DNA of 52,260 nucleotides from the NCBI GenBank assembly GCA_029781045.1, contig JAKOXL010000048.1, positions 1-52,260 of the forward strand, written 5' to 3'. Source of the DNA: Bacillota bacterium. GTDB taxonomy: Bacteria > Bacillota > UBA994 > UBA5500. Positions 1 to 52,260 of this stretch are shown piece after piece. The position numbers and the translations under genes were made by a program. Position 1 is the stretch's first letter, and the number at the start of each line of letters is the position of its first letter. The notes beneath the pieces are model-generated. The model had not been told where the DNA came from. It searched no databases and worked only from the letters and a program-made list of their open reading frames with translations.

Positions 1-918
1 ATAGGAGGAGCGGCTGACCACCATGCTGCGCAGACTGCTCTGTAGACGCATGAGGGTGGTGTCGCCCTTCAAAGTACCTGTTTTTGCATTGAGCTTTTCG
101 TTAATAAAATCGATGGTGGAATTGTACTGGTCCACAAAGGCCTTAACCGCTTCCACCACCTGCTTTGTATCCTGCTGCACGGTGAGAGTAGTGGTGCCCA
201 CATCCTTTAAGTTGAGAGCTACACCCTGGATGACATCGGTCAGGGTATTGGAGTCCGACTCCACTTCAATCCCATTAATGGTCAGCTTGGCATCTTGCCC
301 CGTTTGCACTGCAGTAAATTCGCCTAACTTGTCCTTTAATGCTTGGTCTAATACGACCTCAAAGTCGCTATCCTTACCAGTGGCCTTACTGGACAGTACC
401 AACCGTCCGGCCACCACACTAGCATTAACGGGAGCTGGCTTCTCATCCTCATTCTTAATGGAATTAATTTTACGGACAATATCGTTGAGGGAATCGTTGA
501 TCCCCACTTCTATCTCCCACTGGCCCTCGCCGGTTTTGATGACTATATTGCCAGCCACAGATAAGGGCTTAAGGGCACCTTCCTCCACCTGCACACCATG
601 CTTAATAAAACCGGTAGCCAGGTGCTCCACTTCAATCTGGTAGGTACCCATCCCCGCATTATGGCTAGCCGAAGCGGTCAAAACATCCTTATTGCTGGCC
701 TCTGCCGACTTGGCCAAATAGGTAGCTTGGAGTCTGAGCGCACTAAACTTATCTGTCAAATTCTTAAGCCGAGAATTTACATCGCGCCAAGCTCCTTTTT
801 GAGCTTCCAATTCTAGCTGTCTCTGTTGTAGCAATGTCAACGGCCGACGCTCAATGGCCATCAATTGTTCAATGATGTTGTCCATATCAATACCGCTACC
901 CAGACCACTAATTCGCAT
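1..918 (-). CDS. fliD: Flagellar filament cap protein FliD (HAP2), 3' end outside window
   Basis: FliD forms the cap at the tip of the flagellum, where exported flagellin is folded into the filament. The frame stays open to the left edge, so only about the first 306 codons are present. The N-terminus MRISGLGSGIDMDNIIEQL is the usual FliD_N opening, followed by a helical segment rich in Q, R and K, and the later part reads like the start of FliD_C. The ATG at 918 follows a purine-rich stretch (GAGAGGGGTGAG); an in-frame GTG at 924 is a possible alternative. It lies 26 bases downstream of flaG in the conserved order flagellin-flaG-fliD, and fliS would be expected just outside the window. Confidence 0.93.
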   Translation of the reverse strand, partial: MRISGLGSGIDMDNIIEQLMAIERRPLTLLQQRQLELEAQKGAWRDVNSRLKNLTDKFSALRLQATYLAKSAEASNKDVLTASASHNAGMGTYQIEVEHLATGFIKHGVQVEEGALKPLSVAGNIVIKTGEGQWEIEVGINDSLNDIVRKINSIKNEDEKPAPVNASVVAGRLVLSSKATGKDSDFEVVLDQALKDKLGEFTAVQTGQDAKLTINGIEVESDSNTLTDVIQGVALNLKDVGTTTLTVQQDTKQVVEAVKAFVDQYNSTIDFINEKLNAKTGTLKGDTTLMRLQSSLRSMVVSRSSY

Positions 919-944
919 GGACACCCTACTCACCCCTCTCTGTA

Positions 945-1319
945 TTAGGCTCTTTTATCTACCAACAAACCAACCAGTTCTTGCAGTTTCGCCACTAAGT
1001 CGAGAATTTGCTCCGGAGGAATCTCTCGTAGCACCTCTTCCGTTTCCCGATCCAGCACCCGTACGATTATGCGGTTAGTCTCCTCATGCACTGAAAACTC
1101 CAAGCGCTCGTTCATATAATGTAGCGCCTTATTAATCTCATCAACAGCTTCTTGCACATCAGACACATTAATGGGTTGCTCTTGCAGTTCTTGCTCTCGC
1201 TGGCTATAGGCTGGCTTACGCAAGCCCTCCAATGAGCTATCTAGCACCTTAGATGGTTGCACTGGGTCCAATTTCGGAGGACGAACATTAAGGGTTGGGT
1301 TAACACCGTTAATTCTCAT
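945..1319 (-). CDS. flaG: FlaG family flagellar protein
   Basis: Small protein (124 aa) of the FlaG/YvyC family, found between flagellin and fliD in many Bacillota and linked to filament length or assembly; its precise action is poorly known. The N-terminal half (to about residue 50) is polar and low in complexity. The C-terminal half carries the family core: a predicted helix (VDEINKALHYMNERLEFSVH), then a strand region with IIVRVLDRETEEVLREIPPE and a final amphipathic helix. The start ATG at 1319 follows an AGGGGTGA-like site. It probably shares a transcript with fliD; a strong hairpin separates it from flagellin. Confidence 0.85.
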   Translation of the reverse strand: MRINGVNPTLNVRPPKLDPVQPSKVLDSSLEGLRKPAYSQREQELQEQPINVSDVQEAVDEINKALHYMNERLEFSVHEETNRIIVRVLDRETEEVLREIPPEQILDLVAKLQELVGLLVDKRA

Positions 1320-1342
1320 CGTTAATCACCCCTTTTGTGGCA

Positions 1343-1372
1343 AAGAGCCGGCCGACAGAGCGGCCGGCTCTT
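1343..1372 (-). terminator. Hairpin between flagellin and flaG
   Basis: Perfect 11-bp stem (AAGAGCCGGCC with GGCCGGCTCTT) and an 8-base loop, 31 bases past the flagellin stop. Read on the minus strand it is followed only by a short T-poor stretch (TTTGCCAC), so it may be a partial terminator or an mRNA-stabilising end that keeps flagellin mRNA more abundant than flaG-fliD. Confidence 0.65.
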
Positions 1373-1402
1373 AACAATGCCTTTAAGTTGGGTTAATTAG
1401 AC

Positions 1403-2605
1403 TTAGCCGAGGAGCTGCAGCACCGACTGCGGACGAGCGTTAGCCTGAGCTAACATGGCGGTGCCAGCCTGCAGGAGGATGGTCTGCTTGGTGAAATTCA
1501 TCATTTCAGCAGCCATATCTACGTCGCGGATACGAGACTCGGCAGCACTCAAGTTCTCTGCTGCAACGCCCAAGTTCTTAATGGTGTGCTCAAGACGATT
1601 CTGAATAGCACCCAGTTTGGAGCGCTCGGCAGAAACCTGCTCTATCGCTTTGTTGATATTCTCAATTGCAGCATTTGCTCCAGCTTGTGTCAATACACCA
1701 CCCGTCGTGGTTGCGTCGTCATCAACGTTAGCCACCTTAAGAGAAGCGATGTTTCCACTACCTGCTCCCGCATCAGCCCCGCCAGTCAAGGTAACCTCGC
1801 CCGCGCTCACAACATCAGTGCCTGATCCGCTGGCGGTCACCAATGCATTAGCAGCACTATTATTGTTGATTTCCGTTACAATATCATTGACAGTGCTTGT
1901 GATGGCCCCAGCGCTACCGGTTGCTAGGTTGACCGTGATCGTGTTATCATTTACAGATATACTCAGAGTTTTATCGTTGTCTTTTGGATCAACAAGCTCT
2001 ACCTTGATGCTGTTGCCAGCAGCGCCAGCAGTCTTTGCCGTAAAGGTCATTTCCCCGAGAGTTCCAGTTGCATGAGTCGCTGAACCGCCTGTAGCACCCA
2101 TACCTAAAGCTGAGGCTCTTAGGTCTGATATGTTGATGTCCATGTCTTGATCGTTATTAGCACCAATATGCAACTTCTTGCTTGCATAGGTTCCGTCTAG
2201 CAACTTCTGAGTATTAAACTCTGTATGATTTCCAATGCGATCGATTTCATCGAGTAGCTGGTTGATCTCTTTTTGGATCTCTTTTCTATCAGTCAGAGTG
2301 TTGGTATCATTTGCTGCCTGAACCGCTAGTTCACGCATGCGCTGCAAGATGGCGTGGGTCTCAGTCAACGCGCCTTCAGCAGTCTGGATCAATGAGATAC
2401 CGTCTTGAGCGTTGCGCATAGCTTGATTCAAGCCACGGATCTGGCCGCGCATTTTCTCCGAGATAGCCAAACCAGCGGCGTCGTCACCAGCGCGGTTAAT
2501 ACGCAGACCACTAGACAGCTTTTCGAGCGATTTGTTTAAGGCGCTATCTGTGTTGGTTAGGCCTCTCCAAGCATTGAGAGCAGAAAGGTTGTTGTTGATT
2601 CTCAT
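1403..2605 (-). CDS. hag: Flagellin
   Basis: Main filament subunit, 400 aa. The conserved D0/D1 N-terminal part (about residues 1-150) starts MRINNNLSALNAWRGL and contains SSGLRINRAGDDAAGLAIS. The C-terminal D1/D0 part (about 305-400) contains ESRIRDVDMAAEMMNFT and ends in ARPQSVLQLLG. The middle (about 165-300) is a Gly-, Ala-, Ser- and Thr-rich variable region with repeated acidic motifs, which would be surface exposed. The ATG at 2605 is preceded by AAGGAGGAAG at ideal spacing. It is the first gene of the flagellin-flaG-fliD cluster, with a sigma-D promoter about 160 bases upstream and a structured leader between. Expression is likely set by sigma-D/FlgM and by CsrA-FliW, both encoded in this window. 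Confidence 0.97.
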   Translation of the reverse strand: MRINNNLSALNAWRGLTNTDSALNKSLEKLSSGLRINRAGDDAAGLAISEKMRGQIRGLNQAMRNAQDGISLIQTAEGALTETHAILQRMRELAVQAANDTNTLTDRKEIQKEINQLLDEIDRIGNHTEFNTQKLLDGTYASKKLHIGANNDQDMDINISDLRASALGMGATGGSATHATGTLGEMTFTAKTAGAAGNSIKVELVDPKDNDKTLSISVNDNTITVNLATGSAGAITSTVNDIVTEINNNSAANALVTASGSGTDVVSAGEVTLTGGADAGAGSGNIASLKVANVDDDATTTGGVLTQAGANAAIENINKAIEQVSAERSKLGAIQNRLEHTIKNLGVAAENLSAAESRIRDVDMAAEMMNFTKQTILLQAGTAMLAQANARPQSVLQLLG

Positions 2606-2629
2606 GTTTCTTCCTCCTTGAAATGTTTT

Positions 2630-2749
2630 CTAGGCATCCGTGCCTAGTCGTTAAGGTACAAACTAATAGTTGCTCCGCAACCACTACTTTATTGCCTGCA
2701 ACGCTAGAACGTTGCTGGTGGCTATCCTGCGTCGGCCGCCACAGGATAG
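2630..2749 (-). promoter_or_regulatory. Structured flagellin 5' leader: four tandem hairpins, two with GGA loops
   Basis: Between the sigma-D promoter and the flagellin start, the minus strand holds four perfect inverted repeats. From the promoter side these are: 2722-2749 (CTATCCTG/CAGGATAG, 12-base loop); 2698-2715 (GCAACG/CGTTGC); 2669-2681 (GTTGC, loop GGA, GCAAC); 2630-2647 (CTAGGCA, loop CGGA, TGCCTAG). The last two present GGA in the loop and lie directly upstream of the Shine-Dalgarno sequence AAGGAGGAA (2611-2619), itself a GGA site. That is the arrangement of CsrA-repressed flagellin leaders in B. subtilis; binding here is an inference. Confidence 0.7.
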
Positions 2750-2766
2750 TTTGTTCCTTGCTATAT

Positions 2767-2793
2767 ATGTCGGCAGGAGGAAGAGAAACTTTA
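2767..2793 (-). promoter_or_regulatory. Sigma-D (sigma-28) promoter of flagellin
   Basis: Minus strand: TAAA (2790-2793), a 15-base spacer, then GCCGACAT (2767-2774). This matches the sigma-D consensus TAAA-N15-GCCGATAA at every strongly conserved position except one. Transcription would start near 2760, giving a leader of about 155 bases. Confidence 0.85.
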
Positions 2794-3141
2794 GGGGTGG
2801 GGTAAATAAACGGCGAAAAATGTCGCCTGCGTTGCCTTGGATTACAGAGCCAAGTTAATGGGGTCAACAAAACCCCTAAAACATGAGGCTTAGGGGTACT
2901 GGATAGTGTCAGCATGCTTTTGGGAAACTCAAAAACATCCCTTAGTGCTACCAAAGTCCGCAGCAAACTGTCGGTAAAAAATATGACCTCTTGAAGGTCA
3001 CGGGCGCTGCAACGCAGCGCCCCTACCGGACACCCATGATTGTGGGAGACTGCTTAGAGACACTGAACACCTGGGCGCAGGATATCGACTGCTATAAATG
3101 CCACCCCACGGATCACATAACTGGGTGGGTATTACATATCC
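2794..3141. other. Non-coding stretch with a palindromic repeat and a methylase-like scrap
   Basis: About 350 bases between the flagellin promoter and the first DUF488 gene. It holds the palindromic repeat at 3002-3026. On the plus strand from 3036 there are about 20 codons reading MIVGDCLETLNTWAQDID, which resembles the first motif of DNA methylases, but the similarity stops there and no gene continues. No promoter, RNA or credible coding frame was otherwise seen. Confidence 0.4.
3002..3026. repeat. Palindromic repeat of the CGCCCCTAC type, copy 1
   Basis: Perfect 9-bp inverted repeat GGGCGCTGC-AAC-GCAGCGCCC followed by CTAC. Two further intergenic copies with the same frame (GGGCG, variable inverted core, CGCCCCT) lie at 8178 and 44816. 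It looks like a dispersed REP-like element. Confidence 0.55.
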
Positions 3142-3564
3142 TTAGAGGTCTAGTTTCAATTGCACCGGCTTAGGCGGTGGCTCAGCTTCGCTAACCTCGA
3201 TGCCATATTGGGCCAAGAATTCTCCCACCAAGCGGCGGTGGCAGTGTTCCGGGCTGCCGCAGTAGCACACCAGGGCGATGGTTTTGCCGGATTGGACTAG
3301 GCGATAGAGGTTCCGCAGTTCAGCCAGTTTCTCTTCGGTTTGCAGCTCCTGCCGGAAGGCGGCTACGTAGGTGGGCCACCAGGTGGCTGGGTCTTGACCG
3401 CGCCATTTGTGCCAATAGCGGGCAAAGAGCTGGGGGCTGGGGGATAGCCCCTTGTGGCGGCTGAGGCCGGGAATATCTTTACCATGACGGGTGATGAGCC
3501 AATATTCATCGGCTTGGCAGTACTTCATGTTGCTTAAGCTGGTGGTGATTACTTTGCCGACCAA
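3142..3564 (-). CDS. DUF488 family protein (second of a tandem pair)
   Basis: 140 aa, DUF488 (PF04343) family, function unknown. The family signature is near the C-terminus, LVCYCGSPEHCHRRLV, where two Cys and a His could bind metal or serve in catalysis. The mid part has WHKWRGQDPATWWPTYVAAF, and the C-terminal tail is Pro- and Lys-rich. The TTG at 3564 has a strong site (AAGGAGGGGG) 8 bases before it, so the TTG is credible. It lies 17 bases downstream of the other DUF488 gene, with which it shares the Cys/CHRR motif but little else, and in one apparent operon with the dual-OB-like gene. No membrane segment or signal peptide is visible. Confidence 0.8.
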   Translation of the reverse strand: MVGKVITTSLSNMKYCQADEYWLITRHGKDIPGLSRHKGLSPSPQLFARYWHKWRGQDPATWWPTYVAAFRQELQTEEKLAELRNLYRLVQSGKTIALVCYCGSPEHCHRRLVGEFLAQYGIEVSEAEPPPKPVQLKLDL

Positions 3565-3581
3565 GGGGACCCCCTCCTTGA

Positions 3582-4025
3582 CTAGGATAGATGCTGCACG
3601 GTTATGTTGGGTAAGTGCTGTTCCAGATACTCGGCTACAATACGACGGTGGCAGCGTTTAGGTTCATGCTCACTGCAAAGCAGGCATACCCGAGCAAAGG
3701 GCTGAAAGCGACTTTCCCATAGCTCTTTCGCATTACGCTGTTCAAGCAGCTGCAGAAATTGGGCCTCATAGTGGGTCCAATTCTTGCCTTGCTTAAAGCC
3801 AGTAAGAATTTCTTCGGTGGGCGCCAGTTGTGGTACATGTTCGTAACCTATGCCGAATAACTCGCAGATGAACTCTAGGTCGTCTTTCTTGGCATAGCCG
3901 GCTAGTTGGGAAGTGCTATTTAGACGGATATCTATCAGCTTCTCCACTTGGGCTGCTTGTAAGAAGCGGACAAAGGTGCGCAGGTTCTTGCGGGTAAAAC
4001 CGATAGTATAAATGGTTTGCGGCAT
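3582..4025 (-). CDS. DUF488 family protein (first of a tandem pair)
   Basis: 147 aa, DUF488 family. It opens with the typical strand TIYTIGFTRKNLRTFV, then KLIDIRLNSTSQLAGYAKKD, and ends with the Cys-rich motif VCLLCSEHEPKRCHRRIVAEYL-like segment common to the family. The ATG at 4025 is chosen because GGGAGGG lies 7 bases before it; an upstream ATG at 4040 has no such site. It follows the dual-OB-like gene by about 55 bases. DUF488 proteins often occur in small clusters near genes with nucleic-acid-related domains, but the biochemical role of the family is not established. Confidence 0.82.
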   Translation of the reverse strand: MPQTIYTIGFTRKNLRTFVRFLQAAQVEKLIDIRLNSTSQLAGYAKKDDLEFICELFGIGYEHVPQLAPTEEILTGFKQGKNWTHYEAQFLQLLEQRNAKELWESRFQPFARVCLLCSEHEPKRCHRRIVAEYLEQHLPNITVQHLS

Positions 4026-4079
4026 GGTGAGCCCTCCCATTTGTTTACTTAGCCATATCGTACCACAAGGCTAGGAGAG

Positions 4080-4736
4080 CTAAAGATTGATCGGGTCTAA
4101 GGTGAACCTGAAACTAGGGAACGTGATAACCGGCACCACCATGGGGTTACATAGGCCATTATAGGGGCGGGTAAGGCCAATGGCTAAGAAAACCTCATCG
4201 TATTGGTAGATATCTAGGTCGCGGCCGTATTGTCGACGATAAGCCCGCCAGCGCAGATCGGTACAAGGGAAACCGGGTGTGGTGGTGATGTTGTTATAAT
4301 GCCGGTCATCGAGCCAGAAGCCGATACGGGTGTTGGCCCTATCTGCTGGGTCGACGTATAGAACCTCCAATTGGTCGGGCTTGATAAGGCACAGGGAACG
4401 GTTACCTTCGCCAGACATGACCTCATCTAGGCCATGGCAATTGACCACCGCCTGCCGCAGGGTGACGGCTAGTTCCTCGTCATCCATAGTGCGCACCGAG
4501 GAAAATGAGGAAGTGAGCACGTCTTCGCTATGGGGAGGTACCGGGTGCGGTTCGGGATTCTTAAGCCAAATCACATCACCCACCTCGATTAGTGCATTGG
4601 ATTGATAATTAACACCGGGCTAGACGCCGGCACCATGACGCCATACGGGGCGGACCCAAGTGTAGTCTTGCAAGTTGATTCCTGCCAGACAGACCATGTT
4701 ATTCACCCTGGTCATGGCGGTGATTACGATCTCCAT
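4080..4736 (-). pseudogene. Dual-OB-like protein gene interrupted by an in-frame TAG
   Basis: A 219-codon frame starts at ATG 4736, with GGAGG 7 bases upstream, and ends at 4080, but codon 39 (4620-4622) is TAG. The part before it, MEIVITAMTRVNNMVCLAGIN then WVRPVWRHGAGV, resembles the opening of dual OB-fold proteins often found beside DUF488 genes. The part after continues in the same frame (PGVNYQSNALIEVGDVIWLKN, written here in two halves: PGVNYQSNALIEV and GDVIWLKN), so no frameshift is needed. Either a recent nonsense mutation, a sequencing error or readthrough is possible. GTG codons at 4583 and 4574, next to GAGGTGG, could restart translation of a shorter protein. The family assignment is from memory of sequence style and is moderate. 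Confidence 0.6.
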
Positions 4737-4903
4737 TCGGATACCTCCGTCGTTGGTTGTTAATGGGGGTTTTCGAGATAGGGTGGGCAAATCCTGCAAA
4801 TGAGAAAAGGCACGGGCAGGGATTGCGGGTCAATAAAAGGAATATTCTTATGTGGCAAGTTCTGATCTGCGGGCTGGCGTTTTCAGTTAAGGGAGGAAGA
4901 CGA

Positions 4904-5851
4904 ATGGAGATTAAGAGATATACGGCCTTTAGAGAAAAGGTGGTTGGCAATGTAAGCCAAGTGATTGTGGGCAAGGAGCGGGAAATTGAGCTATTGCTGG
5001 TGGCTTTCTTGGCGGGCGGACATATTCTTTTGGAAGATATGCCGGGGATGGGAAAGACCATGATGATCAAGGCCTTTGCCAAGACTCTGGGCTTGGAGTT
5101 TAAGCGCATCCAGTTTACCCCCGACTTGCTCCCTTCGGATATTACAGGGATTAATTTCTATAACCAGAAGACGGGTGACTTTCAGTTTCGGGAAGGCCCC
5201 CTGTTTGCCCATATAGTTTTGGCCGATGAAATCAACCGGGCCACACCCCGCACCCAGTCGGCCCTTCTAGAGGCCATGGAAGAAAAACAGATCACGGTGG
5301 ATGGCGAGACTCGCCAGCTACCACGGCCCTTTATGGTGCTGGCCACCCAAAACCCGGTGGAAACCTATGGCACCTTTCCTCTGCCGGAAGCCCAGCTGGA
5401 CCGCTTTTTATTGCGCATGGACTTGGGCTACCCCAGCAAAGAGGAAGAAAAGGATATTATCCGCATTAACGTGGGCAACCCCTTAGACCGGATTAATTCC
5501 GTTGTCACTGCGGAAGAGCTGGACTACGCCTTTGCCCATTTGCCAGATGTGTCTATTCACCCGGAGGTTTTGGATTATCTACTAAATATTGTGGGTGAAA
5601 CCCGCAAGAAGGGTTCCATTCAGCTGGGGGTGAGCCCCAGGGGCTCCGTGGCCCTGTTCAAGGCTTGTCAAGCCTATGCGGCCATCAATGGGCGGGATTA
5701 TATCTTGCCGGAGGATGTAAAATACTTGGCACCGCTGGTGCTGAACCACCGGATTATTGCCCGCGGCGCCACCAGTTTAACTAAGGCGCGGGAACTGATC
5801 GCGGAGTTGATGGCAGGCGTGGAAGTTCCCCTAGAAAGTAGGCCCATGTAG
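4904..5851 (+). CDS. MoxR-type AAA+ ATPase
   Basis: 315 aa, MoxR/RavA family AAA+ ATPase, thought to act as a chaperone-like remodeller for partner proteins encoded next to it. Walker A is GMGKTMMIKA in DMPGMGKT (near residue 47), Walker B is VLADEINRATPRTQSALLEA (near 108-125), sensor 1 is LATQNPVE, and the arginine-finger region is PEAQLDRF. The C-terminal AAA lid covers about residues 230-310. The ATG at 4904 has GGGAGGAAG 6 bases before it; earlier in-frame ATGs have no site. It is the first gene of the only plus-strand operon in the window, one base before the DUF58 gene. The order MoxR, DUF58, large membrane protein is a widespread triad of uncertain function. Confidence 0.92.
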   Translation: MEIKRYTAFREKVVGNVSQVIVGKEREIELLLVAFLAGGHILLEDMPGMGKTMMIKAFAKTLGLEFKRIQFTPDLLPSDITGINFYNQKTGDFQFREGPLFAHIVLADEINRATPRTQSALLEAMEEKQITVDGETRQLPRPFMVLATQNPVETYGTFPLPEAQLDRFLLRMDLGYPSKEEEKDIIRINVGNPLDRINSVVTAEELDYAFAHLPDVSIHPEVLDYLLNIVGETRKKGSIQLGVSPRGSVALFKACQAYAAINGRDYILPEDVKYLAPLVLNHRIIARGATSLTKARELIAELMAGVEVPLESRPM

Positions 5852-5852
5852 C

Positions 5853-6935
5853 ATGATCTGGTACACGCTGGGGCTTTTGGTGCTTACTTGGGGCATCAAT
5901 CGCTTGGTACTTGCCTTTGGTTTCCATGGCTTGAACTACAGCCTGATTACGGCGGAAAAGGATTATGAGATCGGTGAAGAGATCCCCATCACCTCCGTGG
6001 TGGAAAACAATAAGCTGCTGACCGTATCGTACCTCAAGATAGAAGAATACTTCCCCACCCATTTCAACGTGGCCAAGAATGTCTATAGCTTGTTCATATT
6101 ACCCTTTCAGCGGGTGAAGCGAACCTATAAAGTTCACGCCAAGAAGAGGGGCTTACATAGGATAAAAGACGTGGTGCTGGAGCTGGGCGATTTTGCGGGC
6201 TTTCGCTCAGAATTGCGAAAGGTCGATGTGAACCATGAGATTGTAGTTCTGCCGAGAAGGCTGGACCTGACAAAAAGCCTGGCCCCTATGGGCCCCCTGG
6301 GCGGCGATGTCTCGGTGCGCCGCTGGATCATAGATGACCCCCTAATGACCGTTGGTATTCGTGAGTATACGGGACAGGAACCGCAACGCTTTATTCATTG
6401 GCCCTCGTCGGCGAAACACGGCAACCTCATGGTGAAGAATTTTGATTTTACCAGTGACAATACGGTGCTGGTGGTGCTGAACGTGGAGACCGCCAAGCCT
6501 CGCTGGCAGGCCATTGAGGAGGATTTGGTGGAGAAAGCCGTTTCGATAACCCGAGGAGTGCTGGAGGAGTTTCAGGAGCTAAACATCCCTTATGGGCTGA
6601 TCACCAATGCCTACAACGAGCAATCGGGCAACTGGGACTATTACTACCATGCCGGCCTGGGGCAGGGGCATTTGGCCGCCTTGCTCCACGTTCTTGGACG
6701 CATCCATTTTCGTGTTCCCGCCTTCTTTGAGAACACGTTGCGGGACATCCAGCGTCGGCAAGGGAACTTCACTACGGTGGTAATCGTAACCCCTCGCCTC
6801 CTCGAGTCCTACATTGAGCCAATAGAACAGTTGGCTCAAGCTGTACCCCGTACTATAGTAATTGCTGTCGAAGGTGAACACTTGGAAGCATTGGGTGAGG
6901 GTATTATCAAGTATAGGAGCAAAAGAGATGCTTAG
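5853..6935 (+). CDS. DUF58 domain-containing protein
   Basis: 360 aa. A hydrophobic N-terminal segment (about residues 3-25) is followed by a beta-rich region and then the DUF58 motif, DVSVRRWIIDDPLMTVGIREYT shortened here to VGIREYTGQEPQRFIHWPS (about residues 165-185), the conserved Arg-Glu-Tyr plus W-x-x-S/T segment. The C-terminal part resembles a von Willebrand A-like fold. Such proteins are membrane anchored and encoded with MoxR ATPases, which probably act on them. The start ATG at 5853 lies one base after the moxR stop, indicating translational coupling, and its end overlaps the next gene by 8 bases. Confidence 0.88.
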   Translation: MIWYTLGLLVLTWGINRLVLAFGFHGLNYSLITAEKDYEIGEEIPITSVVENNKLLTVSYLKIEEYFPTHFNVAKNVYSLFILPFQRVKRTYKVHAKKRGLHRIKDVVLELGDFAGFRSELRKVDVNHEIVVLPRRLDLTKSLAPMGPLGGDVSVRRWIIDDPLMTVGIREYTGQEPQRFIHWPSSAKHGNLMVKNFDFTSDNTVLVVLNVETAKPRWQAIEEDLVEKAVSITRGVLEEFQELNIPYGLITNAYNEQSGNWDYYYHAGLGQGHLAALLHVLGRIHFRVPAFFENTLRDIQRRQGNFTTVVIVTPRLLESYIEPIEQLAQAVPRTIVIAVEGEHLEALGEGIIKYRSKRDA

Positions 6936-8139
6936 CTTGGCCCTTTTAGAACTCATATCGGTTACTGCTCTGCTCTATTCACTCCTACTTGTCTTTGTGC
7001 AGTTTGCCTCCCTCCAGGTTATGGCTCTGTTCTTTACCTGGACTGTAATTGTAGGCCTGCTCTATTTCTATGGCCATTCCAGGGCTAAAGGGGTTCGCCT
7101 TAGCGCCCTACTCTTACTGCTACCCCTGTACTTCTACCGGAGCGCCACAGCTCTAATCTTCTTTCTGATCACCGTGCCTCTACTTCTCATGTATCTGGAG
7201 AGGTTCCTGCTGCGTGGCAGCTACGACAACTATGTGGATAACTTCCGCAAGGTGGCCGTGGTTTACCCAGTTGCCATGTTTCTGCGCTGGATGGCACCGG
7301 AGTTTGGGGCTGCCATTAATCACTCCGCTCCCTTCATTTTCACCTATTTCTTGTCTGCCATCTTGCTCATTCGCTCCGTCCGGCATGTGGAAGCCGGCAT
7401 GGACCTGCAACGCCTGCAAGGCACCAACTTCCACTACCTTTTGACTATCGCCGCCGTTTTTCTTCTTGCTACCTTGGAGCAGGTCCGGCAGTTGGCCAAG
7501 CAGACGGTTAGCGGCCTGCTTTCCCTCTTCTCCCTGCCGGTGGTTTTATGCCTAAGGCTACTGGGGTGGGTATTATCTCTACTCAGCGACTGGTCAATGG
7601 GGCGACGCCTCGACTGGCTGAAACCCCGAGAGCTACCAGGACAGGGAAATTTGGGCGAGATGCCTCCTTCCCTCGTAGAAGGTGCACCGTCGGCTCTTTG
7701 GGAGAAGATCATTGAAGGGCTGCAGGCAACGTTTATTGCTTTGCTGATTGCGGGGGCTGTTTATATTCTTTACCGCTTGCTACTTCGAGGCGGACGAGAG
7801 CACTATCAGGGTGTGGACTACGTGGAGGAAAGGGAGTTCTTGATCAGGCGGGGGCCCAGACAGCAGCGGCGAATCCGATGGTGGGAGCGGCTGCCAAGAG
7901 ACCCGGCTGGGCAGGTACGGTTCTACTACCGCCGGTTTCTGCAGAAGCTGCAGGCCCGTCAGGTGGCCATTCACCAGGCAGATACTACGCTGGAGGTACA
8001 GCAAAGGGCGGAGGCGGTGTTTACTCACCTTCCCCAAGAGATCAGAGATATCTATATCGCCAGTCGTTATGGGGAAAAGGCGGTGGATGTGGAGACAGTG
8101 AAGGAAATGGAACGATTGGTTAGAGAGTTGGGAGAGTAG
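6928..8139 (+). CDS. Polytopic membrane protein with C-terminal DUF4129-like region
   Basis: 403 aa, with about nine or ten hydrophobic segments in the first 290 residues, for example LLELISVTALLYSLLLVFV, ALLLLLPLYFYR and FIALLIAGAVYILYRLLL. A basic, soluble C-terminal domain follows (about 300-403) containing VRFYYRRFLQKLQ and DIYIASRYGEK, which resembles the DUF4129 tail of MoxR/DUF58-linked transglutaminase-like proteins. No transglutaminase Cys-His-Asp core is visible. The ATG at 6928 has GGAG 7-10 bases upstream and overlaps the DUF58 stop. It likely forms a membrane complex with the two preceding gene products. The DUF4129 call is moderate. Confidence 0.75.
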   Translation: MLSLALLELISVTALLYSLLLVFVQFASLQVMALFFTWTVIVGLLYFYGHSRAKGVRLSALLLLLPLYFYRSATALIFFLITVPLLLMYLERFLLRGSYDNYVDNFRKVAVVYPVAMFLRWMAPEFGAAINHSAPFIFTYFLSAILLIRSVRHVEAGMDLQRLQGTNFHYLLTIAAVFLLATLEQVRQLAKQTVSGLLSLFSLPVVLCLRLLGWVLSLLSDWSMGRRLDWLKPRELPGQGNLGEMPPSLVEGAPSALWEKIIEGLQATFIALLIAGAVYILYRLLLRGGREHYQGVDYVEEREFLIRRGPRQQRRIRWWERLPRDPAGQVRFYYRRFLQKLQARQVAIHQADTTLEVQQRAEAVFTHLPQEIRDIYIASRYGEKAVDVETVKEMERLVRELGE

Positions 8140-8177
8140 GGTTTTAGCGTGTATGCCAAAGGCGCGTGGTGGATAGC

Positions 8178-8202
8178 GGGCGAGGCATCGCCTCGCCCCT
8201 AC
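8178..8202. repeat. Palindromic repeat of the CGCCCCTAC type, copy 2
   Basis: Inverted repeat GGGCGAGGC-ATC-GCCTCGCCC followed by CTAC. It has the same outer frame as the copies at 3002 and 44816 but a different core, with compensating changes on both arms, which suggests that folding is conserved. Confidence 0.55.
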
Positions 8203-8272
8203 AATGTATCGTAATTACTTCGTGGGGCGGGGCAGGTCACTGCTGCCTATGGTTCATTATCCCATTGTAATA

Positions 8273-8297
8273 GGGCTGCGCAGGTTTGGCGCAGCCC
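8273..8297 (+). terminator. Terminator-like hairpin after the MoxR operon
   Basis: Perfect 9-bp stem GGGCTGCGC/GCGCAGCCC with a 7-base loop, followed by TTTGG on the plus strand. The T tract is short. A second terminator-like hairpin lies 50 bases further on (8330). Confidence 0.55.
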
Positions 8298-8328
8298 TTT
8301 GGTATGTCCACATGGTTATTCTAGTTGG

Positions 8329-8394
8329 AGGGCTGTCGCAAAACAGCCCCTATTTCTTTATGGTACCACTTGACCGTGGTCGCCTGTGCCCAAC
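8329..8394 (+). repeat. Terminator-tail repeat, copy A
   Basis: Hairpin GGGCTGT-CGCAAA-ACAGCCC (8330-8349), then T-rich TATTTCTTT, then a tail GGTACCACTTGACCGTGGTC and GCCTGTGCCCAAC. The hairpin is also found at 32274 and 36453, and the tail ending GCCTGTGCCCAAC matches the copy at 36399 closely. In each case the element sits just 3' of genes in the orientation that would end their transcript. Confidence 0.65.
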
Positions 8395-8492
8395 ATCTGT
8401 CGCTAAGGGCAACGACGGCACTCGCACCCGGTCGTCTTGTTATAACTGTCGGGTCACTAGCTTAGCTCCTATTATGGTGCAACGAAAGACTG

Positions 8493-10493
8493 CTAGTACT
8501 TGAACTTCTTCTCCACCGCGTTCAGCATCTCTTGCGATAACTGGGCTAGGGTGGAGCTAGCGGCAGAGATCTGCTCTATGGCTGAGGTCTGCTCTTCCAC
8601 TGAGGCAGAGGCTTCTTCCGTACCGGCCGCGTTCTCTTCTGCTATGGCCGACAGGTTTTGAATCACGTCCAGCACCACGTCCTTTTGAGATCCCATCTGC
8701 TCCATGGATTGTCTAAAGCCCAGCATCGCCCGCTTCATTTCCTCTATGGCCGCCGCTATGTCGTTAAAGCGGTCATAGGTCTTGTCCGCAATATTGGTCT
8801 GGTCGTTAACAATACCGGAAACGCCTTCCATGGTACTAACGGTGACCGCCGTCTTTTGCAGCAGGTCTTGAATAATGGCCGAAATCTCGTTGGTAAAGCT
8901 ATTGGACTGCTCCGCTAGTTTGCGAATTTCATCAGCTACCACGGCAAAGCCTTTACCCGCCTCCCCTGCGCGGGCCGCTTCAATGGCGGCGTTAAGTGCC
9001 AGCAAGTTGGTCTGAGCCGCTATGCTCTTAATCATCTGGCTGGCCGCCTCTATCTTCTGCACGCTTTCGTTGGTATGGGCTATGCTATTGCCTACGGTTT
9101 CAACGGCTTTCATGCTATCGGCTGTTCTGGTCATGAGGGTCTCAATCACCTGTAGGCCTTCGTCTTTCAGAGCAACAATCCTCTCGGTTAGGGAGTTAAC
9201 CTCTTCCAATACCTGTTGGTTATGCTCAATGTTCTCACCAATATCGGCCACGTGGGAAGCGCCCTTTTCCGTTTCACTGGCTTGGTCGGCCGCGCCCCGA
9301 GCAATTTCCTGTATAGCCCGAGCTACTTCCATCGCTGATGCCGACGACTCTTGGCTAGTTGCAGTCAATTCTTCCGCAAAAGAAGCCACCTGCTCCGCCT
9401 TTTCCCGAATCTCTTTCACCAAGGCCAGCAGATTCTTGTGCATTCTTGCCAAAGACTTGGCAATGTTTCCTATCTCATCTTTCCGGTGTTGATAAGCCAG
9501 CTCTTCGCCTGTCTCATTGAAGTTCAAATCATATCTGGCCAACTTCTCTAAGATTCCGGTCACGTAGACAATGGGCCGAGAAATCATTGTACCAACAGCG
9601 TAGGCTGCAATCACGCCCAGGATGAGAAATCCAATTGCGCCAACAACCAAGGCATTGTGCAGCTCCCAAACCCAGCCAATAATAACAGTTTTTGGGGCTC
9701 CTTCAGCAAAAATCCAATCGGTGTTGTTGATGGGGGCTACCCCCATATAGACCTCCACATCACCAAGGCGATACCTGATTGATCCGGCATTGCCTACGCC
9801 TAACTTGCGTAAGGCAAGGCCCAGCTCTTTCAGTTCCCCATCGCTTTCAATGTCAAGAAACACATTTTGCTGTTCCAATACCCTTTCTTCTTGGCGATGG
9901 GCGAAGATGGTTCCATCCTTACCAAGGATGAAAGCATAGCCGTTTTCTCCATAGCCCATCTGGTCCACGATGCTGCTGAACTCGCCCGCATCCTTACGAG
10001 CAACAAGAACGCCCACCACTTCGTCATTCTGTTTTATGGGTACAGCAAACATGACCACCGGCCGATTGGTAACACGGCTAATCATAACGTCGGATACATT
10101 AGGTACACCCTCTAACGCCCGTTGGAAGTAAACCCGGTCTCCTAACCACGCTGTTTCTTCAGTCAGCACGTAGGTAACATTGCCATCGGGAGTTATGATG
10201 CCAAAGTCCAAGTAGCCCAGCCTCTCCACATCGTGTAGCAACGCGTTCCTTTGCGTAGCCCAACGCATTGACCGGACCTCCGAGCGGAGAGCCAGTTCCC
10301 CCAAGACCCTCAGTTCTCTGTCCAACGTGGTCTCTATTAACTTGGCCCCCTCCTGCGCTGTTGTAACCAGCACTTCCTCTGTGTTCCGCATGATGGAGTT
10401 GGAACTAATGTTCATCGCTACAGCCCCGAGCCCGGCAGTTACAACTAGGACTATGACCGACAGCACCAGCATTATCCGTTGTGACAGTTTCAT
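8493..10493 (-). CDS. Methyl-accepting chemotaxis protein with Cache sensor
   Basis: 666 aa chemoreceptor. TM1 is at about residues 8-28. A double-Cache type extracellular domain runs to about 275 ([15 protein letters not shown] and [20 protein letters not shown] motifs). TM2 is at about 280-300, followed by HAMP, then the cytoplasmic signalling hairpin with [20 protein letters not shown] and [15 protein letters not shown]. It would pass signals to CheW/CheA, which are not in this window; the ligand is unknown. The ATG at 10493 is chosen because GAGGTGA lies 5 bases upstream and TM1 follows at once. It has its own sigma-A-like promoter and is separated from csrA by a terminator. No CheW-binding pentapeptide for methyltransferases is seen at the C-terminus. 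Confidence 0.92.
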
Positions 10494-10548
10494 TCTTTCA
10501 CCTCGCTTTACTAGGTTGTGACAAAAAGCGACATTTACTTTTGTTGCC

Positions 10549-10577
10549 ATTATACATAACACCAAGGAAAAAGTCGA
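10549..10577 (-). promoter_or_regulatory. Sigma-A-like promoter of the chemoreceptor gene
   Basis: Minus strand: TCGACT (10572-10577), 17-base spacer, then a perfect TATAAT (10549-10554), 56 bases before the start codon. No sigma-D consensus was found here, so this receptor may not depend on the flagellar sigma factor. Confidence 0.55.
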
Positions 10578-10613
10578 GACAATCTTTTCATAGTTTGTAT
10601 ACCCTTAGGAACC

Positions 10614-10639
10614 AAAAAGGGGGCGATTTTTGAATCGCC
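10614..10639 (-). terminator. Terminator after csrA
   Basis: Stem GGCGATT/AATCGCC with a 4-base loop, followed on the minus strand by CCCTTTTT. It lies 21 bases past the csrA stop and ends the flgM-csrA operon. Confidence 0.75.
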
Positions 10640-10659
10640 TTGAAAAACAGAGGTCGGGC

Positions 10660-10893
10660 CTACTCAGCCTTATGTACCTTGAAGTTACTGAGTGCTGCCA
10701 AAGAAATGGGGCTTTGCGCCGCCTCTTGGTTGGCCCGTTCAATTTCAGCGTATATTTCCAGACGATGCACCGGTACAGTGCGAGGAGCATCTATACCTAT
10801 GCGGACGGTATCGCCGCGGATATCCACTACTGTGATGGTGATATCAGCACCAAGTTTGATTACTTGGCCTTTCTTACGTGCTAAGACTAGCAT
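10660..10893 (-). CDS. csrA: Carbon storage regulator CsrA
   Basis: 77 aa RNA-binding dimer that represses translation by covering GGA sites at ribosome binding sites. The N-terminus MLVLARKKGQVIKLG and core DITITVVDIRGDTVRIGI are diagnostic, as is the C-terminal RLEIYAEI. The ATG at 10893 follows AGGAGGGG at 7-8 bases. It lies one base after fliW, the gene for its protein antagonist, at the end of the sigma-D operon flgM-flgN-flgK-flgL-yviE-fliW-csrA. Its likely target, flagellin, has GGA-loop hairpins in its leader at 2630-2681 in this window. Confidence 0.96.
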   Translation of the reverse strand: MLVLARKKGQVIKLGADITITVVDIRGDTVRIGIDAPRTVPVHRLEIYAEIERANQEAAQSPISLAALSNFKVHKAE

Positions 10894-10894
10894 C

Positions 10895-11335
10895 CTATTC
10901 CCCTCCTTTGGTAAAGAGAGGATGACGGATGCTGTAGGCATCGCTATCGATAATGGACTGCAATGCCAATTTGTTTGCCCGATTAAACCACAAAGGGGCC
11001 TTCAGATTGACTGTAGCTTGGCGCAGGTCGCCGTTGGGCACACTGACTATACAGAGCACGTGAGCTTCTCCCCCAGGAACCAGTTGCAGCTGCTCGGCTT
11101 CCGCCGCACTGAGGTTCACCTCATACTGGTTGAACGCCTCCTGGGGATTAACTAGCAAAAAGCAGAGTTCGGGAGTGGTGATACTTTGCATCCAGATAAA
11201 GGGGGTATCGTCAAGACCGATCCGCAGGAGGGCAAAACGATGCTCATCGGGGAAACCGGGGATACCAGCGGGAAAAGTGAAAATAAGTTCTGGATCAATT
11301 GTTATTTCGCCAAAACGAGTTGTTTGTAACTGCAT
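10895..11335 (-). CDS. fliW: Flagellar assembly factor FliW
   Basis: 146 aa. FliW binds either free flagellin or CsrA; when flagellin is exported, released FliW blocks CsrA and flagellin translation resumes. Family motifs seen are FTFPAGIPGFPDEHRFALL (about residues 19-37), FIWMQSITTPELCFLLVNP and the C-terminal APLWFNRANKLALQSII. The ATG at 11335 has GGAGG about 10 bases before it. It stands directly before csrA, as in Bacillus subtilis, and about 100 bases after yviE. Confidence 0.95.
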   Translation of the reverse strand: MQLQTTRFGEITIDPELIFTFPAGIPGFPDEHRFALLRIGLDDTPFIWMQSITTPELCFLLVNPQEAFNQYEVNLSAAEAEQLQLVPGGEAHVLCIVSVPNGDLRQATVNLKAPLWFNRANKLALQSIIDSDAYSIRHPLFTKGGE

Positions 11336-11431
11336 TTTACATGCTCCTCCAGCAACAAATAGAGTTGCAGATAGTAAAGGCGGTGCTCACAGGGATGGCA
11401 GGATGTAACACGCGACGCCCGAACGGGATGT

Positions 11432-12001
11432 TTATGCCCAAATCTCTCTAGGACCGATATACTCTATGTCTACAGAGCCACGCTGTTTGAGATAGGCGTG
11501 TACCGTCGCCGGAACAAGATCAACCCGGGGGGCGTGGGGCGTTACCTGTAGCCGAGGGGCCTGTGGAATTGCCTCGATGTGTACATTAGGATCGCCCACA
11601 TAGGTAATCTCGGGACGGGAACGGGGGATTACGCCCACATTGGTCTCCACATGGGAGTTGCGATAGTTGGCTTCTTTGGCCAGCTGGGCAATCACGTGGG
11701 GTTGACGCATCATGCGGTCACCTTCCTGAGCCCGGCGGGCTATACCCTCTAATGCGGTGCGAGTGCTGGCGGCCGCCCGCTCGCGCGCGGAGACCAACTG
11801 AGAGCCCACACCTAGCTCTTGGCGAACGGCCCTATTGTCGATCTGCAGGCGACCGCTGGGGTTTTGCACTCGCATCACAGCCTGCGGTTGCTTCAGAGCC
11901 ATGCTAGCGTGACTCTGCTCGAGGCGCATGCTCCCCATGGAGATATCTAACCCCAGCTGAGCTGGGGTTATTGTGATATTAATTAGCGGACCTACTCTCA
12001 T
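11432..12001 (-). CDS. yviE: DUF6470 (YviE-like) flagellar-locus protein
   Basis: 189 aa protein of unknown function, found in the same place (flgL-yviE-fliW) in B. subtilis. The N-terminal residues (VGPLINITITPAQLGLDI) and repeated hydrophobic strands in the C-terminal half (about 120-189) suggest an elongated beta-rich protein. The middle is helical and charged. There is no signal peptide. The start ATG overlaps the flgL stop by four bases, so the two are translationally coupled. Confidence 0.8.
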   Translation of the reverse strand: MRVGPLINITITPAQLGLDISMGSMRLEQSHASMALKQPQAVMRVQNPSGRLQIDNRAVRQELGVGSQLVSARERAAASTRTALEGIARRAQEGDRMMRQPHVIAQLAKEANYRNSHVETNVGVIPRSRPEITYVGDPNVHIEAIPQAPRLQVTPHAPRVDLVPATVHAYLKQRGSVDIEYIGPREIWA

Positions 12002-12897
12002 CGCAGGAAATCTACCAGAGTGGGTTGCATAAGCCTAGCACCCACGGCCAGCGAAGCATGATAAACGGCTTCTTGCATTTTCAAATACATAATGGTTTCC
12101 GCCACATCCACATCTTCCGCCTGCGACTTGAGGGCAGTGTAGGTAATCATATCTTCAGTGTAGCGCGCTTTGGTGGCCTCCAGGCGGTTCATACGGGCAC
12201 CCACTTCGGACCGGGCTGTAAGGAACTGGCTTTCCACCTGATCCAGCTTGCCTAGAACTTGATTTATCGCGTCCTTGTCGTCGTTGCGCAAAGCGTTCTC
12301 CAAGTCCACCAGCAGTTGGATAGCCTCAGTGCCCCCAGCACCAAAGGCCTTTTCGGCCGTGGTATTGACCACCATGGTTACACCGGTGCCTATCTCATAC
12401 GCCATGGCCTTGTTATTGCCGACAAAGCCTGAATAAGTTGCACTCATCCAGTCAATGTCCTCGAAAGGCTTCTCGGTTGTGTTATTACCAGCAAAGAGAT
12501 AGCGGCCCGCATGGGTGGCGTTGGCCACACCCACCAGTTGCTCCGCAATTTGTCTAACCTCGTCGGCCAGAGCATTCATAGCTCCTTCATCATTGGTGCC
12601 GTTGGCACCTTGTACGGCCAACCCGCGCACTTGCACTATAAGACCACCAGCCTGGTTCAAAGCCGCATCGGTACTGGCCAGCCAAGCATGGGCATCATCG
12701 ATGTTGCGAATGTACTGGGCATTCTGGTCCAGAGCCGTTTCCAGCTTGAGAATCTGCTGCAAACGTACCGGGTCATCGGAAGGACGACTAATGGTCTTAC
12801 CTGAGTTGATACGCCGCTGCATGGTATCCAGATTGCGCAGGTTGCGCTGCAGATCCTGCAAGAAGGCGGTGTTCATCATGTTATTGGTGATACGCAT
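11998..12897 (-). CDS. flgL: Flagellar hook-filament junction protein FlgL (HAP3)
   Basis: 299 aa, joins the hook-proximal junction protein FlgK to the filament. The N-terminus is flagellin-like (MRITNNMMNTAFLQDLQRNL, then INSGKTISRPSDDP) and the C-terminus DVAETIMYLKMQEAVYHASL reads like the flagellin D0/D1 end. The length is normal. It is exported by the flagellar type III system. It lies 16 bases after flgK. Confidence 0.95.
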   Translation of the reverse strand: MRITNNMMNTAFLQDLQRNLRNLDTMQRRINSGKTISRPSDDPVRLQQILKLETALDQNAQYIRNIDDAHAWLASTDAALNQAGGLIVQVRGLAVQGANGTNDEGAMNALADEVRQIAEQLVGVANATHAGRYLFAGNNTTEKPFEDIDWMSATYSGFVGNNKAMAYEIGTGVTMVVNTTAEKAFGAGGTEAIQLLVDLENALRNDDKDAINQVLGKLDQVESQFLTARSEVGARMNRLEATKARYTEDMITYTALKSQAEDVDVAETIMYLKMQEAVYHASLAVGARLMQPTLVDFLR

Positions 12898-12913
12898 GTT
12901 GGCTTACCTCCCT

Positions 12914-14350
12914 TTAACGTAGACCGGTACGATTGATGAGGGTATCGAGTATTTCATCGATTACCGTCACCAAACGGGCAGCCGCATTGTAGGCATGCTG
13001 ATATTGGATCATGTTAGTCATCTCTTCATCTAAAGAAACGCCGGAAACCGAGGAGCGCCGCATTTCCAACTGTTCCACCAACAAGGTCTGGTTCTCCAAG
13101 AGATGCAAAGCATGCTGGGCATCAACACCGAGGGTGCCAAGAATACCTTCATAGAATTGCTCCAAAGTGGATGTGCCACCGAAAAGCAACTTGTTACGCA
13201 GCTGGGCCATGGCCAAGGCGTTGCTGCCATCGCCAGGAGCCCAACTGCCATCGGAGTCCTTAGTGGCGGCCGCTATGCGTTGTCGCCCGAACTCTTCATC
13301 TAGAAGATCAGGATTCACATAAATGTGACGGGCTGAAATGGCAGCAGGGTCGCTATCTTTGAATAGGCCAACGAAAAACACTACCCCTTCTTCATCTAGT
13401 AAATTAACACCCTGCTTGTGTTGCTCATTGACAGCCTGGGCAAACTCTCTGGCTAGAGAGTCCAGCTGATCCATATATCCTCTGGTTTTAGCACGAGCGC
13501 TTTCTAGGCCGGCCAGACGGCCACTGGTGGCTCCTACCGGCAGGCCTTCCGTGCCATCGGACTGCACCCAGCGGACTACTCCGTCTTCTCCCAGCTTCAT
13601 GTGGGTAACCGATTCGTGACGCACTATGCTTACCCCGTTTACTACGAGGGACAGCTGGCCATGGCTTTCAAAAACATGTACATTTACCAGTTGGGACAGT
13701 TCATCAATCAGGAGGTCCCGCCGATCCCGCAGGTCGTTGGCATTCTTGCCACCCAGCTCGTTGGTCTGGATCTGGGCGTTGAGGGTAGCAATGCGGTCAA
13801 CTATGGAGTTGATATCTATCACGGTCAACTTGATGCCGTGGTTAATGTCTTCAATTACATCTTGCAACTGGCCCTCCACATGGCGGAACATGTCGGCCAC
13901 GGCCACACCGCGCTGCTGCACGATGGCCCGCACTGTTTCGTTGGCGCCATCGCGGCTTAAGTCCTGCCAGGCATTGAAGAACTGGGCTATGGCGTTCTTG
14001 ATGCCACCGCCCTGCAAATCGCCAAAAATGCCTTCTACTCGGTCTAGAGTCTGGTTCTCAGCGGCCGCCTTCCCTAAATGCTGATTTTGTGAGCGCAACT
14101 GGTAGTCTATATAGGCATCACGCAGACGGTAGATGGTGCTCACCTGCACACCGGTGCCGATTTGGCCGGCGGCAGTGGAGTTATGCATGCCCGGCACCGT
14201 ATAGGGGTTGGTGGTGGAGAGAACCGCCCGCTGACGGCTATAGCCAGGCGTAGCTTGGTTGGCAATATTGTGCCCAGTCACATCCAACGCTCGGGATTGG
14301 GCAGCTAGGGCTCTGCGGGCTATGTCTAAAGCGAAGAATGTAGAACGCAT
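12914..14350 (-). CDS. flgK: Flagellar hook-associated protein FlgK (HAP1)
   Basis: 478 aa junction protein between hook and filament. N-terminal motif is ALDVTGHNIANQATPGYSRQ (about residues 37-56), the mid region has LNAQIQTNELGGKNANDLRD, and the C-terminal motif is EEMTNMIQYQHAYNAAARLV. The ATG at 14350 has GAGGTGA 6 bases upstream; a TTG two codons earlier is less likely. Its chaperone flgN lies immediately upstream. Confidence 0.95.
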   Translation of the reverse strand: MRSTFFALDIARRALAAQSRALDVTGHNIANQATPGYSRQRAVLSTTNPYTVPGMHNSTAAGQIGTGVQVSTIYRLRDAYIDYQLRSQNQHLGKAAAENQTLDRVEGIFGDLQGGGIKNAIAQFFNAWQDLSRDGANETVRAIVQQRGVAVADMFRHVEGQLQDVIEDINHGIKLTVIDINSIVDRIATLNAQIQTNELGGKNANDLRDRRDLLIDELSQLVNVHVFESHGQLSLVVNGVSIVRHESVTHMKLGEDGVVRWVQSDGTEGLPVGATSGRLAGLESARAKTRGYMDQLDSLAREFAQAVNEQHKQGVNLLDEEGVVFFVGLFKDSDPAAISARHIYVNPDLLDEEFGRQRIAAATKDSDGSWAPGDGSNALAMAQLRNKLLFGGTSTLEQFYEGILGTLGVDAQHALHLLENQTLLVEQLEMRRSSVSGVSLDEEMTNMIQYQHAYNAAARLVTVIDEILDTLINRTGLR

Positions 14351-14361
14351 ATCCAATCACC

Positions 14362-14838
14362 TCATAACTTGCGATCGAGAAGGCGGGGTTTACTTTGCTG
14401 ACGAGCCTTACCTTCCGCGTCATAGGCGGGTTCTTCTGGCGAACTTACAAGAATACGCAAAGAATAATCGATAAAGTGCAGTGCCTGTTCGATCAAGAGC
14501 TGGTTCTGTTCGTTTAGTTGTTTAAGGGCGGCCATGCGAATTACCAACTGTTCAAATAGCTGCCCCAAAGCTTCAGGTCGAGGACAAGCGGGAGAATTTA
14601 TCACTTCTTCCAACGAACGAACTCCCAACTTGCCGGCCAGCTGACTGGCCACACCAGTTAGTTGAAACTCCATGGCCTGCAGCTCGTTGGCCAGCTTTTC
14701 CTCTTTAGGTAATAGCTCTTCCAGAGCGGACACTTCATTGGCGGTAAGGGTTTGGCGCTTGTGCTCACCAAGCTCAACTGCTCGGCCCAGCAGTTCAACC
14801 TCGGCAGCTAATGCTTCTTCTAGAGCCTGCCAAGACAT
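14362..14838 (-). CDS. flgN: Flagellar export chaperone FlgN family protein
   Basis: 158 aa, almost entirely alpha-helical with long coiled-coil-like stretches. The FlgN/YvyG family is a soluble chaperone for FlgK and FlgL before export. The sequence is weakly conserved in general, so the call rests on length, helical character and its place between flgM and flgK. The start ATG is 3 bases after the flgM stop, and AGGTG overlaps the end of flgM. Confidence 0.8.
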   Translation of the reverse strand: MSWQALEEALAAEVELLGRAVELGEHKRQTLTANEVSALEELLPKEEKLANELQAMEFQLTGVASQLAGKLGVRSLEEVINSPACPRPEALGQLFEQLVIRMAALKQLNEQNQLLIEQALHFIDYSLRILVSSPEEPAYDAEGKARQQSKPRLLDRKL

Positions 14839-14841
14839 GAA

Positions 14842-15135
14842 CTACACCTGCTTATCCAAATGGTGACCGGTTAACATGTTCTTGGCGATGCGTTTGGCAT
14901 CCACCTCATAGGTACCGGCCTCTATTTGCAGGCGCACTAAAGCTACCCGCTCGCTGTCCACGTCGGGCAAATTGCGCAACATTTGCAGAGCCGCCAAATA
15001 CTCTTGCGACTCGGGGGAAAGCTTGATTTCATGGCCGACATTCTGGGCTGGGCGGCTGTGTTTCTGCTCTTGCCGCCGGATTTGATCGGAATAGGCCCGG
15101 ATAACCTGCTGCACTTGCTTATCGGTAATGCGCAT
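14842..15135 (-). CDS. flgM: Anti-sigma-D factor FlgM
   Basis: 97 aa. FlgM holds sigma-D inactive until the hook-basal body is complete and FlgM is exported. The C-terminal sigma-binding region is recognisable: IKLSPESQEYLAALQML then RVALVRLQIEAGTYEVDA and IAKNML. The N-terminal third is disordered and basic. It is the first gene of a seven-gene flagellar operon behind a consensus sigma-D promoter, so it is under feedback control by its own target. Confidence 0.92.
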   Translation of the reverse strand: MRITDKQVQQVIRAYSDQIRRQEQKHSRPAQNVGHEIKLSPESQEYLAALQMLRNLPDVDSERVALVRLQIEAGTYEVDAKRIAKNMLTGHHLDKQV

Positions 15136-15171
15136 TAGACATTCTCCTTATGGTAAAGGTCTTTGTTTATC

Positions 15172-15198
15172 TTATCGGCATTCGCGGAAATATCTTTA
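15172..15198 (-). promoter_or_regulatory. Sigma-D promoter of the flgM-csrA operon
   Basis: Minus strand: TAAA (15195-15198), 15-base spacer, GCCGATAA (15172-15179), an exact match to the sigma-D consensus, 37 bases before the flgM start. It lies downstream of the terminator at 15255, so the operon is insulated from the HD-GYP gene. Confidence 0.9.
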
Positions 15199-15254
15199 GG
15201 GCTGGGGGAAAAAGGAATGGTGGGAAGTCACCGTCATGGAAGTGGATACTGCAG

Positions 15255-15287
15255 AAAAACAGGGCTGTCGCAAATGTGCGACAGCCC
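15255..15287 (-). terminator. Terminator after the HD-GYP gene
   Basis: Perfect 11-bp stem GGGCTGTCGCA/TGCGACAGCCC with a 4-base loop, then TGTTTTTC on the minus strand, 2 bases past the stop codon. The arm GGGCTGTCGCA also occurs in the terminator-tail repeats at 8330, 32274 and 36453, but here both arms carry it. Confidence 0.85.
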
Positions 15288-15288
15288 C

Positions 15289-16359
15289 CTAATTCGCCAC
15301 AACTTTAACTATCCCTACATCCCTCTCCTTCGCCAAATCGCAAGGCAAAGGCGGGTTTAAAGGCGTCCCGTCGGCATCCTTAATCAATAACGACTTGGGC
15401 CGGGTGGGATGACAGGGATGGCAGGCAACCACGATCCCCTCCGCACCGTTGGCCAAAAGCACGCGACAGCCGACAGGGAAGAGATCTAACATACTAATCA
15501 AAACTTGGCTATAGGTGGCGTCAAAAAGCTGCTCGTTGGAGAGAATCTCTTCTACAGCCTCATGGGCAGCCGTTGACGTCTTATAGCAACGATTGGAGGT
15601 CATAGCGTCATATACGTCAGCTATAGCTATGATCTTGGCTTGCTCACTAATGGCAGGGGCCTTCAGCCGTTGAGGGTAACCAGTCCCATCAAGCCGTTCA
15701 TGATGCTGCAGCACGGCCTGTAAGACCACATTGTTTAGATCGCTGTGGCGGCTGAGCATGGCGCAACCATATTCAGGATGCCTCCGCATCACCTGCCACT
15801 CGCTTACTGTTAACGGCCCTGGTTTTTGTAAGATGGTTGCTGGCACCATGGTTTTGCCCATGTCATGTAAGATGGCCGCTAGTCCCAATTCCACCGTGGC
15901 CGCTTCACTCCAGCCCAACTTGATGCCGATTCCCATAGAAATGAGCGCAGTAGAAAGGGAATGCAAATAGGTGTAGTCGTCCAGCCTGTGTAGAGCCACT
16001 AGACTAGGGCCAAGTTCGGGTTGATTGCTGAGCTCGGCCACTGCATGGCGCAACTGGGCGGCCAACTTCTCCACCGATACACACTTGTCGCTGCTAATTG
16101 CCGTCTCTAGTAGCTGGATATCCTGCAGAAGATCTTGCTGAAATCTCGTGTCTAGAGCAGGCGCAGCACTGGTGCGTTGAGTGTTAGTGTTCTCGCTGTT
16201 AACAACGACACTCTCCACCGCCCACAGCTTCAACAAGTGTAAGAAACAATCGTCTAGCACAGTTCCGCGTGGCAAAAGGATGTTACCAGCAGCGTCGGTC
16301 ACTGGCTCAGCCAGCAACACGCCCGGGGAAACCAAGGTCAACGGCTTACGGCAAACCAT
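15289..16359 (-). CDS. HD-GYP domain phosphodiesterase-like protein (1)
   Basis: 356 aa. The N-terminal region (1-100) is unclassified; the HD-GYP domain (about 125-300) shows HSLSTALISMGIG, the HD pair in LAAILHDMGKTMVPA, the further His residues in RRHPEYG and LQHHERLDGTGYPQ, and DVYDAMTSNRCYK. HD-GYP proteins typically degrade cyclic di-GMP. Here the GYP triad is intact (DGTGYP). A C-terminal segment (about 305-356) with FPVGCRVLLANGAEGIVV resembles the small beta domain often seen after such modules. The ATG at 16359 follows AAGGAGCAGG. A paralog of similar layout lies at 17676. Its place inside the motility/competence block suggests a role in motility or the switch to sporulation, but this is inference. 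Confidence 0.9.
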   Translation of the reverse strand: MVCRKPLTLVSPGVLLAEPVTDAAGNILLPRGTVLDDCFLHLLKLWAVESVVVNSENTNTQRTSAAPALDTRFQQDLLQDIQLLETAISSDKCVSVEKLAAQLRHAVAELSNQPELGPSLVALHRLDDYTYLHSLSTALISMGIGIKLGWSEAATVELGLAAILHDMGKTMVPATILQKPGPLTVSEWQVMRRHPEYGCAMLSRHSDLNNVVLQAVLQHHERLDGTGYPQRLKAPAISEQAKIIAIADVYDAMTSNRCYKTSTAAHEAVEEILSNEQLFDATYSQVLISMLDLFPVGCRVLLANGAEGIVVACHPCHPTRPKSLLIKDADGTPLNPPLPCDLAKERDVGIVKVVAN

Positions 16360-16381
16360 CTGTTCCTGCTCCTTAAGCTAC

Positions 16382-16419
16382 CAGATATTTCTGCGACACC
16401 TGTTGTCAAAAATCGACAA
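16382..16419 (-). promoter_or_regulatory. Possible promoter of HD-GYP gene 1, with a Spo0A-box-like palindrome
   Basis: Minus strand: TTGACA (16404-16409), 16-base spacer, TATCTG (16382-16387), a good -35 with a poor -10. The -35 is embedded in TTGTC-N7-GACAA (16403-16419), whose arms resemble Spo0A boxes (TTGTCRAA). One arm fits well, the other less so. Confidence 0.35.
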
Positions 16420-16521
16420 CCACATACAAGCCGTATATTACCGCATTCTTCCTAAACAAGTCTAGTCAAAATTAACGAATAGGACGGAAGTAGGATAAAA
16501 ATAGACCCGAAGTACTATTCA

Positions 16522-16926
16522 CTAGCGTAGATGTCCTTTATAGTGATAGCCGCTTCGGTGATCTTTATCTTCCCGCGGCTTAATACTGCGGGCAGCTGCA
16601 TCAAGAGAATGTTGCATTTCCACAGTACATTTCTCGCAATACCGACCACTCTTAATGGGAGTGCCGCAACGCTCGCAGGGATAGGTGAGGAAAGACCACT
16701 CGGAGGCTAAGAGGCGATCCTGCCGGAGGAAAGCCAAAATACGCTCCTCTGGCACTCCCGTGTTCTCGCTTACTTGCTGCACCGTGGACTTCGGGTTTTC
16801 CCTCAGATAACGATAGACCTTCTGATAGAGCTCTTCTTCTTCCGCCAAACACTGGGGGCAAAGGTTCCGTACTGTCTTGGCAAAGATACGACCACAGCGA
16901 GGACAATTGGCTACGTTTAAATTCAT
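16522..16926 (-). CDS. yvyF: YvyF-like flagellar operon protein
   Basis: 134 aa, YvyF (TIGR03826) family, conserved between comFC and flgM in Bacillota. An N-terminal zinc-ribbon-like motif is present (NCPRCGRIF then LCPQCLAEE), followed by a helix-turn-helix-like segment (TVQQVSENTGVPEERILAFL) and a second Cys cluster (CERCGTPIKSGRYCEKC). These suggest a small DNA- or RNA-binding regulator; in B. subtilis it is a flagellar regulatory protein. The start overlaps the comFC stop by four bases. Confidence 0.88.
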   Translation of the reverse strand: MNLNVANCPRCGRIFAKTVRNLCPQCLAEEEELYQKVYRYLRENPKSTVQQVSENTGVPEERILAFLRQDRLLASEWSFLTYPCERCGTPIKSGRYCEKCTVEMQHSLDAAARSIKPREDKDHRSGYHYKGHLR

Positions 16927-17672
16927 TCAGCTCCCTCCCTTGGTATCAATTCCCTGTTGGTAATGGCAACGGTAACGGCCCGCACGTCAGCACATCCGGC
17001 TTGCCGCAGAGCACGGGCACAAGCATCGAGGGTACTGCCAGTGGTTAACACATCATCAACTAAGAGCAGGCATTTACCTACCAGCTGTTCTTCGCTACCA
17101 GGGATCACACGAAAAGCTCCTCGCATATTCCTACGGCGCTGCTGTTGATTCAGACCACTCTGGGCTGGGGTAGGAAAGGGCTTTTCCAGCAGTCTTAACA
17201 GCGGACGGTGGCAGAGGAGACTCAGCTCATAGGCCAGCAGTTCCGCTTGATTGTAGCCACGCTGGCGTAAACGCTCGGCATGAAGCGGAACCGGTACCAG
17301 CCCATCCACGTCCGGCCACCAGCTGGATTCGATAGATTGGAACATGAGACGTGCTAACAGAAGGGCACTACTCCTGTCGTTGTGGAACTTGAGCCGGTGC
17401 ACCGCTAGGCGCAGATCACCACTATAGGGGCCCACACTGCGGGCCTGACTGAAGGCCCAGCTGTAACCCACACACTGGGAACAATACTCTTCTCCCAACA
17501 ATGGTCGTCCACAGCGGCGACAAAGAGACCCCTCGCTATGGGAAATGCGCTGTAGACATTCCAGGCAGGTTTGCCCTGCCCCGGAAGAAAGAGGTCGTTG
17601 GCAAAAGAAGCAACGCGGTGGTGTTGGGAACAACAAATCTAGGAAACCGTTCCACCATCTCTTCCACCACAT
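16923..17672 (-). CDS. comFC: Competence-associated phosphoribosyltransferase-like protein ComFC
   Basis: 249 aa. N-terminal Cys pairs (CFFC, CLEC, CRRC, CSQC; residues about 21-70) form a double zinc-binding region. The C-terminal PRTase-like domain has VDGLVPVPLHAERLRQRGYN and the PRPP-loop motif LLLVDDVLTTGST (about 205-217). ComFC is needed for uptake of transforming DNA in model species, though its reaction is unclear. Start ATG 17672 is preceded by a GAGGGTGATG-like site and overlaps the region after the HD-GYP stop by only 3 bases. comFB is not present in this window. Confidence 0.93.
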   Translation of the reverse strand: MWWKRWWNGFLDLLFPTPPRCFFCQRPLSSGAGQTCLECLQRISHSEGSLCRRCGRPLLGEEYCSQCVGYSWAFSQARSVGPYSGDLRLAVHRLKFHNDRSSALLLARLMFQSIESSWWPDVDGLVPVPLHAERLRQRGYNQAELLAYELSLLCHRPLLRLLEKPFPTPAQSGLNQQQRRRNMRGAFRVIPGSEEQLVGKCLLLVDDVLTTGSTLDACARALRQAGCADVRAVTVAITNRELIPREGAE

Positions 17673-17675
17673 AAC

Positions 17676-18758
17676 TCACATCACCCTCACCACAAAGCGG
17701 TTTAAATGCACCAGCAAATCATATTCCCGCGGATGGGGTAGCTGGTTATAAGCCGCATCATGGGTTACTAGCACCCGGGGTCGGGTGGGCATACGCCGAT
17801 CATAGCCGATAACCTCTCCCCATTCGCCCGTATCCAATAACACACGGCTACCAACGGGATAGGGGGCTAGACTGCGCACAAAAGCACGGACTATAGCCTG
17901 ATTGAAGGTAGTCAAGCTATAGGCTATCAGCTGTTCTATCACCAAATAGGCCGGTTGGGCCGCGTGGTAGGAACGATCGGAGGTCATGGCATCATAGTAG
18001 TCGGCTACGGCCGTTATCTTCCCCAACAAGCTAATCTGCTCATCACTCAACCCTTGGGGGTAACCGCTACCATCGCTGCGCTCGTGGTGCTCGTAAACTG
18101 CCTGCAAAACACGAGGCGAAGAATGGCCCTTTTCTTGCAGCAGTTGCACTCCCCACAGGGGGTGCTGCTCAATGATGACCCTTTCCTCAGCCGTCAGTTG
18201 CCCCGGCTTATTGATGATGGCGGGAGCGATCTTGGTCTTGCCGATGTCGTGCAACAACGCCCCCATGGCCAAATCCATGAGCACTTCGTCTGCCAAACCC
18301 AGCTCCACTCCGGTAGCAATAGCAAGTACCGCCACGCTTAAAGAGTGGTTATAAGTGTTTTCATCTGAGCTACGTAGAGCGCTCAAATCAAGGGCCACAT
18401 TCCGGTGACTGGCTATCTCCCGTACTAGTAGCGACGCACTGTACTGCAGCCTATCAAGGGGCAACGCCTTTTCGCTGGCAATGTTGATAAACACTTCCGT
18501 CAAAGTGTCAGTGATCATATTCTGCAGAGCCGCATCGATAACATGGGTGCGGGTTACTTGGTTTGACATCTCACTCTTACTCGGCTTTTCCGCCAAGAGA
18601 AGAATGTTCTGCACCCCCCACTGCTGGATCAGCTCTAAATGGCGCTGCGTCAATATGGTACCCGCTTGTAGTAGAATGCGCCCTTCACGGTCCTGCAATG
18701 GCCGCAATAAGCGATAGCCCGGGGCCAGCTTGTGGCTCTCGTAAAACCAACTCACCAA
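17676..18758 (-). CDS. HD-GYP domain phosphodiesterase-like protein (2)
   Basis: 360 aa, same architecture as the gene at 15289: an N-terminal beta region (about 1-60) with GYRLLRPLQDREGRILLQAG, then HD-GYP domain with NTYNHSLSVAVLA, GALLHDIGKTKIAPA, EQHPLWG, EHHERSDGSGYPQG and ADYYDAMTSDRSY. Here the motif is DGSGYP, still a functional GYP. The C-terminal part again has PVGSRVLLDTGEWGEVIGYD. The TTG at 18758 has GGAG 7 bases before it; a GTG one codon later is equally possible. It is tightly coupled to comFC, 3 bases downstream. Presence in the com operon is unusual compared with B. subtilis. Confidence 0.9.
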   Translation of the reverse strand: MVSWFYESHKLAPGYRLLRPLQDREGRILLQAGTILTQRHLELIQQWGVQNILLLAEKPSKSEMSNQVTRTHVIDAALQNMITDTLTEVFINIASEKALPLDRLQYSASLLVREIASHRNVALDLSALRSSDENTYNHSLSVAVLAIATGVELGLADEVLMDLAMGALLHDIGKTKIAPAIINKPGQLTAEERVIIEQHPLWGVQLLQEKGHSSPRVLQAVYEHHERSDGSGYPQGLSDEQISLLGKITAVADYYDAMTSDRSYHAAQPAYLVIEQLIAYSLTTFNQAIVRAFVRSLAPYPVGSRVLLDTGEWGEVIGYDRRMPTRPRVLVTHDAAYNQLPHPREYDLLVHLNRFVVRVM

Positions 18759-18773
18759 AAAGACACTCCTCGC

Positions 18774-20546
18774 CTATCCGGAGATCTCCTCCACAAAAGT
18801 ATGGTAGGCGCTGCCTTCTACCTTTACCCGGTACTCCTTGCCCTTAACTTCCTTATCGACCAGTCGACGTAATTTCTGCAGTTGTTCCGCGGCTGAGAAC
18901 ACTAAATCCTGAGCCTGCCAGCTGGTGATAGCCTGAAAGCGAACCTTATCGCCAGGTCTGGCCTGTGCCAGCCGCCTCATGTCAGGGCAGATAACAGTAC
19001 CGACCTTCGGGTAACCCCCGGTGGTTTGCCGGTCGGGGCCCATGACAATAGGCTGTCCATCCCGCGGAACTTGAATGGAACCCAGGGCTATGGCGTCGGA
19101 AACAATATCGGGCTGCAAGGGCTCTATGGCCTGCCCCTGCAGACGAATACCCATGCGGTCGGATGCCTGACCTATCGTATAGCTGCTGGCACAAAGCTGC
19201 TCCACCGCTGCGGGGGCAAAGTGGTCGGTCTGAGGGCCAGGAACAAAGCGCAGAATAATCTCTCGGCTGAAGCTTGGCCAGAAGGCGGCTGGCAGACGCC
19301 GAAACGGACCCGTCGGCGCCTGTGCAACCACAGGCAGCTGGTCTCCGGCCTGCAGCTGGCGACCGGCCACCCCGCCCATCTTGGCTCGCACGTAGGTGGA
19401 CCGACTTCCCATAACCACTGGTACCTGCCAGCCCCCTTGCACTGCCAAGTAGGCGCGAGCACCGCCAATTAGGGTACCGATTTTTAGCTCTTGGCCTGGC
19501 TGCCACAAGAAGGACTGCCACAGGGGCACCGGCTCACCCTCTAGGGTGGCGTCCACTTGTCCGCCGGTAATGGCCACCATAAGTGGTGTATCAGTTACGA
19601 GAGTAGGCCCCGCATAGGTGATCTCCAAAAGGGCTGCCTCTTCTTCGTTACCCACTAACCAGTTGGCCACCTTAGCAGCCAACGGGTCGAACACACCAGC
19701 TACCGGCACTCCAAAACGCTGCCAACCCTTACGACCCAAATCCTGCACGGTGGTGAACAGGCCAGGATTGATAACCCGTACCGTTTTTAGCGGCTGCCCG
19801 TGCGTGGCGCCGCTTGTAGGGTCCTGCTCCCCAGCACAGCCAGCCTCGGCCCCTTCTTGCTCCTGCTCTGCCAAAATGGCCCTATACTCGTCTTCCGTAA
19901 TGGCCTGAAAACGCAATTCATCGCCAGCCGCCAACAGGAAAGGTTGCGGACGGTTAGGATCATACAGTTTTAGGGGTGTGCGACCTATCAGTTGCCAACC
20001 ACCGGGACTATCCAGTGGATAGACCCCGGTCTGCCGGTCGGCTATTCCTACCGACCCGGCCGGCACATGAGTACGGGGCGTGGCCAAACGGGGTGTGGCC
20101 AGCCGCTCATCCAGACCGCCCAAGTAAGGGAAGCCGGGCATAAAGCCTAACATGTAAACCAGGTAATTGGGTTCCTGGTGCAAGGCGATAACTTCTTCTG
20201 GTGTTAAGTTGTTATGGGTCGCCACCGTTTCCAGATCGGGCCCCATCTCACCACCATACAGCACAGGGATGGTGACCTGTCGCCGTTGTAATCCGGACTG
20301 GCGCACCTCCTGCTGCAACTGCTGCTCAAGCCAAGCTGCCAGCTCTTCGTAACCAATCTGCAGTGGATCATAATGTACTAGCAGAGACCGATAAGTGGGT
20401 ACCCATTCCACAATGGCCGGATGGGGAGAACGGTTCAGCGCCTCATCTAAGGCGCCAACCCTAGCTTGAATTGCCGGATCAATGGCCCGACCAAATTCCA
20501 CCAAGATGGCGGCGTCCCCCACCGGCAAAATGGTAGCTTTAGTCAT
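18774..20546 (-). CDS. 5-oxoprolinase subunits B and C, fused (PxpB-PxpC / KipI-KipA)
   Basis: 590 aa fusion. The PxpB part (about 1-235) includes ILPVGDAAILVEFG, YMLGFMPGFPYLGGL and RTHVPAGSVGIADRQTGVYP. The PxpC part (about 255-560) includes NPGLFTTVQDLGRKGWQRFG and GPDRQTTGGYPKVGTVICPD. With PxpA these form an ATP-dependent 5-oxoprolinase that opens pyroglutamate to glutamate; in B. subtilis the homologs KipI/KipA also affect sporulation kinase KinA. The ATG at 20546 has AGGTGAG 5 bases upstream; a GTG three codons earlier is the alternative. Its start is 5 bases past the pxpA stop. Fusion of B and C is known in other bacteria. A linker rich in Glu/Gln (near 236-255) joins the halves. Confidence 0.92.
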   Translation of the reverse strand: MTKATILPVGDAAILVEFGRAIDPAIQARVGALDEALNRSPHPAIVEWVPTYRSLLVHYDPLQIGYEELAAWLEQQLQQEVRQSGLQRRQVTIPVLYGGEMGPDLETVATHNNLTPEEVIALHQEPNYLVYMLGFMPGFPYLGGLDERLATPRLATPRTHVPAGSVGIADRQTGVYPLDSPGGWQLIGRTPLKLYDPNRPQPFLLAAGDELRFQAITEDEYRAILAEQEQEGAEAGCAGEQDPTSGATHGQPLKTVRVINPGLFTTVQDLGRKGWQRFGVPVAGVFDPLAAKVANWLVGNEEEAALLEITYAGPTLVTDTPLMVAITGGQVDATLEGEPVPLWQSFLWQPGQELKIGTLIGGARAYLAVQGGWQVPVVMGSRSTYVRAKMGGVAGRQLQAGDQLPVVAQAPTGPFRRLPAAFWPSFSREIILRFVPGPQTDHFAPAAVEQLCASSYTIGQASDRMGIRLQGQAIEPLQPDIVSDAIALGSIQVPRDGQPIVMGPDRQTTGGYPKVGTVICPDMRRLAQARPGDKVRFQAITSWQAQDLVFSAAEQLQKLRRLVDKEVKGKEYRVKVEGSAYHTFVEEISG

Positions 20547-20551
20547 ACTTC

Positions 20552-21313
20552 TCACCTGCTCATACTGGCTACTTCAATTTGGGCGTCAGTCAAGGTCTGT
20601 CGCAAAGCTACCAGGTGCTCTAAGGCTTCCGGCGTATCACCATGGACACAAATGGTATCGGCCTGCAGTTCGATGATACTACCGTCGCTAGCCTCTACCC
20701 GCCCTTCTTTCACCATTTGCAATACACGGGCAGCCACCACCTGCGGATCGTGCAACACAGCGCCCGGGAGATGCCGTGGCATGAGGGCACCGCTTGGCAG
20801 ATAACCACGGTCGGCAAAAACTTCGCTGGCTACGGCTAGGCCCAGTTTCTTTGCTTCCGAAAGCAAATGGGAATTAGCTAGTCCCACAACTATAAGGGAG
20901 TCATCGAAGGCAGCAACCGCCTCAGCAAAAGCGCGGGCCAAACCGGCATCGGCCGCTGCCTGGTTGTACATAGCACCATGGGCCTTGACATGGTTTAACC
21001 GACCACCGGCAGCTCGCACGAAGGCGGCAAGGGCACCGATTTGGTAGATCACATAATCCTTTAGCTCGGCCGGCGTAAGCCCCAGCTGGCGTCGACCAAA
21101 ACCCAACAGATCGGGATGGCCGGGATGGGCCCCGATGGCCACACCATGCTCCAGCGCCAACTCTACGGTGCGCCGCATGACATGAGGATCACCGGCATGC
21201 CAACCACAGGCAATATTGGCGGAGGTGATAAGCGGCATAATCTTCTCGTCGGGAGCGATTTTATAGGTACCAAAGGCCTCTCCCATGTCACAGTTGAGAT
21301 CAACTTTCCACAT
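20552..21313 (-). CDS. pxpA: 5-oxoprolinase subunit A (LamB/YcsF family)
   Basis: 253 aa. The family N-terminus KVDLNCDMGEAFGTYKI, with TSANIACGWHAGDPHVMRR, GAHPGHPDLLGFGRR and VHGDTPEALEHL near the C-terminus, is diagnostic. It acts with PxpBC in opening 5-oxoproline. The ATG at 21313 has GGAGGAAG 6 bases before it. The gene overlaps the 3' end of comFA by 14 bases, so the pxp genes are embedded in the com transcript and cannot be read without it unless an internal promoter exists. Confidence 0.95.
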   Translation of the reverse strand: MWKVDLNCDMGEAFGTYKIAPDEKIMPLITSANIACGWHAGDPHVMRRTVELALEHGVAIGAHPGHPDLLGFGRRQLGLTPAELKDYVIYQIGALAAFVRAAGGRLNHVKAHGAMYNQAAADAGLARAFAEAVAAFDDSLIVVGLANSHLLSEAKKLGLAVASEVFADRGYLPSGALMPRHLPGAVLHDPQVVAARVLQMVKEGRVEASDGSIIELQADTICVHGDTPEALEHLVALRQTLTDAQIEVASMSR

Positions 21314-23060
21314 GCTGTTCTTCCTCCTTTTCTGCGGCCGCGGCAATTTGCCGGGCTGCCTTATTTAGGGCTTGAATCCTTTTGCGGGCGCCTTCCATCT
21401 CGCGGCTACGGCGCTCGGCGAGGAAATATACTTGACCAGTCGGATAGGCGGCAGCCCGCCCAGCCCGACCAGCGATTTGCATCAAGACGGCCTCAGAGAA
21501 GACCTGCGACCAATCGGCATAGAGTACAAAAACATTGACCCGCGGCAGTGTGATGCCCCGCTCCAAGAGGGTGGTGGTCACTAATATGGGATACTCACCA
21601 GCAAAGAAACGAGCCCGTTTTACATCCCGTTGGCCGTCGTTGGCGTGCACATATTCCACCCAATGGCCCAGCTCTTGTTCGGCAAAATACCGCTGTAGCC
21701 CCTTCCCTACCTGTTCCGCCAACTGCACACTGGGCACATAGATCAATACTTGACACAAGTCCCGCTCCAAGCTGTCGGTTAACAGACGAGCCAGTAAGTT
21801 GGGCACCTTCCACTGGGGCTGGTCCGGATGGGGCAGCCGCAGAAGGTGAATAGTAGGCTCGGGCATAGGATGCCCGTGCCAGCGCACCGGCAACAACACC
21901 TGCCGCATCTGCCCCCGCTGCACCTGCTGCAACAGCTGGGCAGAAGGCGTCGCCGTAAGGTAAACCACCTTCCCTTGGGGGCGCACAGCCCGCAGCACTG
22001 CCAATTCCAACATGGGATTGTCGGCATAGGGGAAGGCATCGACCTCATCTAATATCACTAGATCAAAGGCAGCGAAGAGACGCAATGCTTGATGGGTTGT
22101 GGCAACAACTAGAGGCGCATCGGTATAACGCTCCCTTATCTGACCGTGGAGGGACGCCATTTCTATTTCTGGCAGCGCCGCCTGCAGCCGCGGAGCCAGC
22201 TCCGTTACCAGATCACGCCGCGGACATGCCCACAACACCCGTCCGCCAGCAGCCAACACCTGTTGTACCGCTGGCAGGGTAGCCTCGGTTTTCCCTGCCC
22301 CACATACAGCCCAGAAAAGACAGGTTTTCTGTCGCTCTTGCCGCAAGAAGAGCTGGAGTTCCTGCGCTGCCTTCCGCTGAGCAGCCGTCAGACCACTGGG
22401 TAGATTAAGGACAACCCTTTGGGGGTCTCCATTGATCAAGCCGCCACAAGCGTAAAGAGGGGTGCAGGTCTTGGCCTGTCCCATAAAGCCACAAGTTTGG
22501 CAGGACCAAATATGGCTGCCACCACATTCCAAACAGGTGGTAGGCTGCAAATCGTAACTACCACAGCGCAGGCAGCGGCGTTTAGGCCCCTCAACTACAG
22601 CGGGCCGACACTGCACTTTTCCCTCCAGATAGAGATAGTGAAGCAGTTCGGGAAGCGGATGGGACAAGAATAGACGACTGGAAGCCACGGCCTCTTCCAC
22701 TTCCGACAACAGCAGGATACGACCGGCTAACAGGCGATAGAGATGCTCCGCCTCCTCCTGACCCTGCCAATTCTGGAGCGGCTCCACCGGTTCACTACAG
22801 ACCACATGCTGCTGACCCAGGGTCTGCCAGGTGTCAGTCAATAGCTGGGCTTCTCGCCGGGGGTTGCCACTGGCCTGCTGCAGTTCTAAACAAAGGGCTT
22901 CCGCCTGAGCTAAAGGTAAAGAAGGGCTGAGCACAAGCACTTGCCCTCCTCCCCGTTGTTGCCAGTAGAAGGCATCGAGCCCCGGGTGGGGGGTTAGGTA
23001 ATAGCGCAGCCGTCGATTGGCGTTGTCTAATCTATAAACCCAGAAGGAGAGACAGTGCAC
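21300..23060 (-). CDS. comFA: ComFA-like DEAD/DEAH-type DNA translocase helicase
   Basis: 586 aa. An N-terminal region of about 180 residues precedes a four-Cys zinc motif set (CLRCGSYDL, CLECGG, CQTCGF; about 190-225). Helicase motifs follow: Walker A FWAVCGAGKTE (near 275), LVILDEVD, LTATPSAQLL and QIAGRAGRAA near the C-terminus. ComFA powers inward transport of single-stranded DNA during transformation. The GTG at 23060 has GGAGGTGA 4-7 bases upstream. It is separated from comFC by pxpA, pxpBC and an HD-GYP gene instead of comFB. The N-terminal region is longer than in B. subtilis ComFA. Confidence 0.92.
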   Translation of the reverse strand: MHCLSFWVYRLDNANRRLRYYLTPHPGLDAFYWQQRGGGQVLVLSPSLPLAQAEALCLELQQASGNPRREAQLLTDTWQTLGQQHVVCSEPVEPLQNWQGQEEAEHLYRLLAGRILLLSEVEEAVASSRLFLSHPLPELLHYLYLEGKVQCRPAVVEGPKRRCLRCGSYDLQPTTCLECGGSHIWSCQTCGFMGQAKTCTPLYACGGLINGDPQRVVLNLPSGLTAAQRKAAQELQLFLRQERQKTCLFWAVCGAGKTEATLPAVQQVLAAGGRVLWACPRRDLVTELAPRLQAALPEIEMASLHGQIRERYTDAPLVVATTHQALRLFAAFDLVILDEVDAFPYADNPMLELAVLRAVRPQGKVVYLTATPSAQLLQQVQRGQMRQVLLPVRWHGHPMPEPTIHLLRLPHPDQPQWKVPNLLARLLTDSLERDLCQVLIYVPSVQLAEQVGKGLQRYFAEQELGHWVEYVHANDGQRDVKRARFFAGEYPILVTTTLLERGITLPRVNVFVLYADWSQVFSEAVLMQIAGRAGRAAAYPTGQVYFLAERRSREMEGARKRIQALNKAARQIAAAAEKEEEQHVES

Positions 23061-23143
23061 TTTGTCACCTCCAATGTGGCGATGGTGTCACGGGCGAGAA
23101 ACGGAGTTATCCATAGGACGTTGGTCGCCAGTAGGCACTGGGA

Positions 23144-25333
23144 TTAGTCTGGCAACAAACCAGCACGTAGACGCCATTCCAACAGGGTATGGCGTTCTTC
23201 CACCTGATTGTTCTTCACCGCAAGAGCTATAGCTTTCTTGGTCCCTACCAATACTACTTGACGTCGAGCCCGGGTAATCGCCGTATAGAGTAGATTGCGC
23301 TGCAGCATGATGTAGTGCTGAGTGGAAACGGGCAGCACGATTACTGGGTACTCGCTGCCTTGGCTCTTGTGCACCGAAATGGCATAGGCTAAGGTCAGTT
23401 CATCCAGCTCGGTAAAATCATATACCACCAGGCGCTCATAGCGGCCTTCAGGATAAACCACGGCCAACTCCTGCTCTTCCAGATCAATGGCCTGGATGCG
23501 CCCGATGTCTCCGTTGAAGACCTGTTTCTTATAGTTATTGCGGATTTGCATCACCTTGTCGCCTAGACGGAAACGCTGAAAACCTTGCCGGATCTCGGTT
23601 TTCTGTGGCGACGGGGGATTCAAGCTGCGCTGCAATACCCCATTCAAGTTATCCACCCCGATGGGCGTACGCCGCATAGGAGAAAGCACTTGAATGTCTT
23701 CGATAGGATGGTAGCCATAGGCGGTCGGTAGCCGCTGACGACAGAGCTCCACAACGGTATCTAAGATTCTCAGAGGTTCCGACTCCTCAAGGAAGAAAAA
23801 GTCTTTACCCCTAACATTGAGATAGGGAAATTCTCCCCCATTGACCCGGTGGGCGTTGACCACAATCATGCTCTGGCCCGCCTGTCGAAAGATGGTCTTG
23901 AGACGAACGGTGGGTATGGCTTGAGAGGAGATGATATCTCGCAACACATTGCCTGGACCCACAGAAGGTAACTGGTCAATATCACCAACTAAGACCAATT
24001 GGCAACCTACCGGAATGGCCTTGAGAAAATGGTACATGAGAAGGATGTCGATCATGGACGCTTCATCCAGAATAACCACATCTGCCTCTAGAGGGTTGTC
24101 CTCGTTGCGCCCAAAGATCATTCCCTGGCCTTCCACGAAGTTGTATTCCAGGAGGCGATGAATCGTCTTGGCTTCCACTCCAGTGGTTTCGCTCATGCGT
24201 TTAGCCGCCCGCCCTGTGGGTGCAGCCAAGAGGACACGACGCTGGCGATCACCCATCAGCTGCAATAGGGAGCGTACAATGGTGGTCTTACCGGTACCAG
24301 GGCCACCGGTAATGACCGTAACCCCATTCTGAAGGGCCGTCAGTAGGGCCTGTCGCTGTTCCGGTGCCAGGCGTAAATGCTGTTCCTCTTCCAACACAGC
24401 CAACTCTTGTTCCAGGCCCAAGTCCAACTCCAACTGCCGCGGCTGACGAACCAGTTGGGCCAGTCGTGTGGCCACTCCCTGTTCGGCATAAAAGAAAGGG
24501 GCCAAGTATATTACCCTTTGCCCATCTACGTCGACCAGAAAAATCTCCTTTTGCTGCCGCAGAACGGCACAGGCGGGCGATAGTCGCTCCACATCCACCT
24601 CCAGAATAGCAGCCGCTTCCTGCAAGAACCTGTCCAGCGGATAGGAGGTATGACCTGCATCAGCCAATTGGCCCAGAGTATACTTGATGCCAGCTATAAG
24701 GCGTTCTTGCGAATTAGGGGCAATACCTAGGGACTGGGCCAACTTATCGGCGGTCTTAAAGCCGATGCCGAACACCTCATCGGCCAGCCGGTAAGGGTTC
24801 TCCTCAATCACTTGCCGTGCTCCACTGCCGTAGTGGCGATAGATGCGGGCCGCCAGACTCGGTGACACACCGTAACCCTGTAAGAAGATCATCATGTCGC
24901 GGATCTCGCCCTGCTCAGCAAAAGCCTCTGCGATGGCGGCTGCCTTGGCCGCCCCCAACTTAGGTACCTCCGCTAGGCGCTCCGGATTCTGCTCCAACAC
25001 CTGCAGGGTCTCCAGCCCGAAGTATTCAACGACACGCTTAGCGGTGACTGGACCCACCCCTTTCACTAACCCGGAACCCAGATACTTCTCCAGTCCAGCT
25101 AGGGTTGCTGGCGCCACTGCCAGGTAACTGTCTACTTTAAATTGCCGTCCGTACTCGGGGTGCAAAATCCACTCGCCTTGCATCTGTAGAGTTTCCCCCA
25201 CCGTCAATTGGGGAAAGGTTCCCACGGCGGTTACCAAATCCCGCTGCCCTTGACAACGCAGACGGATAACCGAGTAGAAGTTTTCCTCATTGCGAAAGGT
25301 GATGCGCTCCACGCTGCCGACTAATTGCTCCAC
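23144..25333 (-). CDS. recD2: RecD2-type SF1 DNA helicase (YrrC-like)
   Basis: 729 aa, SF1B 5'-3' helicase involved in replication fork and recombination repair in bacteria lacking RecBC. The N-terminal OB-like region (1-75) and helix-hairpin-helix repeats (KGVGPVTAKRVV, FGIGFKTADKLA) precede the helicase core: Walker A ITGGPGTGKTTIV (about 341-353), Walker B VVILDEASMIDI, LVGDIDQLPSVGPGNVL, and the C-terminal AISVHKSQGSEYP and YTAITRARR. The length is normal for RecD2. The GTG at 25333 is chosen (AGGAGG at 8 bases); an in-frame GTG at 25342 overlaps that site. It lies just downstream of the candidate structured RNA. Confidence 0.95.
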   Translation of the reverse strand: MEQLVGSVERITFRNEENFYSVIRLRCQGQRDLVTAVGTFPQLTVGETLQMQGEWILHPEYGRQFKVDSYLAVAPATLAGLEKYLGSGLVKGVGPVTAKRVVEYFGLETLQVLEQNPERLAEVPKLGAAKAAAIAEAFAEQGEIRDMMIFLQGYGVSPSLAARIYRHYGSGARQVIEENPYRLADEVFGIGFKTADKLAQSLGIAPNSQERLIAGIKYTLGQLADAGHTSYPLDRFLQEAAAILEVDVERLSPACAVLRQQKEIFLVDVDGQRVIYLAPFFYAEQGVATRLAQLVRQPRQLELDLGLEQELAVLEEEQHLRLAPEQRQALLTALQNGVTVITGGPGTGKTTIVRSLLQLMGDRQRRVLLAAPTGRAAKRMSETTGVEAKTIHRLLEYNFVEGQGMIFGRNEDNPLEADVVILDEASMIDILLMYHFLKAIPVGCQLVLVGDIDQLPSVGPGNVLRDIISSQAIPTVRLKTIFRQAGQSMIVVNAHRVNGGEFPYLNVRGKDFFFLEESEPLRILDTVVELCRQRLPTAYGYHPIEDIQVLSPMRRTPIGVDNLNGVLQRSLNPPSPQKTEIRQGFQRFRLGDKVMQIRNNYKKQVFNGDIGRIQAIDLEEQELAVVYPEGRYERLVVYDFTELDELTLAYAISVHKSQGSEYPVIVLPVSTQHYIMLQRNLLYTAITRARRQVVLVGTKKAIALAVKNNQVEERHTLLEWRLRAGLLPD

Positions 25334-25437
25334 CGCTACCACCTCCTGTTCCTGGGCGCCAACATTCTACAAGTCTTTTGTTAAACGCCCACCGGGTAAA
25401 CTCCTGCTTCTGGCAGCGCCGGCCCCGTGAGGGGAGC

Positions 25438-25475
25438 AAAAAAAAGAGCCCTACTTGTGGGCCTGAAGTAGGGCT
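25438..25475 (-). terminator. Rho-independent terminator ending the candidate RNA
   Basis: Stem AGCCCTACTT/AAGTAGGGCT with a 9-base loop, followed on the minus strand by C and eight T. It ends about 105 bases before the recD2 start, so it terminates a transcript that begins upstream, or acts as an attenuator for recD2. Confidence 0.9.
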
Positions 25476-25621
25476 GGTGAGGATTTTAGGAGCCGCTATC
25501 AGTTGTTGCGTTAACAGCTTGGGGGGCTTCGCCACAACTCGGGGCTAGTGTTAGCTCCGCACGCTGCTCCTAACCTTGGGTAAATTGGGGTATTTGGGGT
25601 TGTTCATCTGGTGTTTACTTT
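25438..25621 (-). ncRNA. Candidate structured non-coding RNA or recD2 leader (three-way junction)
   Basis: No gene fits this stretch. On the minus strand a closing helix (25563-25573 with 25486-25496: TTAGGAGCAGC with GCGGCTCCTAA, one mismatch) encloses two hairpins. P3 is at 25540-25559 (CGG-A-GCTA, loop ACAC, TAGC-C-CCG). P2 is at 25501-25539 (AGTTGTGGCG with CGCAACAACT, one G-A mismatch, 19-base loop). The terminator at 25438-25475 follows directly. An extended -10 promoter at 25628 would start a transcript of about 185 bases. A short frame inside (MNNPKYPNLPKVRSS) lacks a ribosome site. It may be a free small RNA or a recD2 attenuator. Known Bacillota RNAs near com genes, such as the raiA motif, should be compared; I could not identify the family. 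Confidence 0.6.
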
Positions 25622-25627
25622 GGCTAC

Positions 25628-25648
25628 ATAATAGCACAAGATTCGACA
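25628..25648 (-). promoter_or_regulatory. Extended -10 promoter with a Spo0A-box-like site
   Basis: Minus strand: TGTCGAA (25642-25648), 8 bases, then TATTAT (25628-25633) with TG one base before it (extended -10). No -35 match is seen. A single TGTCGAA is expected several times by chance in a window of this size, so the Spo0A reading is weak; the promoter itself is supported by the terminator-bounded structured segment downstream. Confidence 0.45.
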
Positions 25649-25693
25649 GAGGCGAATAATTCAAGGGTCTCAAAAATCGAACCATTCCAGAAC

Positions 25694-26152
25694 CTATGTG
25701 GGACTTTCTTCTAGGACTATAGTCCCAGGCGGCACAGTGCCAGTGGGCAGCAACATTTGCTCCAGAGCTTGAAGCGCAGTAAGAGGTGTGTTGTGTTGCA
25801 CCATGTCGAAGAACCAAAGCACTTGACCACGGACCCGATTCATACTCTTGCCTATGTCGGTCACCTGGGATTGGAAGTATAACTCCGGGTGACTGTGCTG
25901 CCAACGCTGCACTATGCGTTGTTCGGCTTGTGCTTCATCACTAGCCAGAATCCAGATTTCCACTAGACGAAGATGGCTTACCTGCGAAAATAAACGGCAG
26001 ACCGTACGTAGAAAGGGATCTAACCACGACTCTGCCTGTTCCACTCTGAGCATTATACTGACTGTTACCTGCTGCTCCGGATTTACTATGTATAAAACCC
26101 ATACCACCCATGCCACCAGCAACAGAACGCCGATAAGAGTAACCCAGAACAT
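25694..26152 (-). CDS. Hypothetical single-pass membrane protein
   Basis: 152 aa, not recognised. An N-terminal hydrophobic segment (FWVTLIGVLLLVAWVVWVLY, about residues 2-25) would anchor it, followed by a soluble domain of alternating strand and helix (VTVSIMLRVEQAESWLDPFL, VEIWILASDEAQAEQRIV). That order resembles small membrane-anchored proteins with a ferredoxin-like fold, but no family is claimed. The ATG at 26152 follows GAGGTGG. It lies 69 bases downstream of degU and may share its transcript. Confidence 0.65.
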   Translation of the reverse strand: MFWVTLIGVLLLVAWVVWVLYIVNPEQQVTVSIMLRVEQAESWLDPFLRTVCRLFSQVSHLRLVEIWILASDEAQAEQRIVQRWQHSHPELYFQSQVTDIGKSMNRVRGQVLWFFDMVQHNTPLTALQALEQMLLPTGTVPPGTIVLEESPT

Positions 26153-26221
26153 AGCACCACCTCTTTCTGACCGCAAATTGGGAGGTGCTATATAGTATGT
26201 AGCTGGCAGGCAAAGTGCTAG

Positions 26222-26890
26222 TTATTTGATGCTGACAAGTTTAAGCTTTACTCCCTGTACAACGGCTTGCGTACGATCTTTGACATCTAGCTTCCGCAGG
26301 ATACTGCTAACATGATTCTTAACAGTCTTCTCACTGATGAACAACTCGGTGGCTATCCTCAGATTGGAATAACCCTGGGCCATTAGGTTTAGTACTTCCA
26401 GCTCCCGGGGACTCAGCAACTGCTGAGCTGCCACCGCTGGCGCGCTTGTGGCCGCCGGCTCCTCAGAGAGGCGAGCAAACTCCTTCATCAGTTTATCTCC
26501 CAAGCCGGGATTGACTACCGAACCGCCCACAGCCACCGTGCGAATGGCCTCACATAGCCGGAGGGGTTCCACATCCTTCAGCAAATAGCCGGCCGCACCT
26601 GCCCGCACCACTTCGAACAGGTACTCCGTATCATCGTGAATAGTCAATACCAGAATATTAACCTCCGGATAGCGGGCCTTGATGCGCCGAGTAGCCTCGA
26701 TACCATTGCCTCCGGGCATATTAATATCCATCAGAATCACATCGGGGCTTACCTCTCCCAGAGCTAACATGGCTTCCACTGAATTGCCGGCTTCACCTAC
26801 TATCCGGAAATCGGGCTCCAGTTCCAAGATACGGCGCAATCCTTTACGAAATAGTTTGTGGTCATCTACTATGAGAATGTTAATGCACAT
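26222..26890 (-). CDS. degU: DegU-type response regulator (NarL/LuxR family)
   Basis: 222 aa. Receiver domain (1-120): acidic pair VDD at residues 8-10, phosphoacceptor Asp55 in VILMDINMPG, Thr in LVLTIHDD and Lys in YLLKDV. C-terminal LuxR-type HTH (about 158-220): LSPRELEVLNLMAQGYSN and ISEKTVKNHVSSILRKL. It is the partner of DegS in control of competence, motility, exoenzymes and biofilm. The ATG at 26890 overlaps the end region of degS (AAGGAGG inside degS). The degS-degU-comF-flg order is as in B. subtilis. Confidence 0.93.
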   Translation of the reverse strand: MCINILIVDDHKLFRKGLRRILELEPDFRIVGEAGNSVEAMLALGEVSPDVILMDINMPGGNGIEATRRIKARYPEVNILVLTIHDDTEYLFEVVRAGAAGYLLKDVEPLRLCEAIRTVAVGGSVVNPGLGDKLMKEFARLSEEPAATSAPAVAAQQLLSPRELEVLNLMAQGYSNLRIATELFISEKTVKNHVSSILRKLDVKDRTQAVVQGVKLKLVSIK

Positions 26891-26891
26891 A

Positions 26892-28031
26892 CTAATCCGC
26901 CTCCTTAATGGGGACCCTTACCGTTATTCTGGTTCCATGGCCATGCAGCGAACAGATTTGCCAAGTTCCCTGCAACAGCTCAGCCCGCTCCCGCATGCTC
27001 AGCAAGCCAAAATGGTCGCCTTCTCGGTGGAGGGTTTCACTTACATCGAAACCGCAACCATCATCTTTAATCACGATTGTAAGGGCTGCCGTTTCAAACT
27101 CCAGTTTAACTATAGCATGTTGAGCCTTGGCATGTTGACTGACATTGTTCAAGGCTTCTTGGACGATGCGGAAAACGCCTACTTCCATGTGGGCAGGCAA
27201 GCGCTTTTCATAACCAAAGACGGCAAACTCTACGGTTGTGGACGAGTGCTTGTTGAACTCCTCGATAAAACGGCGCAGAGTCGGAACTAGCCCCAGATCA
27301 TCTAAGGTCATGGGACGCAAATCGTAGATTATCTTGCGTATATCTTGCAGACTGGCCCGCACCAGATCCTTCAGATTGCGCAGTTCCTGTCGTACCTGAT
27401 CCGTATCGTTATCCAGCAGCTTTTCACAAATCTCAGCCCTGATAACGACGCTGGCTAGGGTTTGGGCCGGACCATCATGGATATCGCGGGCCACCCGGCG
27501 CCGCTCTTCTTCTTGGGCTTTGATAACTCGCACGCCTAACTGCTGCCGCTGCTGGATACCATCCAAATGGCCTCCCAGATCGTGCAGACTGTTGCGCAGA
27601 TATTGCAGTGCTACTCCCACATGGGTAGCTAGTTTATCGGCCCGTTCCACAGTGGCCTGTAAGTTCCGCAATGAGCACTCCAGCTCGTCCCGTTGAGCCC
27701 GCAACTGGGCTTCCCGCTCTTTCAGCACGAACAATTCCAGCTGAACCACTTGGGCATCTTCGTAGGCATTCCTAATAGCTGCTTCGGAGTGGCTGCGAAA
27801 AGTGCGGCTCACTTCCATAAGCCTTATTCTGGCCTGCCGAAACTGCCGCTCCTTTTCATCCACTTGCCGAATAACCTGCTCAGTGGCCTGTTTCACTTCC
27901 AACAGCTGGGCTTCAACTCGCACATATTCGGTTCTAGCCATTTCCGCGATTTCAAAAATCTCACTCTTACTCTCGTCAATGACATCTACTATCTTGTTGA
28001 TGATCTCGTCCAGCTTGTCGAAAATGGTCAA
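26892..28031 (-). CDS. degS: DegS-type cytoplasmic sensor histidine kinase
   Basis: 379 aa soluble kinase with no membrane segment. The long coiled-coil sensor region (about 1-165) is typical of DegS, followed by the HisKA_3 motif EEERRRVARDIHDGPAQTLA with phosphoacceptor His185, and the HATPase_c region (QEALNNVSQHAKAQH, IKDDGCGFDV, GLLSMRERAELL). The only usable start is TTG 28031; GGGGGTG stands just before it and AGGAGG 17 bases upstream, so translation initiation is not clear-cut. It is directly upstream of degU with one intervening base. Confidence 0.93.
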   Translation of the reverse strand: MTIFDKLDEIINKIVDVIDESKSEIFEIAEMARTEYVRVEAQLLEVKQATEQVIRQVDEKERQFRQARIRLMEVSRTFRSHSEAAIRNAYEDAQVVQLELFVLKEREAQLRAQRDELECSLRNLQATVERADKLATHVGVALQYLRNSLHDLGGHLDGIQQRQQLGVRVIKAQEEERRRVARDIHDGPAQTLASVVIRAEICEKLLDNDTDQVRQELRNLKDLVRASLQDIRKIIYDLRPMTLDDLGLVPTLRRFIEEFNKHSSTTVEFAVFGYEKRLPAHMEVGVFRIVQEALNNVSQHAKAQHAIVKLEFETAALTIVIKDDGCGFDVSETLHREGDHFGLLSMRERAELLQGTWQICSLHGHGTRITVRVPIKEAD

Positions 28032-28100
28032 GCACCCCCAGCCAAAATCCTCCTAATATCTTCTTCTTCCTACCTCTGCTATCCTGCCTGCAGGAACAAG

Positions 28101-28126
28101 AAAAAGGTGGGAAGTTCCCACCTTTT
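28101..28126 (-). terminator. Terminator after metK
   Basis: Perfect 11-bp stem (AAAAGGTGGGA with TTCCCACCTTTT), 3-base loop, then TTTTTC on the minus strand. The stem is symmetrical and could act in both directions. A 12-base palindrome TTTGTCGACAAA sits just upstream (28125-28136). Confidence 0.85.
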
Positions 28127-28149
28127 GTCGACAAATGTAAGTAATTAAC

Positions 28150-29337
28150 TTACAGCTGGGCCTTAAGCTTTTCCACCATGTCAAGGCGCTCCCAAGGCAG
28201 ATCCAGGTCATTACGACCAAAATGTCCATAGGCCGCTACTTGACGGTAAATGGGGCGGCGTAAGTCCAGATTCTTGATGATAGCAGCTGGACGCAAATCA
28301 AAATTGGCTTTGATTAACTCAATGATACGCTCATCGCTTACCTTACCGGTGCCAAAGGTGTCTACCATAATGCTGATTGGCTGGGCCACACCAATGGCAT
28401 AGGCCAGCTGCAACTCACAGCGATCAGCTAGGCCAGCAGCCACCACATTCTTGGCCACATAACGGGCCGCATAGGCAGCAGATCGATCCACCTTGGTGGG
28501 ATCTTTACCAGAGAAGGCACCACCACCATGGCGAGCAACACCACCGTAGGTGTCCACAATTATCTTGCGGCCGGTGAGCCCGGCATCACCTTGGGGCCCG
28601 CCTATCACGAAGCGACCCGTCGGGTTAACCAGAAAGCGGGTACGCTCGTCCAGCAGATGAGCAGGAATAACCGGCTTGATCACATGCTCAATAATGTCGG
28701 CACGGATGGTTTCCAGTTCGATAGAAGGCTTGTGCTGGGCCGATACGATGACCGTATCCACCCTTAGCGGTTTATAACCATCATATTCAACGGTCACCTG
28801 CGTCTTGCCATCGGGGCGCAGGTAGGGAATAACACGGGAACGCCGCACGTCGTCTAACCGCTTAGCCAGTTTGTGAGCTAAGGAAGTGGTTAGTGGCATA
28901 TATTCCTCTGTCTCATTACAGGCGAAACCGAACATCATTCCCTGGTCGCCAGCCCCTATGGTAGAGGCGGCATCCTGCTCCCCTTCGACGCGGGATTCCC
29001 ATGCATCGTCTACTCCCATAGCGATATCAGGGGATTGCTCGTCGATCGAAGTAAGCACGGCGCAAGTATCGCCATCAAAACCGTACTTGGCTCGTGTGTA
29101 ACCGATGTCCTTTATTGTTTCGCGCACCAGGCGAGGAATATCTACATAGCAATTGGTACTAATCTCGCCAACCACCAGCACCATACCGGTAGTGACCGTT
29201 GTCTCGCAGGCCACACGGGCCATCGGATCCAGCGCTAGAATGGCATCCAGCACCGTATCAGAAATCTGATCGGCCACCTTGTCGGGATGTCCGGCAGTGA
29301 CGGATTCAGACGTGAAAAAATAACGGCCTTTTTTCAC
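28150..29337 (-). CDS. metK: S-adenosylmethionine synthetase
   Basis: 395 aa, makes S-adenosylmethionine from methionine and ATP. Signature motifs are [13 protein letters not shown] (N-terminus), [16 protein letters not shown] (about 115-130) and [19 protein letters not shown] (about 250-270). The GTG at 29337 is chosen because AGGGGGG lies 7 bases before it; a TTG at 29343 overlaps that site. A consensus sigma-A promoter is 40 bases upstream. No S-box (SAM-I) riboswitch is possible in the 88-base gap, unlike in many Bacillota. Confidence 0.97.
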
Positions 29338-29377
29338 TTGCAACCCCCCTAACTTGGTCTCAGAACTTGTCCACTAT

Positions 29378-29406
29378 ATAATAAAGGCAATTTCACTACA
29401 TGTCAA
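29378..29406 (-). promoter_or_regulatory. Sigma-A promoter of metK
   Basis: Minus strand: TTGACA (29401-29406), 17-base spacer, TATTAT (29378-29383). The -35 box abuts the T-tract of the upstream gene's terminator. Confidence 0.8.
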
Positions 29407-29440
29407 ACGAAAACAACAGCTGATTCTATCCCAGCTGTTG
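29405..29440 (-). terminator. Terminator of the small export-like gene
   Basis: Stem CAACAGCTG/CAGCTGTTG with 9-base loop, then TTTTCGTTT on the minus strand. The stem includes the last codons and the stop of the gene at 29426. Confidence 0.8.
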
Positions 29441-29887
29441 CGTCAAGAAAGTTACTATGAGACCCGCCACCAAGTTGCCCGCAGCTATGGCCGTGAGGGC
29501 CGTACGGATTGGAAAACCCAGCAAACCAGCGATCATTGAGCCAGTCCAAACCCCGGTGCCAGGTAGAGGAACAGCTACGAACAGAAACAGGCCTAGAGTC
29601 TTATATTTGTGTAACCCTTGGGCCTTGCGCAGAGACCGCTGTTCCAGCCAGCGTCCAAAGCGAGACCAGCGCCTTGAACGTTTGGCCCCTTTCACTAAAG
29701 GCCTAATCAGGTAAACAAGCGGTAATACTGGCACTAGACTACCCAGATAACTGATCACAAACGCTTCCGTTAGGGACATGCCTAACGCCACACCCACCGG
29801 CACCGCCCCCCTTAACTCTACGGCCGGCATCATGGCTATCATCAAGACAGTGAGTTCGCGCGAGATAAAACCAAGCAGGCTCCCCAT
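29426..29887 (-). CDS. Small multidrug-export-like (PF06695) membrane protein
   Basis: 153 aa with about four hydrophobic segments. Family features are MMPAVELRGAVPVGVALGM (about 19-37) and VAVPLPGTGVWTGSMIAGL (about 107-125); the paired P-x-x-E-x-R-x-x-P and P-L-P-G-T-G motifs are diagnostic of this family. The name comes from an old export observation and the substrate is unknown. The ATG at 29887 follows GGGGGAGGG. Confidence 0.85.
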   Translation of the reverse strand: MGSLLGFISRELTVLMIAMMPAVELRGAVPVGVALGMSLTEAFVISYLGSLVPVLPLVYLIRPLVKGAKRSRRWSRFGRWLEQRSLRKAQGLHKYKTLGLFLFVAVPLPGTGVWTGSMIAGLLGFPIRTALTAIAAGNLVAGLIVTFLTQQLG

Positions 29888-29994
29888 GGCCCTCCCCCCT
29901 AATCCTCCATTACCGTGGGTGCGCCAGCGCGCGGCAATAGGCCTTGCTTAAACTCAGTTTAGCATTCTTGTTAAGTCCATCACAACCAATGGGT

Positions 29995-30852
29995 CTAGCG
30001 CGACTCCAGAATCTGGGCAGGATAAAAGGCTACTCCCAACATACCAGGACCACCATGTACCGCCAAGGCCGCACTTAGTTCCACAACGAACCCTCTGCCA
30101 ATGCTAACCTTCTTCTGTAACCGCTCGTATAGTTCCTGGGCCTGTTCGGGGGCATCGGTGTGCTGAACCGCCAAGACTAGTGGGCCGGCACTGGCCGCCT
30201 CTAGTACCAGCGACTCCATTTTGCTGATAGCCCCCTGCCAGCTGCGCGCCTTATCGCTAACAACCACCAGACCGTCTTCAGCAGTCAGCACTACTTTAAT
30301 ATTCAAGAGACCGCCTAACAATGCCTGGGCCAAGCTTACTCGACCACTACGACGCAGGTGCTGCAAGGTAGGTAGAGCAAGGTAGACGCGATTGTTAGTG
30401 CGGATCTGCTCCAGTAAACACAGCACCTCTTCTCGGGTTTTGCCGGCCTTTACGGCCTCGGCTGCAGCCAGTGCCTGAAATCCCGTGCCCATTGCGGTGG
30501 TAGCGCTGTCAAAAACAGTTACCGCCCCCTCTGGCAGCATTTCAGCGGCCATCTGGGCACTGGCACAGGTTCCACTGGCTTTGGATGTGACTAGCACGGC
30601 AATGATTTGCTTCCCTTGTCTGACCAAGGGTTCAAAAACCTCAAGAAAGTCGCCGGGGGAAGGTTGGGACGTAGTAAGCAGCACCCCCTGCCGCTGCAAC
30701 TGATACAAGTCGGCACTATCGATATCGATGCCCTCCCGTAAGCTGCGATCGGGCAGTTGAACCCATAGGGGTAATATGGTTAGGGGCAGATCTCCGACTA
30801 CGTCAGAAGGCAAGCTAGCTGCCGAGTCGGTCACTATATGCAAATCGCTCAT
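29995..30852 (-). CDS. DegV family fatty-acid-binding protein
   Basis: 285 aa. N-terminal IVTDSAASLPSDV and the segment TSQPSPGDFLEVFEPLV (about 60-77) are typical; VFDSATTAMGTGFQALAAA and LQHLRRSGRVS follow. DegV/FakB-type proteins bind a fatty acid and present it to kinase FakA; no fakA is in this window. The ATG at 30852 follows GGAGG. Many Bacillota carry several DegV paralogs, so the cargo cannot be told. Confidence 0.92.
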   Translation of the reverse strand: MSDLHIVTDSAASLPSDVVGDLPLTILPLWVQLPDRSLREGIDIDSADLYQLQRQGVLLTTSQPSPGDFLEVFEPLVRQGKQIIAVLVTSKASGTCASAQMAAEMLPEGAVTVFDSATTAMGTGFQALAAAEAVKAGKTREEVLCLLEQIRTNNRVYLALPTLQHLRRSGRVSLAQALLGGLLNIKVVLTAEDGLVVVSDKARSWQGAISKMESLVLEAASAGPLVLAVQHTDAPEQAQELYERLQKKVSIGRGFVVELSAALAVHGGPGMLGVAFYPAQILESR

Positions 30853-30950
30853 TTTCTTTCCTCCTTTTCACTGGTCCAAGAGGAGCCTTTACTATCTATA
30901 TAGACGGGGTACTGCTCCGGAAGTGTTGCCCCTAATCCTAGTATTTGCCG

Positions 30951-30989
30951 AAAAGAAAAAAAGCCCCAGCAGCTATCGCCACTGGAGCT
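30951..30989 (-). terminator. Terminator after the Rossmann-MCP gene
   Basis: Stem AGCTCCAG/CTGGGGCT (one G-T pair) with a 12-base loop, then seven T and CTTTT on the minus strand, 17 bases past the stop. Confidence 0.85.
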
Positions 30990-31005
30990 CTAGTAGTCAA
31001 GAGAG

Positions 31006-31860
31006 CTATCGTAATTGCTCTGCCACCGCACCTAGCTGTTGGATGAGATCTGCCAACTGTTGCAAGGCCCCATAAATCTCGGCGGTAGCAGTAGCCTGGG
31101 ATTCGGCCACTTCCGAGGAAGCAACCACACCGTCGAGAATAGACTTCACCGAGTCCAGAGTCTGCTGGAGCGATTTGCTTATGTTCTCTGCCGATTCATT
31201 GCTGGTTTGAGCCAGTTTACGTACTTCGCTGGCCACTACTGCGAACCCTTGCCCCTGCTCACCCACACGCGCCGCTTCAATGGCGGCGTTAAGTCCGATC
31301 ATACGGGTCTTGTTGGCCACTTGCCGCAAGAAACCAAGGACCTCTTCCACTTCACCCAAAGATTGCTCAGTTTGGGTGGCCGCTGCCGCCAGCTGTTGGC
31401 CGGAGGCGGCTAAGTCGGCCGATGTGCGCTGCAAGGTTTCCATGGCACTAGTGATTCGCTCGCTCACTTGGGTGGCCTGTTTGGCCAGGTTCTCGACATC
31501 GCTGGCGCGGGTCGTGAGGGCAACATTCACTTGCTCACGGGCGTTGACAAGTTCCATCATTACGTGGGCGGCTTGGGCGCCCACCAACTGGGTCGCAGGA
31601 TGTTTCATTGCCTCCAATCGGGCCAGAACATCGGCACGACCGGTGGCCTCGATGATAACATCGATATCGGCTCTGTTGGCCAGCGGATCTATACTGGTTA
31701 AGGTCGGTATCCCTAAGCTACGGGCTAAAACCATACCCGGAGCATCCGTGCGCAGGTCAACCACATTAACTACCTGCACCGCCTTAAGAGTTGCCAAGGC
31801 TGCCAAAATGGCTCGCCCACCGGCTCCGCCACCAACAATGGCTATTCTGTGTTTCTGCAT
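31006..31860 (-). CDS. Soluble Rossmann-fold / chemoreceptor signalling-domain fusion
   Basis: 284 aa with an uncommon layout. Residues 1-110 look like an NAD(P)- or nucleotide-binding Rossmann fold: [19 protein letters not shown] (glycine-rich loop), VVNVVDLR at the end of the second strand, [10 protein letters not shown]. Residues 120-284 are an MCP signalling hairpin with [20 protein letters not shown] and [19 protein letters not shown]. There is no membrane segment and no HAMP domain. It could sense redox or cofactor state and report to CheA/CheW, or may have lost chemotaxis function. The ATG at 31860 has GGGGGTGG 5 bases upstream; a GTG three codons earlier is less likely. Confidence 0.85.
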
Positions 31861-32233
31861 CTGTTCCACCCCCGATTGCTTTGCTGCCTTTATTCGCCAA
31901 AGAGAAGGATTTTTCCTTTTCCCGAAATGGTTAAAGCGACACCTGACGACACTTTCGGAGCTGATTCTCTACTCCCTGGGGACAACGTGCTGAGCTTATG
32001 AAACCCGTTCCGTCGCAAGTCGACTCGAACCCTTCGGCAGTGAACAGGAGATCTTTGGTGCTTAGCTTTAGGCTGACTGAAGCACAAAAAGGGCTATCGT
32101 GCCAGCGGACAATGCTACACAAAGCACGTTGGGCCCAAGAATCAACGGAGCGAGGGAGCCAAGGAGGAGCGGCAACAACAGGCCCAGCTGCCCTTGGCAA
32201 TCAGCGTTTACTCCGACAGCGGCTGGACACCAG
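31861..32233. other. Non-coding stretch before the amidohydrolase terminator repeat
   Basis: About 370 bases with no supported gene. A plus-strand frame near 32000-32246 is open, but it has no ribosome site and no recognisable protein. It may be an eroded gene. Promoter signals for the Rossmann-MCP gene were searched by eye without a clear hit. Confidence 0.4.
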
Positions 32234-32298
32234 CGCTCTAGTATGACCTCGACCCAGCAGTACCAAAGAAAAAGGGGGCTGTTTTGCGACAGCCCCCT
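32234..32298 (-). repeat. Terminator-tail repeat, copy B
   Basis: Minus strand: hairpin GGGGGCTGT-CGCAAA-ACAGCCCCC (32274-32297), TTTTTCTTT, then tail GGTACTGCTGGGTCGAGGTC and ATACTAGAGCGC. It lies 10 bases past the amidohydrolase stop and is a strong terminator. The tail segment GTCATACTAGAGCGC is identical at the pyrF stop (41515-41529). Confidence 0.75.
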
Positions 32299-32307
32299 CG
32301 AATCTTC

Positions 32308-33612
32308 TTACTTACCTAGCAGATCTTCCCACATCTTGAGGTAGCTCTCTTTGCTGTAGAGCGGTTTAAACTCTTCCTTACACTTGAGGGCACCGGCAGC
32401 ACCATCAGCCAACAAGTCAACCAGACTCATGGCCATCAACTTGGCCGGAACGATATAGGCCAATTCCGGATCAGCGATGGCAAAGTCGCTGGCATGCCCG
32501 CGACCAGTTACACCGCCCACATAGGGGTGAATAGTGGGCATAAGGGCGCTGACATCGCCAATATCGCTGGAACCACTGCCATGACCACCACAGGAAACCT
32601 CATCTTCCCCAACTAGGGCTACCGCATTCTCATAGAAGATCTTGTTCAGTGCCTCCGACTGGTAGCGAGGCAAATAGCCCGGAAGCTGCACAATTTCTAC
32701 CTCAGCTCCTACCGCATGGGCTCCCGCCCTCAAGGCCCGATCCACCTTGTGGCTGGCATCAATGATGGCATTCATCTCCGCACCACGCACATAGGTTTCC
32801 ATGCGTACGTCAGCCGGTACGATGTTAACCAGATCGCCACCCTTGGTAATAATCGGATGCACACGAATATGATCATTATCTTGGAAAGTTTCCCGTTGGG
32901 CATGAATAGCCATCAAGCCAAGCATGGCGGCATTGAGAGCGTTGATACCTTGATGGGGAGCTCCACCCGCATGGGCTTCTCTACCGACGTAGCGAATCAA
33001 CTTGCCGATGAAACCGTTGCTGGAACCACCCACATTGATCTTGCGTTCACCATTGGCGGAGTGGAACATCATAGTCACGTCCACATCATCAAACTCGCCT
33101 AGGGCGATCAGTTCCTGCTTACCACCCAAGAACTTGATCTTGCCCTCATTACGCAGCTTGTTGCGATACTCCAATTCCACGAACTCTTCCGCTGGCACAG
33201 CCATGAAAGCCACATCGCCATCCAACTCGCTCATAAGCCCCGTATCCTTGAGGGCCATGGCCACGCCCAACATACCTGCCACCTGAGCGTTATGGCCACA
33301 GCTATGGGCTGCACCGGTGAGTGGATCGGCGTGGGGATGCTCCGGGCAGACCACCGCATCAAGTTCGCCCAGAACGGCCACCTTTACCTTGTTGCTGCGC
33401 CCCTGCATTTCAGCGCGTACACCGGTAAGGGCCAGTCCAGAACGATACTCGAGGCCCAGGGCCTTAAAAGTATCCTGCACCACGCTGGACGCGAACTCTT
33501 CCTTGTAACCCAGCTCTGGTTTCTCATAAATCTTGGTCCCGATGGCAATAATCTCATCCCGCCTAGCATCAATGGCAGCGCAAAGCTTTTCCTTCATCTC
33601 TTGTTTAGTCAT
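32308..33612 (-). CDS. M20 family amidohydrolase/peptidase
   Basis: 434 aa, M20D-like zinc hydrolase (amino-acid amidase or AbgB-like). Metal-binding motifs seen are GELDAVVCPEHPHADP (about 83-98), SCGHNAQVAGMLG (about 106-118), the catalytic Glu pair in PAEEFVE, and GHASDFA-like GRGHASDF near the C-terminus. The motif after the first His is HN where many relatives have HD. The dimerisation domain with VGREAHAGGAPHQGINALNA is intact. The ATG at 33612 has GGGGAGG 8 bases upstream. The substrate cannot be inferred from the sequence. Confidence 0.88.
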   Translation of the reverse strand: MTKQEMKEKLCAAIDARRDEIIAIGTKIYEKPELGYKEEFASSVVQDTFKALGLEYRSGLALTGVRAEMQGRSNKVKVAVLGELDAVVCPEHPHADPLTGAAHSCGHNAQVAGMLGVAMALKDTGLMSELDGDVAFMAVPAEEFVELEYRNKLRNEGKIKFLGGKQELIALGEFDDVDVTMMFHSANGERKINVGGSSNGFIGKLIRYVGREAHAGGAPHQGINALNAAMLGLMAIHAQRETFQDNDHIRVHPIITKGGDLVNIVPADVRMETYVRGAEMNAIIDASHKVDRALRAGAHAVGAEVEIVQLPGYLPRYQSEALNKIFYENAVALVGEDEVSCGGHGSGSSDIGDVSALMPTIHPYVGGVTGRGHASDFAIADPELAYIVPAKLMAMSLVDLLADGAAGALKCKEEFKPLYSKESYLKMWEDLLGK

Positions 33613-33695
33613 TCGCAACGCCTCCCCGTGTGGTTCTAGCGAATATCTTCGCCTAACTAAATATTACTCTACAGAGGGGCTTAATCCTGCTCAAT

Positions 33696-34469
33696 TTATA
33701 GGGGGCGAGCAATCAGAACATGCCAACGACCTCTTTTTGTTTGACCTCCAACTTGGCGCAGGTAGGCCCGGCCTTTGCCAGCCAGAGACAACACATCGCC
33801 GGCAGCCACCATCTTGTCACAACGAGTCTCCAGCAAGAAGTTGTGCTTCAATCTGCCAGCGCGGATTAGTTCGGCCGCTTGCGTGCGAGAAATGGAGTAG
33901 GCCGCTGCCACTACCGCATCTAGGCGCAGACTGGCGACAGTGGCCGAATGACAAACCTCCTGCGGTGTTGGGGGAATGATTTCCGACAGGGGAATAGGGG
34001 CTACAGTAATGCCTACCCGCCCCACCACCTGCCAGTTGGTCAGCACACAGCTGGCGATAGTGGGTGTTACCAACAGTTGACAGCCACTGGCCCCCACCAG
34101 GATGTCACCCACCATTTCCCGCTTGATACCTAAAGCCAGCAAGGACCCCAAAAAGTCACGGTGAGTTACGGTGGCAAAACTAAAGTTACCCCTGGCTTCC
34201 AAGGCGACCAAGGGGTACTCTGGCTCATAATCCAAGAACGGAGGCAAAAAGGCCACTATCTGCCGCTCTGCTCCCTCATAACCGCCCCAGCTGGCCAGAG
34301 TGGCCTCCCAGCGGTAGGCATACCGCTGTAGCAGGACCCGTTGCCCCGGATCCAAAAAGTTGGTATAGCAAGGCTGCTGACGTTGCAGCGCCAACGCCGC
34401 CTTGTCATCGGCCAGCGCCAGCAACAGCCGCTCTTCCGCAGCCAAATTCTCAGTTATTCTCCTGTCCAC
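33696..34469 (-). CDS. ylmH: YlmH-like S4-domain RNA-binding protein
   Basis: 257 aa, the same length as B. subtilis YlmH. The N-terminal two thirds contain YTNFLDPGQRVLL and VTHRDFLGSLLALGIKREM then GDILVG, all typical of the family; the C-terminal S4 domain is at about 185-245 (RLDAVVAAAYSISRTQAAEL, GDVLSLAGKGRA). YlmH binds ribosomes or tRNA-like substrates and has been linked to cell division and ribosome quality control. Here it stands outside a cell-division cluster, next to a SAP-domain protein. GTG start at 34469 with GAGGTGAG upstream. Confidence 0.9.
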   Translation of the reverse strand: MDRRITENLAAEERLLLALADDKAALALQRQQPCYTNFLDPGQRVLLQRYAYRWEATLASWGGYEGAERQIVAFLPPFLDYEPEYPLVALEARGNFSFATVTHRDFLGSLLALGIKREMVGDILVGASGCQLLVTPTIASCVLTNWQVVGRVGITVAPIPLSEIIPPTPQEVCHSATVASLRLDAVVAAAYSISRTQAAELIRAGRLKHNFLLETRCDKMVAAGDVLSLAGKGRAYLRQVGGQTKRGRWHVLIARPL

Positions 34470-34500
34470 GACCTCACCTCTTTGTAGCAGCGGTGGTTGG

Positions 34501-35598
34501 CTACTCTTCCTTGGTACTAGAATCAGTCGAGGAGGTTAATACCCGAAGTCGGGGGCGGTTAGCCAGTTCCCGCATTTCCGCCGGAGTGTATCCTAGACAA
34601 TGCCAAAGACGTGTTTCTTCATAGGCTTGCTCCAGCAAAGTTAGAAACTCAATGGTTTCGCCAAAACTGTTCAGCTTAACCCGACGCTCATTTAGGCGCA
34701 ACAGCAGAGTGGGAATGGGAACCCGGTTGTTGAGGGCAAAGATAAGAAACATCAGCTCTTCAGCAGCCTCTTCTTCATCTAGTTGATGCTCATCCAGCAG
34801 GTACTCAAACAGTTCCCTATGGGCATCGGTCCAATCGATATACATCTGCTGAGCAGCGATAAGGGCCTGCTCTAAACTGACAGGATAGAAACCGTGTCCC
34901 TTGTGCTTAAGCTGAGCTTCCAGAACCTCCTCCACATTGATGACCCGTTTATCACAGACCACACCGTCAACATAATCGATATAACCGTTACTGGTACCGA
35001 CCGTTTGCAGGAGGCTAGAAAAATGGGGTTCAGCTACTGCTATACCCAACCCCTCCACCATTAGCCGCAGCCGTTCCATTGGTACTGCCCCATAGTAGGA
35101 AAGCAACCCTCGACAAATCAGCAACACCTTCTGATTCTGAAAAATGGTTTTGCGCAACTCGTCATCACCCAGGTGTTGGCGACAGAGCAGGAGGACTTCA
35201 CGCGGCATTATCAACACCGGCCCTTGATTCTCCAGAATCCCGGTAAAGGCCAGCCCCATTCGGCGCAGCAAAAAGAGGGTTGCAGGGGAAACGCCGCTCA
35301 GGTCTTTTAGTAGACCTTTTCTTCTTACCAGAGTTTGCAGATCTTCGTAGACCAACTCGTCCAGTAGTCTCAATTGGGTCGGCAAAGCCTCAATAATGGC
35401 CGCCTCCAAAGCTAAAACCAACTGCTCCTTGGATGCCCTGCTTAGACCCTTCAGTCGTAACTGCTGCCTAATCTCCGATAGCTCAGCCTTGGAAAGGCGC
35501 TTTAATTGATAGGCCAAACTATTGTCGGCCAGCATGTTGCGGAGCATACCTCCCTCCGCCAATTCTTCCAAGATTATTTCATGATCAAACAGATCCAT
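34501..35598 (-). CDS. SAP-like domain protein of unknown function
   Basis: 365 aa. Residues about 35-70 (LSKAELSEIRQQLRLKGL then SRASKEQLVLALEAAI) fit a SAP or Rho N-terminal-like helix-extension-helix motif, which usually binds nucleic acid. The rest is helical, with no known domain. Near the C-terminus, RLWHCLGYTPAEMRELANRP resembles a segment found just before SEC-C zinc motifs, but the Cys-rich motif itself is missing. Two adjacent ATGs occur; the second (35598) has better spacing (5 bases) from GGAGG. It is 30 bases upstream of ylmH. Confidence 0.7.
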   Translation of the reverse strand: MDLFDHEIILEELAEGGMLRNMLADNSLAYQLKRLSKAELSEIRQQLRLKGLSRASKEQLVLALEAAIIEALPTQLRLLDELVYEDLQTLVRRKGLLKDLSGVSPATLFLLRRMGLAFTGILENQGPVLIMPREVLLLCRQHLGDDELRKTIFQNQKVLLICRGLLSYYGAVPMERLRLMVEGLGIAVAEPHFSSLLQTVGTSNGYIDYVDGVVCDKRVINVEEVLEAQLKHKGHGFYPVSLEQALIAAQQMYIDWTDAHRELFEYLLDEHQLDEEEAAEELMFLIFALNNRVPIPTLLLRLNERRVKLNSFGETIEFLTLLEQAYEETRLWHCLGYTPAEMRELANRPRLRVLTSSTDSSTKEE

Positions 35599-35707
35599 CA
35601 TTGCCTCCTGAAAACGGGATCGGGGAAAGGCCGCTTTTGGCAACCTCTCCCCTACAGTTTAAGCTTAGATGGCGGTCTTGTCTATAAACCCGTCCATCGC
35701 ATCATAG

Positions 35708-36289
35708 TTATACTCTCTGTAAACCTGCAACGAAAAGCTGGTACAGTTCTTCTTCCCGTTCCGCCAAACTTAATGATAGATGCCCCCGATTACGGGCCAT
35801 CCCCACTTGATTCACGGCCCCTAAGAAGGCTAAGGCAGCCACCTGCGGATCGTGGGGACGCAGAACGCCAGCAGCTACTCCCTCCTGCAAGATGCGAACA
35901 TACAAGCCCATCAGTTCCTGCACACACTGCTCCAACTCGGGACGCAGGCTCTGAATCTTCTCTGATGTAGACTCCCTCAGGATCATCTGCAGCAGCGGAT
36001 GATTCTTCTCCAGAATCTGCAAGTGAATCCTTGTAAGTCGGCGCAACCGGGACAACGGATGGCTTTCACTGGCAATCGCCTCTTGTGTCCGCTCGATTAA
36101 CCGCTGTAGGCTCTCTAAAAGCAGAGAGTCAAAGAGCTTTCTCTTGCTCTGGAAATATAGGTATACCGTTCCTTTGCCAACCCCAGCTGCCTCGGCTATC
36201 TGCTCAATGGTGGCTTGATGAAAGCCATGGGCAGAAAAGACTTCGGCTGCCGCTGCCAAGATCAACTGGCGCTTATCCTGTGGTTCCAT
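35708..36289 (-). CDS. TetR family transcriptional regulator
   Basis: 193 aa. The N-terminal HTH (about 8-55) contains ILAAAAEVFSAHGFHQATIEQIA and GVGKGTVYLYFQSKRKLFDSL (shown here as two pieces: AAEVFSAHGFHQATIEQIA and GKGTVYLYFQSKRKLFD). The C-terminal ligand domain is unclassified. A perfect operator-like palindrome and promoter lie just upstream, so it probably represses itself. The regulated neighbour could be the SAP protein, or unlinked transporters. Confidence 0.93.
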   Translation of the reverse strand: MEPQDKRQLILAAAAEVFSAHGFHQATIEQIAEAAGVGKGTVYLYFQSKRKLFDSLLLESLQRLIERTQEAIASESHPLSRLRRLTRIHLQILEKNHPLLQMILRESTSEKIQSLRPELEQCVQELMGLYVRILQEGVAAGVLRPHDPQVAALAFLGAVNQVGMARNRGHLSLSLAEREEELYQLFVAGLQRV

Positions 36290-36305
36290 ACTTCCGCCTC
36301 CCCAT

Positions 36306-36325
36306 CTGACTGACTGGTCAGTCAG
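36306..36325 (-). promoter_or_regulatory. TetR-type operator
   Basis: Perfect 9-bp inverted repeat CTGACTGAC-N2-GTCAGTCAG, placed between the promoter and the ribosome site of the tetR gene. The GACTGAC/GTCAGTC arms are typical of TetR/AcrR operators. Confidence 0.85.
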
Positions 36326-36337
36326 CTCCTACTTGTT

Positions 36338-36366
36338 AGTATATCGACACCCTTAGCCGTAAGCAA
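36338..36366 (-). promoter_or_regulatory. Sigma-A promoter of the tetR gene
   Basis: Minus strand: TTGCTT (36361-36366), 17-base spacer, TATACT (36338-36343). The operator begins 12 bases downstream of the -10, so a bound repressor would block initiation. Confidence 0.7.
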
Positions 36367-36398
36367 GCTGGCAAGGGAAGAATAAGAGAAGTTGTTAG

Positions 36399-36476
36399 GT
36401 TGGGCACAGGCACCCTAGTATGACCACGGCCCATCGGTAATACAAACAACAAGGGGCTGTTTTGCGACAGCCCCCT
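36399..36476 (-). repeat. Terminator-tail repeat, copy C
   Basis: Minus strand: hairpin GGGGCTGT-CGCAAA-ACAGCCCC (36453-36474), T-rich TTGTTGTTT, then a tail with GGGCCGTGGTCATACTAG and GTGCCTGTGCCCAAC. It lies 25 bases past the rod-binding protein stop. The end GCCTGTGCCCAAC is identical to copy A; the GTCATACTAG part matches copies B and D. Confidence 0.75.
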
Positions 36477-36500
36477 CTTTCCCTGTATTAACCTAAGATC

Positions 36501-36791
36501 CTATTGCGACTGCCCCTCCGAAAGCTGCTGCAATTGGCGATAGAGCACAGCAGCTAAGCCTACGTCGCCCGATTTGGCCATCTGCTCGGCTAAAGCCTGC
36601 CGATACATGTCTTCATAGATATCCCGTTGCATGCTGTCGGGGAAAAGGCCCCCCTTTACTGTGGATAACATCTGTCGCAGCAGAATCTCTAGAAAAGCCT
36701 GTTCCATGCCCTGGCAACTCTCCCAGAGTTTCTTCTGGTCAGGTGTCATCTTAGTAACATCGGGACGTAGATGATTGGTCATTACTTGCAC
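36501..36791 (-). CDS. Rod-binding (FlgJ N-terminal-like) protein
   Basis: 96 aa. The conserved FlgJ-N/rod-binding motif spans most of the protein: GMEQAFLEILLRQMLSTV (about 30-47) then YEDMYRQALAEQMAKSGDVG. No muramidase domain is present, as in other Gram-positive rod-binding proteins. GTG 36791 is chosen (GGAGGTG at about 9 bases); an ATG at 36782 is the alternative. It follows the predicted ECF protein by one base and the flhO-flhP rod genes by about 570 bases, supporting a flagellar role. Confidence 0.85.
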   Translation of the reverse strand: MQVMTNHLRPDVTKMTPDQKKLWESCQGMEQAFLEILLRQMLSTVKGGLFPDSMQRDIYEDMYRQALAEQMAKSGDVGLAAVLYRQLQQLSEGQSQ

Positions 36792-36792
36792 T

Positions 36793-37308
36793 TTAAGAGC
36801 CACCTCCTGGCTGCCTGGGAGCGATGGTATCAGTAATAACGAGCGCCAACAAGGCCCCGATAAGGGCGGTTGCCAACTGAGTAACTCCGAAAGTGGCAAC
36901 TGCCGCCGGTGGCAATTGCTTGCCAAAAATACTCAGAAGATAGTTGGTGGTTAACAGGAAGAATCCATACTTAGCCAGAGCTCCCAAAGCAGCAGCCACC
37001 AGACGCTGGCGACGTTGGAACAGACCGAAGACGATCGCTAAGGTGCTGTTGGCAGCCATGATAAAGGGGACCATGAAGGGCAACCCCATGATACCGGTAA
37101 TCAATGCCACCCATGGGGTCAGCAACCCGATAAGGACGCCAGCCCAGATATCCACCATTGTAACCGCCAGCACTAGCACCGCGTTAATAATGCTGCCTGT
37201 TATCAGCTGGCCATAGGGAGGCCCTAAACGCAAGTTTTGCACCACCAAAGCTACAGCCAAGAGTAAGGCCGTGCGGGTGATCCAGCTGATCGGCTTTTTA
37301 TTCGGCAT
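36793..37308 (-). CDS. Membrane protein resembling an ECF-transporter S component
   Basis: 171 aa with about five or six hydrophobic segments. The stretch LRLGPPYGQLITGSIINAVL (about 30-49) and conserved glycine/proline-rich loops resemble substrate-binding S components of energy-coupling factor vitamin transporters. The substrate cannot be named and no A or T component is nearby. The ATG at 37308 follows GGAAGTGGGAG. It is sandwiched between flhP and the rod-binding gene. Confidence 0.7.
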   Translation of the reverse strand: MPNKKPISWITRTALLLAVALVVQNLRLGPPYGQLITGSIINAVLVLAVTMVDIWAGVLIGLLTPWVALITGIMGLPFMVPFIMAANSTLAIVFGLFQRRQRLVAAALGALAKYGFFLLTTNYLLSIFGKQLPPAAVATFGVTQLATALIGALLALVITDTIAPRQPGGGS

Positions 37309-37358
37309 TACTCCCACTTCCTTTGGGGTTAAAGCCCCGGTGAATTAATCTCTGGCCC

Positions 37359-38129
37359 TTAACGGCGCAGATTATTGGCCTGTTGTAACATTTCGTCGGA
37401 GGCCTGGATAGCCTTGGAGCCCACCTCATAGGCCCGTTGGGCGGTGATCAGGTTCACCATTTCTTCCACTACTTGCACATTGGACATTTCCAAGAAGCCG
37501 GGCATCAGACGAGCCCGCTGGTTACGTCCTGGTTCCCCAATATCTAGTGGCGCGTCGCTGACAAACAGGTTACCACCAATGGCCCGCATGGCATGGCGAT
37601 TTGGCACCCTGGCCACGCCAATCTGTCCTAGATTTCTGGGAACGTCCGAGTTGCCGCTAAACCCTGTGACATTACCGTTCTCATCTATTTCTACTTGGCT
37701 GTACTCATTACCTATGACTATCTCGCGCCCTCTGATATCCAGTACCGGATAGCCACTGGAGGTCACCAAACGGCCACCAGATACTTGTAGCGATCCGGAA
37801 CGGGTATAAGCAATACGGCCATCCAACGATACAGCCAAGAAGCCATCTCCATTTAAGGCCACGTCCAGAAGTTGACTGGTATGTAGCACCCCACCGTCAG
37901 AGAAGTCTCGTATGGTCGCCGCTACACGCACACCACTACCCAGCTGGAGGGTAGTCTCCTGAGCCCCAACTCGAGGAGCAGGCAAACGAGAATAGAGCAG
38001 GTCTTCGAAGGCCACTCGGCTCTTTTTGAAACCGGTGGTATTAACATTACTGATATTATTAGCGATATTGTCCATGTTGATTTGCTGAGCAAACATACCG
38101 GTACTAGCGGTATAAAGCGAACGTATCAC
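37359..38129 (-). CDS. flhP: Flagellar basal-body rod protein FlgG-like (FlhP)
   Basis: 256 aa rod/hook-family protein. N-terminal motif MDNIANNISNVNTTGFKKSR (about 19-38) and C-terminal FLEMSNVQVVEEMVNLITAQ and AYEVGSKAIQASDEMLQ are diagnostic. The order mbl-flhO-flhP is as in B. subtilis, where these make the rod. The GTG at 38129 has GGAGGG 9 bases upstream. Confidence 0.93.
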   Translation of the reverse strand: MIRSLYTASTGMFAQQINMDNIANNISNVNTTGFKKSRVAFEDLLYSRLPAPRVGAQETTLQLGSGVRVAATIRDFSDGGVLHTSQLLDVALNGDGFLAVSLDGRIAYTRSGSLQVSGGRLVTSSGYPVLDIRGREIVIGNEYSQVEIDENGNVTGFSGNSDVPRNLGQIGVARVPNRHAMRAIGGNLFVSDAPLDIGEPGRNQRARLMPGFLEMSNVQVVEEMVNLITAQRAYEVGSKAIQASDEMLQQANNLRR

Positions 38130-38158
38130 GTTCCAGCCCTCCTCTTATAAAAGGTATG

Positions 38159-38184
38159 CCACTGCCGCTGTCGGTTGGCAGTGG
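38159..38184 (-). other. Intercistronic hairpin between flhO and flhP
   Basis: Perfect 8-bp stem CCACTGCC/GGCAGTGG, 10-base loop, with no T tract. It may stabilise or tune the transcript rather than end it. Confidence 0.4.
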
Positions 38185-38223
38185 ATTCGGGCCCCTGCAC
38201 AGCAGTCCAGCCCGTTTTAGCAA

Positions 38224-39012
38224 CTAGAAGCGACCTACCTCATTGACAGCCTTGTTCAAAGTCTCATCCTGAATCTGAATAATCTTAGCGTTGGTCTCGT
38301 AGAGGCGCATAGCGGTGATCAAGTTAACCATCTCTCTTACGGCTTGTACATTAGCCTGCTCCAGATAGCCCTGCATAACCTGAGGGTTGGCTGCTGGCAT
38401 CACTTCACCTTCGATGTTCCAAAGACTATTGCCCAGACGGGTCAATTGGGCGTCAGTGGCCGGGTTGACTAGATAGAGTCGACCTAACTGCATACCATTG
38501 GCAGCAATCAAGGTTCCGTCGGTGGCTATCCTTAGTTCATTGGCATCGGAAATACGAAGACGTTGCGGCGCCCCCATAGGATTGTGACCCAACACGTAGG
38601 CTCCCGCCATAGTACGCAAAAAACCTTCCCCATCTACCATCAGTTGACCATTACGGGTATAGGCTCGTCCACCTTGCAGGGTTTCCACAGCCAAGAAAGT
38701 CAGTTGATCCGCCGTCGAAGCCCCTCCATCAATCAAAGCTATATCAAGAGGGTTATTGGTTGCTAAAGGCAATCCGGCTCCCCAGTCGGGAGTTCCTAAA
38801 CGGAAGTTCACACCAGAACCCAGTTGCCCCAAATAGACAGGGGGCTCATTGTTGGTATAGCGGTAGATCTCTCGCTCCAGTAGGCTTTGAAATAGCACCT
38901 GCTCCCGCTTAAAACCTGAGGTACTAACATTGGCCAAGTTGTTACTAATCGCATCCATATGCCGCATACCTGCATCAAGACCCGTTGCGGCCGTGTAGAG
39001 TCCGCGAATCAA
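38224..39012 (-). CDS. flhO: Flagellar basal-body rod protein FlgF-like (FlhO)
   Basis: 262 aa. N-terminal MDAISNNLANVSTSGFKREQ (about 19-38), the middle YTRNGQLMVDGEGFLRT, and C-terminal YLEQANVQAVREMVNLITAM and TNAKIIQIQDETLNKAV identify the rod/hook family. TTG start at 39012 with GGAGGTG 7 bases upstream. It follows mbl by 27 bases. Confidence 0.93.
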   Translation of the reverse strand: MIRGLYTAATGLDAGMRHMDAISNNLANVSTSGFKREQVLFQSLLEREIYRYTNNEPPVYLGQLGSGVNFRLGTPDWGAGLPLATNNPLDIALIDGGASTADQLTFLAVETLQGGRAYTRNGQLMVDGEGFLRTMAGAYVLGHNPMGAPQRLRISDANELRIATDGTLIAANGMQLGRLYLVNPATDAQLTRLGNSLWNIEGEVMPAANPQVMQGYLEQANVQAVREMVNLITAMRLYETNAKIIQIQDETLNKAVNEVGRF

Positions 39013-39039
39013 TGCGCTTCACCTCCTCTTTGCTAGAAA

Positions 39040-40065
39040 CTAAGCTCTCCTTCTCGGTTCTTCAAAAAGGGTCATTCCCTTTAACTGGTCTAACACCTCA
39101 AGGGCTCGACCGGTACCGCGAGCCACGCAAGTAATGGGATCATCGGCTAATACGGCCGGGACATGGGTGACCTCCGACAAGAGCTTGTCCAAACCGCAAA
39201 GTAGGGAACCGCCACCAGTCAGAATTATACCCTTGTCCATGATATCGGCGGCCAGTTCAGGGGGGCAATGTTCGAGCACACTGCGTAGCAAAGCCACAAT
39301 GGCATTCAAGGGTTCGGAAAAGGCCTCTAGGGTTTCCACGGAGCTCACTGCAATGGTCTTCGGTAGACCAGTTAGCAAATCGCGGCCCCGCACTTCCATG
39401 GTCCCATTACGGGCTCCTGGGTAGGCCGTTCCGATGCGTAACTTCATCTCTTCAGCGGTGCGCTCACCGATGAGCAGATTATACTGCTGCTTCATGTAGC
39501 GGATAAGGGCTTCATCAAAGCGGTCACCGCCGACACGCACACTATCGGCCAGAACAATACCGCCCATAGACAGAATGGCCACGTCGGTGGTGCCACCGCC
39601 AATATCTATCACCAGGCTACCTTCGGGCTTAGAAATATCGATTCCTGCCCCTAAAGCGGCCGCTACCGGTTCCTCGATTACCGCCACATTGGCACCGCCG
39701 GCACGCTCGGCCGCATCTCGTACGGCTCGCCACTCTACAGCCGTCACACTAGAGGGTACGCAGACCATTATACGGGGTTTAACCAAAAGCCGTTTACCTA
39801 AAGCCCGGCTAATAAAATACTCCAACATCTTTTGGGTGATGTCAAAATCGGCTATTACGCCTTCCCGCAAAGGGCGAATAGCCACAATGTTACCGGGTGT
39901 ACGCCCAATCATGCGCCGCGCTTCTTCTCCAATAGCCAGCACCTTGCCGCTATTGGTATCCATGGCAACTACCGCCGGCTCATTGAGAACCACGCCCTTG
40001 CCCTTGACGTAAACCAACACAGTGGCTGTTCCTAGGTCAACCCCGATATCCGTGCCTCTAAGCAT
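39040..40065 (-). CDS. mbl: MreB-family actin-like protein (Mbl)
   Basis: 341 aa. Actin-like ATPase that guides cell-wall elongation. Motifs are DIGVDLGTATVLVYVKGKG (phosphate 1), VIEEPVAAALGAG, VIDIGGGTTDVAILSMGGI (phosphate 2) and ILTGGGSLLCGLDKLLSE (adenosine). The ATG at 40065 follows GGGGTGGG; longer frames further upstream would run through a hairpin and have no site. Position after spoIIID and before flhO identifies it as Mbl rather than MreB proper. Confidence 0.95.
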   Translation of the reverse strand: MLRGTDIGVDLGTATVLVYVKGKGVVLNEPAVVAMDTNSGKVLAIGEEARRMIGRTPGNIVAIRPLREGVIADFDITQKMLEYFISRALGKRLLVKPRIMVCVPSSVTAVEWRAVRDAAERAGGANVAVIEEPVAAALGAGIDISKPEGSLVIDIGGGTTDVAILSMGGIVLADSVRVGGDRFDEALIRYMKQQYNLLIGERTAEEMKLRIGTAYPGARNGTMEVRGRDLLTGLPKTIAVSSVETLEAFSEPLNAIVALLRSVLEHCPPELAADIMDKGIILTGGGSLLCGLDKLLSEVTHVPAVLADDPITCVARGTGRALEVLDQLKGMTLFEEPRRRA

Positions 40066-40111
40066 CAAACCCACCCCATTCGCCAATGCTTGTCCACTAA
40101 GCGGTCCAAAG

Positions 40112-40138
40112 AGAAGGCAGTTGTGGTAGCTGCCTTCT
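40112..40138 (-). terminator. Hairpin between spoIIID and mbl
   Basis: Perfect 9-bp stem AGAAGGCAG/CTGCCTTCT with a 9-base loop, then TCTCTTT-like sequence on the minus strand. It could end the spoIIID transcript (150 bases after its stop) or attenuate mbl. Confidence 0.5.
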
Positions 40139-40292
40139 TTCTGATGCGTATGTAAAGGACCATCCAAAGCATCCGTAACCGTAATCGTAGTATGTTGGTA
40201 ATAATACGCTCAGTGCTTCTGGCAAAAAAGCCCTGGCAGTATCATTATTCGACATTGGCTTTGGCATCTCCTGTCTTATTTGAACGAAAATA

Positions 40293-40538
40293 TTAGCCTT
40301 TATACTTTCTTCTTGTGGCATCGCCTCCGCGGAGGTGCCTGACATCTTTGTTGTATTGCAGGACCTCCTGTACTTCGGCGTAGAGGCCGGCATGCACTGA
40401 CCCCAGGCGTTCAGTCATATCCTTGTGAACGGTACTCTTGCTGACGCCAAACTTCTCGGCTGCCTGCCGCACTGTGGCTCTAGTGCTAGCTATATAGCGA
40501 GCAATGTCAAGTACCCGCTGATAAATGTGGTCGTTCAC
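40293..40538 (-). CDS. spoIIID: Sporulation transcription regulator SpoIIID
   Basis: 81 aa mother-cell regulator acting with sigma-E and leading to sigma-K. HTH region ATVRQAAEKFGVSKSTVHKD (about 20-39) and the segment ARYIASTRAT are typical; the basic C-terminal tail ends in TRRKYKG. The GTG at 40538 has GGAGG about 8 bases upstream. It stands between the spoIIQ-like gene and mbl as in B. subtilis, with a sigma-E-like promoter. Confidence 0.95.
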   Translation of the reverse strand: MNDHIYQRVLDIARYIASTRATVRQAAEKFGVSKSTVHKDMTERLGSVHAGLYAEVQEVLQYNKDVRHLRGGDATRRKYKG

Positions 40539-40576
40539 ACTGGCCGCCTCCCCCCGTAGCTACTAACTTCAGTAAA

Positions 40577-40604
40577 TATATATGAGCTAGCAGAAGGGAT
40601 ATGC
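40577..40604 (-). promoter_or_regulatory. Sigma-E-like promoter of spoIIID
   Basis: Minus strand: GCATATC (40598-40604), 13-base spacer, CATATATA (40577-40584), near the sigma-E consensus (GMATATT, CATACA-T). It lies just past the upstream terminator, 38 bases before the GTG. Confidence 0.55.
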
Positions 40605-40605
40605 C

Positions 40606-40655
40606 GAAAAACCAGAAAGCTGGCCCTTGCGAGCATTTTGCCGCAAAAGCCAGCT
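40606..40655 (-). terminator. Terminator after the spoIIQ-like gene
   Basis: 14-bp stem with two G-T pairs: AGCTGGC then TTTTGCG, paired with CGCAAGG then GCCAGCT, 10-base loop, followed on the minus strand by TTTCTGGTTTTTC. Confidence 0.8.
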
Positions 40656-40663
40656 CTCCAACT

Positions 40664-41440
40664 CTAGGGTTGCCATCTGTTGCTAGGGTCTATTGGTTGC
40701 CCGTTATGCAACAGAGTAAAATGCATATGGAGCTCATCAACCATTTCAATGGGTGGATTCTCCTCGACTAGACCAATCACTTGGCCGGCTGCCACCCGCT
40801 CGCCCACTTGCACTCTCGGCTCATGGATATTGCTATAGCTACTTATCCATCCGCCTCCATGATCAATGTGGATGTAGGTTCCCCAGTAGGGATCGTTACT
40901 TATCAACTTTGTCACAGTACCAGCAGCAACCGCGCGCACCTCTGCCCCTCTCTCGGCGGCAAAGTCAACGGCCAAATGGGGTCGCCAATCGCCCAGCGTG
41001 GCAGACTTGGCACTTAGCGTATATCCGCACTGTATGGAAGCGTTAGCCAAGGGCCACTGCAACTTCTCCAACGGCACAACTGTGGAAATCACCGGTTCAG
41101 TGGGTTCTGCGGTCTCCTCGTCTAGCTCAGCCTGGGATTCGCCGCCAGGTGGGGCCGGCGGCTCCTGGCGATATTCTCGTTCCTCTGGCTGTTGGCTAGC
41201 CTCGTTGGGTACGGTGGTTACCACTTCCTCCTCTTGCTCGGGAGTATGCCCCGGCAGTGGTTGGTTTTCAAAACGGGAAACAAAGAAGGCTCCTATTGTT
41301 AAAACTACTAGCAAATATACTCCAAGTTGACCGCGTTTAGTTAAGCGGAAGGATGCAAATTTCGTTCTAAGCCAATTCCATAAACGACAACGCCAGAGGG
41401 AGAGTCTTAGACGTATTTTATGATACCTAGTTTTAAGCAC
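40664..41440 (-). CDS. SpoIIQ-like M23 (LytM) peptidase-family protein
   Basis: 258 aa. Basic N-terminal cytoplasmic segment, one TM (about 38-54, GVYLLVVLTIGAFFV), a Pro- and Glu-rich stalk, and a C-terminal LytM domain with RPHLAVDFAAERG and ELHMHFTLLHNG. His155, Asp159 and the H-x-H at 238-240 are all present, so all zinc ligands seem intact, unlike B. subtilis SpoIIQ, where the first His is lost. SpoIIQ forms the forespore side of the engulfment zipper. GTG 41440 is chosen (GGAGG at 8 bases); a GTG at 41449 overlaps that site. Position between spoIID and spoIIID supports the name. Confidence 0.85.
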   Translation of the reverse strand: MLKTRYHKIRLRLSLWRCRLWNWLRTKFASFRLTKRGQLGVYLLVVLTIGAFFVSRFENQPLPGHTPEQEEEVVTTVPNEASQQPEEREYRQEPPAPPGGESQAELDEETAEPTEPVISTVVPLEKLQWPLANASIQCGYTLSAKSATLGDWRPHLAVDFAAERGAEVRAVAAGTVTKLISNDPYWGTYIHIDHGGGWISSYSNIHEPRVQVGERVAAGQVIGLVEENPPIEMVDELHMHFTLLHNGQPIDPSNRWQP

Positions 41441-41450
41441 ATGTTTCACC

Positions 41451-41503
41451 TCCAGGTATGAGTCTAGCCAAAATACGACTTGCTATACCTGAAGGTTGGC
41501 TAG
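41451..41503 (-). promoter_or_regulatory. Interlocked inverted repeats before the spoIIQ-like start: pseudoknot or sigma-F promoter
   Basis: On the minus strand, CTAGCCAA (41496-41503) pairs with TTGGCTAG (41464-41471), while TTCAGGTAT (41485-41493) pairs with ATACCTGGA (41451-41459). The pairs interlock as in an H-type pseudoknot, and the second would cover part of the Shine-Dalgarno GGAGG. Alternatively GTATA (41484-41488) and GGCTAGACTC (41460-41469), 14 bases apart, resemble a sigma-F promoter, whose spacing is usually near 16. Confidence 0.5.
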
Positions 41504-41529
41504 GGCCAATGGCGCTCTAGTATGACGTC
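41500..41529 (-). repeat. Terminator-tail repeat, tail-only copy D at the pyrF stop
   Basis: GTCATACTAGAGCGC (41515-41529) is identical to the tail of copy B, followed by CATTGGCCC and TAGCCAAC. The pyrF stop codon TAG lies within it. The hairpin part is absent, and the codons before it read normally. Confidence 0.5.
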
Positions 41530-42464
41530 TGCCCCTTAGCTACAAGGGCTTGGTTGATATCGTCACGCATGCGGATGGCGGCAGCGCGGGCGGCGTCCGC
41601 GTACTTCTCGGCACCGAACTGGGTGTCTTGCTGGTAGGCGAAGATTATGCCGCGGGACGAATTGACCACCGCACCCAGTCCGTCGGGATTGAAAGCGGGC
41701 AACACATCTTGGGCACTGGCCCCTTGGGCCCCATAACCAGGCACAAGGAACAGTGCCTGGGGCATCAACTGACGTAGCTGGGCTGCTTCCTGGGGATAGG
41801 TGGCGCCCACAACGGCTCCGACGCTGGAATAGCCTTCCTTACCGACTAGATCTTCTCCCCACCGGTTAACCATACGGGCCATACGGGCATAGACCGGTTC
41901 ACCCGCAATCAGCTGATCCTGCAGCTCTCCCGACGATTTGTTGGAGGTCTTGACTAAAACGAATATCCCCCCTCCGGAGGCCGCACAGGCCTTGACAAAG
42001 GGCTCTATCCCATCACTGCCCAAGTAAGCATTGACCGTAACCGCATCAGCCTGCATGGTCCAGCTGGGCTCGTCGTTACCGTCAGTTATACCCCCTAAGT
42101 AGGCTTGGGCATAGGCTACCGCTGTACTCCCAATGTCGCCCCGCTTAGCATCAGCAATAACCAAGAGTCCTTGTTGCCGTGCATAGTCCACCGTCTGCAC
42201 CAGAGCATGCATACCCCAAGGACCGTACTGTTCATAGAAGGCCAGCTGGGGCTTAACGGCAACGGCGATGTCATGAACTGCATCGATAATGGCCCGTCCG
42301 AATTGATAGAAGGCAAGGGCTGCCGCTTGCGGTTCTAAACCGTTGTACTTAGTGGCTAAGTTCTGCAGTTGGGGCGGCAGAGACTGCCAGCGCGGGTCAA
42401 GACCTACCACCACATGACTCTTTTTTCCCCTAACTGCTGCAATTAGACGATCAGCGAAGTTCAC
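41517..42464 (-). CDS. pyrF: Orotidine 5'-phosphate decarboxylase
   Basis: 315 aa, the longer (type 2) PyrF. It converts OMP to UMP, the last step of UMP synthesis. Motifs are SHVVVGLDPRWQSLP (N-terminus), VKPQLAFYEQYGPWG, VIADAKRGDIGSTAVAYAQA (about 104-123; catalytic Lys/Asp set DAKRGDIG) and LVPGYGAQGASAQD. GTG 42464 is chosen (GGGGAGG at about 9 bases); a TTG at 42467 and an ATG at 42482 are alternatives. It stands alone, away from other pyr genes, so PyrR-type operon control is unlikely. Confidence 0.94.
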   Translation of the reverse strand: MNFADRLIAAVRGKKSHVVVGLDPRWQSLPPQLQNLATKYNGLEPQAAALAFYQFGRAIIDAVHDIAVAVKPQLAFYEQYGPWGMHALVQTVDYARQQGLLVIADAKRGDIGSTAVAYAQAYLGGITDGNDEPSWTMQADAVTVNAYLGSDGIEPFVKACAASGGGIFVLVKTSNKSSGELQDQLIAGEPVYARMARMVNRWGEDLVGKEGYSSVGAVVGATYPQEAAQLRQLMPQALFLVPGYGAQGASAQDVLPAFNPDGLGAVVNSSRGIIFAYQQDTQFGAEKYADAARAAAIRMRDDINQALVAKGQTSY

Positions 42465-42521
42465 CAAGAATAACCTCCCCATCTCTTAGGCTGTTTTGAC
42501 AGTAGCCTATCCCTTAAAAGG

Positions 42522-42547
42522 AGTCAAGGGGCGGCCTGCGCCACCCC
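42522..42547 (-). terminator. Terminator of the sensor-kinase gene, overlapping a pyrF promoter -35
   Basis: Stem GGGGTGGC/GCCGCCCC (one G-T pair) with a 4-base loop that includes the kinase stop codon, then TTGACTCCTTTT on the minus strand. TTGACT (42522-42527), with TACTGT 17 bases on, may be the pyrF promoter. Confidence 0.65.
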
Positions 42548-43617
42548 TAATCAGCGGGAAACTTAATTGATACCTGTGTGCCTTGTCGTGGCTGGGATTT
42601 GATGGAGAACTTAGCTCCATAGGAGTTGGCGATGTGCTTGCATTGAACCAGCCCCAAACCAGTACCACTTGGTTTTGTGCTAATAAAGGGGGTACCCACC
42701 TTAGCCACCATTTCAGGAGTCATACCACAGCCTGTATCACTCACGACCAGGTATGGTTCGTTCTCCTCCGTTAGACCCACCTGAACCCGAACGGTACCAC
42801 CAGCGGCGGTGGCTTCCACCGCGTTGCGATAAAGATTCAGCAACAACTGCTGGATATCATCAGGGCACATGAGGAACTCGGGGGTATCCTCCAGTTCCAC
42901 TTGCAGATTCAGCCCAGCCAGATGGGCCTCACTTTCTAGCATGGGCCTGATTCTATTGACTATGGCTGTCAGAGAGTCAAGCGTTGGCTGCCTCAATCGT
43001 TCTTTGGCCAAGTCAAGAAAGTCTTGCAGCATAGAGTTGACCCGATCTAGTTGTTCAATCAACAGTTCATATTGTTGGCAGAGATCGGACCGTTGTTCAG
43101 TGGCGCTCAGGAACTGCAGATGTCCTCGCACTACCGTCAAGGGGTTGCGGATCTCATGGGTCAGGCTGGCAGCCAGTTGGCCAACCATTTGCACCTTTTC
43201 TAAGCGTTCCAGCTCCCGCTGCTGCAAGACCCGCTCCGTAACATCGATGAAGAGACAGGCGGCTCCTTGTATTTCTCCTTGCTCGCTATAAAGGGGCTGG
43301 TTCACCGCCTCAAAATAGCGGGATAGGCGGTGACTAATCCGTCTAGCCTTGATGCCCTTATGTAAAGCCTCTAAAAGCGGCGAACTCTCACTAGACAGTC
43401 CGAACCGTTGATGAAAAGCGCTGATATGATTCCCCAGCATGTTGTCCTCTGTACAACCCAATTCCTTAAAGGCAGGGCAATTGAAGAAGGTGATGATTTC
43501 GTTCCTGTCGATAATGATTAAGCCGCCGGGAATGTTCTCCAAAACCCAAGTTATCTGTGCTTGTACATCGGGCGACGGCTTCTGCGCATACAGATGACTG
43601 TTAAGGACTGATTGCAC
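42547..43617 (-). CDS. PAS-domain sensor histidine kinase, orphan
   Basis: 356 aa, soluble. A PAS domain (about 20-128) includes IPGGLIIIDRNEIITFFN and ends in IDVTERVLQQRELERLEKVQ. HisKA motif LTHEIRNPLTVVRGHLQFL has His154; HATPase_c has NLYRNAVEATAAGG, VVSDTGCGMTPEMV and GTGLGLVQCKHIANSYG. It resembles KinA/KinE-like or NtrB-like kinases. No response regulator is adjacent. The GTG at 43617 has GAGAGGGGTGA upstream. Its promoter region has two Spo0A-box-like sites, so it may be a phosphorelay kinase under Spo0A feedback; this is inference. Confidence 0.9.
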   Translation of the reverse strand: MQSVLNSHLYAQKPSPDVQAQITWVLENIPGGLIIIDRNEIITFFNCPAFKELGCTEDNMLGNHISAFHQRFGLSSESSPLLEALHKGIKARRISHRLSRYFEAVNQPLYSEQGEIQGAACLFIDVTERVLQQRELERLEKVQMVGQLAASLTHEIRNPLTVVRGHLQFLSATEQRSDLCQQYELLIEQLDRVNSMLQDFLDLAKERLRQPTLDSLTAIVNRIRPMLESEAHLAGLNLQVELEDTPEFLMCPDDIQQLLLNLYRNAVEATAAGGTVRVQVGLTEENEPYLVVSDTGCGMTPEMVAKVGTPFISTKPSGTGLGLVQCKHIANSYGAKFSIKSQPRQGTQVSIKFPAD

Positions 43618-43654
43618 CAGTGATCACCCCTCTCTGCAATACCCACCGATGAAT

Positions 43655-43693
43655 ATTATATATGATTTCGACATGGAAATACCAACTTCGACA
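43655..43693 (-). promoter_or_regulatory. Promoter of the orphan kinase with two tandem Spo0A-box-like sites
   Basis: Minus strand: TTTGTCGAAG (box 1, core 43687-43693), box 2 TGTCGAAA (core 43667-43673), exactly 20 bases apart and in the same direction, then TATAAT (43655-43660). No good -35 hexamer is present, as expected of an activated promoter. Confidence 0.6.
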
Positions 43694-43705
43694 AAGACTA
43701 AGTCA

Positions 43706-44689
43706 TTAACGCAGTTTTGTGACCTCGGTCCCTTGATAATAATGCTTGAGAATGGCCCCATAGTCTTTACCCGCTTTTCCCATACCATCGGCTCCATATT
43801 GACACATGCCTACCCCGTGACCATAGCCCTGCACTTGAAACACTATCTGCTCTCCTTCAATCTTGTAGGTAAAACGGGTGGAGTTAAGTCCGAGGGCATG
43901 GCGTAGGGCGGTGGCTTTAAGACTGGAGCTACCCAGCTTGACGGTAGCAACCCGGCCAGTGGCGGTCTTTTCCGCCACGGTAAGGGCCGGTGCCTGCGAC
44001 TTGAGTCCCTGAGCTGTGACGGCGATGGTACCGTCTAGTTCCCGCAAGGCAGCAGCAAATGCGCTCAAACTAAACTTCTGCTCCGCTTTCAACTTGGGGG
44101 AGTGCTGGCAATAGGTGCAGGTCACTGGCACCAAGTAGGGAAAGGATTGCTGCCAAACGGCACCCGCATCTTCCGTCTGCCCTCCACAGGTGGAATGAAA
44201 AAGCGGGTCAATAACAACCCCTTGGTAAGTGATTATCTGTCCTGCCGTTTCTTCTACCGCCTGAGATATTTTCGTCCAGTTACTGGAGTACTCGATCATT
44301 CCCCATTTTTTTTGTAACTCGGCAGCTGGCAGCCAGGCTTGACAATGGCCCGGATCGGTGCAGAGATCGGCTCCGGGATGGGCATCACACCCGCGTCCCC
44401 CAAAAACCCGGGCTCGTTTTACCGCATAGGTACGCGCAGCCACGGCCTGGGCCTTTAGGGCTTCCAGATGGAAAGAAGCGGGCATTTCGGCTGCCACCAC
44501 GCCTTTCACATAATCCTCTAGCGCCAAGGGCATTAGCTGTTGACTATCGGTGATATAAACTTGGATTTTGACGCCGGGCTGCTCTAGACTGGGAGTGGGT
44601 GCCACCTTTTCCCAGCTACCTACAATCATAGTGGGCAAAACGAGGATCACGATGGTGACGGCTATAAATAGAGTAAGGACTGGCCGCAC
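43706..44689 (-). CDS. spoIID: Stage II sporulation protein D
   Basis: 327 aa membrane-anchored peptidoglycan lytic enzyme for septal thinning and engulfment. N-terminal TM (about 5-25), then QQLMPLALEDYVKGVVAAEM (about 45-65) with the catalytic-region glutamates in VVAAEMPASFHLEALKAQAVA (shown shortened: VVAAEMPASFHLEALK), the AARTYAVKR motif, and C-terminal GHGVGMCQYGADGMGKAG. Cys in CDAHPGADLC and HSTCGGQTEDA are also present, as in family zinc sites. GTG 44689 is chosen (GGAAGGGGG upstream); a TTG at 44710 has no site. It is downstream of murA, the usual position. Confidence 0.94.
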   Translation of the reverse strand: MRPVLTLFIAVTIVILVLPTMIVGSWEKVAPTPSLEQPGVKIQVYITDSQQLMPLALEDYVKGVVAAEMPASFHLEALKAQAVAARTYAVKRARVFGGRGCDAHPGADLCTDPGHCQAWLPAAELQKKWGMIEYSSNWTKISQAVEETAGQIITYQGVVIDPLFHSTCGGQTEDAGAVWQQSFPYLVPVTCTYCQHSPKLKAEQKFSLSAFAAALRELDGTIAVTAQGLKSQAPALTVAEKTATGRVATVKLGSSSLKATALRHALGLNSTRFTYKIEGEQIVFQVQGYGHGVGMCQYGADGMGKAGKDYGAILKHYYQGTEVTKLR

Positions 44690-44730
44690 TGGGTCCGGGC
44701 CCCCTTCCAATTTCAGTTTGGCTACACCTA

Positions 44731-44759
44731 TAACTATTGGACGGGCCTAGGAAATATGC
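44731..44759 (-). promoter_or_regulatory. Weak sigma-E-like site upstream of spoIID
   Basis: Minus strand: GCATATT (44753-44759) fits the sigma-E -35 exactly, but the -10 region (AATAGTTA, 44731-44738, 14-base spacer) fits poorly. Listed because spoIID is normally sigma-E dependent. Confidence 0.3.
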
Positions 44760-44768
44760 CTCAAAGGA

Positions 44769-44803
44769 GGGCTGTTCACAAAGGTGCATCTTGCGAACGG
44801 CCC
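44769..44803 (-). terminator. Imperfect hairpin between murA and spoIID
   Basis: GGGCCGTTCGCAAG with CTTTGTGAACAGCCC on the minus strand, several mismatches and one G-T pair, followed by TCCTTTG. It may end the murA transcript. Confidence 0.45.
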
Positions 44804-44815
44804 CATGATATAAAA

Positions 44816-44840
44816 GGGACGTCGCACGCGACGCCCCTGC
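44816..44840. repeat. Palindromic repeat of the CGCCCCTAC type, copy 3
   Basis: GGGACGTCGC-AC-GCGACGCCC followed by CTGC. It matches the frame of copies at 3002 and 8178, with one bulged base. Confidence 0.45.
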
Positions 44841-44875
44841 AAAGCAGCATCTGAGATTCAAACATGCACACTGCC

Positions 44876-46141
44876 CTAAATGTCGGGCAAACGTTCAATG
44901 TCAGCCCCTAGAGCTCGTAGCTTCTCCACTATCTGTACATAGCCGCGGTCGATATGATAGGCATTAGTCACTATTGTCTCTCCCTGGGCTACCAAGCCAG
45001 CTAGGATGAGGGCGGCACCGGCCCGTAAGTCGGTGGCGGTCACGGTAGTACCGGTCAGACGGCTGGGTCCACGCACTAGAGCTTGCCGACCACTCACTTT
45101 TATTTGCGCCCCCATACGGCATAGCTCGGGTACGTGCTGGAAGCGATTTTCAAAGACTGTTTCAGTAACTAGGCTGGCCCCATGGGCTTGAGTCAATATG
45201 GCTATTAACTGGGGTTGAACATCGGTAGGGAAGCCCGGATAGGGTAGTGTTCGCGCGTCAATACCCTGCAGACAAGCGCTAGGCAAAACGGTTAGTTCAT
45301 TGTCCCTTTCGCTCACTATGTTGCATCCGGCCTCCTGCAACTTGGCTAGAACTGCGCGCATAGCCCCCGTATCTACGGGACCGATAGTCACTTTACCCCC
45401 GGCTAAAGCCCCAGCGATGAGGTAAGTTGCGGCCTCGATGCGGTCGGGAATAACTACTTGCTTGGTACCCCTTAGGTGTTCTACTCCCTCGATTTCAATA
45501 CGGTCGGTGCCATAGCCAGAAATGCGGGCACCCATGTTGTTTAGGAACTCTGCTAGATTGATAATCTCTGGCTCCGCCGCCGCATTTTCAATCACGGTTG
45601 TGCCCTCCGCCAGGGTGGCGGCCATCATGATATTCTCTGTGGCGCCCACACTGGGGTAGTCCAGATAAATATAGGCCCCCTGCAACTTCTGGGCTTGCAC
45701 CTCCACATAACCGTGGTTGGCTTGCACTTCGGCTCCTAGGGCATGAAAGCCCCGCAGATGCAGATCAATAGGGCGGCTGCCAATGGCACAACCTCCAGGT
45801 AGGGAAATGCGAGCCCTACCCAGCCGCGCCAGCAAAGGCCCCATGATGAGAACCGAAGCCCGCATGCGGTTCACCAGCTCGTAGGGAGCCTCCCAACCGA
45901 TTAGATTTGCTGCCCGCACATAAACGGTTCCTACACCGTCGGTTTCAATCTCCAATCCCAGCGATTGCAGTAGATCCAACATTACTATAACGTCGTTTAG
46001 CCAAGGAATGGGAGCAAGGCAGTTTTCTCCCTCCCCTGCCAATATGGAGGCGGCCAAGATCGGCAAAGCCGCGTTCTTGGCGCCACTAATAGCAACCTGG
46101 CCTGAAAGCTGCCGCTCACCCCGAATTAGGATTCTGGCCAT
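44876..46141 (-). CDS. murA: UDP-N-acetylglucosamine 1-carboxyvinyltransferase (MurA)
   Basis: 421 aa, first committed step of peptidoglycan synthesis (enolpyruvyl transfer to UDP-GlcNAc). N-terminal QVAISGAKNAALPILAASIL, the catalytic Cys118 in LPGGCAIGSRPIDLHLRG (fosfomycin-sensitive form), and C-terminal GAALILAGLVAQGETIV and DRGYVQIVEKLRALGADI are all present. The length is normal. The ATG at 46141 follows AGGTGA and lies 7 bases after the ywmB stop. Confidence 0.96.
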   Translation of the reverse strand: MARILIRGERQLSGQVAISGAKNAALPILAASILAGEGENCLAPIPWLNDVIVMLDLLQSLGLEIETDGVGTVYVRAANLIGWEAPYELVNRMRASVLIMGPLLARLGRARISLPGGCAIGSRPIDLHLRGFHALGAEVQANHGYVEVQAQKLQGAYIYLDYPSVGATENIMMAATLAEGTTVIENAAAEPEIINLAEFLNNMGARISGYGTDRIEIEGVEHLRGTKQVVIPDRIEAATYLIAGALAGGKVTIGPVDTGAMRAVLAKLQEAGCNIVSERDNELTVLPSACLQGIDARTLPYPGFPTDVQPQLIAILTQAHGASLVTETVFENRFQHVPELCRMGAQIKVSGRQALVRGPSRLTGTTVTATDLRAGAALILAGLVAQGETIVTNAYHIDRGYVQIVEKLRALGADIERLPDI

Positions 46142-46148
46142 CGGTCAC

Positions 46149-46910
46149 CTAGATGGACTCCCAAACACTGGGGCAGCCCAAGTAGATCCATGTGTTGTTT
46201 TCCTCCTCGATGTAACGCATGGCCAGGTTAATGTTAGCTATGCCTTTACCATAGGTGTGGGTATCCAGGCGGGCCGAGTAACCACTGACCGATACCAGAG
46301 GCCCATTTTGATACATGTTTTTCATCTCTGCCTCCGTATCGCGCATAACTTGGTTAACCAACTCGGCTACCCGATCAGGGGAGAGGCGCCCTTCCAGAAC
46401 ACCTACCAATTGGGTGGCATGCTCCGGTTTGGCACCTAGGGCAGCAGTGCCTTGGGTAAGCAGAGCATACATGGCCGCTAGGTTCGGCTTAGCCGATTTA
46501 TCATAGAGGCTGAGCAATAAATAGGTATCTTGTTCTCCGTCGCACTCGGTAGACTGGACAGCGGCCAAAAGAGTAACTCCGCTGTTCAGCTGGGTCTGGA
46601 TCTTCGCTTCTCTCATGGTGATCTGACCAAACTCTTCATCGGCACTCATACTCTCTAGCTGAATGGGACCCGCATCCGACAGCCCCATGGCGGTCAAGAC
46701 TCGGCTAAGGATCTGTCCCGCATCTTCCGGCTTATGGACCGGCTCCTTCACTTCACACCAGGCATCAACGGTAGCTTCCAGCAGCACAGCCCCCGTGTCG
46801 GCCATAACCTTAGCCAAATCGATGGGAGGCGTGGCCTTAAAGGCTTGGATGGCGACACTGCTACCGTAAAGCATCATACTAACAAAAACTATGGCGGCGA
46901 TCTTACGCAT
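46149..46910 (-). CDS. ywmB: YwmB-like (TATA-box-binding-like fold) secreted protein
   Basis: 253 aa. N-terminal signal peptide (MRKIAAIVFVSMMLYGSSVA, residues 1-20, followed by IQAF). The rest is a two-domain alpha/beta protein as in the YwmB family, whose crystal fold resembles TATA-binding protein; its function is unknown. The gene directly precedes murA and spoIID, as in B. subtilis. The ATG at 46910 has GGGGGGAAG upstream. Family motif strength is moderate: call rests on order, signal peptide, length and the segment SGYSARLDTHTYGKGIANIN. Confidence 0.8.
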   Translation of the reverse strand: MRKIAAIVFVSMMLYGSSVAIQAFKATPPIDLAKVMADTGAVLLEATVDAWCEVKEPVHKPEDAGQILSRVLTAMGLSDAGPIQLESMSADEEFGQITMREAKIQTQLNSGVTLLAAVQSTECDGEQDTYLLLSLYDKSAKPNLAAMYALLTQGTAALGAKPEHATQLVGVLEGRLSPDRVAELVNQVMRDTEAEMKNMYQNGPLVSVSGYSARLDTHTYGKGIANINLAMRYIEEENNTWIYLGCPSVWESI

Positions 46911-46980
46911 TTGCTTCCCCCCAAAACAATAATTCCAGCTATCAGTATGGCCATTTAACACTGGAATAAACATGGGAAGC

Positions 46981-47008
46981 AAAAAACCGAGGAGTTACCT
47001 CCTCGGTT
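46981..47008 (-). terminator. Terminator after the yueI-like gene
   Basis: Perfect 10-bp stem AACCGAGGAG/CTCCTCGGTT, 4-base loop, then TTTTTT on the minus strand. The stop codon TAA of the yueI-like gene is in the loop. Confidence 0.92.
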
Positions 47009-47423
47009 GGATGAATACCTCTTCTTCACTATGGGCTTCGGTAGTGGTGACAACTACCGCCACCTCATTACGATACTCGGGAGAATGAACGACGGTGATT
47101 GGAAGCTGCCGTTTCTTGGCCGTCTGCAAAATGGGGCGGGCATGCTGCACTTCCGAAGCTTTCACAAAGATATGACAACAACGGGAATCAGCCAAGGCGT
47201 TTACCAACTCCTGGGGTACAGGGCGCAGGCGCAGGACCTCGGAAGTAATGGCCCATAGGACCTGTTCTGGGAACTGACCCAAGAACTGGCTCCGCTCCCA
47301 GCGTCGCAATTGGGGCGGCCCACTGAGGCCGATGGCAGCGGCCTGCTCTAACCTATCCTTTTCCAAGAAGGCTTGAGTAGCCTCAGCCTCTATCCGTTGT
47401 ATAATCTTTGCACCGCCGGCCAT
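46995..47423 (-). CDS. YueI-like (DUF1694) protein
   Basis: 142 aa. GPPQLRRWERSQFLGQFPEQ (about 35-54) matches the conserved DUF1694 motif G-x-P-x-x-x-x-x-E-R-x-x-x-L-G-x-F, followed by alternating strands and helices (CCHIFVKASEVQHARPIL). Function unknown. The ATG at 47423 is chosen (GAGG within the atpC end); the gene overlaps atpC by six bases of the ribosome-site region and likely belongs to the atp operon. Earlier in-frame GTG/ATG codons lack a site. Confidence 0.8.
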   Translation of the reverse strand: MAGGAKIIQRIEAEATQAFLEKDRLEQAAAIGLSGPPQLRRWERSQFLGQFPEQVLWAITSEVLRLRPVPQELVNALADSRCCHIFVKASEVQHARPILQTAKKRQLPITVVHSPEYRNEVAVVVTTTEAHSEEEVFIQPRR

Positions 47424-47427
47424 CTTG

Positions 47428-47844
47428 TTACTCCTCAACCCCGGTCGCTCGCAAGCGCGTTAAGGCTTTGCGCAGAGCAATCTCAGCCCGCACCACATCG
47501 ATCTCCTCCTGTTGTTGGTTGGCCAGACGCTCTCGCGCACGCGCCAGAGCTCGGCGGGCCCGATCCACATCGATCTCCTCTGCCAGTTCAGCCGTTTGGG
47601 CTAGAACGGTTACCTTATTGTCAGGGCTGACTTCTAAGAAGCCACCGCTTACTGCCAAGCGCCTCTCCTGGTCAGCTCCCTCTGCCTGTACACGCATCAC
47701 ACCCGTATCCAGCACGGTAACTATTGGGATATGGTTTGGCAAAACACCGATTTGTCCGTCCGCCGTTTGCGCCACAACCAAGGTTGCTTCCTGGCTGAGG
47801 ACAGTGCGTTCTGGGGTTACAACCTCTACCCGCAGCGAGCTCAT
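47428..47844 (-). CDS. atpC: F1F0 ATP synthase subunit epsilon
   Basis: 138 aa. N-terminal beta-sandwich (VEVVTPERTVLSQEATLVV, DGQIGVLPNHIPIVT) and C-terminal helical hairpin (EEIDVDRARRALARARERL). It regulates and couples the F1 motor. It follows atpD directly, with no gap (start 47844, atpD stop at 47845). Confidence 0.95.
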   Translation of the reverse strand: MSSLRVEVVTPERTVLSQEATLVVAQTADGQIGVLPNHIPIVTVLDTGVMRVQAEGADQERRLAVSGGFLEVSPDNKVTVLAQTAELAEEIDVDRARRALARARERLANQQQEEIDVVRAEIALRKALTRLRATGVEE

Positions 47845-49278
<1,434 letters not shown>

Positions 49279-50136
49279 TTACTTCAGTGCCTCGGCACCA
49301 GCCACGATTTCGGAAATCTCGCTCGTGATGCTGGCCTGACGGGCACGGTTAAAGCTGATTGTAAGTTTCTCTATCATTTCATCGGCGTTCTTAGTGGCTG
49401 CCTCCATAGCTGTCATACGTGCCGCCTCTTCACTGGCCTTGGCCTCTAATAGTGCCCGATAGACAATGGTTGACACATAGCGAGGAAGCAAAGCATTAAG
49501 CACCGCCTCTGGAGACGGTTCAAATAAATACTCGGCAGCCAAACCTTCCGTTTTGGCAGTCGGCGCCGACAGCGGCAGGAGGCGTGTTACAGTTTGCCGT
49601 TGCGTAAGGGCATTAACAAAGCTCGGGTAGACTAAATAGATCTCATCTAGCAACTCACTGAGATAGAACTCGGTGAGTGCATTGGCGATCAGATTAGCCT
49701 TGGCAAAGGTAATCTCATCGCCCAGGCCCACGTACTCTCCCATGAGGTTATAACCGCGGCGTTTAAAGTAGTCGCGACCTTTACTGCCTACAGTAATCAG
49801 GTGCACACTACGCGGGTCGCGCTTCTCCAGCTCCCGCAAGGCGTTGCGTATTATACTGGCAGCAAAACCACCAGCCAAACCGCGATCGGCTGTGATGACT
49901 ACGAAGCCTGTGTTCTTAACTTCCCGCTGAGCTAAGAGGGGATGGAGAGAAGTATCCACACGCGTACCTAAGCGGACCAACACTTCTTCCATTTTATCGG
50001 AGTAGGGCCGTCCAGCGAATAAGGCCCGTTGAGCCCGGCGTAGCTTAGCTCCAGCCACCATCTTCATAGCCCGGGTGATCTGCTGGATATTGCGAACTGA
50101 TCGGATACGCCGTCGGATATCCTGCATAGTTGCCAC
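49279..50136 (-). CDS. atpG: F1F0 ATP synthase subunit gamma
   Basis: 285 aa central rotor stalk. N-terminal helix ATMQDIRRRIRSVRNIQQIT and C-terminal helix MEAATKNADEMIEKLTISFN with NRARQASITSEISEIVAGAE are diagnostic. The GTG at 50136 has GAGGTGA 6 bases upstream; an ATG three codons later is the alternative. Confidence 0.96.
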   Translation of the reverse strand: MATMQDIRRRIRSVRNIQQITRAMKMVAGAKLRRAQRALFAGRPYSDKMEEVLVRLGTRVDTSLHPLLAQREVKNTGFVVITADRGLAGGFAASIIRNALRELEKRDPRSVHLITVGSKGRDYFKRRGYNLMGEYVGLGDEITFAKANLIANALTEFYLSELLDEIYLVYPSFVNALTQRQTVTRLLPLSAPTAKTEGLAAEYLFEPSPEAVLNALLPRYVSTIVYRALLEAKASEEAARMTAMEAATKNADEMIEKLTISFNRARQASITSEISEIVAGAEALK

Positions 50137-50173
50137 TATTCGTCACCTCACCTTCCTCAATAAACTGTCGGCA

Positions 50174-51679
50174 CTAGGAGAAAATCCGCTTAAAGTCGGC
50201 TATTGCATCTTCCAGTGCTTGTACAGTTTCGGGTTTAAGCTCGGCTTCGGTGCGAATCTTCTTTAGGATTTCTGGCCGTGAATCCCGCAAATAGCTGACG
50301 AAGCTATCAGCAAAGGTGGTTACTCGCGCCAGCTCAACACCATCCAGATGGCCGTTGACTCCCAAATAGAGCTGGACCACCTGCTCTTCTACTGGCATGG
50401 GAGCCCCTTCCGGCTGCTTCAGCAACTCTTGCAGGCGCTCACCGCGATTAAGACGGGCTTGGGTAGCTCGATCCAGCTCAGAACCAAACTGGGCAAAAGC
50501 CGCCAGCTCGCGATACTGGGCCAAATCGAGGCGCAGACGCCCGGCCACTTGGCGCATGGCTTTGATCTGGGCGCTACTACCAACACGGGACACGGAGAGG
50601 CCTGCATTCACCGCTGGTCGCAGACCGGCGTAGAAGAGGTCGCTTTCTAAGTAGATCTGCCCGTCGGTTATGGAGATAACGTTGGTCGGTATATAGGCTG
50701 AAACGTCGCCGGCTTGAGTTTCGATGATGGGCAGTGCTGTTAATGAACCGCCACCATACTGGCTGGACAACTTGGCAGCCCGTTCCAAAAGACGAGAGTG
50801 CAAGTAGAAAACGTCGCCTGGATAGGCCTCCCGCCCAGGTGGACGGCGAGTAAGCAAACTCATGGCCCGGTAAGCCACCGCATGCTTAGACAAATCATCA
50901 TAGACGATTAGCACGTCTTTACCCTGCCACATGAAATCCTCGCCCATGGCACAGCCGGCATAGGGAGCTAAGAACTGCAAAGTGGCTGACTCGGAGGCGG
51001 TGGCGGACACAATAATTGTATAATCCATGGCACCCCTCTCTTCCAGGGTACGCAAAATGCGAGCCACCGTGGAAGCCTTCTGTCCAATCGCCACATAGAT
51101 GCAGATGACATTTTGTCCCTTTTGGTTGATGATGGTATCGACCGCAATGGCCGTCTTACCGGTACCCCGGTCACCAATGATCAACTCGCGCTGCCCACGA
51201 CCGATGGGTATCATGGAGTCAATAGCTTTAATACCAGTCTGGAGCGGCGTTTTCACCGGTTCGCGGGTGACAACGCCAGGGGCGATGACCTCGACGGGGC
51301 GAGCTTTGTCCGTCTGAATGGGACCTTTGCCATCGAGGGGCTGCCCTAAGGGGTTAACTACACGGCCGATCATGGCCTCGCCTACTGGCACTTCCACGAT
51401 GCGCCTGGTGCGGCGGACCACATCGCCTTCCTTGATATGTCTATCATCGCCTAAGATTGCACAGGCAACGTTATCTTCTTCTAAGTTGAGCACCATACCA
51501 TAAACGCCACCGGGGAACTCCAGGAGTTCGCCGGCCATAGCCTCTGTAAGACCATAGAGCCGGGCAATGCCGTCACCTACTTGCAGTACAGTACCGACTT
51601 CATCGAGCGCGATGGCGGCCTCAAACTCTTCTATCTGCTTTCTTAATATGGAACTGATCTCTTCAGGTCCTAGTCGCAT
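50174..51679 (-). CDS. atpA: F1F0 ATP synthase subunit alpha
   Basis: 501 aa non-catalytic nucleotide-binding subunit. Walker [21 protein letters not shown], and the segments [20 protein letters not shown] and [20 protein letters not shown] are conserved; the C-terminal arginine-finger region [13 protein letters not shown] is intact. The ATG at 51679 overlaps the atpH stop (TGATG). GGGTGAG lies 5 bases upstream. Confidence 0.98.
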
Positions 51680-52251
51680 CAACTACTCACCCCTGACTGA
51701 TGAACTTGTGCCTGCATTATTCTCTGGCGCAGTTGCTGCAAGCGACGGGCTAGACTGCCGTCATAAACCTTGTCGCCGATCCTAAGCACCACACCACCTA
51801 ATAAGGACTTATCAATTCTCGCATTCAGCTCCACCTTCTCACAGCCAGTCAACGCTCTTACCTGTTGACCTAACTGCTCCAGTTCGCTGTTATTGAGTTG
51901 GCGAGTAGCGGTCACTTCCGCAACCAACTCACCTCTAAACCGCCTTAATGCGGCCTGGTAAGCGGCAACGATGCTTGCCAGTTCTGCCTCTCTCTTCTTC
52001 TGCCACAGCAGTTGGACGAAATTATGGGTGATCTTCTCCACCAAAACCTTCTCCAAAACCGGCATGAGCATGGCGCGTTTCTTGGTCGGCGGCAACTGCT
52101 TATGATAAAAGAAACGCTCTACCTCGGGACTCTGGGACAACACATGCATTAATGCGGCCAGATCATCGGCAACAGCATCAACTAGCCCTTGGTCCTGAGC
52201 AGCGTCAAAAAGGGCACGAGCATAACGTTCAGCAATCACTCTACTGGACAT
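51679..52251 (-). CDS. atpH: F1F0 ATP synthase subunit delta
   Basis: 190 aa peripheral-stalk subunit. N-terminal [20 protein letters not shown] and C-terminal [20 protein letters not shown] with [13 protein letters not shown] are characteristic. The ATG at 52251 is close to the window edge; the TAA just upstream (near 52257) may be the stop of atpF, which would lie outside. Order H-A-G-D-C is the standard operon order. Confidence 0.95.
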
Positions 52252-52260
52252 GGGCCTTAT

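Follow-up and report, generated by a model that had tools for sequence, protein, structure and literature searches.

A predicted small RNA with conserved C-rich single strands, encoded beside degS-degU-like genes in one family of uncultured Bacillota

The window analysed here, a stretch of 52,260 nucleotides from an uncultured member of the Bacillota (genome G000), contains upstream of recD2 a segment that had been proposed to form a three-way-junction RNA. This raises the question of whether the segment encodes a free small RNA or a leader that attenuates recD2. The element is located on the minus strand, from about position 25621 to 25438, and recD2, orf160 as well as the degU-like and degS-like genes all lie on the same strand (Table 1). 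Downstream, the start of recD2 follows at a distance of approximately 100 nt, and beyond recD2 a comFA-like helicase is encoded. Upstream, the RNA is separated from the degU-like gene by orf160, the product of which has no match to a Pfam family; this gene is likewise present in G003 (56%), and its position between degU and the RNA is kept within the RNA's family. DegU regulators are known to steer lifestyle decisions in Bacillota. Spo0A is also encoded in the genome of the window.

Table 1. Features of the locus, with positions in the window
Feature	Position	Strand	Remarks
DegS-like sensor kinase	26892..28031	-	Pfam DegS PF05384, E 1e-52
DegU-like response regulator	26222..26890	-	Pfam Response_reg + GerE
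orf160, small protein between degU and the RNA	25694..26176	-	hydrophobic N-terminus
Near-perfect palindrome TGGGACTATAGTCCTA / TAGGACTATAGTCCCA, candidate operator of the DegU-like regulator	25712..25727	-	inside the last codons of orf160
TGTCGAA, Spo0A-box-like heptamer	25642..25648	-	TGTCGA kept in 3/3 genomes
Extended -10, TGC-TATTAT	25628..25636	-	hexamer TATTAT / TATCAT / TATTCT in three genomes
Predicted small RNA, about 180-185 nt	25438..25622, start near 25621	-	-10, leader, junction and terminator kept in G000, G001, G003
Unpaired C/A-rich 5' leader AAAGYAAACACCAGATRAACAACCCCAAAYACCCYAA	25585..25621	-	almost invariant in three genomes
P1 5' arm	25563..25573	-	TTAGGAGCaGC
P2 hairpin CGGaGCTA/TAGCcCCG	25540..25559	-	four pairs changed on both sides
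P3 5' arm	25530..25539	-	AGTTGTgGCG
Apical hairpin AGC[CCCCCAA]GCU on P3	25516..25528	-	C-rich loop invariant
P3 3' arm	25501..25510	-	CGCaACAACT
P1 3' arm	25486..25496	-	GCgGCTCCTAA
Intrinsic terminator + U8 tract	25438..25475	-	hairpin common to sister family f2
recD2, next gene downstream, outside the RNA unit	23144..25342	-	Pfam HHH_RecD2

Folding of positions 25585-25438 yielded the junction both as the minimum-energy and as the centroid structure (z -2.5; 2 of 200 shuffled sequences were as good), a signal that was diluted to z -1.35 when the flanks were added. The minimum-free-energy fold reproduced the three helices with the sizes and single mismatches that the earlier note had described: P1 closes the junction, P2 and P3 form the arms, and each helix comprises one mismatch. 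The tip of P3 consists of a 14-nt block, AAGCCCCCCAAGCT, that is identical in all three genomes carrying the RNA, and the apical CCCCCAA loop is predicted to be open with an unpaired probability of 0.98-1.0. As had been proposed, the junction is directly followed by a terminator, composed of the perfect 10-bp stem AGCCCTACTT-9 nt-AAGTAGGGCT (25475-25447), a C and eight U residues (25445-25438). Its loop, GGCCCAC, represents a third C-rich stretch, which is weaker than those of the leader and the apical loop.

Read from 5' to 3', the unit thus comprises the TGTCGAA heptamer, the extended -10, the predicted start, the open C/A-rich leader, the three-way junction and the terminator. The extended -10 was verified just upstream of the start, with a TGN preceding the hexamer in G000 and G001 and the hexamer kept across the three genomes; the -35 sequence TTCGCC appears weak by eye, and a simple promoter scan did not report the -10 site of the small RNA. 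The Spo0A-box-like heptamer pointed out previously is present and conserved, but it is placed in the promoter spacer and not at -35, an atypical position. Over a stretch of 34 nt, the leader is predicted to be open, with a mean unpaired probability of 0.83-0.91.

A DNA search of the relatives identified the RNA at the same location in G001, where the copy is complete (85% identical), and in G003, a member of another genus, where it is partial. The covariance model R1, for which only the G000 and G001 sequences were used, recovered the G003 copy with 76 bits (E 5e-17), and the G001 and G003 sequences, folded separately, adopt the same architecture (z -3.9 and -3.8, respectively). With the conserved blocks fixed and the rest shuffled, P1 and P3 were as strong in 0, 0 and 1 of 400 cases for G000, G001 and G003, respectively. 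In alignment A5, which comprises only three homologs and was adjusted to a model derived from two of them, 98.2% of the pair cells are standard and seven pairs in this recD2-upstream region have changed on both sides, compensatory changes of the kind on which the earlier note had made its proposal depend. None of 500 shuffles reached any of five measures, and structures slid along A5 gave pairing in 26-50% of the cells, which is far worse. A hand alignment by helix agrees with A5, and the mismatches in P2 and P3 correspond to pairs in the relatives. The RNA is conserved, with compensatory changes, in two other genomes, which is better than chance; the locus very probably encodes a real, conserved and free-standing RNA, the structure and independence of which are well supported. 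The highest conservation resides not in the helices but in two single strands, the leader AAAGYAAACACCAGATRAACAACCCCAAAYACCCYAA at the 5' end and the P3 tip AAGCCCCCCAAGCT with its C-loop, both of which had previously been overlooked.

The RNA is present in three of the four genomes of one family of uncultured Bacillota (G000, G001 and G003); the fourth genome, G002, is 86% complete, and the match to recD2 is missing there as well. Searches with the covariance models R1 and R2 in 398 genomes of the phylum, including 15 of the class, did not reveal the RNA outside its own family, and the weak matches obtained (L123-L127) are in keeping with chance or with A/C-rich strings that resemble the leader. 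When 84,980 species were scanned for the pattern, 62 matches resulted, of which only L092 and L097, corresponding to G003 and G001, score as the RNA; these relatives are the Bacillota MAGs AS09scLD_318 and SRR1561995_bin.50. No true match was found in the viral contigs searched. Neither does a known family, 6S included, explain the region, given that the window contains no Rfam match at gathering and only chance matches at E<=10. The raiA motif (RF03072), which had been brought up as a candidate and for which membership demands a covariance-model score of at least 101.3 bits, was unmatched in the window at gathering, in the region at E<=10 and in the 15 class genomes at E<=1. The raiA RNA is widespread in Bacillota, with comFC and raiA as its usual neighbours; both are absent beside the RNA, which is flanked by orf160/degU-like and by recD2. 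The raiA family is excluded for this RNA, which is matched by no Rfam family. It is narrowly distributed and, in the way it should work, looks like the C-rich small RNAs, although by its sequence it belongs to none of them.

With moderate confidence, we propose a trans-acting small RNA under the control of DegSU, whose C-rich regions would pair with mRNAs. An RNA of about 180 nt would be transcribed from its own promoter beside the degS-degU-like genes and would be controlled by the DegU-like regulator binding to the upstream palindrome. The three-way junction would present the C-rich apical loop, and this loop and the open leader could base-pair with target mRNAs at G-rich stretches, possibly together with Hfq, thereby changing the translation or stability of the targets in the fashion of RoxS and IsrR. 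We infer regulation, targets and mechanism; pairing with G-rich mRNAs is suggested because the terminator, Hfq (encoded in G000, G001 and G003), the two-component regulator and the open C-rich segments resemble RoxS and IsrR. Two hallmarks of C-rich trans-acting RNAs were found, namely an independent transcription unit with an intrinsic terminator, as judged by sequence only, and conserved unpaired C-rich regions, as judged by predicted openness. When seeds were counted over 452 kb of genome, complements of leader 6-mers showed no enrichment at the 412 translation starts covered, with 112 hits versus a shuffled mean of 130, and leader complementarity at starts was no higher than in coding sequence. 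Complements of the apical loop were slightly enriched at the same starts, numbering 47 versus a shuffled mean of 30, and 27 of 200 shuffles were as high. A search for long complementary target sites did not yield a conserved one, and none stood out. At the GC content of the sampled genome, 52%, runs of G are a less sharp marker of Shine-Dalgarno sites than they are in Staphylococcus.

That target enrichment was not found would also be expected of a structured RNA that does not act by base pairing, namely a protein-binding sponge or scaffold, raiA/ModT-like in spirit, in which the C-rich leader serves as the protein site. In line with this, the leader and the apical loop are kept as sequence over 30 nt or more, beyond the needs of short seeds. 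However, the helices vary freely, unlike those of ModT; we regard a sponge or scaffold with a putative protein partner as possible but rather unlikely.

As a cis-acting leader, the element would attenuate recD2, with transcription ending at its terminator except when a signal shifts the RNA towards an alternative fold. Its position on the recD2 strand, so closely upstream, is consistent with this idea, and in G000, the only genome in which the recD2 -10 is replaced, some read-through could be needed. In contrast, recD2 has its own TATACT -10 past the terminator in G001 and G003, a conserved element (TTTGCTATACTTACG and TTTTGATATACTTACG, respectively), and in the sister family f2 the terminator hairpin occurs without recD2, which lies on other contigs. 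Moreover, pairing of upstream segments with the arms of the terminator is weaker than that between the two arms and falls at places that differ between genomes, and a shared alternative pairing that breaks the terminator, i.e., an antiterminator, was sought in the three genomes and not found. Given that the f2 hairpin is located away from recD2 and that a separate -10 serves recD2 in both relatives, the RNA is probably not a recD2 leader, and attenuation appears quite unlikely. Hence, of the two readings that the earlier note had left side by side, the free small RNA is supported by the structure, promoter block and terminator, all of which are conserved in three genomes, whereas the attenuating leader was not supported. 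In the G000 segment 25342-25437, the TATACT core is replaced (ACCCGGTGGG) and its flanks are conserved.

Of the eight genomes of sister family f2, seven contain the terminator hairpin, CCTACTTNNGGCNNACAAGTAGG, once each, with at most one mismatch. There, the hairpin is located 3' of a short Flp-type pilin-start frame (GQGMVEYGL) and downstream of a degU-like gene, which is the same gene as that beside the RNA (59-61% identical); the pilin slot was read where the contig was long enough (G004, G006, G008, G010, G011 and G012). At the f2 loci L004, L005, L007, L008, L009 and L010, the hairpin lies between the Flp-type pilin gene and the further pilus-type genes that come after it. Its stem and GGC loop core are near-invariant in f2, a conservation above that usual for terminators. 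The palindrome TAGGACN4GTCCTA occurs with at most one mismatch at only two sites in G000, one of them just upstream of the RNA promoter, and once each in G004, G006 and G010, between the degU-like and pilin genes; in G001 and G003, it contains 3 and 2 mismatches, respectively, plus a further conserved half-site. In the RNA's family (f1), conservation of the palindrome may be partly coding, since it is located inside the end of orf160. Because regulator, palindrome and terminator are common to both, the RNA occupies, within a regulated transcription unit, the slot that is filled by a pilin in f2.

The sharing of slot, regulator, palindrome and terminator with the f2 pilin unit could likewise signify a relic, in which promoter and terminator of the pilin unit survive and the RNA between them represents neutral remains. 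In agreement, one f2 pilin used as a query gave no significant match in the f1 genomes, a query that falls to E 1e-10 within f2. However, neutral sequence would not be expected to show compensatory changes or a leader that hardly varies, and a relic is very improbable. We tentatively consider it possible, though doubtful, that a regulatory RNA replaced the pilin coding sequence inside a DegSU-controlled unit in the RNA's family, or, in reverse, that the pilin was inserted. If true, operator, promoter region and terminator hairpin would have been retained, and it would be possible to trace how a small RNA gene emerged out of the transcription unit of a protein gene. That the leader encodes a peptide or small ORF (ATGAACAACCCC...), with an ATG and 18 codons in G000 and 12 in G001, is scarcely credible and was rejected because start codon and frame are not conserved: G003 has ATA for ATG, the lengths differ, and a Shine-Dalgarno sequence is missing.

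The RNA represents a family missing from Rfam, for which usable models of its structure and candidate pairing regions are now at hand, and the sharing of slot, operator-like palindrome and terminator with a pilin unit provides a concrete case for the origins of small RNA genes. Its scope is narrow, as it is known from only one family of uncultured bacteria and is an ordinary kind of small RNA.

Among known systems, the raiA motif or ModT RNA of Bacillota is structured and free-standing, measures about 200 nt, often lies near com genes and is linked to sporulation; its sequence conservation is reported to be broad, across the whole RNA (PMC11706538). The RNA described here is likewise a free structured RNA of Bacillota; unlike ModT, it is conserved in single strands, its helices vary, and RF03072 is unmatched. 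IsrR of Staphylococcus contains three conserved single-stranded C-rich regions, with C-rich motifs through which it base-pairs at Shine-Dalgarno sites (PMC9410917). With IsrR and with FsrA of Bacillus, the RNA shares single-stranded conserved C-rich regions and the form of a small terminator-ended RNA, but neither sequence nor position; moreover, these RNAs are under Fur control and act on iron targets, and Staphylococcus genomes are AT-rich. In RoxS, four C-rich regions serve pairing, and the RNA is induced by the two-component system ResDE (PMC5419742). Compared with RoxS/RsaE of Bacillus and Staphylococcus, the present RNA differs in the absent Rfam match, the three-way junction, the long open 5' leader and the other neighbouring regulator, and resembles them in being a free small RNA with a terminator and several unpaired C-rich regions.
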